In this document: in pieces, positions 1-64,000 of the stretch
Layout: each line of letters starts with the position of its first letter
How positions within the stretch are numbered: position 1 is the first letter of the stretch
The notes under the pieces: model-generated
What the model saw: the letters and a program-made list of their open reading frames with translations, nothing else
Told to the model about the DNA's origin: nothing
Database searches by the model: none
Made by a program: the position numbers and the translations under genes
Source: Egicoccus halophilus
GTDB lineage: Bacteria; Actinomycetota; Nitriliruptoria; Nitriliruptorales; Nitriliruptoraceae
DNA: 64,000 bases
Direction: 5' to 3'
Assembly: GCF_004300825.1 (NCBI RefSeq)
Contig: NZ_CP036250.1
Span: 1,178,001-1,242,000 of the forward strand

Positions 1-868
<868 letters not shown>

Positions 869-1067
869 GCGGTCGTCCTCACCATCGATCGCACCGTGGA
901 ATCACGGAACGCGTCGTCGTCCGACGACGTCAAGCATCTTGACGGGTGCCGGCACGCCGGGACGCCCGGGAAGGCCGCCGAACGTCCATCCGCCCGCCGT
1001 GCCGGTCCGTACGTCCGGGCGCTCCGGCCGGTGCCCAGCGCCGGGCGACGGCCCTCGTGCCCGGTGT

Positions 1068-2909
1068 TCAGGCCCGACGCAGCAGTGCGGTGGCCGTACC
1101 GGGCAGGTGCAGCACACCGTCGCGCACCACGACCCCACCGGGACCGTCGAAACGGGTCTCGGCGGTGTCGAGCACCAGTTCCCACGCCGCGTCGGGCGGC
1201 AGGGGGACCTCGACGGCGTCGTCGCCGGCGTGCACGACGACCATCACGTCGTCGGCCGGGACCGACGCACGGCCGCGTCGCCAGGACAGCGTCTGTGCCG
1301 CGTGCAGTGTCGAGGTGGCCTCGTCGGCGTCGGGCGCGGTCAGCGCCGGAAGCTCCCGCCGCAACCGCAGCAGCTCGCGGTACAGCGCCAGGACGGTCGC
1401 GTGCCCGTCGGCGTCGCGCCGCGACCAGTCGAGCCGGCTGCGCTCGAAGGTCTCGGTCGCCTGCGGGTCGGGTGCCTCGCCCTGGTCGGCGAAGTAGGCG
1501 AACTCGCGGCGCCGGCCGGTGCGGACCGCCTCGACCAGCTCCGGGTCGGTGTGCGACACGAAGTACTGGAACGGGGCGGTCTCGGCGTACTCCTGCCCCA
1601 TCCACAGCATCGGGGTGAACGGCGCGAGCAGCAGCGCGCCGGCGGACGCCCGCAGTTGCCCGGGCTCGAGCAGGTGGCTCTGGCGCTCACCGAGCATGCG
1701 GTTGCCGACCTGGTCGTGGTTCTGCGTGCACGCGACGAAGCGGAAGTAGGGGACGTCGCGCCCGGAGCGCCCGACGGTGCGCTGCCGGTGCGGTGAGTAG
1801 CGGCCGGCCATCACGTAGCGGTCGCGCAGGGCGCGTTGCAGGTCGACCAGGCCGTCGAAGTCCTCGTAGTAGCCGGTCTGTTCGCCGGTGAAGGCGACGT
1901 GCAGGGCGTGGTGGACGTCGTCGAGCCACTGCCCGTCGAGACCGTGACCGCCGAGGTCGGGGGAGCGGACCAGGCGTGGGTCGGCGAGGTCGGACTCGGC
2001 GACCAGGAACGCCGAACGCCCCAGCCGACGGGCCTCGGCGTGGACCTCGCGGGCGAGCTCCTCGAGCAGGTGCACCGCGGACTGGTCGGGGATCGCGTGC
2101 ACCGCGTCGAGGCGCAGCCCGTCGACGTGGAACTCGCGCACCCAGCGGACCGCGTTCTCCACGAAGTAGCGCCGGACGGCGTCGCTGTGCGGGCCGTCGA
2201 CGTTGACGGCCTGACCCCAGGGGGTGTCGTAGCGGTCGGTCAGGTACGGCCCGAACTCGGGCAGGTGGTTGCCCTCCGGCCCGAAGTGGTTGTAGACGAC
2301 GTCGAGCACGACCGAGATCCCGGCCGCGTGCGCCGCGTCGACCAGGCGTCGCAGGCCGGCCGGCCCGCCGTAGGAGTGCTGCACGGCGTAGGGCAGGACG
2401 CCGTCGTAGCCCCAGTTGCGCTCGCCGGGGAACTGCCAGACGGGCAGCAGCTCGATCGCCGTGACGCCCAGCTCCCGCAGGTCGCCCAGGCGGGGGACGA
2501 TCGCGTCGAAGGTGCCCTCGGGCGTGAACGTGCCGACGTGCAGTTCGTAGAGGACCTGTTCGTGCAGCGGCGGCGCGACCCAGCCGTCGTCGGTGAAGTC
2601 GTGGTGCGGGTCGTCCACCGCGGACGGGCCGTGCAGTCCCTCGGGTTGCCACCGCGAGGCCGGGTCGTTGCGGTCCACCGGCTCCTCGTCGGGCCGGTGC
2701 AGACGCAGCCGGTAGGTGTCGCCCGGGCCGACGCCGGACACCACCGCCTCGTGGTAGCCGCGGTCGGTCGCCGTCAGGGGCTCGACGCGCTCGCCCTCGG
2801 CGAGGACGACCTCGACGCGTTCGGCGTCCGGCGCCCACACCAGGAAGCGGGTCGAGCCGTCGTCGAGCGCGGTGGCGCCGAGGTGGTCGTGGTGGGCGTG
2901 GTGGGACAC
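1068..2909 (-). CDS. treZ: malto-oligosyltrehalose trehalohydrolase TreZ
   Basis: GH13 enzyme of 613 residues (normal family length) that releases trehalose from maltooligosyl-trehalose made by TreY. The N-terminal beta domain (FLVWAPDAERVEV) is followed by the barrel: VVYNHFGPEGNHL (region I), GLRLDAVHAI with nucleophile Asp268, VAESD with acid/base Glu305, and NHDQVGNR (region IV). The open frame extends far upstream, but the GTG at 2909 has a GGAG about 8 nt ahead and starts directly before the conserved domain. The family's partner treY is not in the window; it may lie beyond the left edge. The gene follows a TetR gene on the same strand by 125 bp, but that is probably a separate unit. 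Confidence 0.93.
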   Translation of the reverse strand: MSHHAHHDHLGATALDDGSTRFLVWAPDAERVEVVLAEGERVEPLTATDRGYHEAVVSGVGPGDTYRLRLHRPDEEPVDRNDPASRWQPEGLHGPSAVDDPHHDFTDDGWVAPPLHEQVLYELHVGTFTPEGTFDAIVPRLGDLRELGVTAIELLPVWQFPGERNWGYDGVLPYAVQHSYGGPAGLRRLVDAAHAAGISVVLDVVYNHFGPEGNHLPEFGPYLTDRYDTPWGQAVNVDGPHSDAVRRYFVENAVRWVREFHVDGLRLDAVHAIPDQSAVHLLEELAREVHAEARRLGRSAFLVAESDLADPRLVRSPDLGGHGLDGQWLDDVHHALHVAFTGEQTGYYEDFDGLVDLQRALRDRYVMAGRYSPHRQRTVGRSGRDVPYFRFVACTQNHDQVGNRMLGERQSHLLEPGQLRASAGALLLAPFTPMLWMGQEYAETAPFQYFVSHTDPELVEAVRTGRRREFAYFADQGEAPDPQATETFERSRLDWSRRDADGHATVLALYRELLRLRRELPALTAPDADEATSTLHAAQTLSWRRGRASVPADDVMVVVHAGDDAVEVPLPPDAAWELVLDTAETRFDGPGGVVVRDGVLHLPGTATALLRRA

Positions 2910-3034
2910 CGGGCGACTCCGGGCTCGCGTGGACAGCGGGATGGCCGCGCGAGTCTGCGCGGCGACGTCGGGTGCCGCCACCCCCGGCGGCCGCCGTCCG
3001 ACCCCCGCCTCGCGGCGCGCGCGGTGTCCTCGGG

Positions 3035-3640
3035 TCAGGTGCCGGCCCGCGGGGCCGTGGCGAGCCGTGCGGCGGCCAGGCGGCGGGCGCGGGCGACGGC
3101 GGGCGCGGCCGGTTCGGTCATCAGCGTCGTCAGCGCCCCGCGGTAGAGCAGCTCGAGCTCCTCGGCCAGCGCGGCCGCGTCCGCGACGCCGGCCTCGGAC
3201 GCCAGTTCGGTCAGCCGGGTGCGTAACGTCCGCCAGTGGTCGGCCACCGCCGCGGAAGCGGGATGGTCGGGGTCGGCGACCTCGACCAGGGCGTCGAGGA
3301 AGGCGCAGCCGCGTCGTCGGTGCGGTGACGGATCCCACTGCTCGAGCGCGTCGAACACCGCCAGCAGGCGGCCGTCGGCGTCGGGGGTCGCCGTGATCAC
3401 GCGTTCGAGGTGCTGCTGCCAGCGCTCGTCGCGTTCCTGCAGGTAGGCGACGATCAGCCCGTCCTTGCCCCCGAACTGGTCGTAGAGGCTCTTGCGGGCG
3501 ACCCCGGCCCGCTTCAGCAGGGCGTCGACGCCCGTGTTGACGATGCCGTGGGCGTAGAACAGCTCGTCGGCAGCGTCGAGCAGACGCCGACGGGGCACCG
3601 GTCGAGGTGTCGTGGGAGCCGCGTTGCGCCGGGTCGTCAT
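3035..3640 (-). CDS. TetR/AcrR family transcriptional regulator
   Basis: A 201-residue repressor with an N-terminal helix-turn-helix (ADELFYAHGIVNTGVDALLK, then KRAGVARKSLYDQFGGKDGL) and a TetR_C ligand domain containing RGCAFLDAL. The pattern resembles the LmrA/YxaF-like TetR branch that controls small-molecule efflux. The ATG at 3640 is preferred over one eight codons upstream because the upstream one falls inside the likely promoter; a -10-like TACGCT at 3653-3648 would put the transcription start next to this ATG, so the mRNA could be leaderless. It is divergent from an MFS transporter, and the perfect palindrome between them (3666-3681) is the likely operator. Ligand unknown. Confidence 0.88.
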   Translation of the reverse strand: MTTRRNAAPTTPRPVPRRRLLDAADELFYAHGIVNTGVDALLKRAGVARKSLYDQFGGKDGLIVAYLQERDERWQQHLERVITATPDADGRLLAVFDALEQWDPSPHRRRGCAFLDALVEVADPDHPASAAVADHWRTLRTRLTELASEAGVADAAALAEELELLYRGALTTLMTEPAAPAVARARRLAAARLATAPRAGT

Positions 3641-3665
3641 GGTCCGTAGCGTAACCGCCACCAAG

Positions 3666-3681
3666 TAGACCGATCGGTCTA
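3666..3681. promoter_or_regulatory. perfect 16-bp palindrome, likely TetR operator
   Basis: TAGACCGATCGGTCTA is its own reverse complement and lies 25 bp ahead of the tetR start and 51 bp ahead of the MFS start. TAGACC-N4-GGTCTA is the form expected for LmrA/YxaF-type TetR operators. Its position would cover the -35 region of tetR, fitting autorepression together with control of the exporter. Confidence 0.8.
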
Positions 3682-3732
3682 TTGGGGTTGTCGACGCAAC
3701 GACCGTGACCGGTCGTGGAGAGGCGGTCCGGC

Positions 3733-4971
3733 ATGCGACGCACCGACCGTCCGGTCCTGTTGGCCGGACTCGCCGTCATCGCCGTCACCTACGGCTTCGG
3801 GCGGTATGCCTACGGGCTGTTCGTGCCCCGGTTCGCCGAGGCACTGGCGTTGTCCTCGACGGCGCTCGGCGTGGTGGGCGGGCTCTCGCACATGGGGTAC
3901 GGCGTCGGTCTGGTGGCCGCACCCCGCTGCGTGCGCCGTCTCGGCCCGCGAGCGGTCGCGGCCGGCGCCGCCGCGGCCAGCGCGGTCGGGCTGGCCGCCG
4001 TCGCCGGCAGCGTGGGGGCCGTCACCCTCGGCGCGGCGGTCGCGGTCGCGGGGCTCGGCAGCGGGCTCGCCTCACCCGCCCTCGCCCAGGTGGTGACCCG
4101 CCGGGTGGCGGCCGCGCGCCGGTCGGCGGCCCAGACCTGGGTCAACAGCGGGACGAGTCTCGGGCTCGCCGTGTCCGCGCCGGCGGTGCTGTGCGGCGCC
4201 GCCTGGCGGCAGACCTGGCTGGTGTTCGCGGCGGTCGCCGCCCTCGTCGCGTCCGCGACCGTCCGCGCCCTGCAGGACGGTGTCGAGCCGGACGACACCG
4301 AGCCCGACGACGCCGCGCCGGTCCCGGCCCGGGCCGACGCTTCGACGCGCCGGTGGTCACCGTCGGGTGCCGCCGTCGGACTGCTCGTGGCGTCGTTCGT
4401 CCTCGGCGCGACGAGCGCGCCCTACTGGACCTTCGCCCGCCAGCGGGTCCTCGAGGCCGGGCTCGCCGAGGCGTGGTCGGTCGGGTTCTGGGTGTTGCTC
4501 GGCGTGAGCGGACTGCTGGGAGGCTCGGCCGGCGTGACCGCGCGTCGGCGTGGCCTGCCGGCGGCGATCCGTTGGTGGAGTGTCCCGTGGCTGGTCGCGC
4601 TCACGGTGCTCGCACTGCCGCAGGTTCCGGTCGTGGCCGCGCTGGTGTCGGCCGGTGCCTTCGGCGCCGCCTTCATGGCGCTCACCGGGCTCGGGATCCT
4701 GTGGGCGGTCGCCACCTGGCCGGACGCGACGGTGGGCGTCCGGGCCTGTTTCCTGGCCCTCGGCGCCGGCCAGGCGGTCGCCACGCCGTTGGCCGGGGCG
4801 GTCGCCGGGGCCGTGGGCCTGCCGGCCGCCTTCGCCCTCGCCGGCGGCGCGAGTCTCGTGCTGCTGGTCGTCGCCGGGCGTGCACCGGCGAGCTCCGAGG
4901 TCCCCACCGGACACGGCGAGGATCCCGGGTCCGGCGCGGTCAGGCCAGGGCGAAACCGAGCCGTTCGGTGA
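3733..4971 (+). CDS. MFS transporter (12 TM), TetR-controlled
   Basis: A 412-residue, very Ala/Gly/Val-rich integral membrane protein with about twelve hydrophobic segments. It is of the YbfB/YjiJ-like MFS kind (start MRRTDRPVLLAGLAVIAVTYGFGR..., with GYGVGLV in TM2 and a mid-loop of acidic residues near 185-205). It probably exports or imports a small molecule; the substrate cannot be read from the sequence. The ATG at 3733 has GGAGAGG 8-9 nt ahead; an in-frame GTG at 3715 lacks a good ribosome site. It is divergent from the TetR gene and very likely its main target. Its 3' end overlaps the convergent GH57 gene by 32 bp, so the last ten residues are encoded on DNA also used by the other strand. 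Confidence 0.85.
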   Translation: MRRTDRPVLLAGLAVIAVTYGFGRYAYGLFVPRFAEALALSSTALGVVGGLSHMGYGVGLVAAPRCVRRLGPRAVAAGAAAASAVGLAAVAGSVGAVTLGAAVAVAGLGSGLASPALAQVVTRRVAAARRSAAQTWVNSGTSLGLAVSAPAVLCGAAWRQTWLVFAAVAALVASATVRALQDGVEPDDTEPDDAAPVPARADASTRRWSPSGAAVGLLVASFVLGATSAPYWTFARQRVLEAGLAEAWSVGFWVLLGVSGLLGGSAGVTARRRGLPAAIRWWSVPWLVALTVLALPQVPVVAALVSAGAFGAAFMALTGLGILWAVATWPDATVGVRACFLALGAGQAVATPLAGAVAGAVGLPAAFALAGGASLVLLVVAGRAPASSEVPTGHGEDPGSGAVRPGRNRAVR

Positions 4972-7486
4972 AGCGGTCGATCGCGTCGATCCAGGTGCGC
5001 GCGGTCTCGTTGCCGTCGGCGGCGCGTCGGTCGAGCCCCTCGCGCCGTTCCCGACGCACCCGCCAGGCGAGGTTCTGCGCCGCGGCGAGGTCGACGTCGA
5101 ACGGCAACGTCTCGGCGATGTCGAGCAGCGTCGACAACCGGGTGAACACCCGGACCTGCTCGGGACCGAACACGCCGAACGTCGCGTCGTCGTCGACGGC
5201 GCGCGCCACCACCAGCGTGACCCGGTCCAGCAGCTCACCGAAGGCGTGGGCGAGTCCGTCGGCGTCGAGGGCGACCGAGAACCGTTCCGCCTCCTCGATC
5301 AGCGACTGCACGTGCGACGGGTCCGGGTCACCGTTGGAGAGTGCCTCGCGCAGTTCGGCGTTGACGACCACCTCGGCGGCGCTGCGCAGGGCCGGCGGCA
5401 CCTTGGCGTCGATGCCGGCCAGGAACCGCATCAGCGGGGCGCGCCCGCGGTAGATCGAGCGGTACGTGTTCTCCACGTCGGCCAGCGTCGAGTCGAGCAC
5501 GGTCTCGAGCAGGCGCCGCTGCTCGTCGCGGAACAGGTCGCGCAACGAGTACGCGTCACGTCCGAAGTGCTCGTCGAGGGTGCGGATGGTGTCGGGGAAG
5601 TTCGCCTCGTCGAACGCCGCGGCGAGGTCGTCGCACATGGCGGCGTAGGCGGGGTCGGACCCCGCGGCCCGCACGCCGCACAGCACGTTGTGGTCGCCGA
5701 AGTGCATCACGCCGTACTCGTAGGCGTTCTCGGCCCGCGTCACGGTGGAGCGCACGGTGATCCGGCCGTAGCCGACCTTCGCGCGGCCGGCTTCGGAGAC
5801 GTGCTCGTCGACCCGCTCGACCTCGTAGCAGCCGACCCGTTCCGTGCGCCCGTAGGTGCGGAACAGACCGCTGATGGCGAAGTGGGCCGCGACCTTGCGG
5901 AAGTTCGACCGCGTCGGGCGCACCAGCTGCTCGTAGACGTTGCGGCCGTCCCCGAACTGCGGCAGGTTGCTCGGCGCCTTGGCCAGGCGCACCAGGAACT
6001 GCTCCTCGAGCTCGGGCAGGTCGAGCACCTGTTCGGCGAGCTCGATCACCCGCGCGGCGTAGGCGAGGATCTGCACGGTCTCGATGCGCGAGAGCTCGTC
6101 GAAGAACCAGCCGCAGCTGGTGTACATCAGCATCGCGTGGCGCTGGAGCTCGAACAGGCGCAGCACCTCGACGGTCGCGTCCTCGTCGAGCGGCCGGCTC
6201 GCGTGGCGCCCGAGCCAGGCCCGCAGGTGCGCGGGGGAGCGGTCGTGTACGACCTCCACGTAGCGGTCGCGGGCGTGCCACGGATCCGACAGGTACCGGG
6301 CGGCGGTGGTCTCGAAGGCGGGGCCGACCTCGTCACGCAGGAAGTCCAGCGCCTCGCGCAGCGGTCCGCGCCAGGCCTGCTGCCCACCGGTCTCGCCGTT
6401 GGTGCACCCGCAGTCGGAACGCCAGCGTTCGATGCCGTGGGCGCAGCTCCAGGAGCTGTTCTCCACGATGCGGGCCTCGACGGTGGGCGGGAACCGTTCG
6501 AGGTACTCGCCGTAGTTGGTCAGGCGCACGCCGTCGGTGTTGGACAGCCGGTGCAGGGCGTGGGCGAGCGCCATCTCGCCGTGCCGGTGGTGGTGGCCGT
6601 AGCTCTCCCCGTCGGTGGCGATGTGGACCAGCTGCTGGCCCTCGCGGTCGCCGAAGGCGTGCAGGAGCCGCTCGGCGAGCCGGTCGCCGGAGTACAGCAG
6701 GCCCTCGAAGGCGACCGCCTGGGACACCCGCGCGTCGTAGAAGAACACGTCGATGCTGCGGCCCGAGGGCAGTCGGACCCGGTAGGGGCGGGTGGGGTCG
6801 ACCCGGCCGCCGGTCACGTCGGTCCAGCCGGCCGCGGCGTCCGCGCCAGCCACGCGGGCCGCGACGTCGGCGGTGTCGGCGGTGTCCGCGGTGTCCGCGG
6901 TGGTGCCGGGACCCGACGCGGCACCCGACAGCGGCCGAACGGCGGCGGCCTGGTAGGGCGACAGGACGGTGAAGCGCACGCCGTGGGCCGCCAGCGCCTC
7001 CAACGACGCGGTGTCGGCGGCGGTCTCGGCCAACCACATGCCCTCGGCGGGCCGGCCGAAGCGGCGCTCGAAGTCGTACAGGCCCCACACGACCTGGGTC
7101 TGCTGGTCGCGGGCGTTCGCCAGCGGCAGGATGGCGTGGTTGTAGACCTGCGCCATCGCCGAGCCGTGGCCACCGAAACGTTGGGCACTGCGCCGGTCGG
7201 CCTCGACGATGCCGGCGTGGACCTCGGGGGCGTGGTCGGCCATCCAGGCCAGCAGCGTCGGCCCGAGGTTGAAGCTCATGCGGGCGTAGTTGTTGACCAG
7301 GCGTTCGATGCGCCCGTCGTCACCGAGGATCCGGGCCGAGGTGTTGGGCCCGTAGCACTCCGCGGTGATGCGCGCGTTCCAGTCGTGGAACGGCCACGCC
7401 GAGTCCTGCTGCTCGACCTGCTCGAGCCAGGGGTTCTCGCGTGGTGGCTGGTAGAAGTGGCCGTGCACGCAGACGTAGCGGTCCAT
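4940..7486 (-). CDS. GH57-family glucan-active enzyme with DUF3536 domain
   Basis: An 848-residue protein opening with the GH57 signature GHFYQPPRENPW (region I) followed by a conserved GMWLAETAADTASLEAL stretch, where the Glu probably is the nucleophile (inferred from GH57 alignments). The C-terminal half, from about residue 350, is the DUF3536 domain usually attached to this branch. GH57 enzymes act on alpha-glucans (amylase, 4-alpha-glucanotransferase or branching); the exact reaction of the DUF3536 group is not established to my knowledge. The ATG at 7486 has GGAG 7 nt upstream. It is the last gene of the glgE/treS-mak/glgB run, separated from glgB by 75 bp containing a strong hairpin. 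Odd feature: a 9-bp repeat near 6868-6905 encodes TADTADTADTAD in a loop. Confidence 0.8.
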   Translation of the reverse strand: MDRYVCVHGHFYQPPRENPWLEQVEQQDSAWPFHDWNARITAECYGPNTSARILGDDGRIERLVNNYARMSFNLGPTLLAWMADHAPEVHAGIVEADRRSAQRFGGHGSAMAQVYNHAILPLANARDQQTQVVWGLYDFERRFGRPAEGMWLAETAADTASLEALAAHGVRFTVLSPYQAAAVRPLSGAASGPGTTADTADTADTADVAARVAGADAAAGWTDVTGGRVDPTRPYRVRLPSGRSIDVFFYDARVSQAVAFEGLLYSGDRLAERLLHAFGDREGQQLVHIATDGESYGHHHRHGEMALAHALHRLSNTDGVRLTNYGEYLERFPPTVEARIVENSSWSCAHGIERWRSDCGCTNGETGGQQAWRGPLREALDFLRDEVGPAFETTAARYLSDPWHARDRYVEVVHDRSPAHLRAWLGRHASRPLDEDATVEVLRLFELQRHAMLMYTSCGWFFDELSRIETVQILAYAARVIELAEQVLDLPELEEQFLVRLAKAPSNLPQFGDGRNVYEQLVRPTRSNFRKVAAHFAISGLFRTYGRTERVGCYEVERVDEHVSEAGRAKVGYGRITVRSTVTRAENAYEYGVMHFGDHNVLCGVRAAGSDPAYAAMCDDLAAAFDEANFPDTIRTLDEHFGRDAYSLRDLFRDEQRRLLETVLDSTLADVENTYRSIYRGRAPLMRFLAGIDAKVPPALRSAAEVVVNAELREALSNGDPDPSHVQSLIEEAERFSVALDADGLAHAFGELLDRVTLVVARAVDDDATFGVFGPEQVRVFTRLSTLLDIAETLPFDVDLAAAQNLAWRVRRERREGLDRRAADGNETARTWIDAIDRFTERLGFALA

Positions 7487-7513
7487 CGGCAGCTCCGGAA
7501 GACTGGTCGAACG

Positions 7514-7557
7514 GACGAGGGAGGATAGGGCCTCGGGAAGGCCGCTCCTCCCTCGTC
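7514..7557 (-). terminator. 12-bp-arm hairpin between glgB and the GH57 gene
   Basis: GACGAGGGAGGA (7514-7525) and its exact complement TCCTCCCTCGTC (7546-7557) enclose a second small stem, GGCCT...AGGCC. It begins 4 bp after the glgB stop codon on the transcribed strand. There is no T-run, as usual in GC-rich actinobacteria. It would lower read-through into the GH57 gene rather than necessarily end the operon. Confidence 0.7.
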
Positions 7558-7561
7558 GGCG

Positions 7562-9589
<2,028 letters not shown>

Positions 9590-9663
9590 GACTGCTCGCT
9601 TCGCTCGGGGATGTCGGGAGGATGGGGGTGACGTCGGGCGGGGTCGCCCGCCGCGTGGCGGTG

Positions 9664-13065
<3,402 letters not shown>

Positions 13066-13085
13066 CGATTGGCCTCCGGGGGGGG

Positions 13086-15044
13086 TCAGGCGGGGTGCGG
13101 CTCCACCACGAACACGTGCGCGGGGCTGACGTTGGGGTCGAGCTCCACGTAGTTGCTGCGTCCGTGCCAGGTGTAGCGGGCGCCGCCGATGCGGTCGTGG
13201 ACGGTGAAGGGCTGGTCGTCGCGTTCGATCCCGAGCGCGCCGAGGTCGAGCCAGGTCGTGCCGGCCTGCTTCCACTGCGGGTCGAGGTTGACCACCACCA
13301 GCACGGTGTTGCCCGACTGCGGGTCGCGCTTGGAGTAGGCGAACAGCTGCTCGTTGTCGATCGCGTGCAGCGCGAAGCCGCGGTCCTGCTGCAACGCCGG
13401 GTTCTCGTTGCGTACGCGGTTGACCAGGCGGATCATCTCCGCCAGGGAGTGCGGCTGGTCGAGGTCCCAGTGCCTGACCTCGTACTTCTCGTTGTCGAGG
13501 TACTCCTCGGCGCCCGGGCGGGCCTCGTGCAGCATGAGCTCGAACGCCGGCCCGTAGATGCCGTAGTTGGCGGTCAGCGTCGCGGCGAGCACGAGCTTCT
13601 GCACGAACGCCCCGCGGCCACCGTGCTGGAGGAACTCGGTGAGGATGTCGGGCGTGTTCGGCCACGAGTTGGGCCGGAAGTAGTCGCGCACCTCGGTGAG
13701 GAACAGCTCCGCGTAGTACTGCTCGAGCTCCCACTTCGCGTTCTTCCAGGCGAAGTAGGTGTAGGACTGGTTGAAGCCGATGCGGGCCAGTTCCTGCATC
13801 ACCTTCGGGCGCGTGAACGACTCGGACAGGAAGATCAGGTCCGGGTGCTCGTCGAGCAGGGCGTTGAGGCACCACTCCCAGAACGGGAACGCCTTGGTGT
13901 GCGGGTTGTCGACCCGGAAGATCCGCACCCCCTCGGCGATCCAGTGGTCGAACACGCCCTTGAGCGCGTTCCACAGGCCCTCGGCGTCCTCGGTCTCGAA
14001 GTCCAGCGGGTAGATGTCCTGGTACTTCTTGGGCGGGTTCTCCGCGTACTGGATCGAACCGTCGGGGCGCTTCTTGAACCACTCCGGGTGCTCGCGGACC
14101 CACGGGTGGTCGGGGGCGCACTGGAAGGCGATGTCGAGCGCCAACTCGAGGCCGTGGTCGTCGCACGCCGCGACGAGGCGGCGGAAGTCGTCCATCGTGC
14201 CGAGCTCGGGATGGACGGCGTCGTGGCCGCCCTCGTCCGACCCGATCGCCCAGGGGGAGCCCGGATCGCCGGCCTCGGCCGCCACGGCGTTGTTGCGGCC
14301 CTTGCGGTGCACCTTGCCGATCGGATGGATCGGCGGCAGGTAGAGCACGTCGAAGCCCAGCGCCTGCACGTAGGGCAGTCGGTCGATCACGTCGTCGAAG
14401 GTGCCGGAGCGGGCGGGGTCGGGCGAGGTGGAGCGCGGGAAAAGCTCGTACCAGGTGGAGAAGCGGGCCCGTTCGCGGTCCACACGCAACGGATAACGGT
14501 CCGAGGCGGTGGCGAAGCGGCGTTCGTCGTTGCGCGCCACGAGCTCGCCGGTCTCGGGGGACAGCGGCGCGCTCGCCCGCTGGTCGGCGTCGGCGGAGGT
14601 GTCGAGCAGCTGGTCGCGCAGGGCCCGCAGCAGGTCGGCGTCCTCCGTGGTGGCGCGTCCGAGCACGTCGTCGATCAGCTCGGCGCCGATGGCGAGGTCG
14701 ACGTCGGTCGCCACGCCGGCGTCGAGCTTCTTGCGGGTGTCGCGCTGCCAGCTGCCGAACCGGTCGATCCAGCCCGTGATCCGGAACTCGTAGCGTCCGA
14801 GGTCGTCGAGCACGAACTCCCCGCGCCAACGGTCGTTGAGCAGCGGCCGCATCGGCGCCTCGGTCCAGCGCCGCTGCCCCGGCCGTCGCCAACAGACCGC
14901 GGCGCGGATCAGGTCGTGGGAGTCGGCGAAGACGTCGGCCTCCACGACGATCGTCTCGCCCCGCGAGGTCTTGGCGGGGTAGCGCCCACCATCGACGGAG
15001 GGGGACACGGCGCGGATGCTCACGCGGCGGTTCGACACTCCCAC
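13086..15044 (-). CDS. glgE: alpha-1,4-glucan:maltose-1-phosphate maltosyltransferase GlgE
   Basis: A 652-residue GH13 subfamily 3 enzyme that extends alpha-glucan with maltosyl units from maltose-1-phosphate. The N-terminal beta domain is followed by a dimer domain, LDIAFQCAPDHPWV (region I), FRVDNPHTKAFPFWEW with nucleophile Asp379, FLSESFTRPKVM with Glu408, and a C-terminal beta domain (TWHGRSNYVELDP). Length and order match the Streptomyces and mycobacterial enzymes. The GTG start at 15044 has AAGGAAA about 5 nt ahead. It is the first gene of the run glgE, treS-mak, glgB, GH57, which together convert trehalose to branched glucan. Confidence 0.96.
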   Translation of the reverse strand: MGVSNRRVSIRAVSPSVDGGRYPAKTSRGETIVVEADVFADSHDLIRAAVCWRRPGQRRWTEAPMRPLLNDRWRGEFVLDDLGRYEFRITGWIDRFGSWQRDTRKKLDAGVATDVDLAIGAELIDDVLGRATTEDADLLRALRDQLLDTSADADQRASAPLSPETGELVARNDERRFATASDRYPLRVDRERARFSTWYELFPRSTSPDPARSGTFDDVIDRLPYVQALGFDVLYLPPIHPIGKVHRKGRNNAVAAEAGDPGSPWAIGSDEGGHDAVHPELGTMDDFRRLVAACDDHGLELALDIAFQCAPDHPWVREHPEWFKKRPDGSIQYAENPPKKYQDIYPLDFETEDAEGLWNALKGVFDHWIAEGVRIFRVDNPHTKAFPFWEWCLNALLDEHPDLIFLSESFTRPKVMQELARIGFNQSYTYFAWKNAKWELEQYYAELFLTEVRDYFRPNSWPNTPDILTEFLQHGGRGAFVQKLVLAATLTANYGIYGPAFELMLHEARPGAEEYLDNEKYEVRHWDLDQPHSLAEMIRLVNRVRNENPALQQDRGFALHAIDNEQLFAYSKRDPQSGNTVLVVVNLDPQWKQAGTTWLDLGALGIERDDQPFTVHDRIGGARYTWHGRSNYVELDPNVSPAHVFVVEPHPA

Positions 15045-15323
15045 GGCTTTCCTTCCCGACTCGCCGGCCAGGCTCGCCGGACGGCAACGACGCTAGGCGA
15101 GGCCGGTCGGCTCGCGCACGAGCGCCACGAGGACGTACGTCCACGGTGCTTCGCCGGGTGGCCACCGGCCGGACAGGTCCGCACGCCGGGCGCCCGCGAC
15201 CGGCTACAACGCCCGCGCGCCCACGGTCGTCGCACCGGCGCGGTGGGCGGTGGACGGGCGGTACCGCGGCGGTGACCGCCTGCCACTGGGCCCGGGATCG
15301 AAGCGGCCGACAGGGACCCCGAC

Positions 15324-16325
15324 ATGAGCCTCACCGACCCCGACGCCACCGTGCCGGGCGCCTCCGGGCCCACCGGTGGGCGACGCCCGTGGCCGTCGTC
15401 GCGACTCGGGTTGTTGACGCTCTACGGCGTCAGCGGGAGCCTGTGCCTGTACGGGGCGCTGTTGCCGCCGACACCCGTGACGCCGAGGGCCACCAACGCC
15501 GTCCTGGCCGGCGTGGCCGCACTCGTCGTCACGCTGGTGCTCGCCCGACCCTGGCTGCCGCGTCGACTGGTGCACGGGCTGCTGCTGCTCTACAGCCTCG
15601 GTATCGGGGTGTCGGTCGGCAGCGCCGGGACCGCGGCAGGAGCGGTGGCCTCCGGGATCTCGGCCGTGTGGGTGACCCTGTTCGGTGCCATCTGTCTCGG
15701 ACCACGTGCCACGCGCCTGCACGGCCTGGTGGCGGCCTCGGCCCTGGCGGTCGGTCTGCAACGGTCCGTGGGTGGTGGTGCCGGGTGGTCGGCCTTCGCG
15801 GTGGTGGCCCTCTCGGCGCTGGTGGCCGGAGAACTGCTCGCGCGGGCGCACGGCGAGCTGCGACGCCTGGCCCTGACCGACCCGCTCACCGGTGCCAGCA
15901 ACCGACGCGGGCTGGAGCGCCGCGGGCAACGCCTGCTCGAGCGTGCCCGCGTCGGCGGTGCGCTCGCGGCCGTGGTGGTCGACCTCGACGGGTTCAAGCA
16001 GGTCAACGACCGCCTGGGGCACGCCGAGGGCGACCGGGTGCTCGTCGAGCTGGTCGCCGAGTGGCGTCGCGGCATCCGCGCCGGGGACGTGCTCGCCCGC
16101 ATCGGCGGGGACGAGTTCGTGTTCCTGCTGCCCGACACCGACGCGGAGGCCGCCCGGCAGCTGCTCCAGCGTCTGCGTCGGGCGTCCACCGGTGCCTGGA
16201 GCTTCGGGGTCGCGACCTCGTCGCCGGGCGACGACCTGGCGACCCTGCTGGCCCGCGCCGACGCCGATCTCTACGCCACGCGATCGGGACCGCCGGAGAC
16301 GTCGGGCCCGCACCTGGTGCCCTGA
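15324..16325 (+). CDS. membrane-bound diguanylate cyclase (GGDEF)
   Basis: A 333-residue protein: about six hydrophobic helices (residues ~25-170) form a membrane sensor region, followed by a GGDEF domain (~178-325) that makes c-di-GMP from two GTP. The active-site motif IGGDEF is intact at residues 261-265 (GGDEF), and the product-inhibition I-site RAGD lies exactly five residues upstream, so feedback control is likely. LTDPLTGASNRRGL is the usual domain opening. The ATG at 15324 lies close behind the region divergent from glgE; the 279 bp between the two starts show no gene. Signal sensed is unknown. No dedicated partner gene is next to it, but two more c-di-GMP-type proteins lie at 46,640 and 52,063. 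Confidence 0.92.
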   Translation: MSLTDPDATVPGASGPTGGRRPWPSSRLGLLTLYGVSGSLCLYGALLPPTPVTPRATNAVLAGVAALVVTLVLARPWLPRRLVHGLLLLYSLGIGVSVGSAGTAAGAVASGISAVWVTLFGAICLGPRATRLHGLVAASALAVGLQRSVGGGAGWSAFAVVALSALVAGELLARAHGELRRLALTDPLTGASNRRGLERRGQRLLERARVGGALAAVVVDLDGFKQVNDRLGHAEGDRVLVELVAEWRRGIRAGDVLARIGGDEFVFLLPDTDAEAARQLLQRLRRASTGAWSFGVATSSPGDDLATLLARADADLYATRSGPPETSGPHLVP

Positions 16326-16419
16326 AGCGGCCCGGCTCGGGGATGCCGGCAGCCGGTGACCCGTCCTCGACGGAGCACGGGTCGCACCCACCTGCTCGAC
16401 TGTCGAGCGTCGAGCATCC

Positions 16420-16438
16420 GCGGCGGATCGTCCGCCGC
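16420..16438 (+). promoter_or_regulatory. tight hairpin directly before the protease ribosome-binding site
   Basis: GCGGCGGA-TCG-TCCGCCGC: perfect 8-bp arms with a 3-nt loop, ending 4 nt before CAGGAGGA (16443-16450), the ribosome site of the protease gene. Just upstream, GCTCGAC and GTCGAGC elements (16394-16415) form a further dyad. Either could be an operator or an mRNA structure that tunes translation. Confidence 0.5.
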
Positions 16439-16455
16439 ACGGCAGGAGGACGGGT

Positions 16456-17439
16456 GTGCCGGATCGAGCGCAGGTACGGGCCGAGGCCCGCCACTACAAG
16501 ACCGAGCTCCTCGGGCAGATGTTCGGACCGGGAGCGGACGCCCCGGCCGTGGCCGCGGCGGCGGGTGCCCCCCTGCGGCTCCCGCGGGCCGGCAACGTGG
16601 TCGGGGTCGGGTACGGGGCCAAGGTCGTCGGCAGCGCCATCGCCGAGGACCTGGCGGTCCGGGTCTACGTCCGGGCCAAGCGGCCCGTGCGCGAGCTCAC
16701 GCGGGCCGAGCAGGTGCCCACCGAGGTGGACGGTCGGCCGACCGACGTGGTGGTGGTGGGTGACCTGCGCGCGCTGCGCGATCCGGTCGACTGCGGTGTG
16801 AGCATCGGGCACGTCGACGTGACCGCCGGCACGCTCGGCTGCCTCGTGACGTTGGCCGACGCGCCGGGCGAGCGGTTCGTGCTGTCGAACAACCACGTGC
16901 TGGCCGACAGCGACCGGGCGACACCCGGCGACGCGATCGTGCAGCCCGCGTCGATGGACGGCGGCGACCCGGACGACCCGATCGGCGTGCTGCACGCCGC
17001 GGTGCCGCTGCGCCGCGACGAGGGCAACCTCGTGGACGCGGCGGTGGCCCGCCTGTTCGACCCCGCCTCGGTCCGTCCACGCATCGCGCACATCGGGGCG
17101 CCGGTCCCCCCGGTGGCGGAGGCCGCGCTCTACCAGTCGGTGCGCAAGCACGGCCGCACGACCGAGCACACCGTCGGTGTGGTCGTGGACGTCGCCGCCG
17201 ACATCGAGGTGCGCTTCGACACCCGGACCCTGTCGTTCCTGGACCAGCTCGCGGTGGTCGGCATCGGCGGTGACGACTTCAGCGACGGCGGGGACTCCGG
17301 ATCGTTGATCGTCGACGCCGTCACGCGGCAACCGGTGGCGCTGCTGTTCGCCGGCGGCGGCGGGGTCACCTTCGGCAACGCCATCGGTGAGGTGCTCGCG
17401 GCCCTCGACGCGCAGGTGGTCGGCGAGGCAGCCACCTGA
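16456..17439 (+). CDS. trypsin-like serine peptidase of the bacterial NAL1-like kind
   Basis: A 327-residue protein without a signal peptide, so probably cytoplasmic. Residues ~45-115 form a small N-terminal domain (NVVGVGYGAK ... LAVRVYVRAKRP ... VDGRPTDVVVVGDLRAL) seen in bacterial relatives of the plant protease NAL1. The trypsin fold follows with a complete triad: His147 in LSNNHVLAD, Asp194 in LVDAAVARL and Ser281 in GGDSGSLIV. The GTG at 16456 has a strong CAGGAGGA ahead. Downstream, 97 bp away, is a small protein that repeats the N-terminal domain alone. Substrate and role are unknown; the free domain suggests a regulator or binding partner. Confidence 0.82.
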   Translation: MPDRAQVRAEARHYKTELLGQMFGPGADAPAVAAAAGAPLRLPRAGNVVGVGYGAKVVGSAIAEDLAVRVYVRAKRPVRELTRAEQVPTEVDGRPTDVVVVGDLRALRDPVDCGVSIGHVDVTAGTLGCLVTLADAPGERFVLSNNHVLADSDRATPGDAIVQPASMDGGDPDDPIGVLHAAVPLRRDEGNLVDAAVARLFDPASVRPRIAHIGAPVPPVAEAALYQSVRKHGRTTEHTVGVVVDVAADIEVRFDTRTLSFLDQLAVVGIGGDDFSDGGDSGSLIVDAVTRQPVALLFAGGGGVTFGNAIGEVLAALDAQVVGEAAT

Positions 17440-17450
17440 GGAGGCCGCGC

Positions 17451-17476
17451 GGTGCCGGCGTCGCACCGCCGGCACC
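17451..17476 (+). terminator. hairpin after the protease gene
   Basis: GGTGCCGGCG-TCGCAC-CGCCGGCACC: perfect 10-bp arms and a 6-nt loop, 11 bp after the protease stop codon. It precedes a -10-like TAGGCT (17487-17492) that probably serves the next gene. Confidence 0.7.
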
Positions 17477-17486
17477 GACGGCGCCG

Positions 17487-17492
17487 TAGGCT
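17487..17492 (+). promoter_or_regulatory. -10-like TAGGCT ahead of the small NAL1-domain gene
   Basis: TAGGCT lies 44 bp before the GTG start at 17536 and directly behind the terminator hairpin of the protease gene. The same hexamer recurs ahead of several other genes here (36523, 37943, 56794). Confidence 0.5.
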
Positions 17493-17535
17493 TGGTGCAG
17501 CCGACGTGTGCCGTCGTCGAGGAGGTCCCGCGTCC

Positions 17536-17781
17536 GTGTCGCCGATGTCTGCCTCCGAGCCGTCCTCCGAGGCACGCCGACTGCTGGCCGCGAAGCGCAC
17601 GGCCCGTGAGGTGCTGGGTGCTCGTCCCGGTGTGCGGGGCATCGGCATCGGTGACCACTGCCTGCGCGTGTACGTCGTCGACGCCGCCACGGGCCGGCAA
17701 CTGCCGGGCGAGGTCGACGGTGTCCCGCTCGAGTGTGTCGAGGTCGGCGACCTGCGCGCGCAGCACCGCGGCGGGGCGTGA
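17536..17781 (+). CDS. small protein: free-standing copy of the protease N-terminal domain
   Basis: An 81-residue protein of unknown function. Its second half (GIGIGD, LRVYVV, EVDGVPLECVEVGDLRAQ) parallels the N-terminal domain of the serine protease 97 bp upstream (GVGYGA, VRVYVR, EVDGRPTDVVVVGDLRAL) in order and spacing, apart from shorter loops, and both start with a charged helix rich in Arg/Ala/Leu. The GTG at 17536 has GGAGG 10 nt ahead; the in-frame ATG at 17545 is too far from it. The stop overlaps the start of the exporter gene (GTGA), so these two are translationally coupled. No catalytic residues are present. It may bind or inhibit the protease, or be a remnant of a tandem duplication; both are inference. 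Confidence 0.7.
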   Translation: MSPMSASEPSSEARRLLAAKRTAREVLGARPGVRGIGIGDHCLRVYVVDAATGRQLPGEVDGVPLECVEVGDLRAQHRGGA

Positions 17782-19022
17782 GCGGCGACACCTCGCCTCG
17801 GCGCGTCCGGCGGCTGCCGCCGGCGATCGTGCGCGCGTCCGCCCGCCTGCGGGCCGCGGGGCGCACCATCCTGCAGACGGCATCGGCGGTCGGTCTCGCC
17901 TGGCTGGTGGCCACCGAGGTGTTCGGCTACGAGCTGCCGTTCTTCGCGCCGGTCGCGGCCGTCATCACGCTGGGGGCCGCGTCCGGAGCACCTGCCCGCC
18001 GCGCCGTCGACCTCGCTGGCGGCGTGGCGCTGGGCATCCTGGTCGGTGACCTGCTCGTCCTGGCGATCGGCACCGGGGTCGTCCAGATCGTGACCGTCGT
18101 GGTGCTCGCCATGCTCGCAGCGACGCTGGTCGGCGGCACGGTGCTGGTGGTCAACCAGGCCGCCATCTCGGCCATCCTGGTCGCGACCCTGCTGCCGCCG
18201 ACGGCGTCACTGGTGCCGCACCGGGTGTTCCACGCCGTGATCGGCGGGGCGATCGGCGTGCTCGTCGGCCAGGTGCTGCTGCGAGGGGCACCGGTCCCGC
18301 AGGTCGCGCGTGCCGCCCAACCGGTGTTCGACGGGCTGGCCGCGACGCTGGGTGAGACGGCCGACGCGTTGCGGGCCGGGGACGTGGAGGTGGCGCGCCG
18401 GGCGCTGTTGCACGCGCGTGACCTCGATCCACAGCTGCAGGGGCTGCACCGGGCACTGGCCGACGCGCAGGACCTCGCGCAGCTCACCTACGGGCGGCGG
18501 GCGATCCTCGAGCAGTTGCGGGCGCATGCCGGGGCGTTGTGGCAGCTCGACCTCGCCGTGCGCAACACCCGGGTGCTGGCCCGGGCCAGCATCGCGCTGC
18601 TCTCGTCGTCGCCGCCGCCCGACGCGCCTGCCGGTGCCCGGGCGGCCGTCGCCGAAGCCGTCGAGGACCTCGCCGTCGGCGTGCGCTCGTTGGGTGACCA
18701 ACTGACGGCCGACGGGCCGCCGGCGGCGGTGCGACGGGTGGCCCTGCACGCCGCGACCCACGCGGGGGCGCTGTTCCCCGACCGGTGGTCGCTGTCGCTC
18801 GCCCGGGTGGTCGGGCAGGTCCGGGCCACGTCCGTGGACCTGCTACGGGGTTCCGGGCTGGACCTGTGGGAGGCGCAGCAGCTGCTCGAGCAGCAGGACG
18901 CGGCCGAGCGTGCGGCGGAGGAGCCACCCGATGGTGACGCGCCGGTACCCGGGCACGGAGCCGACGGCGTGCCCGAGGCGGGTCGTGCGGGCGGTGGCCC
19001 GGAGGACGCGGGACGGGCCTGA
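17778..19022 (+). CDS. FUSC / aromatic-acid-exporter-like membrane protein
   Basis: A 414-residue protein with a hydrophobic N-terminal half (five to six helices, residues ~30-190, including ELPFFAPVAAVITLG and NQAAISAILVATLLPP) and a helical cytoplasmic tail rich in Ala, Leu and Arg. This is the architecture of the FUSC/ArAE family, which exports organic acids. The very C-terminus is a charged, disordered Gly/Pro/Asp tail. The GTG start overlaps the stop of the small upstream gene (GTGA, 17778-17781), so they form one unit. Substrate unknown. Confidence 0.75.
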   Translation: MSGDTSPRRVRRLPPAIVRASARLRAAGRTILQTASAVGLAWLVATEVFGYELPFFAPVAAVITLGAASGAPARRAVDLAGGVALGILVGDLLVLAIGTGVVQIVTVVVLAMLAATLVGGTVLVVNQAAISAILVATLLPPTASLVPHRVFHAVIGGAIGVLVGQVLLRGAPVPQVARAAQPVFDGLAATLGETADALRAGDVEVARRALLHARDLDPQLQGLHRALADAQDLAQLTYGRRAILEQLRAHAGALWQLDLAVRNTRVLARASIALLSSSPPPDAPAGARAAVAEAVEDLAVGVRSLGDQLTADGPPAAVRRVALHAATHAGALFPDRWSLSLARVVGQVRATSVDLLRGSGLDLWEAQQLLEQQDAAERAAEEPPDGDAPVPGHGADGVPEAGRAGGGPEDAGRA

Positions 19023-19135
19023 CCGACGACGGCGCGGACCCCGTTCGCTCGCGCCCGCGGTCACCGGTCTCCCGCCGTCGGACCGTGGCCGGGACGCGCG
19101 GGGTCCCGGCCGGCGGGCCATGGTGGGGGTCACCG

Positions 19136-19696
19136 ATGACGAGGCCAACGATGTCCGGCGACCAGACCCTGCGACGAGCCCTCCACGACGTCAGCCAGGC
19201 CGCCTGGTTCGGCGGCGCGCTGGCCGAGACGGTGGTGATGGAAGCAGCACGCCGCCGATCGGTGGCCGGATCGTCGGAGGTCGCCGAACGGCTCGCCGTG
19301 CCGTGGGAGTTCGGCCGTCTGGCGACCGTTCCCGTGTTCGCCGCCGCCGGGATCGGGTTGACGATCGGCAACCGCAGCCGTCTGGTCGCCCAACAGGGAG
19401 CCGCTCGGACCTCGGTGTTGCGCACCGCCCTGATCGGGACGGCCGTGGCCCTGGAGCTCACGCGGGCCGAGCTGGCCCGCCGCGTCCGTGCCCGCACGCC
19501 CGGACCGGGTGACGCCGACGTCGCGCCGGCCGCGGACCCGGGCGACCTGCCGCGGCTGCGGACCGCCCTGCGTTGCACCCGCTGGGCCACCGTGGTGGTC
19601 ACCGGCGCCGTGGTGGTCACCGGTGCCCGGCAGAGCGAACAGCAGCGCCCCCGTGAACTGCTCCGCGGCCTGCGCGCCCGCCTGCCGGGTACCTGA
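19136..19696 (+). CDS. actinobacterial membrane protein of unknown function
   Basis: About 186 residues. It begins with TLRRALHDVSQAAWFGGALAET, a pattern I know from small conserved actinobacterial membrane proteins without assigned function. Three hydrophobic stretches (ATVPVFAAAGIGLTIG, TALIGTAVALELT, WATVVVTGAVVVTGA) are separated by basic loops. Two ATG codons compete: 19136 and 19151 (GAGG 6 nt ahead of the second); the second would shorten it by five residues. It sits 113 bp after the exporter gene on the same strand. The following 159 bp up to the SLH gene show nothing recognisable. Confidence 0.6.
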   Translation: MTRPTMSGDQTLRRALHDVSQAAWFGGALAETVVMEAARRRSVAGSSEVAERLAVPWEFGRLATVPVFAAAGIGLTIGNRSRLVAQQGAARTSVLRTALIGTAVALELTRAELARRVRARTPGPGDADVAPAADPGDLPRLRTALRCTRWATVVVTGAVVVTGARQSEQQRPRELLRGLRARLPGT

Positions 19697-19855
19697 CGCG
19701 GGTCGGCGGCCGCCCCCGGGCCGCCCTGCGGCACGACGACGGATCGTGGCCGATCGAGCGACGTGCCCGAGCGCCTGCGCGCTTTTCGACGGAGCCCTCA
19801 AGATCGGCCGGAACACGTCGATGGCTGACCTACGGCCGCTCACTGGAACCTCCGT

Positions 19856-20614
19856 ATGTTGCGTCGATTCGTGCCCCTCGCGACGGCAGTGGTCCTCGGA
19901 ACCGCGCCGTGGTCCCCGGCACCGGTCGCCGCGTCCGAACTCCCGGCGACGGGCGTGGCGACGCCGGCGTCCGCGCCGGCCGACCCGGTGCCCGTTCCGG
20001 TGCAGGCGTCCGGTGCGGGACCGCGGGTCTGCGCCGACGTCGTCGCTCGCCGCTTCGCGGACGTCCGAGGTGGCACGCACGCGGCGAACATCGCCTGCCT
20101 CGGCGGGCTCGGGATCGCCCAGGGCGGCGCCGACGGCAACTTCCACCCGGGCGGCAACGTCCGACGTGACCAGATGGCGTCGTTCCTGGCTCGCACGTTG
20201 GAGGCGTCCGGTGCACCGCTGCCCGAGCAGCCGCGCAGCGTCTGGTCCGACGTCACGAGTGGCCCGCACGCCCGCCCGGTGGACCAGCTCACGGCGCTCG
20301 GGGTCATCCAGGGCAACAGCCGCGGGGTGTTCGACCCGGCCGGTCGGGTGACACGGGCGCAGATGGCGACCATGCTGGTCCGGGCCGCCGAGGTCGCCAA
20401 CGGCGAGCGGTTCGCGACCGCGTCGGCGAGCGGTTTCACGGACACCCGCGGCAGCGTGCACGCCGGCAGCATCGACCTGGCGCACGGCCTCGGGATCGCC
20501 TCGGGCGTCACCGCGACGAGGTTCGCGCCCGCCGACGCCGTCCGTCGCGACCAGATGGCGACCTTCCTCGTCCGCACGCTCGAGGTCGTGCAGGCCCCCT
20601 GTCCGGCGATCTGA
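19856..20614 (+). CDS. secreted protein with three S-layer homology (SLH) repeats
   Basis: A 252-residue exported protein: a signal peptide (MLRRFVPLATAVVLGTAPW, cleavage near AASE), a Pro/Ala linker and three SLH repeats at about residues 65-125, 130-185 and 190-248. Each repeat has the family pattern of FADV/SDV, a helix, GLGIA or LGVIQG, and RDQMASFLAR, RAQMATMLV or RDQMATFLV. SLH domains anchor proteins to pyruvylated cell-wall polymers; here nothing else follows, so it may be a small S-layer or cell-wall-associated protein. The reading frame starts at ATG 19856 without a strong ribosome site. A second SLH protein with a protease domain is encoded at 30,926. Confidence 0.9.
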   Translation: MLRRFVPLATAVVLGTAPWSPAPVAASELPATGVATPASAPADPVPVPVQASGAGPRVCADVVARRFADVRGGTHAANIACLGGLGIAQGGADGNFHPGGNVRRDQMASFLARTLEASGAPLPEQPRSVWSDVTSGPHARPVDQLTALGVIQGNSRGVFDPAGRVTRAQMATMLVRAAEVANGERFATASASGFTDTRGSVHAGSIDLAHGLGIASGVTATRFAPADAVRRDQMATFLVRTLEVVQAPCPAI

Positions 20615-20627
20615 GGGTCGTCCCGCG

Positions 20628-22772
20628 TCAGTTCGTCGGTTGGGGTGACTCGCCGTCGGGGTCGAGCAGGCTCTGGACGTGCTCGGGGGAACCGATGATG
20701 GTCAGGCGGTCCCCCTCGCGCAGCAGCGTGTCGCCGTCCGGGACGATGGTGTGCTCGCCCCGCCAGACCATGGCCACGAGCGTGTCACCCGGGAAGGAGA
20801 GCTCCCGCAGCCGGCGGTCGACCATCCGTGCCGTCGGTCCGGTGTCCCCGACGACGAGCGACGCGAAGCGTTCGCGGCGCATCAGGGTCTCGAGCAGTGC
20901 CTGGTCGCTCTCGGCCCGCCGCCAGGCGCGCACGAAGCCGGACGCCTCGACCGTCGACACCAGCTGTGCCATCACCCGCAGCCGCTGGGTCGCCGCGGCC
21001 TCCGGCGTGACCAGGAACAGCAGCGCCGTGACCAGGCCCCGCTGCTCGGGCTGCTCGGTGTCGCTGCCGGCGCCGGGGAACCGTCCCGCGTTGCGGATGC
21101 GGACCCCCTGCGGGGCGCGGATGAGGACGAGCTCGCTGTGCTCGAGGTCGGGCAGCCGGACGTCGAACACGGCCGCCGGTGCCCGCTCCGGGAGGATCCC
21201 GTTCTGCGTGCCGGTGCGGATGCGCTCCGCGAGGCCGTTGTCGGGCGCGACCCCGCTCAGGATCCGTCGGACGTCCTCCTCGACGGCCGACAGCTCGGCC
21301 CGGTTGTCGATGGTGATCACGTGGGCCCGGGCGACGAGCTCGTCGAACGAATCGATCTCGCTCGGTCCGCGCTCCTGCAGGATCCCCCACAGCTCCTCGT
21401 CGACGCCGGCGTCGTGCACCTCGCCGAGGCGGCGGAACAGCCCGTAGATGGCGCCGCGGCGGGCCACGCGCGGACGCACGTAGTAGCGGAACCACAGGGC
21501 GCTGACGAGGATGATGCCGACCACGAAGCCGACGTAGAAGACGCCGAGCGTGAAGATCAGCCCGAACGTGGCCACGAACCCCAGGATCTGCATCCACGGG
21601 TACAGCGGCGAGCGGTAGCCGGGGGCGTAGGACTCGAGTCGGCTCTCGCGCATCAGGATCACCGACAGGTTGATCAGCGCGAACAGCAGCAGCAGGAAGG
21701 CACTGCCGAGGCTGGCCAGCCGCTCGACGTCGAGGAACACGATCGCCGCGATCATCAGCGCACAGGTCGTCACGACGCTCAACGTCGGGGTCCCGAACCT
21801 CCCGAGGCGGTCGAACCCCGACCACAGCAGCCGGTCACGCGCCATGGCGAGCGGGTAGCGCGAGGCGGTCAGGATCCCGGCGTTGCCGGTCGAGGCGAAC
21901 GCCGTCACGGCGGCGAGCACCACCAGGCCGAGCGCCACGGCGGGTGGCATCCAGGCGAACACCTCGGTCCCGGCCGTCGCGACCGGGGTCAGGTCGTCAC
22001 GCAGTTCCTCGGCGGGCGTGAACCCGACGAGGATGGCGACGCCGGCGGTGTAGATCGTGCCCACCGTCACCAGCGCGAGGATCATGCCCAGCGGCAGATT
22101 GCGGTCGAGATCCCGGATCTCCTCGGCGGCGGAGGACACCTTCGTCAGCCCGGCGTAGGAGATGAACACCAGCCCGATGGTGGAGACGAACCCGTCGAAG
22201 CCGAACGGGGCGAAGGGTCGGAAGCGCTCGATGGCGACCTCGTCGCCCACGACGCCCCAGATGCCGTGGACGATGAAGAAGACCATGACCGCGACGAGCA
22301 CGGCGACCAACCACACCTGCAGGCGCGCGGTCTCCTTGGCACCCAGCACGTTGAGCACCCCGAAGGCCACCGTGAGGGCGACGGCGACCGGCACGATCGG
22401 GACGTCGATGAAGATCGTCAGGTAGGCCCCCATGCCGACCAGGGCGAACGCGCTCTTGGCGATGAGGACGGCCCAGGCGCCCAGGCCGCCGACGGTCCCG
22501 GCCAGCGGACCCATGCTGCGGTGGATGAAGAAGTAGGTGCCGGCCGCCCGTGGCATCGCGCTGGACAGCTCGGCGATGGAGTACATCGCCGGCACCATCA
22601 GCAGGCTCGAGACGAAGTATGCGAGCACCACCGACGGGCCGGCGTTGGCGGCGGCGATGCCGGGCAGCAGGAAGAATCCCGAGGCGAACATCGCACCGGT
22701 GCAGATCGCGTAGACGTCGAGCAGACCGAGTTGCTTCTCGAGGCGGTCCGACCCCTCGGCGTTCGCGGGCAT
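20628..22772 (-). CDS. APC-superfamily amino acid permease with C-terminal PTS-EIIA-like and RCK_C domains
   Basis: A 714-residue inner-membrane transporter. Residues 1-~470 hold twelve hydrophobic helices beginning with GLLDVYAICTGAMFASGFFLLPG, the substrate-loop signature of APC permeases. A cytoplasmic segment (~490-640) resembles a PTS EIIA type 2 domain (LVTALLFLVTPEAAATQRLRVMAQL), and the end (~650-710) is a TrkA-C/RCK_C domain (DTLLREGDRLTIIG). Such tails are thought to regulate transport in response to nucleotide or ion ligands. The ATG at 22772 has AAGGAG close ahead; a -10-like TAGCGT lies at 22809-22804 on this strand. It is convergent with the SLH gene, with only 13 bp between the stops. 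Substrate not deducible. Confidence 0.88.
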   Translation of the reverse strand: MPANAEGSDRLEKQLGLLDVYAICTGAMFASGFFLLPGIAAANAGPSVVLAYFVSSLLMVPAMYSIAELSSAMPRAAGTYFFIHRSMGPLAGTVGGLGAWAVLIAKSAFALVGMGAYLTIFIDVPIVPVAVALTVAFGVLNVLGAKETARLQVWLVAVLVAVMVFFIVHGIWGVVGDEVAIERFRPFAPFGFDGFVSTIGLVFISYAGLTKVSSAAEEIRDLDRNLPLGMILALVTVGTIYTAGVAILVGFTPAEELRDDLTPVATAGTEVFAWMPPAVALGLVVLAAVTAFASTGNAGILTASRYPLAMARDRLLWSGFDRLGRFGTPTLSVVTTCALMIAAIVFLDVERLASLGSAFLLLLFALINLSVILMRESRLESYAPGYRSPLYPWMQILGFVATFGLIFTLGVFYVGFVVGIILVSALWFRYYVRPRVARRGAIYGLFRRLGEVHDAGVDEELWGILQERGPSEIDSFDELVARAHVITIDNRAELSAVEEDVRRILSGVAPDNGLAERIRTGTQNGILPERAPAAVFDVRLPDLEHSELVLIRAPQGVRIRNAGRFPGAGSDTEQPEQRGLVTALLFLVTPEAAATQRLRVMAQLVSTVEASGFVRAWRRAESDQALLETLMRRERFASLVVGDTGPTARMVDRRLRELSFPGDTLVAMVWRGEHTIVPDGDTLLREGDRLTIIGSPEHVQSLLDPDGESPQPTN

Positions 22773-22869
22773 GGGGCTCCTTGGTGCGGCCGTGGTCGGC
22801 GTAACGCTAGAGCCTCCGGCGCGGCGGTGGACCGACCAGTGGGCGAGGTGGCCGCTCGGGTGGTCGCGC

Positions 22870-23562
22870 TCACGCCGCGGCGAGCTCGCGTGCGCGGACG
22901 AACACCGCGTCGAGCATGTCCTCGGTCAGCCGGCCCGTGAACGTGTTCTGCTGCGAGACGTGATAGCTGCCGAGCAGGATCCGCCCGTCGGGGAGCGCGG
23001 CCTCGGCACCGTGCCCGAAGCGCGGTTTGCGTCCTTCCCAGCCCCGGTGGCCGAGCACCACGTCCCAGGCGAAGCCGCCGAGCGCGATCACCACCCGCCA
23101 GGGGAGCAACGCGAACTCGGCCGCGAGGTAGGGCCGGCACCGGTCGCGTTCGGCCGGGGTGGGCTTGTTGGCCGGCGGCGCACATCGCACCGGTGCCGTC
23201 ACCCACGCGCCGGTCAGGTGCAGGCCGTCGTCGCGGGACACCGAGGTGGCCTGGTTGGCGAACCCGGTCCGGTGCAGCGAGGCGTACAGCCAGTCGCCGG
23301 AACGGTCACCGGTGAAGATCCGTCCGGTGCGGTTGGCGCCGTGCGCAGCCGGTGCGAGCCCGACCACCAGCACCCGAGCGGCCGGATCACCGAAGCCCGG
23401 GACCGGACGGCCCCAGTAGTCCTGGTCGGCGAACGCCCGGCGCTTGTCGCGGGCGACCTGCTCGCGCCAGGCCACCAGCCGCGGACAGGCGCGACAGTCG
23501 ACGACCGCCCGCTCGAGGCGGGACAGGTCCGGCAGGTCCGCGGGGGGAGGAACGGCGCGCAT
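22870..23562 (-). CDS. udgB: family 5 uracil-DNA glycosylase (UdgB type)
   Basis: A 230-residue DNA repair enzyme that removes uracil, and in this family also hypoxanthine and other deaminated bases, from DNA. Motif A is [19 protein letters not shown], which lacks the catalytic Asp of families 1 and 4 as expected for family 5; motif B is [12 protein letters not shown]. Cys23 and Cys26 (DCRACPR) with two later cysteines (APVRCAPP and RDRCRPY) make the 4Fe-4S cluster. High-GC genomes suffer cytosine deamination, so the role fits. It is downstream of nothing on its strand and separated from the permease by 97 bp. Confidence 0.93.
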
Positions 23563-23677
23563 GACGGCGGCAGGCTACGGGCCGACGGGTCGGCGCGCCG
23601 ACCGGAGCATCCCCCGCGCCGTCACCTCGGGCGCGGGTGTCTCGACGCGAGCGTGGACGTGGGCGGTCCCCACGTCG

Positions 23678-23683
23678 TAGGTT
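23678..23683 (+). promoter_or_regulatory. -10-like TAGGTT ahead of the cyclase/ThDP/selD operon
   Basis: TAGGTT ends 29 bp ahead of the ATG at 23713 in the divergent gap to the glycosylase gene. It fits the TAGgcT-like -10 hexamers that recur ahead of other genes in the window. Confidence 0.45.
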
Positions 23684-23712
23684 CCCGCCGAACCGAGGAA
23701 GCGAGCCGAAGC

Positions 23713-24492
23713 ATGGGCAGCCTGGACGACGTCGCCGCGCGGCTGGTCGACGGCACGATCGAGGTCATCGACCTGACCGCGCCGCTGCACGCCGACACCC
23801 CGATCCTCGCGCTCCCGGAGCCCTTCGGACAGACCGAACCGTTCCGACTGCACGAGATCAGCCGGTACGACGAGCGCGGCCCGGCCTGGTACTGGAACAA
23901 CATCACCACCGGCGAGCACACCGGGACCCACTTCGACGCCCCGGTGCACTGGGTGACCGGGCAGGACGGTGACGACGTCGCGACCGTGCCGCCGTCGCGG
24001 CTGGTCGGCCCGGCGGTCGTGCTCGACGTCACCGACCGGGTCGCCGAGGACCCCGACTTCCTGCTCGAGGTCGACGACGTCCACGCCTGGGAGGCCGAGC
24101 ACGGGCCGCTGCCGGCCCGCGGGTGGCTGCTGTACCGCACCGGCTGGGACGCCCGCGGCGAGGACCCGGCCGCCTTCGCCAACGCCGACGACGACGGGCC
24201 GCACACGCCCGGCATCTCCGTTGCCTGTGCGCGCTACCTGGCCGAGGAGACCGAACTGCTCGGCCTCGGCGTGGAGACGGTCGGCACCGACGCCGGTGCG
24301 GCGGCCGGTTTCGACCCGCCGTTCCCGTGCCACGGCTTCCTGCTCGGTGCCGGCCGGTACGGCCTGACCCAGCTGCGCAACCTCGGTCGACTGCCCGCGC
24401 GCGGCGCCGTGGTCGTCGCGGCACCCCTGCCGATCGTGGGCGGATCGGGCAGCCCCGCCCGGGTGCTCGCGCTGGTCGAGCGCACGTCGTGA
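23713..24492 (+). CDS. cyclase / kynurenine formamidase-like metal hydrolase
   Basis: A 259-residue member of the Cyclase family (PF04199). The metal site HTGTHFDAPVHW (HxGTHxDxPxH) is intact, as is a downstream WDARGEDPAAFAN region and GAAAGFDPPFPCHGFLLGAG. Family members hydrolyse amide or ester bonds, for example N-formylkynurenine, or cyclic diketones. No other tryptophan-catabolism gene is present, so kynurenine formamidase activity is not favoured. The ATG at 23713 starts just before the conserved VIDLTAPLHADTP. The gene overlaps the ThDP enzyme by 4 bp (GTGA), so the two probably act in one pathway. Confidence 0.8.
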   Translation: MGSLDDVAARLVDGTIEVIDLTAPLHADTPILALPEPFGQTEPFRLHEISRYDERGPAWYWNNITTGEHTGTHFDAPVHWVTGQDGDDVATVPPSRLVGPAVVLDVTDRVAEDPDFLLEVDDVHAWEAEHGPLPARGWLLYRTGWDARGEDPAAFANADDDGPHTPGISVACARYLAEETELLGLGVETVGTDAGAAAGFDPPFPCHGFLLGAGRYGLTQLRNLGRLPARGAVVVAAPLPIVGGSGSPARVLALVERTS

Positions 24493-26150
24493 CCCCCACG
24501 GTCGCCGAGGTCGTCGGACGCACCCTCGCCGACCTCGGCGTCCGGCGGGTCTTCGGGGTCGTCGGCAGCGGCAACTTCGCGGTCACCAACGCCCTGCTCG
24601 CCGCCGGCGCCGACTACGTCGCGGCCCGCCACGAGGGCGGCGCGGCCACCATGGCCGACGCCTGGGCCCGCACCAGCGGCGAGGTCGGGGCGGTCAGCCT
24701 GCACCAGGGCTGTGGCCTCACCAACGCGCTCACCGGTGTCACCGAAGCGGCCAAGAGCCGGACGCCGCTGGTGGTGCTGGCCGCCGAGACGGCGGCGGGC
24801 GCACGTCAGGCCAACTTCCGGGTGGACCAGCCCGCGCTCGCCGCGGCCGTCGGCGCCGTGTCCCTGCGGGTCACCGGCGCGGCCACGGCCGCCGAGGAGG
24901 CGGCACGGGCCGTCGCCACCGCCCGTGCCGAGCGCCGCACCGTCGTGCTCCAGTTGCCGCTGGACGTGCAGGCGATGCCGGCGGCCGAGGACGTCGCGCC
25001 AGCGGCCCACCCGGTGGCGCCGACGCCGCCCTCGCCCGCCCCCGAGGCGGTCGTGGCGCTGGCTCGCCGCCTCGCCGAGGCCCGCCGGCCCGTCCTGGTC
25101 GCCGGTCGCGGGGCCCGCCACGCCGCCGCCGAACTGCGGGCCCTGGCCCACGCCACGGGTGCGTTGCTGGCCACCTCGGCGGTCGCGAAGGGCCTGTTCG
25201 CCGCCGACCCGTGGAGCCTCGACGTCGCCGGAGGGTTCTCGACCCCGTTGGCCGCCGAGCTGCTGCGCAGCGCCGATCTCGTGGTCGCCTTCGGGTGCGC
25301 CCTCAACGGTTGGACCACCCGGCACGGCCGGCTGATCGGACCCGGCGCCACCATCGTCCAGGTCGACCTCGACGCGGCCGCGATCGGTACCCACCGCCGG
25401 GTCGACCTCGCCGTGATCGGCGACAGCCGCTCGACCGCCGCCGCCGTCACCCTCGCCGTCACGGCCGGGCCCGACCGGGGACGCGAGGCCGCCGACGGGT
25501 ACCGCAGCGAGGCCGTGGCGGCCCGGCTGCGCGCCGGCCGACGGTGGCGTGACGTCGACTACGACGACTGGGGCGGCGGTGGCCGCATCGATCCGCGCAC
25601 GTTGACGATCGCGCTCGACGACCTGCTGCCGGCCGAACGGGTGGTCGCGGTCGACTCCGGTAACTTCATGGGCTATCCGAGCATGTTCCTCGAGGTGCCC
25701 GACGAACGCGGGTTCTGTTTCACCCAGGCGTTCCAGTCGGTCGGGCTCGGGCTCGCGACCGCCATCGGCGCCGCGCTGGCACAGCCGGACCGGTTGCCCG
25801 TCGCGGCGGTCGGCGACGGCGGGCTGCTGATGGGCGCCAGCGAACTCGACACGGTGACCCGGCTGGGGCTGCCGATGGTGGTGGTCGTCTACGACGACGG
25901 CGGCTACGGCGCCGAGGTGCACCACTTCGGCGACACCGCCGACCTGCGCACCGTCACGTTCCCGCCCACCGACCACGCCGCCATCGCCCGCGGGTACGGC
26001 TACGCGGCCGTCACCGTCCGCGACGTCGACGACCTGGCACCGGTGCGCACGTGGCTCGACGGCCCACGGGAGCGTCCCCTGCTCGTCGACGCGAAGATCG
26101 CCGCGCCGCGCGGCTCGTGGTGGCTCGAGGAGGCGTTCCGTGGTCACTGA
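24489..26150 (+). CDS. thiamine diphosphate-dependent enzyme (acetolactate synthase-like)
   Basis: A 553-residue enzyme of the ThDP decarboxylase/AHAS superfamily. The N-terminal PYR domain has the catalytic Glu in AARHEGGAATMADAWAR; the middle domain (~200-330) is Rossmann-like; the C-terminal PP domain has GDGGLLMGASELDTV, the Mg-ThDP motif, and VVVVYDDGGYGAEVHHF. It differs from true IlvB in length and in lacking a partner small subunit, so it is probably a decarboxylase, lyase or similar catabolic enzyme. The GTG start overlaps the cyclase stop, and the end overlaps selD by 11 bp, so all three are one coupled operon. Confidence 0.82.
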   Translation: MTPTVAEVVGRTLADLGVRRVFGVVGSGNFAVTNALLAAGADYVAARHEGGAATMADAWARTSGEVGAVSLHQGCGLTNALTGVTEAAKSRTPLVVLAAETAAGARQANFRVDQPALAAAVGAVSLRVTGAATAAEEAARAVATARAERRTVVLQLPLDVQAMPAAEDVAPAAHPVAPTPPSPAPEAVVALARRLAEARRPVLVAGRGARHAAAELRALAHATGALLATSAVAKGLFAADPWSLDVAGGFSTPLAAELLRSADLVVAFGCALNGWTTRHGRLIGPGATIVQVDLDAAAIGTHRRVDLAVIGDSRSTAAAVTLAVTAGPDRGREAADGYRSEAVAARLRAGRRWRDVDYDDWGGGGRIDPRTLTIALDDLLPAERVVAVDSGNFMGYPSMFLEVPDERGFCFTQAFQSVGLGLATAIGAALAQPDRLPVAAVGDGGLLMGASELDTVTRLGLPMVVVVYDDGGYGAEVHHFGDTADLRTVTFPPTDHAAIARGYGYAAVTVRDVDDLAPVRTWLDGPRERPLLVDAKIAAPRGSWWLEEAFRGH

Positions 26151-27237
26151 CGCGGCGTCTTGCGCGCCGGGCGGACCGGTCCGTCTGACCGCCTACTCCC
26201 ACGGTGCCGGCTGCGCCTGCAAGCTGTCACCGACCGAGTTGGGCCAGGTGATGGCCGGGTTGACCCCGGCGCGTTCGCCGGACCTGATCGTCGGACGCGA
26301 GCACGGTGACGACGCGCTCGTGTGGCGTCGCCCCGACGGTCGTGCGCTGGTCGCCACGATCGACGTGTTCACCCCGATCGTGGACGACGCGGCGACCTGG
26401 GGTCGTATCGCGGCCGTCAACGCGGGCAGCGACGTGTTCGCCATGGGGGGCCGGCCGCTGTTCGGGCTCGCGTTCGCGGCCTGGCCGCGGGAGCGACTGC
26501 CGTTGACGCTGCTGACCGAGGTGCTGGAGGCCGGTCAGGCCGCGGCGAACGACGGCGGCTGGGTCGTCGCCGGCGGCCACACGATCGACGGTGCCGAGCC
26601 GCTGTACGGGCAGGCGGTCGTCGGCGAACTCGACCCCGAGCGGATGCTGCGCAACACGCAGGGCCGCCCCGGCGACACGCTGGTGCTCACCAAGCCGCTG
26701 GGTACCGGGCTCGTGACCACGGCCGTCAAGCGCCGCCCGCCGGAGGCGCACGGCCCGGGCGGGGAGCTCGCCGGTGCGTACGCGGCCGCCGTCGCCGAGA
26801 TGACCCGGTCCAACGGGGACGCGGCGCAGGCGGCGCTGGCGTGCGGCACGCGTGCCGGCACGGACGTGACCGGGTTCGGGCTGCTCAACCACCTGCGGGA
26901 GGTGCTGCTGGCCAGCGGGGTCGCCGCACGGCTCGACGCCGCCGCGGTGCCGAGGCTGCCCGGGGTCGCCGACCTGCTCGCCCGCGGCGAGGTCCCCGGT
27001 GGCACGCAGCGCAACCTCGCCCACGTGCGTGACCACCTCGAGCTCGCCGCCGGCGTCGACGAGGGCCAGCTCGTGGTGCTCGCCGACGCGCAGACCTCGG
27101 GTGGCCTGTTGCTGGCCGTCCCGGCCCGGGCCGCCGCGGTCGACCTGGTCGCGCAGCTCACGGACGGCGGTCACACCGCGGCGGTGATCGGCGAGCTGAC
27201 CGACGGCCCGTCCGCCACCATCCAGATCGTGGCCTGA
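26140..27237 (+). CDS. selD: selenide, water dikinase SelD (Cys form)
   Basis: A 365-residue enzyme that makes selenophosphate from selenide and ATP, the selenium donor for selenocysteine and selenouridine. The active-site loop SHGAGCACKLSP holds Cys25 and Lys28, matching Cys17 and Lys20 of the E. coli enzyme, so this is the cysteine rather than the selenocysteine form. ATP/Mg ligands TIDVFTPIVDD, NAGSDVFAMGG, GGHTIDGAEP and TSGGLLLAVP are present. The GTG at 26140 has CGAGGAGG ahead and lies 11 bp inside the upstream gene. No selA, selB, tRNA-Sec or obvious selenoprotein is in the window. It is convergent with the GMC gene, with the two stops inside one small dyad (27233-27252). Confidence 0.93.
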   Translation: MVTDAASCAPGGPVRLTAYSHGAGCACKLSPTELGQVMAGLTPARSPDLIVGREHGDDALVWRRPDGRALVATIDVFTPIVDDAATWGRIAAVNAGSDVFAMGGRPLFGLAFAAWPRERLPLTLLTEVLEAGQAAANDGGWVVAGGHTIDGAEPLYGQAVVGELDPERMLRNTQGRPGDTLVLTKPLGTGLVTTAVKRRPPEAHGPGGELAGAYAAAVAEMTRSNGDAAQAALACGTRAGTDVTGFGLLNHLREVLLASGVAARLDAAAVPRLPGVADLLARGEVPGGTQRNLAHVRDHLELAAGVDEGQLVVLADAQTSGGLLLAVPARAAAVDLVAQLTDGGHTAAVIGELTDGPSATIQIVA

Positions 27238-27247
27238 CGGGCCCGGG

Positions 27248-29275
27248 TCAGGACGGCAGACCCGGACCGCGCGGGGTCGCCGCCGTGGCCGCCGACGGGG
27301 CCGCCGACGTCGCCAGCAGCGCGCCGGCCGTGCGTCGCGCCAGGGCCATGGTCGTCAGCATCGGGTTGGCGCCCACGGCGCTCGGGAACGCCGAGGTGTC
27401 CCCGATCCACACGCCGCGGACGTCGTGCAGCTGGCCGTCCGGGGTCGCCACGCTCGCCCGCGGATCGGTGCCCATCCGGGCCGAGCCCATCTGGTGGGCG
27501 CTGAACAGCACCCGGCCGCCGGCGCCCTCGCGTGCGTCCTGTCGCGCACGCACGAACGCGTCGAGGTCCTCGCCCCGCCGCCACATCGCCAGCCGGCGGT
27601 CGGTGTCGAACACGACGCGGGCACCCGCGGCCACGTGCAGTTCGACCAGGGTGCGCACAGCGTGGCGGCGCACCTCGCGGTCGAGCGGGTCGGTCAGCGG
27701 ATAACGCACGACCGCCTCGCCGGCGGCATCGAGCGTCACGGTCCCGCCGCCGTGGTCGCGGGTCACGGCGATGAACACGCCGTTGTGCGCGAAGCGACCC
27801 ATCAGCAGCTTGTGGTCCCGCCCGGAGCGCCACGGCACCGCCGCGGCCGAGACGGCCGGGTGCAGGTGCGGGGTCTCGACCAGGTAGCCGAAACCGTCGA
27901 CGACGTCGGTGTGGGCGGTCACGATCGTGGCCTGCGGTGGCCCCCACCAGTGGCGCAGGTCCTCGTCGTAGAACCCGCCGACCATCGGCACCGGGTGCAG
28001 ACGCAGGTAGCGGCCCACCGCGGGCCCACCGATGCCCGAGCGCAGCAGCAGTGCCGGCGTCTCGAGTGCCCCGGCGGCCACCACGACCTGCGGGGCCGCG
28101 ACGACGAGATCGACGCTGCGGCCGTCGGGCCGCCGCACGGTGGCCTCGACCCCGGTGGCTGCACCGGCACGGGTCGTCACGCGGCGTACCCGGGCGCCGC
28201 AGACCAGGCGTGCCCCGTCGGCCTGGGCGTCACGCAGGTAGGTGGTCGCGGTCGACTGCTTGTTGCCACTGCGGTCGCCGAAGCCGGTGTGGCCGGCCAG
28301 TTCGGGGTCGTAGGTGGCCCGCTCGGCGTTGCGGGTGGCGACGGTCCAGTCGAGACCGAGCGCCGACGCGCCCTGCGCCAGCCGGCGGTTGACGCCGTTG
28401 AGGTCGCTGGCGTCGGCGTTGGCGCCGATCCGCCCGAGCACGGCATCGAGGTGGCGGTCGAACTCGGGGCCGTCCACGCCGAGGAGTCCGTGTTCGGAGG
28501 CCCACTGCCGGCGCACCTGCTCGGACGGTCGCACGCAGTTGAGCCAGTTGACGGTGGTGCCCCCGCCCAGCGCCGCACCCGCCAGCACGGCGACGTTGCC
28601 GTCGTCGGTCGGGGACAGCCCGCCGCGCCAGTACAGCTGCCGCAGGGCGGTGAGCTCGTCGGGCGGGAAGTCGGGGGCCTCGCGGTGGACCGCGGCCTCC
28701 AGGATCACCACCTCGAAGCCGGCTGCGGCCAGTTCGGCGGCGATGACGCCGCCGCCGGCGCCCGAGCCGACGACCACGGCGTCGGCCCGCAACCGGGGGG
28801 CGGGGTCGTCGGGCGGCGGTGACCAGCTCCGCAGGTGCCGCGGCGGGGCCTCGACCGCCGGCGGGCCGGGATAGCCCAGTTGCGGCCAGTTCGGGTTGCG
28901 GCCCGTGTCGTCGAGCTGTCCGTAGAAGCGCTGGGCGACCAGGGCACGCAGACCGTCCAGGCCGTCACGGGCCTCGGACGACGCCGCGGCCAGGCCGCGC
29001 AGCACCGTCTCGCGGCCCGACTGCGGCAGGTGAGCGAACCCGACGACCCGCAACAGGTCGAGCAACCGTCCCAGGGCGTCGAGCGCATCGTCGTCGAGCA
29101 CGTCCCCGAGCTGCTCGACCAGGCCGTCGACGAGGTCGAGGTCGCTGGCCCGACGCCCCCAGAAGCCGTGCGGGTCGTCCGCCTCGACGGCCGGCGGACG
29201 CACCGCCGGCACGAACGTGTCGGCGAGGGCGCCCAACTGCCGCCGCCGTCGTCCGTCGAACACCGCCTGGCTCAT
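27248..29275 (-). CDS. GMC-family FAD oxidoreductase (long-chain alcohol oxidase-like)
   Basis: A 675-residue flavoprotein. Residues 1-~140 are a helical extension seen in fatty-alcohol-oxidase-like GMC proteins; the FAD-binding fold starts at VVVGSGAGGGVIAAELAAAG (near residue 170). GGGTTVNWLNCVRPSEQVR is GMC signature 1. The end has SAHQMGSARMGTDP and IGDTSAFPSAVGANPM, with the catalytic His/Asn pair. Substrate is likely an alcohol or sterol; the exact one cannot be read. The ATG at 29275 has GAGAGGA 9 nt ahead. It is 49 bp downstream of the PPOX gene on the same strand, so the two flavoproteins may be co-transcribed. Confidence 0.85.
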   Translation of the reverse strand: MSQAVFDGRRRRQLGALADTFVPAVRPPAVEADDPHGFWGRRASDLDLVDGLVEQLGDVLDDDALDALGRLLDLLRVVGFAHLPQSGRETVLRGLAAASSEARDGLDGLRALVAQRFYGQLDDTGRNPNWPQLGYPGPPAVEAPPRHLRSWSPPPDDPAPRLRADAVVVGSGAGGGVIAAELAAAGFEVVILEAAVHREAPDFPPDELTALRQLYWRGGLSPTDDGNVAVLAGAALGGGTTVNWLNCVRPSEQVRRQWASEHGLLGVDGPEFDRHLDAVLGRIGANADASDLNGVNRRLAQGASALGLDWTVATRNAERATYDPELAGHTGFGDRSGNKQSTATTYLRDAQADGARLVCGARVRRVTTRAGAATGVEATVRRPDGRSVDLVVAAPQVVVAAGALETPALLLRSGIGGPAVGRYLRLHPVPMVGGFYDEDLRHWWGPPQATIVTAHTDVVDGFGYLVETPHLHPAVSAAAVPWRSGRDHKLLMGRFAHNGVFIAVTRDHGGGTVTLDAAGEAVVRYPLTDPLDREVRRHAVRTLVELHVAAGARVVFDTDRRLAMWRRGEDLDAFVRARQDAREGAGGRVLFSAHQMGSARMGTDPRASVATPDGQLHDVRGVWIGDTSAFPSAVGANPMLTTMALARRTAGALLATSAAPSAATAATPRGPGLPS

Positions 29276-29324
29276 CGCCGTGTCCTCTCGCCGGCGACCA
29301 CCCTAGGCCCCGGGCGATCCGCGC

Positions 29325-29720
29325 TCACGCCCCGCGAACGAGCTCCCGGTCGGGAGCGATGCGCAGCAGCACGCGCTCCGAGGTGATCGCCTCCGGGTCG
29401 TAGTCCCGTCCGACGTAGCGGCGGGCGCAGGCATCGATGTGGTCGCGTGCCGGCTGACCGTGGACGACCTCGACGACCCGCCCACGGACCTCGACGTAGC
29501 GGTAGGGGTTCTCCGCGTCCCAGATCAGCACCGTCACCCGGGGATCGCGCGAGACGTTGCGGAACTTCTGCCGGTGCACCTCGGTGTTGATCAGCAGGTG
29601 GTCGGCGTCGGCGTCGACCCACATCACCTGGGTCTGCGGCGTGCCGTCCTCGAACAACGTCGTCAGGGCGGCGAAGTTCTTCGCGGTGGCGTAGGCATGG
29701 ACCTTCGGGTGCAGCGGCAT
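29325..29720 (-). CDS. PPOX-class flavin/F420-dependent oxidoreductase
   Basis: A 131-residue split-barrel protein of the pyridoxamine 5'-phosphate oxidase-like superfamily. The pattern AALTTLFEDGTPQTQVMWVDADADHLLINTEVHRQKFRNVSRDPRVTVLI (given here as landmarks: AALTTL, QVMWVD, INTEVHRQK, RDPRVTVLI) matches the actinobacterial F420-binding TIGR03618-type group. It probably reduces or oxidises a small substrate with F420 or FMN; which one is not clear. The ATG at 29720 has GGAGG about 7 nt ahead, whereas the longer open frame lacks one. It is divergent from the JAMM peptidase; a TAGCGT at 29836-29831 may be its -10. Confidence 0.82.
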   Translation of the reverse strand: MPLHPKVHAYATAKNFAALTTLFEDGTPQTQVMWVDADADHLLINTEVHRQKFRNVSRDPRVTVLIWDAENPYRYVEVRGRVVEVVHGQPARDHIDACARRYVGRDYDPEAITSERVLLRIAPDRELVRGA

Positions 29721-29866
29721 GGCGGACCTCCCGGACGGGCGCGCGGGCGCGGGCGCGTCCGGCGCAGTGGCGCGGTGTTGTGGGCGGGCGCGGGGACGCG
29801 GGCGGGCAGCACGTGTCGGCGCGGGTCTGGACGCTAGGCCACCGGAGGCGGTCGTGGCGGCTCGGG

Positions 29867-29872
29867 TACGGT
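29867..29872 (+). promoter_or_regulatory. -10-like TACGGT ahead of the JAMM peptidase gene
   Basis: TACGGT lies 48 bp before the GTG at 29921, in the 200-bp divergent gap to the PPOX gene. On the other strand, TAGCGT (29836-29831) may serve that gene. Confidence 0.4.
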
Positions 29873-29920
29873 CCCGACGGTGTGGCGTCGCAGAGCACGC
29901 CGCCACGAGGAGGCCGTCAC

Positions 29921-30364
29921 GTGAACGCCGCCACGCCGTCGCTGCACACCGTCCCCGCCTTCGCGCTGGACCGCGCCACGTGGGACGCGCTGGTGGAGCA
30001 CGCCTGGTCGGACTTCCCGTACGAGGTGTGTGGGCTGCTCGGGATCCGTCCGGACGGCAGCTGCGTCCACTTCCCGATCGACAACGCGGAGCGGTCCATG
30101 ACGTACTACGTCATGGACGCCAAGCAGCTGCTGCGTGCGATGCGCGAGATCGAGGACGCGGGTTGGGGCCTGGCGATCTACCACTCGCACACCCACACGC
30201 AGGCCTATCCGTCGGCGACGGACATCCGGTTGGCGGCGTACCCGGAGGCGACCTACCTGATCGTCACCCTGCAGGACCGTGACCACCCCGACATCCGGGG
30301 GTTCTCGATCATCGACGGCGTGGTCACCGAGAAGCCGGTCGTCGTCCCGGACGAGGTGGTCTGA
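29921..30364 (+). CDS. mec: JAMM/M67 zinc peptidase, Mec+-like (CysO-processing)
   Basis: A 147-residue metalloprotease of the Mov34/JAB family. The zinc motif is complete: Glu35 in FPYEVCGLLG, His88 and His90 in HSHTHTQAYPSATD, with Ser98 and Asp101. In mycobacteria the homologue Mec+ frees cysteine from the carrier CysO after CysM has joined it. The GTG at 29921 has GAGGAGG 7 nt ahead, and the domain starts soon after. Its CysO and CysM partners lie 6.3 kb downstream instead of next to it. Since CysO here ends in GGAR, this peptidase may also trim the last two residues (inference). The stop overlaps the next start (TGATG). Confidence 0.9.
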   Translation: MNAATPSLHTVPAFALDRATWDALVEHAWSDFPYEVCGLLGIRPDGSCVHFPIDNAERSMTYYVMDAKQLLRAMREIEDAGWGLAIYHSHTHTQAYPSATDIRLAAYPEATYLIVTLQDRDHPDIRGFSIIDGVVTEKPVVVPDEVV

Positions 30365-30735
30365 TGCCGAGTTTGCTGCCCCTGATCCGACGTGGCTGGG
30401 CGTTCGCGCCGGTCGTGGTCGAGGTCGCCCGACAAGTGGAGAAGCAGGTCGGTCCGCACGTGCGCGCCTGGCAGCTCGCCAGCGCCGTCGACGGGCTGGT
30501 GGGTCGGTGGACCGACCGGCACGGCACGCACTGGGTCGTGTTCGCCGACGCCGACGCGGCACCGCTCGAAGCCTTCCCGCCGTTGCGCGACGCCGATCTG
30601 CGCCGCGCCGGTGAGGAGCTCGACCGCAGCGGACTGCGGCGCCACGACGAGCTTCCCGAGGCCACGGCGCTGCACCAGCTCCAGCGGGTGCGCGAGCTGC
30701 CGGAGCTGCTGGCCAGGCGTCGCGGCGACGCCTGA
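30364..30735 (+). CDS. hypothetical protein coupled to mec
   Basis: A 123-residue soluble protein I do not recognise. It starts with a basic, hydrophobic stretch (LLPLIRRGWAFAPVVVEVARQVEKQV) and continues with a mixed alpha/beta part (HWVVFADADAAPL) and a charged helical end. The ATG overlaps the mec stop as TGATG, so translation of both is coupled; a role with the peptidase is possible but unproven. No signal peptide or clear motif. Confidence 0.7.
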   Translation: MPSLLPLIRRGWAFAPVVVEVARQVEKQVGPHVRAWQLASAVDGLVGRWTDRHGTHWVVFADADAAPLEAFPPLRDADLRRAGEELDRSGLRRHDELPEATALHQLQRVRELPELLARRRGDA

Positions 30736-30798
30736 CCGCGCCCTCCCTCGCGTCCGGACTCGCGTGCCCTCGGGGCGCCCGTCGACGGCGTCCGGCAC

Positions 30799-30840
30799 GG
30801 CGTCCGTCCCAGGGGCGTCCGTCCCAGGGGCGTCCGTTCG
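30799..30840. repeat. 15-bp tandem repeat in the gap before the SLH metalloprotease gene
   Basis: GGCGTCCGTCCCAGG occurs exactly twice (30799-30813, 30814-30828) and is followed by a partial third copy. The 190-bp gap between the two genes contains nothing else I can name. Confidence 0.75.
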
Positions 30841-30925
30841 GCGGCGTCCGGGCGGACAGGGGACGGCGGTGGCCGGATCCACGCGTGCCGCCCACGGTGG
30901 TTGGGACGCCGAGGGGAGCCTTCGC

Positions 30926-32095
30926 ATGCAGGTCCGGGTCCGACGATCGTTCGCGCTGCTCGTGACGGCGACGCTGGGAACGCTCGCCGCATCCGCACTG
31001 CCGGCGGCCGCCTCACCGGACCTCGGCCCGACCTACGACCCCGGGGACCTCGCCGCCGTCGCGGCCGAGCCGCACACGGTCACCTACACGGTCGAGTCGC
31101 GCGGAGCGGTCGCCACCGACGTCACGGCCTTCGCCGGTGACGCGGCCGCCGTGCTCGGTGACGCACGCGGGTGGACGCTGGGCGGCAGTGTCGAGTTCGT
31201 CCCGGTCGCCTCGGGCGGGGACTTCCGGCTGATCCTGGCCTCGCCGGCCGAGGTCGACGCCGCGGCGCCGGGATGCAGCCCCGACTACAGCTGCCGTGTC
31301 GGTGAGCAGGTGCTGATCAACGACCGCAACTGGCGCGAGACCACCCCGGCGTGGCAGGACGCCGGCGCACCCCGCTGGCTGTACCGGCAGTACCTGGTCA
31401 ACCACGAGGTCGGCCACTTCCTGGGCTTCGGCCACCACGGCTGCCCGTCCCCCGGCGCCCCGGCCCCGGTCATGCAGCAGCAGTCGATCTCGCTCGAGGG
31501 CTGCGCGCCGTCCGGATGGCCCAACGACGCCGAGCGCGACCGGTTGGCGGGCCGGCTCGGCGTGCCCGTCCACGGGTGGGTGTTCCCCGACGTGCTCTTC
31601 GGCGACACCCACCGCGACGCCGTCCACGCCGCTGCCGAGGCCGACATCGTCTCCGGCTTCGCCGACGGGTACTTCCGGCCCGGCCACGACGTCCGTCGCG
31701 ACCAGATGACGGCGATGTTGACCCGGGTCCTGCAACTCACCTCTGACGCTACGCCGCCCTTCGCCGACGTGCCGGCGGGCGCCACGCACGCCGAGGCGAT
31801 CGCCGCGGCTGCCGACCGCGGCCTCGTGACCGGCTACCCCGACGGCACGTTCCGGCCCGGCACGTCGGTCAACCGGGCGCAGATGGCGACGCTGCTCGCG
31901 CGGGCGTTCGCACTCGAGGCCGACGGTCCACCGCCGTTCGACGACGTGCCGGCCGACGCGACCCATGCCGCAGCGATCGCGGCCGTCGCCGAGCACGACG
32001 TCGCCGAGGGCTACGGCGACGGCACGTTCCGTCCCGCCGAGCCGGTGACCCGTGCCCAACTCGCGAGCTTCCTCGACCGCGCCGGCGCCTGGTGA
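30926..32095 (+). CDS. secreted metzincin-like metalloprotease (DUF3152) with SLH anchor
   Basis: A 389-residue exported protein. A signal peptide (about residues 1-32, cleavage near PAAASPD) is followed by a DUF3152-like domain (~40-210) containing NHEVGHFLGFGHHGCP, which fits the HExxHxxGxxH zinc motif of metzincins. The DUF3152 N-terminal strand pattern (TYTVESRG, LILASPAEVD, VLINDRNW) is also seen. Residues ~215-389 are three SLH repeats (FPDVLFGDTHRDAV, FADVPAGATHAEAI, FDDVPADATHAAAI with RDQM/RAQMA), which should anchor it to the cell wall. Role probably surface-protein processing; this is inference. The ATG at 30926 follows GAGGGGAG about 5-6 nt away. Confidence 0.88.
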   Translation: MQVRVRRSFALLVTATLGTLAASALPAAASPDLGPTYDPGDLAAVAAEPHTVTYTVESRGAVATDVTAFAGDAAAVLGDARGWTLGGSVEFVPVASGGDFRLILASPAEVDAAAPGCSPDYSCRVGEQVLINDRNWRETTPAWQDAGAPRWLYRQYLVNHEVGHFLGFGHHGCPSPGAPAPVMQQQSISLEGCAPSGWPNDAERDRLAGRLGVPVHGWVFPDVLFGDTHRDAVHAAAEADIVSGFADGYFRPGHDVRRDQMTAMLTRVLQLTSDATPPFADVPAGATHAEAIAAAADRGLVTGYPDGTFRPGTSVNRAQMATLLARAFALEADGPPPFDDVPADATHAAAIAAVAEHDVAEGYGDGTFRPAEPVTRAQLASFLDRAGAW

Positions 32096-32104
32096 CGCGT
32101 CGGG

Positions 32105-33277
32105 TCAGTCGATCGCCCGCTGCAGCGCCTCCGCCAGGTCCCCGCGGTCGTCGACGACGATCCCGGGGACCTCGAGCCAGGCCGCGAGTTCGGTGAGCTC
32201 GGCGGCCAGCTCGCGGGCGACGTGCGTCCGGTCGACGTCGGGTTCGGCGAACGCGCCACGGACCAGCAGCCGGCCCGTCCGGCGGTCGGCCTTGAGGTCG
32301 ACGCGTGCGGCCAGCCGTTCGCCGAGCAGGAACGGCAGCACGTAGTAGCCGTGGACCCGTTGCGCCTCCGGGACGTAGATCTCGATGCGGTAGCGGAAGT
32401 CGTACAGGCGCTCGGCGCGTTCGCGCCGCCAGACCAGCGGGTCGAACGGGGACAGCAGGGTCCGCGCCGGGAACCGGCGGGCCGACGTCGCCTCCGGGTG
32501 GCGGTAGACCGGCTCGGCCCCCCAGCCGCGCACCCGTACCTCCTCGAGTCGGTCCGCCTCCGCGAGCGCGGCCAGCCGGGGGCGGACCTCGGAGACCTGC
32601 AGACGGTGGTGGTCGGCGAGGTCGGCGGCGGTCCCGATGCCGTGGGCCCGGGCGGCCCGCAGGAGCAGACGGTCGATCGCCTCGCGACGCGGGGGCGGCT
32701 CGACGGCGAGCACGTCGGCGGGCAGCACCCGTTCGGTGAGGTCGAACACCGTCAGGAACGACGGCGTGCGATGGTCGATGGCGAGCTCCCCGCGGAAGAA
32801 CAGCCGCTCGAGCGCGGCCCGGCCCTTCGGGATGCCCCACCACGGCCCGGTGCGGCGCCCCGGGTCCGACAGGTCGCGCACACTCGTCGGCCCGCGACGG
32901 GTGACCTCGTCACGGACCCGGGCCACGTACGCGGGATCCTCGGGCGGTCGGGCGGCCGCCCGCCGGAAGTGCAGCAGTGGCCACACCTCGACCGCGGTCA
33001 GCGACGCGACGTGGATCCAGCCGTCGAACAACTCGCGGGAGTGCCACAGCCACCGGTCGCGACCGGCGCGGTCGTGCGGGCCGAGCCGGGACCAGAACGG
33101 CAACTCGTGGGCCCGCGCGAGCACGTTGACGCTGTCGAGCTGCACGATGTCGACCGTGTCGAGCACGCGCCGCAGGTGACGCACGTCGCGGCGCTGGCCG
33201 GCCGGGGGGCGTGGCCGGCCGAAACCCATCGCCGTCAGGGCGATGCGCCGCGCGTGGTCGGGGGAGAGGGTCCGCAT
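32105..33277 (-). CDS. winged-helix DNA glycosylase-like protein, YcaQ/AlkX family
   Basis: A 390-residue protein of the HTH_42 family (PF06224). It carries the N-terminal QLDSVNVLARAHELPFWSRLG signature of this family, a central region with winged helices (RRGPTSVRDLSDP, RAHGIGTAADLADHH) and the LLSPFDPLVWRRERAERLYDF stretch typical of YcaQ. Characterised relatives unhook interstrand DNA crosslinks by glycosylase action; AlkX and AlZ-type members differ in substrate. The ATG at 33277 opens directly with the family start. It is convergent with the SLH protease gene, with 9 bp between the stops. Confidence 0.88.
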   Translation of the reverse strand: MRTLSPDHARRIALTAMGFGRPRPPAGQRRDVRHLRRVLDTVDIVQLDSVNVLARAHELPFWSRLGPHDRAGRDRWLWHSRELFDGWIHVASLTAVEVWPLLHFRRAAARPPEDPAYVARVRDEVTRRGPTSVRDLSDPGRRTGPWWGIPKGRAALERLFFRGELAIDHRTPSFLTVFDLTERVLPADVLAVEPPPRREAIDRLLLRAARAHGIGTAADLADHHRLQVSEVRPRLAALAEADRLEEVRVRGWGAEPVYRHPEATSARRFPARTLLSPFDPLVWRRERAERLYDFRYRIEIYVPEAQRVHGYYVLPFLLGERLAARVDLKADRRTGRLLVRGAFAEPDVDRTHVARELAAELTELAAWLEVPGIVVDDRGDLAEALQRAID

Positions 33278-33299
33278 GGTGACGTCGGACGCTACTCGC

Positions 33300-33340
33300 C
33301 CGACCCGGACGCCACCGGTCCGGGGGCGCGTCCGGGTCGG
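33300..33340 (-). terminator. 12-bp-arm hairpin after the malic enzyme stop
   Basis: CCGACCCGGACG (33300-33311) and CGTCCGGGTCGG (33329-33340) are exact complements around a 17-nt loop. On the minus strand it begins one base after the malic enzyme stop codon, so it is a likely terminator without U-tract, and it shields the YcaQ-like gene start 23 bp further on. Confidence 0.75.
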
Positions 33341-33341
33341 C

Positions 33342-34778
<1,437 letters not shown>

Positions 34779-34857
34779 GGGGCGGGCCTCGGGCGGGACG
34801 GACGTCGGACGGGCGGCGACGTCGCGACGGTCGGTCCGCCGTGTCGACGGCCGGCGT

Positions 34858-34875
34858 GTTGACGTGGACGTCAAC
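34858..34875. promoter_or_regulatory. palindrome GTTGACGT-GG-ACGTCAAC upstream of the malic enzyme gene
   Basis: Perfect 8-bp arms with a 2-nt centre. It lies 80 bp ahead of the malic enzyme start in the 128-bp gap to topIB. TTGACGT-N2-ACGTCAA resembles the operators of MerR-type regulators of carbon catabolism such as LiuR (TTTACGT-N2-ACGTAAA form). No MerR gene is in the window. Confidence 0.55.
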
Positions 34876-34906
34876 CTACCGGGTGGGGGCCGGGTGCAGC
34901 GGCGGC

Positions 34907-36028
34907 CTAGTCGTCGGTGGACGCCAGGTCCTGCGACGGCGGCAGTTCGAGGTCGACCAGTCGCTGCACGGCCCGCTCGGCGGGGGAGAGCCCGTCGACC
35001 TCGTCGGGGTCGTCGTCCCAGGCGGCGTCGAAGTGCCCGAAGCGGTAGGCCTTGGGCACCCGCGGGTCGAGGTAGCTGGCCCGGCACACGGCCCGGGTGT
35101 TGCCGAGCCGTTCGGCTGCCGCGTCGACGGCGGCGAGCACGTTGGCGTCGGCCTCCCGCTCGTCGGCCGGGGCACCGAGCCGGCGCAGGGTGTCGGCGGC
35201 CACGACGGTGCCGCCCCACGTGCGGAAGTCCTTGGCGGTCAACTCGTCGCCGGCGATCTCCCGCAGGTAGTCGTTGACCTCGCCCGAGTCGACGTGCCGC
35301 CACTCGTCGGCGTCCTGCCAGGCGAACAGCCGCTGTCCGGGGATCTCCTCGCAACGCAGCAACTGCCGCGCGAGACGGGGGTGACGGACCTCGAGGTCCT
35401 GTTCCTGCCCGGACTTGCCCGGAAAGGTGAAGTGGACCCGGTCGCCGTGGACGTCGACGTGGTCACACGCCAGGGTGGTCAACCCGATCGCGCCGCCCTC
35501 GTCGTCCGGTTCCCGGCTGCCGATGCGGATCAGGGTCTCGTCGAGCAAGGCCACGACCAGCGCCAGTACCCGCTCCCGGCACAGGCGGCGTTTGCGCAGG
35601 TCGCGATCGACCGCGGCGCGGATGCGGGGCAACGCCTCGGAGAAGGCCTGCATGCGGTGGAACTTGGTCGCGTCGCGCACGGCCCGCCAGCGGGGGTGGT
35701 AGCGGTGCTGCTTGCGGCCGGCGTCGTCCACGCCGGTGGCCTGCAGGTGGCCGCGTTCGTCCTCGCAGATCCACACGTCGGTCCAGGCCGGCGGGATCGC
35801 CAGCGCCTGGCAACGTTCGCGCCCCTCGCCCTCGAGCACGGTCCCGTCGTCGCGGACGTAGGAGAACCCGCGACCCCGCTTGACCCGGCGGATCCCGGGT
35901 TCGTCGTCGGAGACGTAGACGAGTCCGGCGGCCTCGGCGTGGGCCTCCGGTGGGGCGTCGGCCGGCAGGTCGGCCACCACCGGCAGGATGCCGGTGACGG
36001 TCGGGTCGCTGGACTCGGGTGCGCTCAC
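34907..36028 (-). CDS. DNA topoisomerase IB (poxvirus-like)
   Basis: A 373-residue type IB topoisomerase that relaxes supercoils by a transient 3'-phosphotyrosyl bond. The nucleophile is Tyr319 in CRASYLDPRV. Conserved catalytic Arg and Lys stretches are seen: RRLCRERVLALVVALLDETLIRIG (landmarks RERVLA, RIGSREPDDE), GLTTLACDHV, FPGKSGQEQ and AKDFRTWGGTVVAA. The N-terminal domain has RRVKRGRGFSYV and IPPAWTDVWIC. Bacterial versions are scattered and not essential, alongside topA and gyrase. The start is a GTG at 36028; length is normal. The C-terminus is acidic and not conserved. Confidence 0.93.
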   Translation of the reverse strand: MSAPESSDPTVTGILPVVADLPADAPPEAHAEAAGLVYVSDDEPGIRRVKRGRGFSYVRDDGTVLEGEGRERCQALAIPPAWTDVWICEDERGHLQATGVDDAGRKQHRYHPRWRAVRDATKFHRMQAFSEALPRIRAAVDRDLRKRRLCRERVLALVVALLDETLIRIGSREPDDEGGAIGLTTLACDHVDVHGDRVHFTFPGKSGQEQDLEVRHPRLARQLLRCEEIPGQRLFAWQDADEWRHVDSGEVNDYLREIAGDELTAKDFRTWGGTVVAADTLRRLGAPADEREADANVLAAVDAAAERLGNTRAVCRASYLDPRVPKAYRFGHFDAAWDDDPDEVDGLSPAERAVQRLVDLELPPSQDLASTDD

Positions 36029-36197
36029 GACCGTACGGGTACCGCACCGGTGGGGCGTCGCGGTCGGCGCCGCAGCGGCCCGGCGACGGTGACCGCGCCC
36101 GACCCGTCGTCACCGTCGGCCGGCCGGAACGGTGCCACCTCCACGCTTTCGCCCTCCGGTCGCGCCATACTGCCCGCCTCGTCACGCGGAGGTGGGG

Positions 36198-36449
36198 ATG
36201 ATGACCGATCGAGCGGCGCCCGGGGGTTTGCTGACCGGTGGCCACGTGCGGGTGGTGACACTCGACCAGGCGGCGGCGGAGGCCCGGGAGCGCCTCGACG
36301 AGTACGAGTCGCGCTACGACCTGCCCTCGGAACGGCGGGCCGAGGCCTTCACCGATGCGCAGGGGCACCTGCACCAGACCGGTGACTACCTGCTGTGGAC
36401 CGACACCTGGCAGCGCTGGCGTGCGCTCACGGCCCGGCTGTCGTCCTGA
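36198..36449 (+). CDS. small hypothetical protein
   Basis: About 83 residues, unknown function. It opens with MMTDRAAPGG and has a middle helix (LDQAAAEARERLDEYESRYDL), followed by a short Trp-rich end (LLWTDTWQRWRAL). GGAGG at 36188-36192 lies 5 nt before the ATG at 36198 and 8 nt before the next ATG (36201); either may be used. A TACTGC-like -10 is at 36168-36173. It is divergent from topIB and precedes cysO by 177 bp; any link is guesswork. Confidence 0.6.
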   Translation: MMTDRAAPGGLLTGGHVRVVTLDQAAAEARERLDEYESRYDLPSERRAEAFTDAQGHLHQTGDYLLWTDTWQRWRALTARLSS

Positions 36450-36522
36450 GGGACGGAACGGGAAGGTCGACCGGGTTCGCCGCGTTGTCCCCTGCGGGGC
36501 CGGTCCCGTCGTGCTGGACGGC

Positions 36523-36528
36523 TAGGCT
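36523..36528 (+). promoter_or_regulatory. -10-like TAGGCT ahead of cysO
   Basis: TAGGCT lies 97 bp before the cysO ATG, after the small hypothetical gene, and could drive cysO-cysM. No clear -35 is seen. Confidence 0.45.
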
Positions 36529-36625
36529 GCGGCCCCCTCGAACCCCGGTCCGAGGCGCCTCGCGCCCGGTGACCGCGGTCGCCAACACCGCACCCGTTCC
36601 TCCCGACCGTGAGGTAGCCGCTCCC

Positions 36626-36901
36626 ATGCCTGTCGTCCGCATCCCCACCGTGCTGCGCAAGCACACCGACAACCAGGCCAAGGTCGAGGCCGAGGGCGGG
36701 ACGGTCCGTGAGGTGTTCCACGACCTGACCGGCTCGCACCCCGGCCTGCAGGAGCAGCTGTTCGACGGCGAGGACGTGCGCGGCTTCATCAACGTCTACG
36801 TCGACGACGAGGACATCCGCTACGTCGAGGGTCTCGACACCCCCGTCGAGGACGACACCGAGATCGCCATCATGCCGGCGGTCGCTGGCGGCGCTCGCTG
36901 A
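36626..36901 (+). CDS. cysO: sulfur-carrier protein CysO (MoaD/ThiS fold) with extended tail GGAR
   Basis: A 91-residue ubiquitin-like sulfur carrier for cysteine synthesis from O-phosphoserine. The sequence matches mycobacterial CysO throughout (VRIPTVLRKHTDNQ, DLTGSHPGLQEQL, RGFINVYVDDEDIRYV, IAIMPAVAGG). Known CysO proteins end in the di-glycine that is thiocarboxylated; here two more codons follow, giving GG-Ala-Arg before the TGA at 36899-36901. The Gly-Gly must therefore be exposed by a peptidase, presumably the JAMM enzyme at 29,921 (inference), as in QbsE-type carriers. The ATG at 36626 is preceded by GAGG some distance away (10-11 nt). The gene is 39 bp ahead of cysM. Confidence 0.92.
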   Translation: MPVVRIPTVLRKHTDNQAKVEAEGGTVREVFHDLTGSHPGLQEQLFDGEDVRGFINVYVDDEDIRYVEGLDTPVEDDTEIAIMPAVAGGAR

Positions 36902-36940
36902 CGCACCCGGCGATCGCGGCCGACTCCCCTGGGTTGCCGC

Positions 36941-37879
36941 ATGCGCTTCGACGACGTCTCGCAGGCCATCGGCAACACGCCGCTGGTCGGACTGCCGCGT
37001 CTGTCGCCCGACGGCTACCGCATCTACCTCAAGCTCGAGGGCCACAACCCGACCGGATCGGTCAAGGACCGGGTCGCCAAGTACCTGATCGAGCAGGCCG
37101 AGCGTGCCGGTGAGCTGGTGCCGGGTCAGCGGGTGCTCGAGCCGACCTCCGGCAACACCGGTATCGCGCTGGCGGCCGTCTGCAAGGTCAAGGGCTATCC
37201 GCTGACGTGTGTGATGCCGGAGAACACCTCGGAGGAGCGCCGACAGCTGCTGACCATGTTCGGCGTCGAGCTGGTGTTCTCGCCCGCGAGCGAGGGATCG
37301 AACGGCTCGGTGCGGTTGGCCCGCGAGCTCGCCGCCGCCGACCCCGCGCTGTTCATGCCGTTCCAGTACGGCAACCCGGCCAACGCCCTGGCGCACTACG
37401 AGACGACCGCCCCGGAGATCCTGGCCGACCTGCCCGAGGTCACCGCGTTCGTGGCCGGACTCGGCACCGGCGGCACGGTGACCGGCGTCGGGAGGCGGCT
37501 CAAGCGCCACGACCCCGACATCAAGGTGTTCGCGGCCGAGCCCGAGTACGGCGACCTCGTCTACGGTCTGCGCAACCTCGACGAGGGCTACGTGCCCGAG
37601 GTCCTCGACCAGTCGGTGCTCGACAGCCGCATCAAGGTCGACTCCCTCAAGGCGCTGCAGTACACCCGCGAGCTCGCCGAGGTGGAGGGCATCTTCGCCG
37701 GGGTGTCCACCGGTGCCTCGCTGGCCGTGGCGGTCCGGGTGTGCAAGCGGCTGCCGGCGGGCTCGACGGTCGTCGCCCTCTCGCCCGACGGCGGCTGGAA
37801 GTACCTCTCCACGGGCGCCTACGCGCCCGGCGACGTCCGGGAGATCGCCACCCGCATCTCCGGCACCCTGTGGGCCTGA
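36941..37879 (+). CDS. cysM: O-phosphoserine sulfhydrylase / cysteine synthase CysM (CysO-dependent)
   Basis: A 312-residue PLP enzyme, fold type II. The PLP lysine is Lys42 in NPTGSVKDR; the substrate loop TSGNTGIAL, the phosphate loop GTGGTVTGVGRRL, and the C-terminal LSPDGGWKYLSTGAY stretch match the mycobacterial CysM that uses O-phosphoserine and CysO-thiocarboxylate rather than sulfide. The start ATG at 36941 is immediately before the conserved FDDVSQAIGNTPLV. The gene directly follows cysO and is followed by an MBL gene, rph and rdgB, the order found in mycobacteria. Confidence 0.95.
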   Translation: MRFDDVSQAIGNTPLVGLPRLSPDGYRIYLKLEGHNPTGSVKDRVAKYLIEQAERAGELVPGQRVLEPTSGNTGIALAAVCKVKGYPLTCVMPENTSEERRQLLTMFGVELVFSPASEGSNGSVRLARELAAADPALFMPFQYGNPANALAHYETTAPEILADLPEVTAFVAGLGTGGTVTGVGRRLKRHDPDIKVFAAEPEYGDLVYGLRNLDEGYVPEVLDQSVLDSRIKVDSLKALQYTRELAEVEGIFAGVSTGASLAVAVRVCKRLPAGSTVVALSPDGGWKYLSTGAYAPGDVREIATRISGTLWA

Positions 37880-37942
37880 GCCCGGCCGGCGCACGACGAC
37901 GGGCACCGGCGTCGCGGCGGGGCCCGTGTCGCGTGGTCCGCG

Positions 37943-37948
37943 TAGGCT
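37943..37948 (+). promoter_or_regulatory. -10-like TAGGCT ahead of the MBL-rph-rdgB genes
   Basis: TAGGCT lies 29 bp before the GTG at 37977; a strong GGAGGGAGG ribosome site follows. It allows MBL/rph/rdgB expression independent of cysM. Confidence 0.5.
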
Positions 37949-37976
37949 GGCGAGCGATCCGACGGAGGGAGGCGGC

Positions 37977-38723
37977 GTGGAGTTGACGGTGCTCGGCTGT
38001 GCCGGGTCGCACACCGGCCCGGGTCGGGTCTGCTCCGGCTACCTCGTTGAGGCCGACGGCACCCGGGTGCTGGTCGACTGCGGCAACGGCTCGACCGCCA
38101 ACCTGCAGCGGCTGTGTCGGGTCGAGGAGCTCGACGCGATCGTCGTCACGCACCGGCATCCCGACCACTGCATCGACCTCGTCGGCATATACCACGCGCT
38201 GCGCCACGCCGAACCCCGGCCGGCGCGTGTGCCGCTGCACGCCGCCCCCGAGGTCGTCGACACCATCGCCGGGCTCCTCTCCGACGGGCACGCGGGACTG
38301 GCCCAGGTGTTCGACGTCACGGAGGTGCGCAGTGGTGACGTGCGCGACGTCGGACCGATGCGGCTGACCTTCGCCGACAGCGTCCACTCGGTGCCGACGC
38401 TGGCCGTCGCGGTCGAGCACGACGGGCGACGCCTGGTGTACTCCTCGGACTCCGCCGGCGGTCCGGGGCTGGTCGACTTCGCCAGGGGCGCCGACCTGTT
38501 GCTGTGCGAGGCCACCTGGCAGGGGGACGCGGCCGACTTCCCGCCCGACCTGCACCTGACGGCCCGAGGTGCCGGTGAGGTGGCCCGTGCGGCCGGCGTC
38601 GCCCGGCTCGTGCTGACCCACGTGGCCGGTTCCCTGGACCCCGTACGGTCGGTCGCCGAGGCCGCGGAGGTCTTCGACGGGCCCCTCGGCGCGGCCGTCG
38701 ACCTGCGCTCCTGGGTGCTGTGA
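37977..38723 (+). CDS. MBL-fold metallo-hydrolase (Rv1339-like, candidate cAMP phosphodiesterase/RNase Z-like)
   Basis: A 248-residue metallo-beta-lactamase-fold protein. The metal motif [10 protein letters not shown] (HxHxDH), a later [23 protein letters not shown] (metal Asp) and the final [10 protein letters not shown] are in place. Position between cysM and rph is the same as Rv1339 in M. tuberculosis, described as an atypical cAMP phosphodiesterase; that role here is inference. The GTG at 37977 gives the natural start ([11 protein letters not shown]) with GGAGGGAGG 3-4 nt ahead. Confidence 0.87.
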
Positions 38724-38794
38724 CCGTTGACCCGGGCCGGCCGGGGTGTCGCGGGAACGCACTAGCGTGTCGACCCCCGAGCCAGGAGCCCGAC

Positions 38795-39505
38795 GTGTCC
38801 GCTGCCACCCGTCCCGACGGTCGCGCCGCCGACCAGTTGCGCCCCGTCGACCTGCGGGTCGGCGTCCAGCGCAACCCGGCCGGATCGGCCGCCATCGAGA
38901 TCGGTGGGACCTCGGTGCTGTGTGCGGCGTCGGTCGAGGACGGTGCGCCCCGCTTCCGGGAGCGGCGCGGCTGGGTCACCGCCGAGTACGCGATGTTGCC
39001 GGGCGCGACGACCGACCGCTCGCGGCGCGAGCGGACCGGCCCCGGCGGCCGTTCGAAGGAGATCGAGCGCCTGATCGGGCGCAGCCTGCGCAGCGTCGTG
39101 GCGCTCGACCGGCTGCCGGACGTGACCGTGACGGTGGACTGTGACGTGCTCGAGGCCGACGGCGGGACCCGCACCGCCGCCATCACCGGCGGCTGGGTCG
39201 CGCTCGCGCAGGCACTGCGGGCCCGTGGCTGGGAGCGTCACCTCGCCGGGCAGGTCGCGGCCGTGTCGGTCGGGATCGTCGACGGGCAGCCGGTCCTCGA
39301 CCTGCCCTACGTCGAGGACGTGCGCGCGGAGGTCGACATGAACGTCGTCGCGACCGCCGACGGCCGGCTCGTCGAGGTGCAGGGCACGGCGGAGGGGGCG
39401 CCGTTCGACCGGGCGCAACTCGATCGCATGCTCGACCTGGCGTTGGCCGGCTGCGAGCAGTTGTTCGCCCGGCAGCTGGCCGCGCTCGAAGGGGGCGCGG
39501 CGTGA
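38795..39505 (+). CDS. rph: ribonuclease PH
   Basis: A 236-residue phosphorolytic 3'-5' exoribonuclease that trims the 3' ends of tRNA precursors. Family marks: [76 protein letters not shown] and [20 protein letters not shown] (each a landmark). The GTG at 38795 has AGGAG about 7 nt ahead. A TAGCGT at 38763-38768 may be a -10. It overlaps rdgB by 4 bp (GTGA), as is common for this pair. Confidence 0.96.
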
Positions 39506-40107
39506 CCCGACGCCTCGTGGTCGCGACCGGCAACGCCAAGAAGCTCGCTGAACTGCAGGCGTTGCTCGCTCACCTCGACGTCGCGGTGGTGCCGATGACC
39601 GACCTCGGGGTGCCCTCGCCGCCCGAGGACGGCGACACCTTCGAGGCGAACGCCCTGCTCAAGGCGCGGGCCTGCGCCGCGGCGACGGGTGCACCCGCCA
39701 TCGCCGACGACTCGGGCCTGGAGGTCGACGCGCTCGGCGGTGCTCCGGGGGTGCACTCGGCCCGCTACGCCGGCGTCCACGGCGACGACGCGGCCAACAA
39801 CGCCAAGCTGGTCGCGGCGCTGGCCGACGTGCCACCGCGGGAGCGGACCGCCCGGTTCGTGGCCGCCGTCGCGCTGGTCACGCCCGACGGGACGGAACAC
39901 GTCGTGCGGGGCACGATGGAGGGACGTGTCGTCGAGGAAGCGCGCGGGGCCAACGGCTTCGGCTACGACCCGCACTTCGTCAGCGACCCCGCCGGTGACG
40001 GCCGCACCAACGCGGAGCTGTCGCCGGAGGAGAAGAACACGATCAGCCACCGCGGTGCGGCGCTGCGGGCGATCCTCCCGCGGGTCGAGGCACTCTTCGG
40101 CGGCTGA
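39502..40107 (+). CDS. rdgB: XTP/dITP diphosphatase (non-canonical purine NTPase)
   Basis: A 201-residue Ham1/RdgB enzyme that hydrolyses XTP, ITP and dITP to the monophosphates and so keeps deaminated purines out of DNA and RNA. The N-terminal [52 protein letters not shown] and the nucleobase loop [11 protein letters not shown] are intact. Translation is coupled to rph by the GTGA overlap. It is convergent with a small hypothetical gene 24 bp beyond the stop. Confidence 0.96.
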
Positions 40108-40130
40108 TCGCTCGGCTCGGAAGGCGCGTC

Positions 40131-40505
40131 TCAGCGCAGGACGTCCTCGAGGTCGCGGATCGCGCGGTTGGCCAGCTCCAGCTGGTCGCGGTCGGTGCGG
40201 TCACCGAGGGCCCGCAACGAGGCGACGGCGCGGTCGGTGGTGTCCAGCTCGACCGGGAAGCTGGATCGCTCGAGCCGGTCCATGCCGGCCGCGGGACGCG
40301 TCGCGGGTTCGCCGCCGTCGACCCCGAGCCGGTCGAGGATGCGATCGATGCGGCCGCCGAGCTCACGCCAGGCGGAGTCGCCGTCGTCCTCGAAGGCACC
40401 GTTCGCGGCGGCCATGTTGCGGGACTCGTGGAGGACCTGCACGAGCTGGAAGTCCTGCGTCCCCTGGCTCGAGTCCTGCGGCAGGTGCTTGCGGTCATCG
40501 GCCAT
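40131..40505 (-). CDS. hypothetical acidic protein
   Basis: A 124-residue, highly charged protein with no recognisable family. It has an N-terminal RKHLPQDSSQGTQDF stretch, a central ESRNMAAANGAFEDDG helix, and a helical end (RDQLELANRAIRDLEDVL). Probably soluble. The ATG at 40505 has only a weak GAAAGAG ahead. Codon usage fits a coding frame (strong GC in third positions). Divergent from the ABC transporter gene 278 bp away; that gap shows only a TACGCT -10-like site near the transporter. Confidence 0.6.
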   Translation of the reverse strand: MADDRKHLPQDSSQGTQDFQLVQVLHESRNMAAANGAFEDDGDSAWRELGGRIDRILDRLGVDGGEPATRPAAGMDRLERSSFPVELDTTDRAVASLRALGDRTDRDQLELANRAIRDLEDVLR

Positions 40506-40736
40506 GTGGTGGCTCTTTCGGTCGCGTGGTCTCGATGCCCACCGTGCCAGGGACACCGGTCGCTGCAAGTGCCCACCGCCGTCGGTCGGGCACCGGCCCG
40601 CTGCCGACCGACCGGCGTCGACGCACCGCCTCACGGAGGTCGGGTGCCGCCGTCACCGGTCGCGGACGCCGCGCGCCGGCGGGCCATCGACCGTCGACGC
40701 CGGACCGGCCGGTCCGGAGTCGAGGTGAGGTTGCCC

Positions 40737-40742
40737 TACGCT
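40737..40742 (+). promoter_or_regulatory. -10-like TACGCT ahead of the ABC transporter gene
   Basis: TACGCT lies 40 bp before the GTG at 40783 in the divergent gap to the hypothetical gene. Confidence 0.4.
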
Positions 40743-40782
40743 GCCGAACCTGCCCCGTCGTCGTGCCCTCCGGTAGCCGCCC

Positions 40783-42597
40783 GTGCCCGCATCCGCCCCC
40801 GCTGTGCCCGAACGCGGCTCCGCGCCGTTGCTCCGGCTGTGGCGCTACGCCCGCCACCGCCGGCGGCAGGCGCTGCTGGCGACCTTCGCCTCCGTGCTCA
40901 ACACCCTGTTCGACATCGCGCCGCCGTACCTGATCGCGATGGCCGTCGACGTCGTGGCCGCCGGCGAGGGGGAGTCGCTGATCGGGCGGGTGTTCGGTCT
41001 CACCTCGCAACGGGACGAACTGGTCGTGCTCGGCGTGCTCACCGTCGCGGTCTGGGTGCTGGAGTCGGCGACCGACTATTGGGCCGAGGTCCTGTGGCGG
41101 AACCTGGCCCAGACGGTCGAGCACGAGCTGCGCGTCGACGCCTACGAACACGTGCAGTCGCTCGACCTGGCCGCCTTCGAGGACCGCAGCACCGGCGGCT
41201 TGCTGGCCGTGCTCAACGACGACGTCAACCAGCTCGAGCGCTTCCTCGACCAGGGGCTGATGCTGATCATCCACATCGCCACGTCGGTCGTGGTGATCGG
41301 CGGCACCTACCTGTGGTACGCGCCGGGCATCGGCGTCCTCGCCGTCCTGCCGGTCCCGCTGATCGTGTGGGGCTCGATCCGGTTCCAGCGCCTGCTCGAA
41401 CCCCGCTATGCCGACATCCGTGCCCGGGTCGGCATCCTGAGCGGGTCGCTGGCCAACGCGCTCGGGGGCATCGCGACCATCAAGGCCTTCGGTGCCGAAC
41501 GTCGGGAACTGGGCCGGGTCACGGCGGAGTCGGAGGACTACCGCCAGGCCAACCGCCGGGCGATCTGGCTCTCCTCGGCGTTCGTGCCGCTGATCCGGAT
41601 GCCGATCCTCGCCGGCTTCACCGCCATCCTGATCTTCGGCGGGCTGATGACCCTCGACGGTCGGCTGGCGGTCGGGGTCTACACGTTGATGGTGTTCATG
41701 GTGCAGCGGCTGCTGTGGCCGCTCACGCAGCTGGGTCAGGTGCTCGACCAGTACCAGCGGGCGATGGCCTCGACGCACCGGGTGCTCGACCTGTTGGCGA
41801 CGCCACGGGCCATCGAGGGCGGGAACCGTCCACTGCCGCAGGTCGCCGGTGAGGTCGCCTTCGAGCACGTGCGCTTCGCCTACGCCACCGGCGGTGACGT
41901 GCTGCACGGCATCGACCTGCGCATCCCCGCCGGCCAGACCCACGCCATCGTTGGTGCGACGGGCGCCGGGAAGTCGACCGTCGTCAAGCTGCTGCTGCGG
42001 CTGTACGACCCGACCGGCGGGGCCGTGCGCCTCGACGGGCACGACCTCCGCGAGCTGCGGCTCGACGACCTCCGGGCGGCGATCGGACTGGTCAGCCAGG
42101 ACGTGTTCCTGTTCCACGGCACGGTGCGGGAGAACCTCGTCTACGGACGCCCCGACGCGTCCGACGAGCAGGTCCGCGCGGCCGCCGCGCTGGCCGAGGC
42201 GGCCGACTTCGTCGAGGCCCTGCCCGACGGCTACGACACGGTGGTCGGCGAACGCGGGCAGAAGCTGTCGGGTGGGCAGCGCCAGCGCCTGTCGATCGCC
42301 CGGGCGATCCTGCGCGACCCGCCGGTGCTGGTGCTCGACGAGGCCACGTCAGCGGTCGACAACGAGACGGAGGCCGCGATCCAGCGCTCGCTGGCCCGGG
42401 TCGCGCGCGACCGCACCACCATCGTGATCGCGCACCGGCTGTCGACCATCCGGCACGCCGACCGCATCCACGTCCTGGACGCCGGGCGTGTCGTCGAGGC
42501 GGGCACGCACGACGAGCTGGTGGCCGCCGACGGCCGCTATGCCGCGCTGTGGAAGGTCCAGACCGGGGAGATCGCGCCCGACCCCGCGCACCGCTGA
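40783..42597 (+). CDS. ABC transporter, fused permease-ATPase (MsbA/MDR type)
   Basis: A 604-residue half-transporter that works as a dimer. The N-terminal six-helix ABC_membrane domain (~25-330) includes the coupling motif [17 protein letters not shown]. The nucleotide-binding domain (~350-595) has Walker [11 protein letters not shown]-loop LVSQDVFLF, signature [15 protein letters not shown], Walker [14 protein letters not shown] and H-loop IVIAHRLST, all intact. Such exporters move lipids, drugs or peptides; no neighbour points to a substrate. The start is a GTG at 40783 without a clear ribosome site. The gene is convergent with the frameshifted gene beyond. Confidence 0.93.
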
Positions 42598-42629
42598 CGT
42601 CTGCTCCGCCACCACGTCACCCGCGCGCA

Positions 42630-43597
42630 TCACGGCCACGGGCGACCCAGCCACCGCTGCGACTGCTCGGTCACGACCTCGCGGACCAGGGCGAGGAAGT
42701 CCGGCCACCCGTCGTCGAGGTCCTCGATGCTGGCCTGCACGACCCGCCAGCCGTCGGGAAGCCGCGCCAGTTGGTTGGCGCGGCGGACGTCCCCACGCAA
42801 CTGCTCGCGGGTGGCGTGGGCACGCATCGACTGGAGTTCGACGAGGAACCCGATCCGCGCGATGCCGAGGTCGAAGTGGAGCGGCACGCCGTCGCGGCAG
42901 ACCACCCGGACCTGTCCCGGGTCGAGCGGCACCCCGGCGGCGGTGAGCCGGTCCCGCATCGCCAGTTCGCTGCCCGCGTCGACCCGACCGGTCGCCTCGA
43001 GGCGGTCGAGCACCGCGGCGATCCTCGGCCGGCCGGGGAAGCGCGGATGCTCGTCGAGCAGGCGGGCGAGATCGTCGAGGCGGAGGTGGCGTTGCTGTAC
43101 CAGGTCGATGACGAGGATGGTGAGGCGCGGCACCGTCGTGACCGGGGCGAGATCGCGCACGAGCCGCGTGGGCAGCACGACGGGGAGTCCGATGCCACCG
43201 ACCTGGCGTTCGCGGACGTCGAACGGCGCCCGGGCCGCAAGGGGGCCATGCGTGGGCCGTCGGCGAGTCGCCGGTCGGCACGTATCGTCACCTCGACGGC
43301 CGTGGGCCAGGCCTTGCCGACGCCGTAGGCGGCCACCGCCGACCACCTCGTCAGCGCTGCCGGGTGCGGAGCGTCCGGTCGAGGTCCGCGGGCCCGTGCG
43401 ACGGCCGCCAGCGCCCAGGTCTCGGGTCGAACAGGCGTCCCGGGAGGTGCCACCACGTCGCGGAAGGGGAACCACCAGTTCTCGCGATGCGCGCGGGCGC
43501 GTAGGCGCGCAACGGGGACCGCAGTCGTGGCCGCCGCGGCGTGCACGTGCACCGGTCCGCCCGCCGCCCGGCAGTGTGCGAAGAAGTCGTTCCACAT
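42630..43597 (-). pseudogene. frameshifted gene: DUF559/AbiEi-like protein
   Basis: Two adjacent reading frames make up one typical protein of about 320 residues. The N-terminal part (from MWNDFFAHCR at 43597) reads to ...KAWPTAVEVTIRADRRLADGP; the C-terminal part continues one frame over as THGPLAARAPFDVRER ... LPTRLVRDLAPV ... and ends in GWRVVQASIEDLDDGWPDFL. The two halves join near 43,241-43,260, around a run of five C on the coding strand, and the shift is that of one missing base. The family resembles AbiEi-type antitoxin/DUF559 endonuclease-like proteins (LTRWSAVAAYGV..., then a Vsr-like end); I am not sure of the exact group. It may be a real mutation or a base-calling error in the homopolymer. 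Confidence 0.6.
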
Positions 43598-43666
43598 GTC
43601 CGCAGCATCGCCGGACGATGCGGTCACGGTCAGGGGCGTCACCTTCGGCCTGTGGACGATCCCTTG

Positions 43667-43702
43667 GGCCGGCACCTCGTGGGCGGCCGGCACCTCGTGG
43701 CG
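43667..43702. repeat. two 18-bp tandem copies GGCCGGCACCTCGTGGGC
   Basis: Copies at 43667-43684 and 43685-43702 differ at the last two bases only. They lie upstream of the frameshifted gene's start on its strand. Confidence 0.75.
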
Positions 43703-43714
43703 CCCGGCACGCAT

Positions 43715-43757
43715 CCGTGGAGTCGTGGATGGGATGCGTTCTTCCCCGACTCCACGC
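43715..43757. repeat. palindromic repeat unit, copy 1
   Basis: A 43-bp unit with inverted arms CGTGGAGTCG (43716-43725) and CGACTCCACG (43747-43756) around a 21-nt middle (TGGATGGGATGCGTTCTTCCC with variations). It is repeated 73 bp further on with about four differences. It looks like a REP-type or hairpin repeat; no protein is encoded. Confidence 0.8.
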
Positions 43758-43787
43758 GTCCGGGGAGGCTGGTGGTGTCGTGTGCAC

Positions 43788-43830
43788 CCGTGGAGTGGTG
43801 GATGGGGTGGGTTCTTCCACGACTCCACGG
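43788..43830. repeat. palindromic repeat unit, copy 2
   Basis: Second copy of the unit at 43715. Its arms CGTGGAGTGGTGG (43789-43801) and CCACGACTCCACG (43817-43829) pair over 13 bp with one mismatch, more than in copy 1. Both copies sit in the leader side of the frameshifted gene. Confidence 0.8.
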
Positions 43831-43960
43831 AGGGCGGCAGACACGCCGGGGGAGCCGGGCGGCCGCGCGCGAGGGCAACGGTGTGCGCGGCGGGAACGGC
43901 GTGATCGCGCGCGGGGGCACCGGCGGTGGCGCGGGCCACGGCGCCGCGCGTGGTCGGAGG

Positions 43961-44806
43961 TCAGGGGTGGCGGGTGCCCTGGCCGGCGAGGACGGCCGCG
44001 TAGCCCTCGCGGTAGGTGGGGTAGGTGAAGGCGAACCCCGTCCCGAGCAGGCGGTCGTTGCGGCAGCGCTTGTCCCCGCCGCGCGAGCGTCGATCGGGCC
44101 CCGGCTCCGGCGCGGGCACCCCGAGCCGCTCGGCCAGCCAGCGCACCACCTCACCGCGGTCGACGGGGGCGTGATCGACGCCGAGGTAGACCTCGCCGAG
44201 CGGCGCCGTGCCGGTGAGCAGGTGCACGATCGCGGCAGCGGCGTCGTCGCGGTGGATGCGGTTGGCGTGCACCGGCGGCTCGGGGACGCTGGCCCGGCCC
44301 TCCCGGACCTGGTCGACGAGCCGGGTGCGCCCCGGACCGTAGATCCCGGCGAGGCGGAACGTGGTCCCCGGGAAGGGCCCCGTCAGCAGACGGCGTTCGG
44401 TCTCGACCAGCACGCGGCCGGTGTCGGAGGCCGGCTCGGTCGGCGTCGTCTCGTCGACCCAACCGCCGTCGGTCACGCCGTACACGGCCGTGCTGGAGAC
44501 GAACAGCACTCGGCGCGGGGTCGCGCCCGCGTCCACGAGACCGTCGAGGACCCGCGTGAGCCCGTCGGCGTAGACCCGCCGGTAGGCGTCGGCGGACCGT
44601 TCGTCCGGTGCGGCGGCGAACACCACCGCGTCGACGTCGGCGGGCAGGGGTGGCAGGCTGGCCCCGAGGTCCCCGGCCAGACCGGTCACCTGTGGCGGCA
44701 GCACCGACGGATCGCGGCGCAGCCCGACGACCTGGTGGCCGGCGCGCTGCAGGCGCAGCGCCGTCTCCGTACCGAGGTCGCCGCAGCCGGCGATCAGCAC
44801 CTTCAC
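43961..44806 (-). CDS. NAD-dependent epimerase/dehydratase-family protein
   Basis: A 281-residue Rossmann protein of the extended SDR group: nucleotide loop KVLIAGCGDLGTETALRLQ, VVFAAAP in place of the usual strand-4 motif, STAVYG with the active Tyr and Ser region, and FRLAGIYGPGR. It is close to the YeeZ-like branch of SDR proteins (GCGDLG type). Function is not known. The GTG at 44806 overlaps the stop of the upstream serine hydrolase (GTGA), so the two are co-translated; longer starts would run into that gene. Confidence 0.8.
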   Translation of the reverse strand: MKVLIAGCGDLGTETALRLQRAGHQVVGLRRDPSVLPPQVTGLAGDLGASLPPLPADVDAVVFAAAPDERSADAYRRVYADGLTRVLDGLVDAGATPRRVLFVSSTAVYGVTDGGWVDETTPTEPASDTGRVLVETERRLLTGPFPGTTFRLAGIYGPGRTRLVDQVREGRASVPEPPVHANRIHRDDAAAAIVHLLTGTAPLGEVYLGVDHAPVDRGEVVRWLAERLGVPAPEPGPDRRSRGGDKRCRNDRLLGTGFAFTYPTYREGYAAVLAGQGTRHP

Positions 44807-45618
44807 CGGCCGTACGCCGCGACGGCGGCGTCCTGCACCGTCGGCCAGGCCTCGCGACACCAGTCACCGAAGGGGCGGTCGGCCAGCGACGCCAGCCCGA
44901 CGCCCGCCTCGGGGTCGACGATCACGAACGATCCACTCTGACCGAAGTGACCGAACGAGGCCGCGGAGAGCTGCGCCCCGGTCCAGTGCGGCTGCTTGCC
45001 GTCCTTGATCTCGAAGCCGAGCCCCCAGTCGTTGGGCTGCTGGCGGCCGTGACCGGGCAGGACGCCGTCGAGACCGGGGAACGCGACCGTGGTCGCCTCG
45101 CGGGCCAGTTCGCTGTCGAGCAGGGTCGGCGCGAGCAGCTCACGGCAGAACGCGAGCAGGTCGACCACGGTGCCCCGCCCGTCCTTGGCCGGCGACCCGT
45201 CGAGCACGGTGTCGTGCATGCCCAGGGGATCGAGCACCTCGTGGGCGAGGTGCTCGGCGAACGGGGTCCCGACCCGTTCGGCCACCAGGTCGCCGAGCAG
45301 GTCGTACCCGACGTTGGAGTACATGCGGCGCCTCCCTGGGGCGCCGGTCGGTCCGGTGCCGTCGAAGGACAGCCCGGCGGCGTGGGCCAGCAGGTGCCGC
45401 ACGGTCGCGCCCTCGGGGCCGGCCGGTTCGTCGAGGTGGACCACCCCGTCCTGCACGGCGACCAACACGGCATAGGCGGCCAGCGGTTTGGTCACCGAGG
45501 CGAAGGGCAGCACCGTGTCGACGGCGCCACGGAGCTCGAGGGTGGCCTCGGCGTCGGTGACGCCGACGCCGGCGGTGTCGACCGGCCAGTCGTCGGCAGG
45601 GGCGAGGATGTCAGCCAC
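44803..45618 (-). CDS. serine hydrolase, beta-lactamase/esterase family
   Basis: A 271-residue penicillin-binding-like enzyme without signal peptide, hence probably cytoplasmic. SVTK (SxxK nucleophile motif, in LPFASVTKPLAAY), YSN (MYSNVGYDLLG) and the third motif around HFGQSGSFVIVDP are present. Family members are esterases or D-aminopeptidases more often than true beta-lactamases, and nothing here suggests resistance. It is coupled with the SDR gene that follows. The ATG at 45618 opens directly into ADILAPADDW. Confidence 0.82.
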   Translation of the reverse strand: MADILAPADDWPVDTAGVGVTDAEATLELRGAVDTVLPFASVTKPLAAYAVLVAVQDGVVHLDEPAGPEGATVRHLLAHAAGLSFDGTGPTGAPGRRRMYSNVGYDLLGDLVAERVGTPFAEHLAHEVLDPLGMHDTVLDGSPAKDGRGTVVDLLAFCRELLAPTLLDSELAREATTVAFPGLDGVLPGHGRQQPNDWGLGFEIKDGKQPHWTGAQLSAASFGHFGQSGSFVIVDPEAGVGLASLADRPFGDWCREAWPTVQDAAVAAYGR

Positions 45619-45666
45619 GAACGAGGTCCTTCGCGCGGCGTGCGGACAGGGGCTCGGCGGCGGAGG

Positions 45667-46311
45667 CTACAGCTGGCCGACGAGCTGCCGCGGAGCGTCC
45701 ACCACGCGCTGGGCCCCCGCGCCGGTCAGGGCGTCGTCACCGAACCCGCCGCAACGCACGGCCACGGCGCTCATGCCGGCGCGCAACGCCGCCAGTGCGT
45801 CCCAGGGCGCGTCTCCGACCATGATGGCCCGGGCCGGGTCGATGCCGGCCTGCACGCAGGAGGACAGCAGCAGGTCGGGGGCCGGCTTGGAGCTGTCGAC
45901 CGCGTCGGCGTCGGTGTAGGGCAGGTCGTCGCGGCCGAGCACCTCGAACAGCGCCTCGCGCTCGGTCGTGCTGGCCGAGGTCGAGATGATGTAGGACACG
46001 CCGCGACGATCGAGGTCGTCGAGCAGGTCGCGCGCACCCTCGGTGGGCTCGAGCGTGTCGACGGTGTCGAGGAAGCGGCGGGTGTGGTCGTCGGCGAGTG
46101 CGTCGGCATCGTCGACGTGGCGACCGAGCAACCACGGCACGATGCGGTCGCTGCCCATGCCGATACCGGCGTGGATGCGCCACTGCGGAACCGTGTAGCC
46201 CGCCGCGTGGAAGGCTTCGTGCCAGGCGACCACGTGCTGGTGGACCGAGTCCACCAGCGTGCCGTCGAGGTCGAGCAGGATGCCGGAGGTCAGGTGGGGA
46301 GTCGTCGTCAT
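45667..46311 (-). CDS. HAD-superfamily phosphatase (phosphoglycolate/beta-phosphoglucomutase-like)
   Basis: A 214-residue HAD hydrolase. Motif I DLDGTLVDS (nucleophile Asp), motif II ISTSASTT, motif III lysine SKPAPD, and motif IV VGDAPWD are all in order, and a helical cap lies between I and II. It hydrolyses small phosphate esters; specificity is not readable. The ATG at 46311 is the first reasonable start; longer frames run into the 328-bp divergent gap. It lies 48 bp behind the serine hydrolase gene on the same strand. Confidence 0.85.
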   Translation of the reverse strand: MTTTPHLTSGILLDLDGTLVDSVHQHVVAWHEAFHAAGYTVPQWRIHAGIGMGSDRIVPWLLGRHVDDADALADDHTRRFLDTVDTLEPTEGARDLLDDLDRRGVSYIISTSASTTEREALFEVLGRDDLPYTDADAVDSSKPAPDLLLSSCVQAGIDPARAIMVGDAPWDALAALRAGMSAVAVRCGGFGDDALTGAGAQRVVDAPRQLVGQL

Positions 46312-46639
46312 GTGCGACAGCCTTGCGTCGCGGACGCCGGGTTGCGCGGCCGAGGCTCGGCCGGCCGACGGAGGTCGGCCGGTGAGCACGAAAGATCCAC
46401 GACCGGTGGCCGACAGGCGGAGCCGGACGGAGACGGGGAACGGTCCATCCGGCCGTCGATCTGACCCGGTCGGGTGACAACACGCCGTGACCGCCGGGCC
46501 ACCTAAGGTGTCGGAGGTGGCGCCCCTCCGCGGCCGATCCGCGACGTGTTCCGGGACGTCCACCCACCGTCCGCTCGAACGCCCCGAACCCGCCCGCACC
46601 GCCCGGGCAGCCGCCCGGCCACGAAGGAGGAGTCGACGC
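46312..46639. promoter_or_regulatory. 328-bp divergent gap with hairpin at 46361-46382
   Basis: Contains CCGGCCGAC-GGAG-GTCGGCCGG, perfect 9-bp arms with a 4-nt loop, and a TAAGGT -10-like site at 46504-46509 for the EAL-HDOD gene. A c-di-GMP riboswitch of the GEMM type was looked for and not found. A 31-codon frame starting at a GTG near 46383 is not convincing. Confidence 0.5.
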
Positions 46640-47944
46640 ATGCACGATCTCCTGGGGGAGGTGCTGATCTCGAGGCAGCCGATCCTCGACGCCGAGCTCG
46701 CGGTCGTGGGCTACGAGCTGCTCTACCACGAGGCCGGTGCCGATGGGCGGTCGTCGACCGGTGCCGATGGGCGGTCGTCGACCGGTGCCGATGGGCGGTC
46801 GTCGACCGGTGCCGATGGGCGGTCGTCGACCGACACCGACGGCGGCGATGCGCACGCGACCGCGCGGGTGCTCGTCGACGGCGTGCTCGCGATGGGACTG
46901 CACGAGCTGACCGGTGGTGAGGACGCCTGGATCGAGGTGCCCCGGTCGCTGCTGACGTCGGGGGCGCTGCTCGACGTGCCGACCCTCGGGTTGGTCTTCG
47001 AGGTGCCCGACGGCCACGACGAGGTCGAGGAACTCGGGACGGCACTGCGTCGACACCGTGACGCCGGGTTCCGGGTGGTCCTCGCCGGCGCCGGACCGGA
47101 CGATCCGCGCCGTGGGCTGTACGGCATCGTCGACGCGGTCAAGGTCGTCGCCGTGGGCGGGGACTGGCGTGCGGTGGTCGGTGTCGTGCGGGAACTGGCT
47201 GCCGACCGGCACCGGGTGGTCGTCGCCGGCGTGGAGGACCCGGACGGCTTCGACGCGCTCGTCGCCGCGGGTGCCGAGCTGGTCCAGGGGTTCTTCTTCA
47301 CCCGGCCCCGGGCGGTGCGTGGGATACGGCCACTGGGGCTCGCGCCCGGACACCTGGCGCTGTTGCGGGCGCTGGCCAGCGACGAGGTCGACCTCGCCGA
47401 GGTGGAGCGTCTGATCCGTGCCGACCTGACGCTCTCGGACCGGTTCCTGCGACTGGTCCATGCGGCGTGCGGTTGGCGGGAGATCGAGTCGATCCACCAC
47501 GGGCTCGTGCTGCTGGGCGTCCGGGCCGTGCAGCGCTGGGTCGGGCTGTTGCTGCTGTCGTCCACGGCACGCGAGGCACCCCGTGAGCTCGTCGCGGTCG
47601 CCAGCGCCCGGGCCCGCGGATGTGAGCTGCTCGAGGAGCTGCGCGGCGGCCACCGGCGTCTCGAGGCGTTCGTCCTCGGGATGTTCTCCGTCCTCGGCCC
47701 GGACGGCTTCCTCGATGCGCAGGCGCTGGACGCGCTGCCCGTCGAGGGTGACGTCCGCGAGGCCCTCGAACACGGCAGCGGCCCGCTGCGCGAACTGCTC
47801 GAGCTGCAACTGGCCAGCGAGAAGGCCGAGTGGGAGCGGCTGGTGCGGGGCGGGCGTCTGCTGGGCCTGGGGCCACGGCAGCTGGCCCGCGCCCACACCG
47901 ACGCCCTGACGTGGTCGGCGACGGTCAAGGCCGCGACCACCTGA
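46640..47944 (+). CDS. EAL-HDOD (YuxH-like) signalling protein with repeat insertion
   Basis: A 434-residue protein. Residues 1-~225 form a degenerate EAL domain opening with GEVLISRQPILDAELAVVGYELLYHEAG; the catalytic EAL and acidic DDF motifs are not intact, so c-di-GMP hydrolysis is unlikely. Residues ~230-400 are an HDOD domain (LALLRALASDEVDLAEVERLI ... HHGLVLLGVRAVQRWV). YuxH-like proteins are usually regulatory. Four exact copies of an 8-residue block (GADGRSST, residues 33-64) split the first strand and helix of the EAL part. The ATG at 46640 has AAGGAGGAG ahead. Confidence 0.85.
   Translation: MHDLLGEVLISRQPILDAELAVVGYELLYHEAGADGRSSTGADGRSSTGADGRSSTGADGRSSTDTDGGDAHATARVLVDGVLAMGLHELTGGEDAWIEVPRSLLTSGALLDVPTLGLVFEVPDGHDEVEELGTALRRHRDAGFRVVLAGAGPDDPRRGLYGIVDAVKVVAVGGDWRAVVGVVRELAADRHRVVVAGVEDPDGFDALVAAGAELVQGFFFTRPRAVRGIRPLGLAPGHLALLRALASDEVDLAEVERLIRADLTLSDRFLRLVHAACGWREIESIHHGLVLLGVRAVQRWVGLLLLSSTAREAPRELVAVASARARGCELLEELRGGHRRLEAFVLGMFSVLGPDGFLDAQALDALPVEGDVREALEHGSGPLRELLELQLASEKAEWERLVRGGRLLGLGPRQLARAHTDALTWSATVKAATT
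46736..46831. repeat. four 24-bp tandem copies, in frame inside the EAL-HDOD gene
   Basis: GGTGCCGATGGGCGGTCGTC plus GACC (24 bp) is repeated four times with no difference in the sequence seen. Eight residues per unit, so copy-number changes keep the frame. Exact identity suggests recent expansion. Confidence 0.9.
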
Positions 47945-47955
47945 CCGCCGCTGCG

Positions 47956-48924
47956 TCAGCCGAAGTCGAGCAACAGCTTGCCGCGCTTGCCGGCGGCGGC
48001 GAGGTGGTCGAATGCCTCACGGACGGCGTCCGCCGGGTAGGTGGTGTCGACCAGCGGGCGTACCGCACCGGAGGCGAGCAGCGGCACGACCTCCCGCTCG
48101 AACGCCCGCATGGCCGCGGCCTTCTCCGGCACGTCACGGGCCCGCAGCACCGTGCCGATCAGCCGGGCACGGCGCCCCATCAGGGCCAGCAGGTTCACCT
48201 CGACCTTCGCGCCGGCACCGACGCCGACGACCACGACACGGCCGCCCGTCGCCAGCACCTCGAGGTCGGCGGGGACCTGCGGCGCCCCCACGAGCTCGAG
48301 CACGACGTCGATCGCGCCGGCGTGTTCGCGGACGCCGGCCACCACGTCGTCGTCGGCGATGGGCGTGGCACCCAACGAAGCCACGAGCTCCCGTCCGGCC
48401 TCCGACCGGCTGACGCCGTAGGCACGAGCGCCCATGGCGGTGACGAGCTGCAGGGCGGCCGTCCCGACCCCACCGGTTGCGCCCTGGACCAGGACCCGTT
48501 CACCGGGGGTCAGCCCGGCCTGCGTGCGCAGCGCGTCGTGGGCCGTCACGAACGCCTCGGGGACGGCGGCCGCCTCCGCCTCGTCGAGCGAGGACGGAAC
48601 CGGAGCGAGGTTGGACTCGTCGACCACGACCCGCTCGGCGAGTCCACCGCCGCCGACGAGGCCGAACACCCGGTCACCGGGTCGCCAGCGGCGGGCACGG
48701 TCACCCGTGAGCACGACCTCACCCGCGACCTCGAGCCCGGGGACGTCGTCGGGGGCCCCCGGCGGGGCGGGGTAGTGGCCGCGTCGCTGGAGCAGGTCGG
48801 CGGGGTTGATCCCGGCGTGCCGCACGGCGACCACGACCTCGCTGCCGCGGGGGATCGGATCGGGTCGCTCACGCACGTGCACGACCTCGTTGCCACCCGT
48901 CCCCTCGAACACCACCGCACGCAT
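47956..48924 (-). CDS. zinc-free quinone oxidoreductase / MDR alcohol dehydrogenase-like protein
   Basis: A 322-residue NADPH-dependent reductase of the medium-chain family (QOR branch). GINPADLLQRRGHYP, the coenzyme loop VQGATGGVGTAALQLVTAMG and KLLLDFG at the end are typical; the zinc-binding cysteines of ADHs are absent. Likely substrates are quinones or enones. The ATG at 48924 gives the standard MRAVVFEGTGGNEVV start. The gene is convergent with the EAL-HDOD gene, 11 bp apart. Confidence 0.9.
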   Translation of the reverse strand: MRAVVFEGTGGNEVVHVRERPDPIPRGSEVVVAVRHAGINPADLLQRRGHYPAPPGAPDDVPGLEVAGEVVLTGDRARRWRPGDRVFGLVGGGGLAERVVVDESNLAPVPSSLDEAEAAAVPEAFVTAHDALRTQAGLTPGERVLVQGATGGVGTAALQLVTAMGARAYGVSRSEAGRELVASLGATPIADDDVVAGVREHAGAIDVVLELVGAPQVPADLEVLATGGRVVVVGVGAGAKVEVNLLALMGRRARLIGTVLRARDVPEKAAAMRAFEREVVPLLASGAVRPLVDTTYPADAVREAFDHLAAAGKRGKLLLDFG

Positions 48925-49240
48925 CGTCTGCCCCTCTCGGCGTCGGCACCGGCGCGAGCCTACGAGCCGCTGCGTGCCCGTGGACCCCACGAAGGTCGGC
49001 GGTGCGGCGTCCCCGGGTGGCCGCGGCGGGACGTGGAGGCAGACGTCGGTCGAGGGACCGTCGGGCGGGCCGGGTGCGACGGCGGCCGAGCGTCAGCGGC
49101 AGGGGAGCCTACCTTTCGTTGCGCCGAGCGGCGGGAGGCGTTTCACTGGACACGCGGGCCCGGAATCGTGGACGAAGCTTCGCCTTCCCTTCCTCCCGGG
49201 CACGCGCGGACCACCGCCGTTCGCGCACGAAGGCCCGCTC
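48925..49240. promoter_or_regulatory. 316-bp divergent gap before the VIT transporter, with possible iron box
   Basis: Besides the candidate site at 49099-49117, I see no gene. A yybP-ykoY manganese riboswitch was considered because of the transporter, but its conserved core is not present. Confidence 0.4.
49099..49117. promoter_or_regulatory. possible DtxR/IdeR-type iron box
   Basis: GCAGGGGAGCCTACCTTTC matches 12 of 19 positions of the IdeR/DtxR consensus TTAGGTTAGGCTAACCTAA, including the AGG....AG.CTA core. It lies 124 bp before a VIT-family iron/manganese transporter, a plausible target for metal-responsive control. Confidence 0.35.
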
Positions 49241-50029
49241 ATGAGCACCTCGTCGGTTCCCCGGTCCCCTGCCGCGCGTGACTACCCGCTCGAGCAGATC
49301 GCCGCCTCCATCCAGGACGAACGCCGACGCGTGTCGGTGCTCGGCGAGGTGCGCGAACTGGTCTTCGGGGCCCAGGACGGTCTCGTGTCGACGTTGGCGG
49401 TCGTGGCGGCCGTGGTGGGCGCCAGCAGCGACAACCGGGCGGTGCTCGTCGCGGGTCTCGCGGCCGCGGTGGCCGGCATCTTCTCCATGGCCGTCGGCGA
49501 GTACATGGGCTCGAAGAGCCAGGACGAGATCTTCGACTGGCACCTCGACGACGAGCGTCGCGAGGTCGTCGAGCGGCCGGCGGAGGCCGAGGCCGAGGTG
49601 GCCTGGCTGTTCATGGAGGAGGGCATGCCGGCCGACGACGCCCGGGAGGTCGCCCGCCTGGTCGCGCGCCACCCCGACTCGCTGCTGGCGACGATGGTGG
49701 CCAAGGAGCTCGGTCTGACCTCCGCGCTCGGACGCGAGACGGTCGGCTCGCCCCTGCGCGGTGCGTTGGTCATGGGTGGCGCGTTCGCCGGCGGCGCGCT
49801 CGTGCCGGTCCTGCCGTTCCTGTTCGCCGAGGGGGAGGGTGCGCTGGTGCTCGCCACACTGTCGACCGGTGGCGTGCTGTTCGCGATCGGCGCCGTCAAG
49901 GCCCGTTGGACGGCCCGCTCGTGGTGGGCGTCGGGCCTGGAGATCCTGTCGCTGGCCGGGTTCGCCGGCATCCTCGGCTACCTGTTCGGCACCGTCCTCC
50001 CGACCCTGCTCGGCGTCGGCGGCTGGTGA
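49241..50029 (+). CDS. VIT1/CCC1-family iron/manganese transporter
   Basis: A 262-residue membrane protein with five hydrophobic helices. The first helix is in LVFGAQDGLVSTLAVVAAVVGAS, with the Gly/Asp pattern of VIT proteins; VGEYMGSKSQDE follows; the long cytoplasmic helical stretch between TM2 and TM3 (~85-155) is rich in Glu, as in the metal-binding domain of VIT. These proteins export Fe(II) or Mn(II) in exchange for protons and so protect from overload. The ATG at 49241 is chosen by homology; its ribosome site is weak. A possible iron box lies upstream. Confidence 0.92.
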   Translation: MSTSSVPRSPAARDYPLEQIAASIQDERRRVSVLGEVRELVFGAQDGLVSTLAVVAAVVGASSDNRAVLVAGLAAAVAGIFSMAVGEYMGSKSQDEIFDWHLDDERREVVERPAEAEAEVAWLFMEEGMPADDAREVARLVARHPDSLLATMVAKELGLTSALGRETVGSPLRGALVMGGAFAGGALVPVLPFLFAEGEGALVLATLSTGGVLFAIGAVKARWTARSWWASGLEILSLAGFAGILGYLFGTVLPTLLGVGGW

Positions 50030-50112
50030 GCCGTCGCCCGGCTTGGCAGGTGCCCACCGGCGCGGCAGGATGCGCCCTCGCCCGTCCGGGGGCGGGAGCG
50101 AGAGGACGCGGG

Positions 50113-51378
50113 ATGACGGCACCGATCGGTGTGTCCGAGGTCAACCGGCTGGAAGCCGAGACCGAACGGCTGTTGGCCTTCGGCCGCCGCGGCCGCCATC
50201 CCGCCGGCGGGTTCGCGTGGCTCCAGGACGACGGCACGCCGGATCTCGATCGCGACGTCGAGCTGTGGATCACCTGCCGGATGACGCACGTCTACGCCCT
50301 CGGGCACCTGCTCGGCGTCGACGGCGCGGCCGAGCTGGTCGACCACGGGATCGCCGCCCTCGCCGGTCGACTGCACGACGACGAGCACGGCGGCTGGTAC
50401 GCGGCCGTGGGCGCCGACGGTCCGACCACCCCGACCAAGGGCGCCTACGAGCACGCCTTCGTCGTGTTGGCCGCGACCTCGGCCGTCGTCGCGCAACGTC
50501 CCGGCGCCGAGGCCGTCCTCGACGAGGCACTGGCCGTGCAGGAGCGCCACTTCTTCCACGAGGGCGACGGCGCGGTCGTCGACGTCTACCTCGACCGGGG
50601 GTTCGCTGACCTCGAGGACTACCGCGGCGCCAACGCCAACATGCACACCGTCGAGGCCTACCTGGCGGCCGCGGACGTGACCGGCGACGAGGTCTGGCTC
50701 CAACGGGCCGACCGGATCGTGCACCGCTTCGTGCACGGCGCAGCCGGTGGCCACGGCTGGCGCCTGCCGGAGCACTTCGATCCCGACTGGCGGCCACGCC
50801 TCGACTACCACCACGACCAGCCGGCGCACCCGTTCCGCCCCTTCGGCGCCACGGTGGGGCACGGCTTCGAGTGGGCCCGCCTCGCGCTGCACCTCGAGGC
50901 CGCCCGGCATCCGGAGGTGTCGCAGGCGGGCGCGGGCACGCAGCTGCGCAGCGACGCGGCGGCGCAGTTCCGACGCGCCGTCGAGGACGGGTGGTCCGTG
51001 GACGGTGCGCCCGGGTTCGTCTACACGACCGACTTCGACGGGACGCCGGTCGTCCGCAACCGGCTGCACTGGGTGGTCAACGAGGCGACCAACGCGGCGG
51101 CGGCGCTGTACCTGGCCAGCGGTGAGGCGGTCTACGCCGACTGGTACCGCACCTGGTGGACGTACGCCGAGGACGTCTTCGTCGACCGGGAGGCCGGGTC
51201 GTGGCGGCACGAGCTCGACCCGGACAACCGTCCCGCGGCGAGCGTCTGGGCCGGCAAGCCGGACCTGTACCACGCGGTGCAGGCCACGCTGATCCCGCGA
51301 CTGCCGCTGGCGCCCTCGCTCGCGACGGCGCTGGCCGAGGGGCGCCTGGACACCTCCGGGGCCTCGGCGCGGACCTGA
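50113..51378 (+). CDS. AGE-family sugar epimerase/isomerase
   Basis: A 421-residue (alpha/alpha)6-barrel enzyme of the N-acylglucosamine 2-epimerase superfamily, which includes mannose isomerase and the sulfoquinovose isomerase YihS. The active-site histidine regions NANMHTVEAYLAA, GATVGHGFEWARLAL and RLHWVVNEATNAAAALY are present. ATP-binding leucine-zipper features of true GlcNAc epimerases are lacking, so an aldose-ketose isomerase is more likely. The ATG at 50113 fits the known N-terminus (SEVNRLEAETERLLAFG) with GAGAGGACG ahead. Substrate not certain. Confidence 0.85.
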   Translation: MTAPIGVSEVNRLEAETERLLAFGRRGRHPAGGFAWLQDDGTPDLDRDVELWITCRMTHVYALGHLLGVDGAAELVDHGIAALAGRLHDDEHGGWYAAVGADGPTTPTKGAYEHAFVVLAATSAVVAQRPGAEAVLDEALAVQERHFFHEGDGAVVDVYLDRGFADLEDYRGANANMHTVEAYLAAADVTGDEVWLQRADRIVHRFVHGAAGGHGWRLPEHFDPDWRPRLDYHHDQPAHPFRPFGATVGHGFEWARLALHLEAARHPEVSQAGAGTQLRSDAAAQFRRAVEDGWSVDGAPGFVYTTDFDGTPVVRNRLHWVVNEATNAAAALYLASGEAVYADWYRTWWTYAEDVFVDREAGSWRHELDPDNRPAASVWAGKPDLYHAVQATLIPRLPLAPSLATALAEGRLDTSGASART

Positions 51379-51385
51379 TCTCGGA

Positions 51386-51433
51386 CCGGCGGTCTCCCGG
51401 GCCGGCGGTCTCCCGGGCCGGCGGTCTCCCGTG
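51386..51433. repeat. three 16-bp tandem copies in the gap after the isomerase gene
   Basis: CCGGCGGTCTCCCGGG at 51386-51401 and 51402-51417, and CCGGCGGTCTCCCGTG at 51418-51433. The 128-bp gap between the two convergent genes contains nothing else recognisable. Confidence 0.8.
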
Positions 51434-51506
51434 CCTCCAGGCCACGGACGGGGCGAGGGAGCTCGACACGCCGTGCTCGCTCACGGGACACCGGTGTGTG
51501 GTTCGC

Positions 51507-51983
51507 TCAGCCGACCGGTGCGATCCGGCCGGCCGACGGCACGTCGGCGACCAGGCGACGCCCGGCATCGACCGGTGACGCCTCACCGGTGTCCACCGCG
51601 AGCGACGAGCGGTCGATCACCGGCGGCGGCTGCGTGCCCGGGACCCGGCGGTAGAGCTGGGCGGGGATCCGGTCGCTGCCGGCGGCGAGGTGGGCGGCGA
51701 GCACGTGGCGGCCACGCAGGACGTACAGCCGACGCTCGTGCAGCAGCGACACGTACGAGGCCTCGAGCGGGTGCACGGTCCGCCCGGCGTGCCAGCGGAC
51801 ACGCTCGGGGTCGATCTCGGGATCGAGGGTGAAGACCTCGAGTCCGTAGCGGGGGACCAGGACGCGCACGCCGTTGGTGACCCACTCGCCGGCGGGCCAT
51901 CGGGACTCCTCCAGGACGTGGATGCGTCCGGGCAGGTAGTCGGGCAGCTGCCGGGGCAGCTGCGGCGGTACACGCAGGTTCAC
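51507..51983 (-). CDS. conserved hypothetical protein
   Basis: A 158-residue protein with no domain I can name. It begins VNLRVPPQLPRQLPDYLPGR and is rich in strands with many Arg and Trp (RWPAGEWVTNGVRVLVPRY, HERRLYVLRGRHVLAAHL). No signal peptide or membrane segment. The GTG at 51983 has GAGGAA 6 nt ahead; a longer frame exists but would be Arg/Ser/Pro-rich and without ribosome site. It lies 79 bp downstream of the large EAL-GGDEF gene on the same strand. Confidence 0.65.
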   Translation of the reverse strand: MNLRVPPQLPRQLPDYLPGRIHVLEESRWPAGEWVTNGVRVLVPRYGLEVFTLDPEIDPERVRWHAGRTVHPLEASYVSLLHERRLYVLRGRHVLAAHLAAGSDRIPAQLYRRVPGTQPPPVIDRSSLAVDTGEASPVDAGRRLVADVPSAGRIAPVG

Positions 51984-52062
51984 AGCGTTCCTCGCGAACG
52001 GACGGTGAGGGAGGGAGGGTGGGGCGGTCGGCGGCGGGAACGCAGGACCCGACGGGTCCGAC

Positions 52063-55062
52063 TCATCGGACGCACCGGACCGGATGTCCCAGCGTACGGG
52101 ATGCCAGCGCCTCGACCAGGGGAACGACCTCCGCGGTCGGCCGGCTCTCGTCGTCGCCGTAGCACTCCAGCAGCCAGCGGGTGCCGGCGGCATCCGTCTG
52201 GGTCACGGCGACGACCCACCGGAACCCCTCGGCATCGAGGATGGCGCGTTCGTCGGGGTCCGCGGCGGGGTCGTCGACCTCGACGGCGAAGCCCTGCCCG
52301 TCGTCGAACGCCGCGGCCGTCACCGGATAGTCCTCGATGCGGAACTCGTCGTCGTCCTGGGGCGGGTCGAACGAGGCGAGCGGACGACGACGGCGCAGGT
52401 GACGGGCGGCCGTCGAGAGCACCGAGCTGCCGGGCAGCGCCCGGCTCAACGTCCAGCGGTTGCCGTCGACCAGGCTCAGCACGGCCTCACCGAGACTGCT
52501 CAGGGCCTCGCGGGGGTCGGGTGCACCGTCGACGCCACGACTCCAGCGGGCGAGCGAGGTCTCGACGGCCCGGCCGGGCCGCTCCCGGCCGGGCCGTACG
52601 GAGCGGGCGGGGAACGGTTCGGTCCGGCGGGCCGTCGGCGCGGGGCGCCCGTCGTCGAGCACGACCGCCACCCCGGACGTCTTCGCGCGGTACTGCGCGG
52701 TGTCGGCGCGGGCGAGCAGCGCGCTCAGCGACCGGTCCTCGGGCGTGGAGGTGGCCACGCCGATCGCGGCGCGCGGCTGACCCGGGGCGTCGGCGAGCAT
52801 GGTCAGCAGGCGCGACACGAGTTCGAGCGCGAGCTCGGCGTTCCCGGGGAGCACCAGGCAGAACTCGTCCCCGCCGAGTCGCGCCGCCAGCGCGTCCGCA
52901 TGGGGGATCGCCACCCGGCTGAGGACCTCACCGACGGTGATGAGCAGTTCGTCGCCGGCCGCGTGACCGAAGACGTCGTTGACCTCCTTGAGGCCGTTGA
53001 CGTCCAGCATGACGACCGTGACCGGGGTGGTGTCCGTGCTCGCCGCCAACAGCTCGCCGGCGTGGGCCTCGAACCGGCGCCGGTTGGCGAGCCGGGTCAT
53101 GGCGTCCTCGCCGGCGAGCCGGGCGAGGTGGTCGAGGTGGTCGGTCCGGCTGATCGCCAGGCCGACGAAACCGGCGACCGCATCGGCATAGCCGACGTCG
53201 GCGGCGGTGAAGGGCGCCTCGGCGAGCGCGGTGGTGGCCAGCAGTGCGCCCCACACCGCGCCGTCGACGACGATGGGCACCCCGATGGCGGAACCGCGTC
53301 CCCAGTGCCGCAGCAGGGCGCTCGCCCGGTCACTGGTGCTGGGGTCGTCGGTCGCGATCAGCAGCACGCCGCGCTCCAACAACATCCGACGGGTTCCCGG
53401 GACGTCGTCGAGGTCGTGGACGGCACCGGCGGGGCGACGCTCGATGCCGGCCGCGATCTCGCCGGCGTTGACCAGCAGGCGGAGCTGACCGGCGTCGCGC
53501 TCCCAGCGCGAGACCGTGACCGTCGCGGCCCCCAGCGTCGCGCGGGCCGCGTCCGCGGCCACTTCGAGGACGTCGAGCAGGTCGCCGGGGGTGCCGATGG
53601 CCTGGGCGACGCCGACCAGGCCGCGCAGGCGTGCCGCCGCGTCGTCGCGCCCGCGCAGGCGTTGCGCGAGCTCGGCCAGCGCCGGGGCGGGAGGTGCCGA
53701 GACGGCGCCGCCGTGCCACCAGGCGGAGAGCCGGTCCACCAGGCGCTGCCGTTCGCCGCGATCCGCGTCGCCGAGCAGGTCGTCGAGCGTGTCGTCGAGG
53801 GCGCGGTCGATCCGGCGGGCGACGACCAGGCGTGCGACGGCGGCGGCAACGGCTCCCGGGTGGGCGCCGGGATCCAGCGCCGGGGCGTGTGCCAGCCCGG
53901 CCTCGAGTTCCAGCCACGCCGGCGCGGCGTGCACCGTCCGCAACACCTGGAGCAGGTCACCAGTACCGATCAGGGGTGCGAGCAGGGCCACGCGGTCGAT
54001 CCGGTCCTGCGGCAACGACAGTGCCGAGCCCACCACCCGGGCCGCCTCGAGCGCGTCGGCGCGCAGGGAGCCGGGACGTGGGTCCCCGGCCACGACCACG
54101 GTCGCCGCCGCCGTGGCCAGATCGAGTGCGGGGCCGCTCAACCGGGGAGGTGCCGGGGGGAGCGGTCGCTCGGCGGCCGCGCGCGAGAACGCGCGCACGG
54201 TCTCGCCGTCGCCGGCGTCGGCGTAGTGGAAACCCTGCCCCAGCTCGCAGCCCCACTCGCGCAGGCGGACCACCTGCTCGTGGCGTTCGATGCCCTCGGC
54301 GACGACCTGCAGGCCCAGCGAGGTGCCGAGTCCGATCGCCGCCTGCACGACCAGCGCCCGTCCGCGGGCGGGGCCGGCCTGCGTCCCCACGGCCGCGACG
54401 AAGGAGTGGTCGAGCTTCAGCATCGTGAACGGTGCCGACGCGAGCAGGTCGAGCGTGGCGAAGCCCGTGCCGAAGTCGTCGAGCGCGATGCCCACGCCGA
54501 GTCCGGCCAGCGTGTGCAGGTCCTGGTGGCCGGCGTCGAGCGGCGAGAACGCCGCCGTCTCGGTCACCTCGACGACCAGCGCGTCGGCCGGCAGCGCGGT
54601 GGCCGCCAGGGCGCGGCGCACCAGGTCGACGACCTCGCCGCCGCCGAGCTGCAGCGGCGAGACGTTGACGTGCAGGCGCAGGGAGGCGAGCGCGGACTCC
54701 CGTCGCCAGGCGGCCAGTTGGCAGCAGGCCTGCACGAGCACGTGGGCACCGAGGGCGGGCACGAGCCCGCTGCGCTCGGCCACCGCGACGATGCCGGTGG
54801 CGTCGGCCAGCGCCGGGCTCGGTGGGTCGTCGAGGCGGACCAGGGCCTCGACCGCCACCGGTCGGCCCGTGGCCAGCTCGACCACCGGTTGGTAGCCGAC
54901 CGACACCAGCCCGTCGGCGAGCGCGTCGGCCAACGACGACGCGTCGGGCTCGACGTCCGTGCCGGTGCTCTCGCGCCAGCGTCGCAGCGTCGCGGCGACC
55001 GCGCCACGCAACGCGCGCGGTACCGGCACGGCTGCCGGGTCCGCCGTCGTCGCAGCTCTCAC
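52063..55062 (-). CDS. EAL-(degenerate HD)-GAF-GGDEF c-di-GMP signalling protein
   Basis: A 999-residue cytoplasmic protein. EAL domain (~45-270): EALVR with Glu72, LRLHVNVSPLQL, VEVTETAAF, LDDFGTGFATLDLL with Asp195-Asp196, LKLDHSFV, VVAEGIERHEQV and GQGFHYA, so phosphodiesterase activity is likely. Middle (~290-460): AARVVGSALSLPQDRIDRVALLAPLIGTGDLLQVL (read as landmarks) resembles HD-GYP but the metal His/Asp are missing. GAF (~500-640), then GGDEF (~650-840) with GGDEF at 730-734; the I-site RxxD is absent. The last ~120 residues are unassigned. EAL-first order is unusual. The GTG at 55062 is chosen from two (the other is 55071). It is divergent from kaiC. Confidence 0.88.
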   Translation of the reverse strand: MRAATTADPAAVPVPRALRGAVAATLRRWRESTGTDVEPDASSLADALADGLVSVGYQPVVELATGRPVAVEALVRLDDPPSPALADATGIVAVAERSGLVPALGAHVLVQACCQLAAWRRESALASLRLHVNVSPLQLGGGEVVDLVRRALAATALPADALVVEVTETAAFSPLDAGHQDLHTLAGLGVGIALDDFGTGFATLDLLASAPFTMLKLDHSFVAAVGTQAGPARGRALVVQAAIGLGTSLGLQVVAEGIERHEQVVRLREWGCELGQGFHYADAGDGETVRAFSRAAAERPLPPAPPRLSGPALDLATAAATVVVAGDPRPGSLRADALEAARVVGSALSLPQDRIDRVALLAPLIGTGDLLQVLRTVHAAPAWLELEAGLAHAPALDPGAHPGAVAAAVARLVVARRIDRALDDTLDDLLGDADRGERQRLVDRLSAWWHGGAVSAPPAPALAELAQRLRGRDDAAARLRGLVGVAQAIGTPGDLLDVLEVAADAARATLGAATVTVSRWERDAGQLRLLVNAGEIAAGIERRPAGAVHDLDDVPGTRRMLLERGVLLIATDDPSTSDRASALLRHWGRGSAIGVPIVVDGAVWGALLATTALAEAPFTAADVGYADAVAGFVGLAISRTDHLDHLARLAGEDAMTRLANRRRFEAHAGELLAASTDTTPVTVVMLDVNGLKEVNDVFGHAAGDELLITVGEVLSRVAIPHADALAARLGGDEFCLVLPGNAELALELVSRLLTMLADAPGQPRAAIGVATSTPEDRSLSALLARADTAQYRAKTSGVAVVLDDGRPAPTARRTEPFPARSVRPGRERPGRAVETSLARWSRGVDGAPDPREALSSLGEAVLSLVDGNRWTLSRALPGSSVLSTAARHLRRRRPLASFDPPQDDDEFRIEDYPVTAAAFDDGQGFAVEVDDPAADPDERAILDAEGFRWVVAVTQTDAAGTRWLLECYGDDESRPTAEVVPLVEALASRTLGHPVRCVR

Positions 55063-55168
55063 GTCGCCCACCCCAGGTGTCCGAGTGCCCCGTCGGCTCC
55101 CGCCGACGGCACCCGAGGGTCCCCGCGCCGGCCGGTCGCCGAGCGCGCACCGTAGCGGGGGCGGACGG

Positions 55169-55174
55169 CTAGGG
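55169..55174 (+). promoter_or_regulatory. -10-like TAGGGT ahead of kaiC
   Basis: TAGGGT lies 69 bp before the kaiC ATG in the 181-bp divergent gap to the EAL-GGDEF gene. A shared regulator for both is possible. Confidence 0.4.
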
Positions 55175-55243
55175 TCCGGGTCGGCGACCGGCCCGCGTAC
55201 GACAGCCGTGCGGCCGAGGCGGTCACCTGCGACGAGGTGCCCC

Positions 55244-56746
55244 ATGCCGATCACGCCGGTACAGAAGGTGCCGACGGGGATCCCGGGCTTCGACACGATG
55301 GCGCACGGGGGGCTGCCGGTCGGTCGGACGACGATCGTGGCCGGCTCCGCCGGCTCGGCCAAGACGCTGTTCGCCTCGCAGTTCCTCGCCGGCGGCATCC
55401 TCGAGCACGACGAAACGGGCGTCTTCGTCACGTTCGAGGAGACACCCGTCGACCTGCGCCGCAACCTCGTCTCGCTCGGTTGGGACGTCCAGGCCTGGGA
55501 AGAGGCCGGGCGCTGGCGCTTCGTCGACGCCTCGCCGGATCCGGCCAACGACCTGGCCCTGGACGGCTCGTGGGACTTCGACGCACTGATGATCCGCATC
55601 GAGCGGGCGGTCGAGGCGGTCGGGGCCAAGCGGGTGGTGGTGGACTCGCTGGGTGCGGTCTTCAGCGAGTTCTCCGACAGCGGGCGGGTGCGTCGGGAGC
55701 TGCGCCGCCTGGCCCGGGGCCTGCGTGAGCTCGACGTGACCGCGGTCATGACGGTCGAGCGCACCAGCGAGTACGGCGACATCAGTCGCTGGAACGTCGA
55801 GGAGTTCGTGGCCGAGGACGTGGTGATCCTGCGCAACATCCTCGAGGACGAGGCGGCGCGCCGGACCATGCAGATCCTCAAGTTCCGCGGGACGACCCAC
55901 CGCAAGGGCGAGTTCCCGTTCGCGGTCATCAACGACCGCGGCATCGTCGCGTTGCCGCTGGCGGACGCGGCCCTGACCACCCTGCAGTCGCGCTCGGAGC
56001 GGATCCGCTCCGGAAACGACGAGCTGGACCGGATGTGTGGTGGTGGACCGTTCCGCGACTCGATCAGCCTGGTCTCGGGAGCGACGGGCACGGGCAAGAC
56101 GCTGACGGTCACCGAGTTCCTCGCGGGTGGGGCGCGCAACCAGGAACGGTGCCTGCTGTTCGCCTTCGAGGAGAGTCGGGCACAGCTGGTCCGCAACGCG
56201 CTGGGGTGGGGGGTGGACTACGAGCAGATGGAACGCGACGGGCTGTTGCGCATCGTCGCGGCCTATCCGGAGACCGCGTCCCTCGAGGAGCACCTGGTCA
56301 AGGTCACCGACGAGGTGCGGACCTTCGCCCCACGCCGCTTCGCGTTGGACTCGCTGTCGGCGCTGGAGCGCGCCTCGACCCTGCGCGGCTTCCGGCACTT
56401 CGTCATCGGGATCACGTCCATGCTCAAGGAGCAGGAGGTGACCGGGATGTACACGGCCACGACCCCGAGCCTCATGGGCGGGGAGTCGGTGACGGAGTCG
56501 CACATCTCGACCCTGACCGACGCCATCGTCCTGCTGCGCTACGTCGAGGTGCAGGGCGAGGTCAAGCGGGCCATCTCCGTGCTCAAGATGCGCGGGTCGG
56601 TCCACGACCGCGACATCCGACAGATCACGATCGACGGGTCCGGTATGCGCATCGGCGAGCCGTTCCGCAACATCTCGGGGGTCCTCTCCGGCGCGCCACG
56701 GCAGCTGGGTCCCGACGAGTTCGAGACCGTCGGTAGCGGCGGATAG
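55244..56746 (+). CDS. kaiC: KaiC-type double RecA-domain ATPase
   Basis: A 500-residue protein with two tandem KaiC domains. CI (~1-235): P-loop GSAGSAKT and FEETPVDLRRN with the two catalytic Glu. CII (~240-500): P-loop GATGTGKT, FEESRAQL, and the phosphorylation stretch VTESHISTLTD with Thr417, Ser422 and Thr423, equivalent to Thr426, Ser431 and Thr432 of the cyanobacterial clock protein; the following VLKMRGSVHDRDIRQITID is also KaiC-like. No kaiA or kaiB is in the window; many non-cyanobacterial KaiC proteins act as signalling ATPases instead of clocks. The ATG at 55244 starts just before the conserved VPTGIPGFD. Confidence 0.92.
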   Translation: MPITPVQKVPTGIPGFDTMAHGGLPVGRTTIVAGSAGSAKTLFASQFLAGGILEHDETGVFVTFEETPVDLRRNLVSLGWDVQAWEEAGRWRFVDASPDPANDLALDGSWDFDALMIRIERAVEAVGAKRVVVDSLGAVFSEFSDSGRVRRELRRLARGLRELDVTAVMTVERTSEYGDISRWNVEEFVAEDVVILRNILEDEAARRTMQILKFRGTTHRKGEFPFAVINDRGIVALPLADAALTTLQSRSERIRSGNDELDRMCGGGPFRDSISLVSGATGTGKTLTVTEFLAGGARNQERCLLFAFEESRAQLVRNALGWGVDYEQMERDGLLRIVAAYPETASLEEHLVKVTDEVRTFAPRRFALDSLSALERASTLRGFRHFVIGITSMLKEQEVTGMYTATTPSLMGGESVTESHISTLTDAIVLLRYVEVQGEVKRAISVLKMRGSVHDRDIRQITIDGSGMRIGEPFRNISGVLSGAPRQLGPDEFETVGSGG

Positions 56747-56793
56747 CGCGGGAGCTCCCACCCGACGGCCGGGGTGCGTCCCTGTGCGCGAAG

Positions 56794-56799
56794 TAGGCT
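56794..56799 (+). promoter_or_regulatory. -10-like TAGGCT ahead of mscR
   Basis: TAGGCT lies 39 bp before the GTG at 56839, after kaiC. It agrees with the hexamers at 17487, 36523 and 37943. Confidence 0.5.
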
Positions 56800-56838
56800 C
56801 CGCCGCGATGCAGGTCGAAGCGAGCGAGAGGGAACGTC

Positions 56839-57924
56839 GTGGCACACGCGGTCAGAGCGGTCGTGGCGAAGGCGAAGAACGAGCCGGTGACGGTGGAGAC
56901 CATCCTGGTGCCGGACCCGGGACCCGGCGAGGCGCTGGTGCAGGTGCAGACCTGCGGCGTGTGCCACACCGACCTGCACTACCGCGAGGGCGGGATCAAC
57001 GACGAGTTCCCGTTCCTGCTCGGTCACGAGGCCGCCGGTGTCGTCGAGGCCGTCGGGGACGGTGTGGAGGACCTCGAACCGGGCGACTTCGTGGTCCTCA
57101 ACTGGCGGGCGGTGTGCGGGACCTGTCGGGCCTGCAAGCGCGGTGAGCTGCAGTACTGCTTCGCCACGTACAACGCGGCCCAACCGATGACCCTGGAGGA
57201 CGGGACGCCGCTCTCGCCGGCGCTGGGCATCGGCGCGTTCGCCGAGAAGACGCTGGTGCACGCCGGGCAGTGCACCAAGGTCGACCCGGAGGCCGACCCG
57301 GCCGCGGTCGGCCTGCTCGGCTGCGGCGTCATGGCCGGCATCGGTGCGGCGATCAACACCGGCGGCATCACGCGCGGCCAGTCGATCGCGGTGATCGGCT
57401 GCGGTGGCGTCGGCGACGCCGCCATCGCCGGCGCGCAGCTCGCCGGCGCGTCGACGATCATCGCCGTCGACGTCGACGACAAGAAGCTCGAGTGGGCCGA
57501 GGGCTTCGGTGCGACCCACACCGTCAACGCCCGCGAGGTCGACGTCGTCGAGGCCGTGCAGGAGCTCACCGGCGGCCACGGTGCCGACGTCGTCGTCGAC
57601 GCGGTCGGCCGCCCGGAGACGTTCCGGCAGGCCTTCTACGCGCGTGACCTGGCGGGCACGGTCGTCCTCGTCGGCGTGCCCACGCCCGACATGACGTTCG
57701 AACTGCCGCTGATCGACGTCTTCTCCCGTGGGGGAGCGGTCAAGTCGTCCTGGTACGGCGACTGCCTGCCCTCACGCGACTTCCCGATGCTGGTCGACCT
57801 CTACCGGCAGGGCCGGCTCGACCTCGACGCGTTCGTGACCGAACGGATCACCCTCGACGACGTCGAGTCGGCCTTCGAGAAGATGCACCACGGCGAGGTG
57901 CTGCGCTCGGTGGTGGTCCTGTGA
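56839..57924 (+). CDS. mscR: S-(hydroxymethyl)mycothiol dehydrogenase
   Basis: A 361-residue zinc alcohol dehydrogenase of the class III-like type that, in mycothiol users, oxidises S-hydroxymethyl-mycothiol (formaldehyde) and reduces S-nitrosomycothiol. Catalytic zinc Cys in [16 protein letters not shown] with [12 protein letters not shown]; structural zinc Cys in [18 protein letters not shown] loop [14 protein letters not shown]; sequence matches mycobacterial MscR along its length. The GTG at 56839 has GAGAGGGA ahead. It overlaps the following MBL gene by 4 bp (GTGA), the same order as Rv2259-Rv2260. Confidence 0.94.
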
Positions 57925-58535
57925 CGGCGCGTATCGAGCACCTGGTCACGTCGGGCACCTTCAGCCTCGACGGCGGCACCTGGGACGTCGACAACAACGT
58001 CTGGATCGTCGGTGACGACCAGGAGGTCGTCGTCCTCGACGCCCCGCACGACGCCGCTGCCATCGCCGCCGCCGTCGGCGACCGTCGAGTGGTCGCGATC
58101 GCCTGCACCCATGCCCACGACGACCACGTCCGCGTGGCGCCGGAGCTCGGGGCGTTGGTCGACGCCCCGGTGCTGCTGCACCCCGACGACCGGGTCGTGT
58201 GGGACCTGACCCACCCCGATCGGGCTCCCGACGGCGAACTCGCCGACGGACAGTTGCTCGAGGTGGCGGGGATCAGCCTCGAGGTGCTGCACACCCCGGG
58301 GCACGCGCCCGGGGCGGTGTGCTTCCACGCGCCGGCGCTCGGGGCGGTGTTCTCCGGCGACACGTTGTTCGAGGGGGGCCCCGGCGCGACCGGCCGGTCG
58401 TACTCGGACCACGACACCATCGTCGCCTCGATCCGCGACCGACTGCTGACGCTGCCGGGAGACACGGTCGTGCACACCGGGCACGGGCCGACCACGACCA
58501 TCGACGCCGAGCGGGCGAACGTGCCGGGGGCCTGA
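57921..58535 (+). CDS. MBL-fold hydrolase coupled to mscR (Rv2260-like)
   Basis: A 204-residue metallo-beta-lactamase-fold protein of the glyoxalase II-like type: [15 protein letters not shown] (HxHxDH), [29 protein letters not shown] and [13 protein letters not shown] supply the metal ligands. It probably hydrolyses the S-formyl-mycothiol formed by MscR, as the glyoxalase-like step of formaldehyde detoxification, or a related thioester; this role is inferred from its strict pairing. Translation is coupled to mscR by GTGA. Confidence 0.88.
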
Positions 58536-58549
58536 CCGCCCCGGCACGT
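58519..58549 (+). terminator. hairpin across the MBL stop codon
   Basis: ACGTGCCGGGG (58519-58529) pairs with CCCCGGCACGT (58539-58549) around a 9-nt loop that contains the TGA of the MBL gene. Confidence 0.75.
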
Positions 58550-58556
58550 CGGCCGG

Positions 58557-58602
58557 CGCGCGCGACCTCACCGACGGTGCTCAGCCGGTGAGGTCGCGCG
58601 CG
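58557..58602. terminator. 16-bp-arm hairpin between convergent genes
   Basis: CGCGCGCGACCTCACC (58557-58572) and GGTGAGGTCGCGCGCG (58587-58602) are perfect complements with a 14-nt loop holding the stop of the oxidoreductase gene. With the neighbouring hairpin at 58519 it forms a two-stem bidirectional terminator. Confidence 0.85.
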
Positions 58603-59459
58603 GCGGCGTCGAGCACGTCGACGATCCGGGCGCCGAAGCGCACGTCGCACGGATGCGCCTCACCGGTGGCGGCCGCCTGTTGCAGGGCACGGATCGCCTC
58701 GGCGAAGGCGTCGCGGGCCTCGAAGGCCAGTCCGGTCGGCAGCTCGCGCCAACCGGGCTCCCCGTAGAAGGCCACGCGCTGCCCGGCCGCGGTCTCCGGC
58801 ATGGTGAGGCTGAGCACGAGCTGGCTCGACGCACCGCCGGTGTGCCGCAGTGCGAGATGGACGGTGTCGCGGGGGCCACGTGCGGCGCGGACCGCCTCGA
58901 CCTCGCCGAGCACCGGCAGCAGCAGCGAGAGCACGTGCGGACCGACGTCCCACAGTGCCCCGTGCTCGCGACGCCAGGGCGAGTCGCCGAAGGGGTTGCC
59001 CGGCGTGTCGAGTGCCGCCAGCAGCGTCGCTTGTCCGCCGAGCCAGCCCGACTCCGCGGCGGTCTCCTCGAGCCAGCGCGCGATGCCCGGGTCGAACCGG
59101 GAGGTGAGGAACACGATCGAGGCGACACCCGCCGCCGCGCAGGCCTCGACGACCGCGGCGGCGGCGCCGGCGTCGAGCGCGACCGGCTTCTCGAGCAACA
59201 GGTGGCACCCGGCCTCGGCGGCGCGGACGGCCAGCGAGGCCTGCACGTCGGGTGGCACCGCGAACGACACGGCGTCCACGTCCGCGAACAGCGCGTCGAC
59301 GTCGTCGTAGGCACGGGCGTCGTGCGGCGCCACCACGTCCGCGGCCTTGGCGGCATCCCGGCCCCACACGCCGACGAGCTCGACGTCCGGCGCGCCGGCG
59401 AGCGCCGGCGCATGCACCTCGGCGGCCCAGTACCCGGTGCCGACCAGTCCGAATCTCAC
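58581..59459 (-). CDS. Gfo/Idh/MocA-family oxidoreductase
   Basis: A 292-residue NAD(P)-dependent sugar dehydrogenase-like protein. The Rossmann start VRFGLVGTGYWAAEVHAPAL, the EKPVALDAGAAAAVV motif (Lys equivalent to the conserved EKP) and the beta-sheet domain with WDVGPHVLSLLLPVLG are characteristic. Substrate unknown. The GTG at 59459 with GAGGTGAC ahead is preferred; the frame runs open further upstream but reads as non-coding Arg/Pro-rich sequence. Its 3' end lies in a two-stem terminator. No neighbour helps with the function. Confidence 0.85.
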   Translation of the reverse strand: MRFGLVGTGYWAAEVHAPALAGAPDVELVGVWGRDAAKAADVVAPHDARAYDDVDALFADVDAVSFAVPPDVQASLAVRAAEAGCHLLLEKPVALDAGAAAAVVEACAAAGVASIVFLTSRFDPGIARWLEETAAESGWLGGQATLLAALDTPGNPFGDSPWRREHGALWDVGPHVLSLLLPVLGEVEAVRAARGPRDTVHLALRHTGGASSQLVLSLTMPETAAGQRVAFYGEPGWRELPTGLAFEARDAFAEAIRALQQAAATGEAHPCDVRFGARIVDVLDAAARDLTG

Positions 59460-59830
59460 GTCACCTCGCCCGTCGCGGTCCGTCGAACGGCGACAGCCAA
59501 GCAGGTGGCGCAGGTGCGCATCCCCGTCGATGCCCGGCCACCCGACGGCGACCACCCGCAGTCGCCCGGTGAGGATCGACTCGGCGAGATCCGGGGCCGG
59601 GATCGGGAGATTCGCGCGGACCGCTCGAAACGACCGGGTGGCGGCCGACCTCGGCGATGTCCGCCCGCCGTCGCCGAGGGCGTGGAACGACCCGGTGAGC
59701 TGCGCGAGCTCGCGCGCCTCGGGTGGAGTTGGCGCAGGGATTCCTGCTCGGCCGTCCCTCGCCGTGGCCGTGGCTGGACGCCGGCCGCGGCTGAGCGCGT
59801 CGCGTCCCGGTGCGCGTTCGCACCGGGCGC
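59460..59830. other. 371-bp gap without a supported gene
   Basis: No gene, strong hairpin or promoter stands out. One frame in line with the oxidoreductase (…TPPEARELAQLTGSFH…) looks faintly protein-like but has no start with a ribosome site and no known family. Confidence 0.5.
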
Positions 59831-60616
59831 TCAGCAGGCCCAGGGCAGCTCCCGGTCGAGCAGTTGGCGCAGCCGGTCGGTGTCGTCGGCCAACGCCTCG
59901 CGCAGCTGTCCGTGCAGACGGGGCGACACGGCGGGGGCGCCCTCGCCGACGTGCCACTCCCGGGCCAGCCCGTCGTCCCAGTGGTCGGGGTCGAGGCCGA
60001 CCGCCGCGTACACCCGACGCAGGGTCTCGCGTCGCCGGGTGCGCAGCTCCTCCTGCACGACCACGACGAGGCGGTCCGCGCCGAACGCGTCGAGCCACGG
60101 CCGCAGGCAGGCGTGGTACCGGCTGCGCTGCAGGTACTGGCTGCCGGGGTCGAGCAGTGCCTGCGCGAGGGGACGAGGTTCCGCGCCCTCGCGGTGATGG
60201 TGGGCGTACTGGGACACGGCGCGCGCGACCGGGTCGCGTACGAGCATCACCAGGGTGACCGCCCTGCCGAGCAGGGCGGCGGCGCGGGCGGCCGCGGCCG
60301 GGTGGTCGGGCGAGGTGTAGCCGGGGGAGGACTCGCCGCGCACCGGTGCCGCGGGGTCGAAGTGCGACCGGTACCAGTCGAGCCCCCGGAACCAGTTGCC
60401 CCCGAGCGACCAGCCCTCGGCCGTCTCCGGCCGCGTGGTCGGCGGCGTCAGCTCGTCGGGATCCGACCGCTCGTCGAAGAAGAACCCGAGTTCCTTCGGC
60501 GCGGACATCGCCGCGTCGGGATGGGCGTCGAGGTAGCGGTGCAGCGCACTCGTCCCCGCCTTCATCGCTCCGATCACCAGGACGTTGGGCAACGCCCCGG
60601 GCCCTCGAGCCTCCAC
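59831..60616 (-). CDS. PAPS-dependent sulfotransferase
   Basis: A 261-residue sulfotransferase domain protein that transfers sulfuryl groups from PAPS. The 5'-phosphosulfate loop is LVIGAMKAGTSALHRYL, the 3'-phosphate-binding motif is MLVRDPVARAVSQYAHH. The overall pattern (KELGFFFDE, ESSPGYTSPDHPAAAAR) resembles heparan/glycan sulfotransferase-like bacterial proteins. Acceptor unknown; it may modify cell-surface glycans. The start is a GTG at 60616 with GAGGACG ahead. Confidence 0.88.
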   Translation of the reverse strand: MEARGPGALPNVLVIGAMKAGTSALHRYLDAHPDAAMSAPKELGFFFDERSDPDELTPPTTRPETAEGWSLGGNWFRGLDWYRSHFDPAAPVRGESSPGYTSPDHPAAAARAAALLGRAVTLVMLVRDPVARAVSQYAHHHREGAEPRPLAQALLDPGSQYLQRSRYHACLRPWLDAFGADRLVVVVQEELRTRRRETLRRVYAAVGLDPDHWDDGLAREWHVGEGAPAVSPRLHGQLREALADDTDRLRQLLDRELPWAC

Positions 60617-60793
60617 CGCCGTCGTCCTCGTGCGTCGACCTCGTCGTCGCGTCGGACGCTACTGCCCCCGACCGACGCCGCGCGGGCCGGCGGGTGACCG
60701 TGCGCCCGCGGTGCCGACGCCGCGCGGACCGCGGCACCGGCCCACGGTCCGTACGGTGACGACCGCTTCCACGGACGTGGCGCACGGCGCGAC

Positions 60794-60799
60794 TAGCCT
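60794..60799 (+). promoter_or_regulatory. -10-like TAGCCT ahead of the MarR gene
   Basis: TAGCCT lies 36 bp before the GTG at 60836. Confidence 0.4.
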
Positions 60800-60835
60800 G
60801 CGCCGCTCGTCGCCTCTTCGTCCGGCAGGACCCGC

Positions 60836-61336
60836 GTGACCGAGCCGTTGCCGTTCGACCCGATCGCCGAGGCGCATCGGCTGTGGGTCGAGCACGGATG
60901 GGATGGCGCGGCCGACGGCATGGCCGTGGTCACCTCGGTCGTGCGTTCGCAGCAGATCCTGCTCGCCCGGATCGACGAGCAGCTGCGTGACCTCGAGCTC
61001 AGTCTGGCCCGCTACGAGGTCCTGATGCTGCTGCACTTCAGTCGCAGCGGCTCGTTGCCGCTGGTGGTGATCGGTTCGCGCCTGCAGGTCCATGCCACCA
61101 GCGTCACCAGCGCCGTGCAACGGCTGGTCAAGCAGGGCCTGGTGACCCGGCGGCGCCACCCGACCGACCGTCGTACGACCCTGGCCGGGCTCACCGACGC
61201 GGGCCGGGAGCGGGCACTGGAGGCCACGCGCCGGCTCAACGCCACCGTCTTCGCCGACCCGGGACTCGACCCCGACCAGGCCCGGACGCTCGTGGACGTG
61301 CTGCGCTCGATGCGGCGCCGCGCCGGCGACTTCTGA
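60836..61336 (+). CDS. MarR-family transcriptional regulator
   Basis: A 166-residue winged-helix repressor. The DNA-binding region is LPLVVIGSRLQVHATSVTSAVQRLVKQGLVTRRRHPTDRRTTLAGLTDAGRE (landmarks: SRLQVHATSVTSAVQRL recognition helix; RHPTDRRTTLAGLT wing), flanked by dimer helices. The GTG at 60836 has AGGA 5-6 nt ahead. It lies 85 bp upstream of icmF on the same strand, and a palindrome between them may be its operator, suggesting control of branched-chain or acyl-CoA metabolism (inference). Actinobacterial icmF is often accompanied by a regulator of this kind. Confidence 0.88.
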   Translation: MTEPLPFDPIAEAHRLWVEHGWDGAADGMAVVTSVVRSQQILLARIDEQLRDLELSLARYEVLMLLHFSRSGSLPLVVIGSRLQVHATSVTSAVQRLVKQGLVTRRRHPTDRRTTLAGLTDAGRERALEATRRLNATVFADPGLDPDQARTLVDVLRSMRRRAGDF

Positions 61337-61347
61337 GGCGACGCCCA

Positions 61348-61374
61348 CCGCCCCGTCGACCGGGGCCGGGGCGG
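61348..61374 (+). terminator. hairpin after the MarR gene
   Basis: CCGCCCCG (61348-61355) pairs with CGGGGCGG (61367-61374) across an 11-nt loop, 11 bp after the marR stop. Confidence 0.55.
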
Positions 61375-61383
61375 GCGAAAATG

Positions 61384-61397
61384 CTAGGATGTCCTAG
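61384..61397. promoter_or_regulatory. palindrome CTAGGA-TG-TCCTAG at the icmF promoter
   Basis: Perfect 6-bp arms around TG, in the sequence ATGCTAGGATGTCCTAGTAC, 24 bp before the icmF GTG. The left arm contains a -10-like TAGGAT (61385-61390), so a bound repressor would block RNA polymerase. It may be the site of the adjacent MarR protein or of another regulator of acyl-CoA metabolism. Confidence 0.65.
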
Positions 61398-61421
61398 TAC
61401 CTCGACGGGAGAGGGAGCCCC

Positions 61422-64000
61422 GTGTCCGAGCCGTCTTCGCTGCACGTGCCCAGCAACCCGGTCCGGTTCGTGACCTCCGGGAGCCTGTTCGACGGGCACG
61501 ACGCCGCCATCAACATCATGCGACGCCTGCTGCAGTCCCAGGGCGCCGAGGTCATCCACCTCGGGCACGACCGCAGTGTCGAGGAGGTCGTGACCGCGGC
61601 GGTGCAGGAGGACGTCCAGGGCGTCGCCGTCAGCTCCTACCAGGGCGGCCACGTCGAATACTTCAGCTACCTCGTCGAGCGGTTGCGCGAGCGCGGCGTC
61701 GGGCACGTCCAGGTGTACGGCGGTGGCGGCGGCGTGATCGTCCCCGAGGAGATCGAGCTGCTCCACGAGCGCGGGGTCGCCCGCATCTTCTCGCCCGGCG
61801 ACGGCCAGCAGCTCGGTCTGCCCGGGATGATCAACACCATGATCGCTGCCTGCGACGTCGACCTGGCGGTGCAGGCGCCCGAGGTCGATGACCTCCTGCT
61901 CGGGGACGAGGCGGCGCTGGCCCGTGCCATCACCCGCTTCGAGGCCGGCCGGACCGACGGGCTGCTCGACGCGGTGCGCGAGGCGGCGGCCACCCGCCGG
62001 GTCCCCGTGCTCGGCATCACGGGTACGGGTGGGGCGGGCAAGTCCTCGCTCACCGACGAGCTGGTGCGACGTTTCCGCCGCGACCAGCAGGACAAGCTGC
62101 GGATCGCGGTGCTCGCCATCGACCCGTCCCGTCGCCGGGGTGGCGGCGCGCTGCTGGGCGACCGCATCCGCATGAACGCGATCACGCCGGGCCGGGTGTT
62201 CTTCCGCTCGATCGCGACCCGCAGTCACGACTCGGAGATCCCGGGGCACCTCGAGGACACCATCGCGGCCTGCAAGGCGGCCGGTTTCGACCTGGTCATC
62301 GTCGAGACGCCCGGCATCGGGCAGGGCGACGCCGGCATCGTGCCGTTCGTGGACACGTCGCTGTACGTCATGACCCCGGAGTTCGGTGCGGCGTCGCAGC
62401 TCGAGAAGATCGACATGCTCGACTTCGCCGACGCCGTCGCCGTCAACAAGTTCGAGCGCCGCGGAGCCGACGACGCCCGCCGGGACGTGGCCCGGCAGCT
62501 GGTGCGCAACCGGGAGGCCTTCGGGACCCGGTGGGAGCAGATGCCGGTCTTCGGGACCTCCGCCGCCCGTTTCGACGACGACGGGGTCACCGCGCTGTAC
62601 CAGGAGCTGACACGGGTGCTCCGTCCGCACGGGCTGATCGGGGACGACGGCGTGCTGCCGCAGGTGGACACCCGCGTCTCGACCGGACTCTCCGGTGTCC
62701 TGCCCACCGGTCGGGAGCGCTACCTGTCCGAGATCGCCGACGCCGTGCGCGACTACCACGCCACGACCGCCCGGCAGGCCGAGCTCGTGCGGCGTCGTCA
62801 GCACCTGCGCGGTGCACTGGCCGAACTCGACGACGCCGCAGGCGAGATCCGTGACGTCCTGCAGCAGCGCCTGGACGCACTCGCCTCGGGGATCGCGCCG
62901 GAGGTCGACCGGCTGCTGGAGGACTGGCCCGCGACCGTGGAGGCCTACTCGGGTGACGAGTTCGCCTACACCGTGCGCGACCGTGAGTTCCGGGTGCCGT
63001 TGACCCGCGAGACGCTGTCGGGATCGAAGGTGCCGCGCGTGGCGCTGCCGCGCCTGCACGACGACGGTGACCTGTTGCACTTCCTGCGTGGCGAGAACCT
63101 GCCGGGGCGCTTCCCGTACACCGGCGGGGTGTTCCCCTTCAAGCGCGACGGTGAGGCCCCGGCGCGGATGTTCGCCGGTGAGGGCGATCCCTTCCGCACC
63201 AACCGGCGGTTCCACTACCTCGCCAAGGGCAATCCGGCGACGCGGCTGTCGACGGCGTTCGACTCGGTCACCCTCTACGGCCGCGACCCCGCCGAGCGTC
63301 CCGACGTCTACGGCAAGGTCGGCACGTCGGGCGTCTCGATCGCCACACTCGACGACATGAAGGCCCTCTACGACGGCTTCGACCTGTGCTCGCCGACGAC
63401 CTCGGTGTCGATGACGATCAACGGGCCGGCGCCGACGATCCTGGCGATGTTCCTCAACACCGCGATCGACCAGCAGCTCGAGGCGTTCTGCGAGGAGCAC
63501 GGCCGCGAACCCGACGCCGCGGAGGCCGACCAGGTCCGGGCGCGGGCGCTGCGCGAGGTGCGCGGCACCGTGCAGGCCGACATCCTCAAGGAAGACCAGG
63601 GCCAGAACACCTGCATCTTCTCGACCGAGTTCGCCCTGCGGTGCATGGCGGACGTGCAGGAATGGTTCATCGATCACCAGGTCCGCAACTTCTACTCGGT
63701 GTCGATCTCCGGCTACCACATCGCCGAGGCGGGAGCGAACCCGATCTCGCAGCTCGCGTTCACGCTGGCCAACGGGTTCACCTACGTGGAGGCCTACCTC
63801 GCCCGCGGCATGGACGTCGACGACTTCGCGCCCAACTTCTCGTTCTTCTTCTCCAACGGCATGGACGCCGAGTACACCGTGATGGGGCGCGTCGCCCGCC
63901 GCATCTGGGCCATCGCGATGCGCGACCGCTACGGCGCCGACGACCGCGCACAGAGGCTCAAGTACCACGTCCAGACCTCGGGGCGGTCCCTGCACGCCCA
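61422..64000 (+). CDS. icmF: fused isobutyryl-CoA mutase IcmF, 5' part (runs off right edge)
   Basis: Adenosylcobalamin-dependent enzyme that interconverts isobutyryl-CoA and n-butyryl-CoA. The 859 residues seen give the IcmF order: B12-binding domain (~10-145; lower-ligand His26 in SLFDGHDAAINIM), MeaB-like G-protein chaperone (~190-430; Walker A GITGTGGAGKSSL, DPSRRRGGGALLGDR, TPGIGQGD, NKFERRG), then the mutase barrel from about 560. GGVFPFKRDGE and RMFAGEGDPFRTNRRFHYL match IcmF, with Phe where methylmalonyl-CoA mutase has Tyr. The complete protein is about 1,090 residues. The GTG at 61422 has GAGGGAG ahead. Confidence 0.95.
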   Translation, partial: MSEPSSLHVPSNPVRFVTSGSLFDGHDAAINIMRRLLQSQGAEVIHLGHDRSVEEVVTAAVQEDVQGVAVSSYQGGHVEYFSYLVERLRERGVGHVQVYGGGGGVIVPEEIELLHERGVARIFSPGDGQQLGLPGMINTMIAACDVDLAVQAPEVDDLLLGDEAALARAITRFEAGRTDGLLDAVREAAATRRVPVLGITGTGGAGKSSLTDELVRRFRRDQQDKLRIAVLAIDPSRRRGGGALLGDRIRMNAITPGRVFFRSIATRSHDSEIPGHLEDTIAACKAAGFDLVIVETPGIGQGDAGIVPFVDTSLYVMTPEFGAASQLEKIDMLDFADAVAVNKFERRGADDARRDVARQLVRNREAFGTRWEQMPVFGTSAARFDDDGVTALYQELTRVLRPHGLIGDDGVLPQVDTRVSTGLSGVLPTGRERYLSEIADAVRDYHATTARQAELVRRRQHLRGALAELDDAAGEIRDVLQQRLDALASGIAPEVDRLLEDWPATVEAYSGDEFAYTVRDREFRVPLTRETLSGSKVPRVALPRLHDDGDLLHFLRGENLPGRFPYTGGVFPFKRDGEAPARMFAGEGDPFRTNRRFHYLAKGNPATRLSTAFDSVTLYGRDPAERPDVYGKVGTSGVSIATLDDMKALYDGFDLCSPTTSVSMTINGPAPTILAMFLNTAIDQQLEAFCEEHGREPDAAEADQVRARALREVRGTVQADILKEDQGQNTCIFSTEFALRCMADVQEWFIDHQVRNFYSVSISGYHIAEAGANPISQLAFTLANGFTYVEAYLARGMDVDDFAPNFSFFFSNGMDAEYTVMGRVARRIWAIAMRDRYGADDRAQRLKYHVQTSGRSLHA

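Follow-up and report, generated by a model that had tools for sequence, protein, structure and literature searches.

The activation chemistry of the sulfur carriers MoaD, ThiS and CysO requires a terminal glycine carboxylate. QbsE of Pseudomonas is reportedly a carrier with residues after the Gly-Gly. Capped carriers from Streptomyces platensis were described in Nature Communications in 2018, PtmS2 ending in -MV and PtmS3 in -C, and that paper states that such caps typically require a protease, as with QbsD (PMC6006322). Deletion of ptmS1, encoding a JAMM peptidase, or of ptmS4, encoding an E1-like enzyme, abolishes the thiocarboxylate products; deletion of ptmS2 alone leaves them, which the authors explain by redundancy (PMC6006322). 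In Deinococcus radiodurans, DRJAMM cuts MoaD-MoaE, leaving a C-terminal Gly (PMC8832034). The release of ThiS and MoaD from fusions by JAB peptidases was proposed in 2006, and an actinobacterial operon of carrier, JAB peptidase and cysteine synthase was already listed there (PMC1779556). CysO itself is sulfurated at its terminal glycine by MoeZR (PMC3227635). No publication treating CysO, JAMM and thiocarboxylate together was found in the literature searched.

The cysO locus and the described systems

The window (the whole 64-kb stretch of DNA that was analyzed) belongs to a genome of 3.98 Mb in one contig and contains the following features:

~29924..30364, + strand: mec, JAMM peptidase (PF14464), putative start codon, motif PYEVCG ... 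HSHTHTQAYPSATD intact
36626..36901, + strand: cysO, sulfur-carrier gene, 91 aa, ATG start, C-terminus AVAGGAR
36893..36898, + strand: GCT CGC codons (Ala-Arg) capping the Gly-Gly, tail at the same place in 28/28 family orthologues
36941..37879, + strand: cysM, cysteine synthase, closest solved structure that of M. tuberculosis CysM (3dwg_A, E 2e-104)

The cysO gene ends with GGC GGC GCT CGC TGA, finishing at position 36901, and the encoded protein ends in IMPAVAGG-A-R. It matches PF02597 (ThiS/MoaD) with an E-value of 2.7e-14, as a member of the beta-grasp family, and M. tuberculosis CysO (PDB 3dwg_C, E 1e-18) aligns to residues 4-89, terminating exactly at AVAGG. A gap of 39 bp separates cysO from the adjacent M. 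tuberculosis-type cysM, whose product is a putative O-phosphoserine sulfhydrylase by its best solved match (M. tuberculosis CysM / O-phosphoserine sulfhydrylase). We assign the gene at 36626..36901 to the CysO class of carriers; carriage of a thiocarboxylate and yield of cysteine are predicted from the sequence. The preliminary description had reported likeness to mycobacterial CysO along the length of the protein, two codons between Gly-Gly and stop, and a JAMM peptidase gene 6.3 kb upstream. All three observations were confirmed: the alignment covers residues 4-89, GCT CGC is read directly in the open reading frame, and mec lies on the same strand with a gap of ~6.3-6.4 kb to cysO.

A capped CysO with a JAMM peptidase is an already known kind of system with a tested counterpart in Streptomyces. 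Like PtmS2 and PtmS1 of S. platensis, the locus combines two residues past the Gly-Gly with a clustered JAMM gene; the JAMM is genetically required for sulfur transfer in S. platensis, whereas its role here is predicted from the genes. Furthermore, PtmS2 and PtmS1 were assayed in thioplatensimycin synthesis and not in cysteine synthesis, and the tail is a different one. In the thioquinolobactin system of Pseudomonas, likewise a tested precedent, the carrier QbsE reportedly also has residues after the Gly-Gly, and the JAMM peptidase that trims it is QbsD (cited in PMC6006322), but this is a siderophore pathway with a different carrier family member. M. tuberculosis has the same three genes, and no or hardly any solved structures are closer than those of its CysO and CysM; however, its CysO ends at AVAGG and the tail is absent. 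The cut of DRJAMM after the Gly-Gly of MoaD-MoaE likewise activates a carrier (PMC8832034), but there a whole enzyme is removed and the pathway is that of molybdopterin.

C-terminal tails of CysO and the dispersed element

The C-termini of the CysO orthologues of Nitriliruptoraceae were tabulated. Residues after the Gly-Gly were read in 28/28, with one tail (G008) running past the contig end, and a bare Gly-Gly in 0/28; the preliminary description had considered that related CysO proteins might all stop at Gly-Gly, which is not what the table shows. The CysO core is conserved across the orthologues and AVAGG is invariant; the tails have lengths of 1-64 aa and divergent sequences (R, AR, AAA, A, AG, DG, CG, MA, AVS, SNGR, AGPARGPRAGRGLRA, repeats and longer ones). 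Four tails are present in the window's genus, AR, AAA, one of 19 aa and one of 64 aa, despite cores that are 84-96% identical to the CysO of the window. The identical -AR end is found in a separate genus (G001-G004).

Tails are not confined to the family. Among 98 CysO-like proteins from outside it, drawn from a sample of 198 Actinomycetota genomes, 56 are capped and 42 end in bare Gly-Gly, the commonest first tail residue being Ala, Cys, Ser, Met or Arg. Together with the -MV end of Streptomyces PtmS2 (PMC6006322), these counts contradict the earlier statement that known CysO proteins end in Gly-Gly. The 80 named loci include capped and bare proteins from outside the family, mixed even inside Tsukamurella, and capped CysO paralogues without an adjoining cysM also bear tails in the Actinomycetota sample.

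ThiS of the same family was used as a control and ends in bare Gly-Gly in 14/15 proteins; a sixteenth search match, L311, is not ThiS and was left out. Comparison of tailed CysO (28/28) with tailed ThiS (1/15) gives a Fisher p of 2e-10, which is a description and not a strict test, since the genomes are related and no phylogenetic correction was made. Further carriers in the window's genome are a CysO paralogue ending in GG-A and a ThiS with bare GG. The Gly-Gly is hidden in a MoaD-MoaE fusion (L001:1051-1755, - strand) and in a fusion between a ThiS-like domain and a TtuA-like enzyme (L005:1234-2718, + strand) of this genome. An in-frame CysO-CysM fusion is encoded in a more distant actinobacterium (G053, L164:577-1872, - strand), and a CysO-like protein is fused to an E1 enzyme in another one (G087, L221:1-630, - strand).

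Long cysO tails in six family genomes (loci L007, L010, L012, L020, L021 and L029) are copies of a dispersed element of ~40 bp. Its consensus is GTCGCCGGTGGCGCGGAG, followed by GCGRAGCC or CGNAGC and then by GAGCACGCACGGCGC, and the encoded peptide is VAGGAEAKPSTHGA or VAGGAERSEHARR. Several of these tails are made of tandem units of 45-48 bp, each recreating AGGA. The element was found at 21 loci across the 35 genomes searched; six of the 21 are in cysO tails, a share that is biased upward because the patterns were derived from cysO tails. The reversed pattern gave zero matches in the same 35 genomes, and within the 64-kb window matches to the element occurred only at chance level. Flanks are duplicated at several copies. 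Elsewhere in the window's genome, MetH contains five tandem in-frame copies between two domains (C1:160961-161165, L275). The element is also present in frame in ValS and near the C-terminus of NuoE (element loci including L261, L280, L279, L283 and L293), as well as in an open frame preceding the HisH domain, where the start codon of hisH is putative. Palindromic elements of Rickettsia insert in genes, and the dispersed element may resemble them. At its left end the element corresponds to the codons for VAGGA at the end of CysO. We tentatively suggest that the cysO stop codon may be a landing site for the element, because the tail would be cut off and discarded, and that the element may have arisen from cysO and then spread in frame to metH, valS and nuoE as well as to the stretch preceding hisH; we see this as a possibility with the odds somewhat against it.

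The JAMM peptidase and the E1 enzyme

The mec gene of the window is the only PF14464 match in its genome. One strong E1 match was found as well, a MoeZR-type protein with ThiF and rhodanese domains (Pfam). A JAMM is present in 28/28 family genomes with this CysO, and in 24/28 it is located upstream of cysO, sharing its contig and strand, at a distance of 170-6355 bp, the mec of the window being the farthest of these 24. The catalytic residues, comprising the E and the HxH...SxxD motif, are retained in the family JAMMs that were read. Linkage of the JAMM alone does not prove tail trimming, because the JAMM is required for cysteine release anyway. Between positions 30364 and 36446 of the window, genes on both strands part mec from cysO, among them, by eye, putative genes for malic enzyme and topoisomerase IB; in several relatives mec and cysO are close.

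The genome G014 (loci L317 and L309) encodes a capped CysO paralogue (GG-CGAAR) and a capped ThiS (GG-CT). No JAMM was found in G014 by the Pfam model or by the family alignment, and a missed gene is possible because this genome is a draft (98% complete) with 5% contamination. Bare Gly-Gly ends were read in five further JAMM-less genomes, though mostly in distant, perhaps MoaD-like proteins; G014 is an exception. The association between tail and JAMM, with JAMM-positive status taken from an Actinomycetota-wide search, has a p of 0.016 without G014 and of 0.087 with it, most JAMM-less genomes holding only distant relatives.

Proposed maturation of CysO and alternative explanations

We consider the following path probable. 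CysO would be produced as a short precursor, in which the C-terminal Ala-Arg prevents adenylation of the terminal glycine. Mec would cleave after the Gly-Gly, constitutively, and the single MoeZR-type E1 would next adenylate and thiocarboxylate the exposed glycine. CysM would convert the CysO thiocarboxylate to CysO-cysteine, from which Mec would liberate cysteine, and the regenerated Gly-Gly CysO would cycle. The gene anatomy, the universality of the tail in the family, the ThiS control, the presence and linkage of the JAMM, its intact motif, and the single JAMM and single E1 were read from the sequences, whereas we infer that Mec is the cleaving enzyme, at which step relative to activation it acts, and that it does so constitutively. 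The tail would be a disposable stub, and its sequence and length would therefore drift; conversely, the lack of conservation in both points to constitutive removal. That CysO is capped and has a JAMM as its maturase is very likely, and such an arrangement is ordinary for this group. The preliminary description had proposed that a masked Gly-Gly needs trimming and that the JAMM could perform it. Comparison supports the masking, the trimming requirement and the JAMM as its likely agent.

Another peptidase, such as a carboxypeptidase or a housekeeping protease, might remove the tail, leaving the JAMM only to release cysteine. Very short tails are within the reach of a carboxypeptidase, and in G014 both a CysO-like protein and ThiS are capped with no JAMM detected. 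However, tails of up to 64 aa and fusions to whole enzymes demand a cut after the Gly-Gly, and deletion of ptmS1 blocks the Streptomyces pathway, making this explanation unlikely. The preliminary description had also suggested that trimming adds a maturation switch to cysteine synthesis. In such a reading, controlled removal of the tail would set the cysteine output. A precursor step exists in principle, and a study in Archaea describes a JAMM and SAMP1 as a reversible control pair (PMC4443979). This suggestion gained no support, because neither sequence nor length of the tail is conserved even inside one genus, and this speaks against the tail holding a regulatory element; in addition, mec and cysO are usually neighbours. 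A conserved regulatory tail was dismissed on the same grounds, and we regard regulated removal as quite improbable.

Slightly less probable still is a reading in which the cysO-cysM junction creates the tail as a by-product, through stop-codon drift, spacing or translational coupling, and CysO works untrimmed. The cysO stop adjoins the cysM start in several relatives, but the two genes are 39 bp apart in the window, capped paralogues without a neighbouring cysM are tailed too, and ThiS, exposed to the same drift, remains bare. The activation chemistry with its need for a terminal glycine carboxylate also speaks against an untrimmed CysO. An error of sequencing or assembly at the cysO stop has next to no probability and was ruled out by the tails in 28/28 family assemblies and the identical -AR end in another genus.

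Taken together, the JAMM peptidase of this pathway likely has a second task, the trimming of a capped CysO. Far from being a rarity of natural-product clusters, sulfur carriers with a cap are common at the cysteine-synthesis loci of actinobacteria. Since the tails vary freely and some consist of a dispersed in-frame element, the proposed discarding of the tail is easily testable.

Follow-up and report, generated by a model that had tools for sequence, protein, structure and literature searches.

What might a KaiC with a complete set of phosphorylation residues do where neither kaiA nor kaiB is found beside it? The question is raised by a kaiC gene in a 64,000-nucleotide stretch of the Egicoccus halophilus genome (NZ_CP036250.1, positions 1,178,001 to 1,242,000), which is referred to here as the window. 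KaiB is commonly viewed as needed to reset KaiC. An earlier note, made from the sequence alone, had proposed that this KaiC may report to a second messenger rather than serve a clock. The features of the locus are collected in Table 1.

Table 1. Features of the kaiC locus, in window coordinates
Feature	Position	Strand	Basis or remark
N-acylglucosamine 2-epimerase family gene, left-hand synteny anchor	49906..51378 (ORF limits)	+	synteny, family match
p51507, conserved protein without a Pfam family, left-hand synteny	51507..52193	-	synteny, Pfam
Divergent EAL-GAF-GGDEF protein, about 1000 aa, start approximate	52063..55125	-	Pfam
TAGGGT, -10-like element, 74 bases upstream of the start of kaiC	55170..55175	+	chosen by eye
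kaiC	55244..56746	+	500 aa, two KaiC domains
CI P-loop GSAGSAKT, residues 34-41, Ala39 for Gly	55343..55366	+	sequence, alignment
Phosphosite block Thr417, Ser422, Thr423	56492..56512	+	sequence, alignment with other KaiCs
Gap after kaiC, 92 bases, too short for kaiB; congeners have kaiB here	56747..56838	.	locus comparison
S-(hydroxymethyl)mycothiol dehydrogenase, first cassette gene	56839..57924	+	TIGR03451, 685.6 bits against a cut-off of 512.9
Metallo-beta-lactamase-fold hydrolase, second cassette gene	57921..58535	+	domain search
Presumed Gfo/Idh-type oxidoreductase, right-hand synteny anchor	58581..59495	-	77-78% identity in two congeners

The KaiC of the window

The kaiC frame is uninterrupted by any stop codon or frameshift and encodes two tandem KaiC domains (PF06745, E 1.4e-107; Pfam). 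The protein scores 584 bits against the NCBIfam equivalog model TIGR02655 (circ_KaiC, cut-off 546.25), which places it within that family. Its best solved relative is the KaiC 8zn5 (E 1.6e-192), followed by 1u9i and many other KaiC entries. A PF06745 search of the whole contig revealed one full KaiC in the genome; two other matching places (24.9 and 19.8 bits) are partial domains and were rejected as second KaiCs. A KaiC of such similarity is uncommon and was found in 9 of 396 genomes of the phylum at E up to 1e-120. At E up to 1e-50, plasmid-borne kaiC genes appear in 18 records, all with identities below 60%, and no annotated GGDEF gene lies near kaiC in the two of these 18 neighbourhoods that were viewed.

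The window KaiC was aligned with other KaiCs, 20 proteins in all. Thr417, Ser422 and Thr423, which the earlier note had assigned as phosphosites, are equivalent to T426, S431 and T432, the phosphorylatable residues of KaiC (PMC5520375), which bears out the assignment. The T-S-T set is present in 14 of the 20 proteins, the window included, and in all six members of the window's clade, so the loss of the phosphosites in all relatives that the note had named as a refutation did not occur. Two more proteins carry T-S-S, and in four the sites are lost or changed.

The claim that all ATPase motifs are intact holds for the CII P-loop, GATGTGKT, which fits the GxxxxGKT pattern, and for the EE pairs, which the alignment places in both domains. 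It fails for the CI P-loop, in which an Ala precedes the Lys. Among the 18 of the 20 aligned KaiCs that cover this position (window included), eight have Ala, one has Ser and nine have Gly, and a further Leptolyngbya KaiC piece carries GTAGSAKT. Since KaiCs accompanied by KaiB share the Ala, it gives no ground for excluding the window protein from KaiC, and we regard it as a lineage trait, a variant within the family. The Ala could weaken the CI ATPase, though the Ala-bearing relatives keep KaiB.

Local replacement of kaiB

The window genome is a single contig of 3,980,161 bases with a completeness of 97.49%. The earlier note had reported KaiA and KaiB as absent from the vicinity of kaiC, and the same result was obtained for the entire contig. 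No PF07689 match exceeds the cut-off (best 22 bits versus 27). The gene that gives the best match was rejected as KaiB because its translation is thioredoxin-like; it adjoins a gene that, also by its translation, resembles thioredoxin reductase. The same model at E up to 10 also hits 12 of the 14 control genomes, with a single one over the cut-off. A profile built on five KaiBs from the clade to which the window belongs matches nothing in the genome at E up to 10. A search with the KaiA model PF07688 at E up to 10 likewise finds nothing in the genome; it gives matches in 5 of 14 control genomes, one of the five over the cut-off. A KaiB-like domain is also found in SasA-type kinases; no protein of this kind exceeds the cut-off of PF07689, a model that may be less sensitive to the SasA type. 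Tested as a KaiBC or KaiABC timing system, the genome thus shows neither kaiB nor kaiA in these searches. Since no distant copy of either gene was found and the phosphosites are kept in relatives, such a clock is unlikely in this species.

KaiB was found in 16 of the 17 genomes known to hold KaiC, the window genome being the only one without it. Among 66 genomes of the class, nine have KaiC at E up to 1e-60 and 12 have KaiB over the cut-off, and eight of the nine KaiC genomes are among these 12. Good KaiBs without KaiC at E up to 1e-60 were seen in G064, G022 and G024 (L052, L054 and L055), possibly as KaiC-free KaiBs or through missing contigs. In three congeners (G040, G041 and G042) and in two genomes of another genus (G051 and G052), the KaiB match begins 65-116 bases past the end of the KaiC match. 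Because the outgroup genomes G051 and G052 have the same kaiC-kaiB order, a loss of kaiB in the window's lineage, rather than a gain elsewhere, is the simplest reading. The kaiB genes of the clade lie downstream of kaiC with low scores of 48-67 bits (L042 10884-11213, L043, L044, L045 and L049); of ten further actinobacterial pairs listed, nine have kaiB ahead of kaiC. G042 also contains a second, more divergent kaiB-kaiC pair (L050, G042:C7:386500-406000), in which kaiB lies upstream and the phosphosite block is altered.

Full two-sided synteny is readable in two congeners, G041 and G042. Both are collinear with the window on the left, through the epimerase gene, p51507, the EAL-GAF-GGDEF gene and kaiC, and on the right at the presumed Gfo-type gene, which there follows an acyl-CoA dehydrogenase gene. 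Between kaiC and this right-hand anchor, G041 and G042 carry four genes, namely kaiB and those for a response regulator of a single domain, a histidine kinase with a PAS domain and the acyl-CoA dehydrogenase; at the same spot the window carries a cassette of the S-(hydroxymethyl)mycothiol dehydrogenase (a formaldehyde dehydrogenase) and the metallo-hydrolase. In G040, kaiC is followed by kaiB, the regulator and the kinase, and then the contig ends. The window dehydrogenase has no match in the three congeners at E up to 1e-120. Conversely, no ortholog of the congeners' histidine kinase or acyl-CoA dehydrogenase was found elsewhere in the window genome, where the matches share 33-37% and 27-31% identity, versus 63% and 77% between congeners, respectively.

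A kaiB remnant after the window kaiC was sought by tblastn with the KaiBs of four relatives, which gave weak matches only. The best (E 7e-4) lies inside the window kaiC and stems from the upstream part of an over-long G042 kaiB ORF; in G042 that part runs over the end of kaiC in a different frame, and the match was rejected as a remnant. At the nucleotide level, the window segment and the block of the congeners share only matches of at most 41 bases, at E 1e-4 or weaker. The comparison of loci shows that kaiB was replaced locally by the two-gene cassette. The main point beyond the earlier note is this local loss of kaiB while congeners keep it.

The kaiB-linked histidine kinase of the congeners has a conserved N-terminal domain of 150 residues with no clear family (L042 12727-13176, L043 12244-12693). 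A Pfam search at E up to 10 gave a sub-threshold GGDEF_2 match in one of two proteins, and comparison with solved structures gave none at E up to 5; neither search supported a KaiB-like or pseudo-receiver-like domain.

Constraint on kaiC and its c-di-GMP neighbourhood

Selection on kaiC was estimated with a codon model on five kaiC genes, among which G051 is the more distant member. The dN/dS on the window branch is 0.045, which is not different from 0.033 elsewhere (2dlnL 0.9); its 95% upper bound is about 0.08, and a dN/dS of 1 is rejected (2dlnL 31.7). A relaxed CI domain after the loss of KaiB is not seen, the CI value on the window branch being 0.0374 versus 0.0372, and the CII value of 0.059 versus 0.027 is not a significant rise (2dlnL 2.6). 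Other branches do differ, with lower dN/dS in G041 (0.011 versus 0.044) and higher in G051 (0.061 versus 0.031); therefore the rate of kaiC varies within the clade for other reasons. The dN/dS averages over the whole branch, and a loss within roughly its last 5% would not show; neutral decay, if any, could span at most about 5% of the window branch. Substitutions at positions where the other four proteins agree (492 columns) number 14 in the window, 15 in G040, 7 in G042, 2 in G041 and 48 in G051. These comparisons show purifying selection on the window kaiC and, because that selection persists, the protein probably still works. Upstream of kaiC, four relatives carry TAGGGT, TAGGCT or TAGCCT at -73 to -79, matching the -10-like element of the window, a motif that was picked by eye once the sequences had been viewed.

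All three domains that the earlier note had read in the divergent protein were confirmed by Pfam, with E 1.8e-53 for EAL and 2.1e-30 for GGDEF. The protein contains EALVR, NVS, EVTE, DDFGTG, KLD, AEGIE and GGDEF, which we take to be the motifs that matter in these domains. By its two domains and their signature motifs, it qualifies as a putative c-di-GMP enzyme. The EAL-GAF-GGDEF arrangement runs opposite to the GGDEF-EAL order of the three other kaiC neighbours that carry both domains, and about 200 residues past GGDEF have no Pfam match. The gene is present in the window genome, G041 and G042. It was not found at E up to 1e-60 in G040, a genome that is 77% complete; there the locus is contiguous, kaiC directly follows the epimerase gene, and both kaiC and kaiB are kept. 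Since G040 keeps kaiC without this gene, the sequences indicate that the pairing of kaiC with an EAL-GGDEF gene is not obligatory.

GGDEF and EAL domains were sought around 22 KaiC loci, and the actinobacterial ones were collapsed to 13 lineages, with the window genus counted once and G051 and G052 counted once. In six of the 13, a GGDEF/EAL gene lies no more than 2.5 kb from kaiC (the window genus, G025, G048, G364:C45, G267 and L024), or 5 of 12 without the window's genus. The other lineages are G051/G052, G023:C19, G023:C1, G042:C7, G364:C147, G383 and G071, of which three (G051/G052, G364:C147 and G383) were scored as lacking the domains on short flanks. Pfam confirmed GGDEF, or GGDEF plus EAL, in all five neighbour proteins outside the window genus. 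None of five non-actinobacterial loci (L022, L023, L025, L089 and L094; L025 without upstream sequence) has such a gene near kaiC. At G364:C45, L084 is a second kaiC that has lost its phosphosites and contains one in-frame TAG, near a PAS-GGDEF-EAL gene.

With the same probe, a random slot lies within 2.5 kb of a GGDEF/EAL gene in 0 to 5.4% of cases by genome (1.63 Mb in five genomes, that of L024 not among them). At 5.4%, p is 3e-5 for 6 of 13 and 2.6e-4 for 5 of 12, which leaves out the discovery genus; at 15%, 5 of 12 has p = 0.024. The 2.5-kb limit was chosen after the neighbourhood results were in view. As a control for signalling genes in general, histidine kinase/response regulator clusters numbered three in 1.63 Mb, none near GGDEF, with a probe that is too insensitive and a control that is too small; the same probe found no histidine kinase around the 22 loci, a result of little weight. 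GGDEF/EAL genes recur near actinobacterial kaiC above chance, and general clustering of signalling genes may contribute. The turn from a clock to a second messenger that the earlier note had suggested is in keeping with this recurrence and with the unlikely clock; against it, G040 keeps kaiC and kaiB without the gene. The association of GGDEF/EAL with kaiC was published in 2011 (PMC3164672). A 2026 paper describes a change of the S. elongatus clock by altered c-di-GMP (PMC13001216); crosstalk is thus possible, though in that case it runs in the other direction.

Candidate roles and known systems

The preferred account starts from a former kaiC-kaiB system. At this locus, kaiB was lost along with the genes next to it for the response regulator, the histidine kinase and the acyl-CoA dehydrogenase, and the formaldehyde dehydrogenase and hydrolase cassette took the place of the lost block. 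KaiC was retained under purifying selection, with its phosphosites and the conserved upstream element. By analogy with KaiC3-type biochemistry, a hexameric KaiC would most likely act as an ATPase and autokinase independently of KaiA and KaiB, and its phosphorylation level would most likely track the supply of ATP and ADP; self-sustained oscillation is not expected without KaiB. The output would most likely pass through the divergent EAL-GAF-GGDEF enzyme and hence c-di-GMP, as suggested by gene neighbourhood. This is the most economical guess because no other gene in the immediate neighbourhood was identified as a signalling gene. Taken as a whole, the account falls somewhat short of an even chance. 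A wider version, which is rather doubtful, gives KaiC two separable output branches, one through KaiB, the PAS histidine kinase and the response regulator and the other through the c-di-GMP enzyme. The window species would have dropped the former and G040 the latter, leaving here a KaiC that senses energy or time without KaiB and sets c-di-GMP; for the phosphosite-complete subgroup, this would be a signalling mode without oscillation.

It is improbable that the window KaiC is a vestige that has not yet decayed after a very recent loss of kaiB. The disappearance of KaiB and of the kaiB-linked histidine kinase from the genome would fit decay, as would the changes G113D and A117I, both among the 14 specific to the window, which lie just past the stretch that we take to be the KaiB-binding B loop. 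Neutral evolution is rejected on this branch, however, with a neutral span of about 5% at most, and the intact frame and kept -10-like element also argue against decay. An artefact, with kaiB lost in laboratory culture, carried on a plasmid outside the assembly or hidden by a misassembled contig, is hardly credible: one genome per species and a completeness of 97.49% leave some room for it, but the contig is single, the left and right flanks are both collinear, and the junction holds the two-gene cassette intact. We consider it very improbable that a protein unrelated in sequence, for instance of thioredoxin fold, stands in for KaiB so that a two-part timer persists. Fold-switched KaiB does have a thioredoxin-like fold (PMC6378743), and the best KaiB-profile match of the genome is the thioredoxin-like gene; that gene adjoins a thioredoxin reductase, as expected of an ordinary redox protein, and equally permissive PF07689 matches turn up in most control genomes.

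KaiC could instead work through another partner, a distant histidine kinase or an unknown protein, with the c-di-GMP gene an unrelated neighbour that shares the intergenic region. We rate this as unlikely, although several observations favour it. The kaiC of G040 has no adjoining EAL-GGDEF gene, and G051 shows no GGDEF/EAL in the 2.8 kb upstream of kaiC, which is all that its contig holds. Pairs of kaiC and a histidine kinase without kaiB exist elsewhere (PMC3164672), and general clustering of signalling genes may account for the GGDEF/EAL proximity. Against another partner stand the recurrence of GGDEF/EAL near kaiC in other actinobacterial lineages, in varied positions and orientations, the lack of a histidine kinase among the identified immediate neighbours of the window kaiC, and the lack of a SasA-like KaiB-domain protein over the PF07689 cut-off.

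At this locus nature has deleted kaiB and preserved KaiC and, with three congeners that keep kaiB, what KaiC does on its own can be tested in matched pairs. The link between KaiC and c-di-GMP genes, long known from gene neighbourhoods, likewise becomes open to testing in a simple setting.

Cyanobacterial KaiC3 provides the biochemical analogy. KaiC3 of Synechocystis has S-T phosphosites as in the window, and its autokinase and ATPase activities have been demonstrated (PMC6989803, PMC11372060). KaiC3 autophosphorylates independently of S. elongatus KaiA (PMC5520375), and ATP hydrolysis by the Synechocystis protein reaches about 45% of the rate in S. elongatus and is slowed by KaiB (PMC6989803). 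The KaiC of Prochlorococcus is described as constitutively phosphorylated when alone (PMC3164672). KaiC3-type kinases are nevertheless not always on their own, because Synechocystis KaiC3 works with KaiB3 and a KaiA3: its own KaiA3 promotes phosphorylation and KaiB3 enhances dephosphorylation (PMC11372060). The KaiC nearest to that of the window outside its clade is a Leptolyngbya piece of 62% identity. The Leptolyngbya pieces appear to be KaiC3, at weak forks of the tree, and a third Leptolyngbya KaiC, L089, looks like KaiC1.

Among non-cyanobacterial systems, the KaiBC of the 'orange group' shares with the window a full-length KaiC, both phosphosites, the lack of KaiA, and signalling genes adjoining kaiC (PMC3164672). 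In that group the signalling genes encode a histidine kinase or GGDEF/EAL (PMC3164672, the 2011 Ramlibacter genome paper). The group is defined there by clustered kaiC and kaiB, and KaiCs with ST or SS sites are those clustered with kaiB (PMC3164672), whereas the window has neither kaiB nor the histidine kinase. The kaiC-histidine kinase pairs of the 'dark-blue group' (Ramlibacter Rta_04330) resemble the window in a KaiC described without any kaiB in the genome. They differ in their SY, TY or SF sites and their own kinase directly downstream (same source); the window has ST sites and no adjacent kinase, and with a formaldehyde dehydrogenase following kaiC it falls outside the kaiC-Nt_HK group. 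The Rhodobacter sphaeroides KaiBC also has a KaiA-free KaiC, but its clade keeps KaiB and bears a C-terminal extension of about 50 residues that forms a coiled coil (PMC10076222); the window KaiC, in contrast, is 500 residues long and ends soon after the A-loop region. Our searches of open-licence literature listings turned up no description of such a kaiB loss beside an ST-type KaiC. KaiB-less KaiCs and GGDEF/EAL genes beside kaiC have been known since 2011 (PMC3164672); the apparent novelty lies in the local replacement of kaiB and the kinase beside a KaiC of the ST type.
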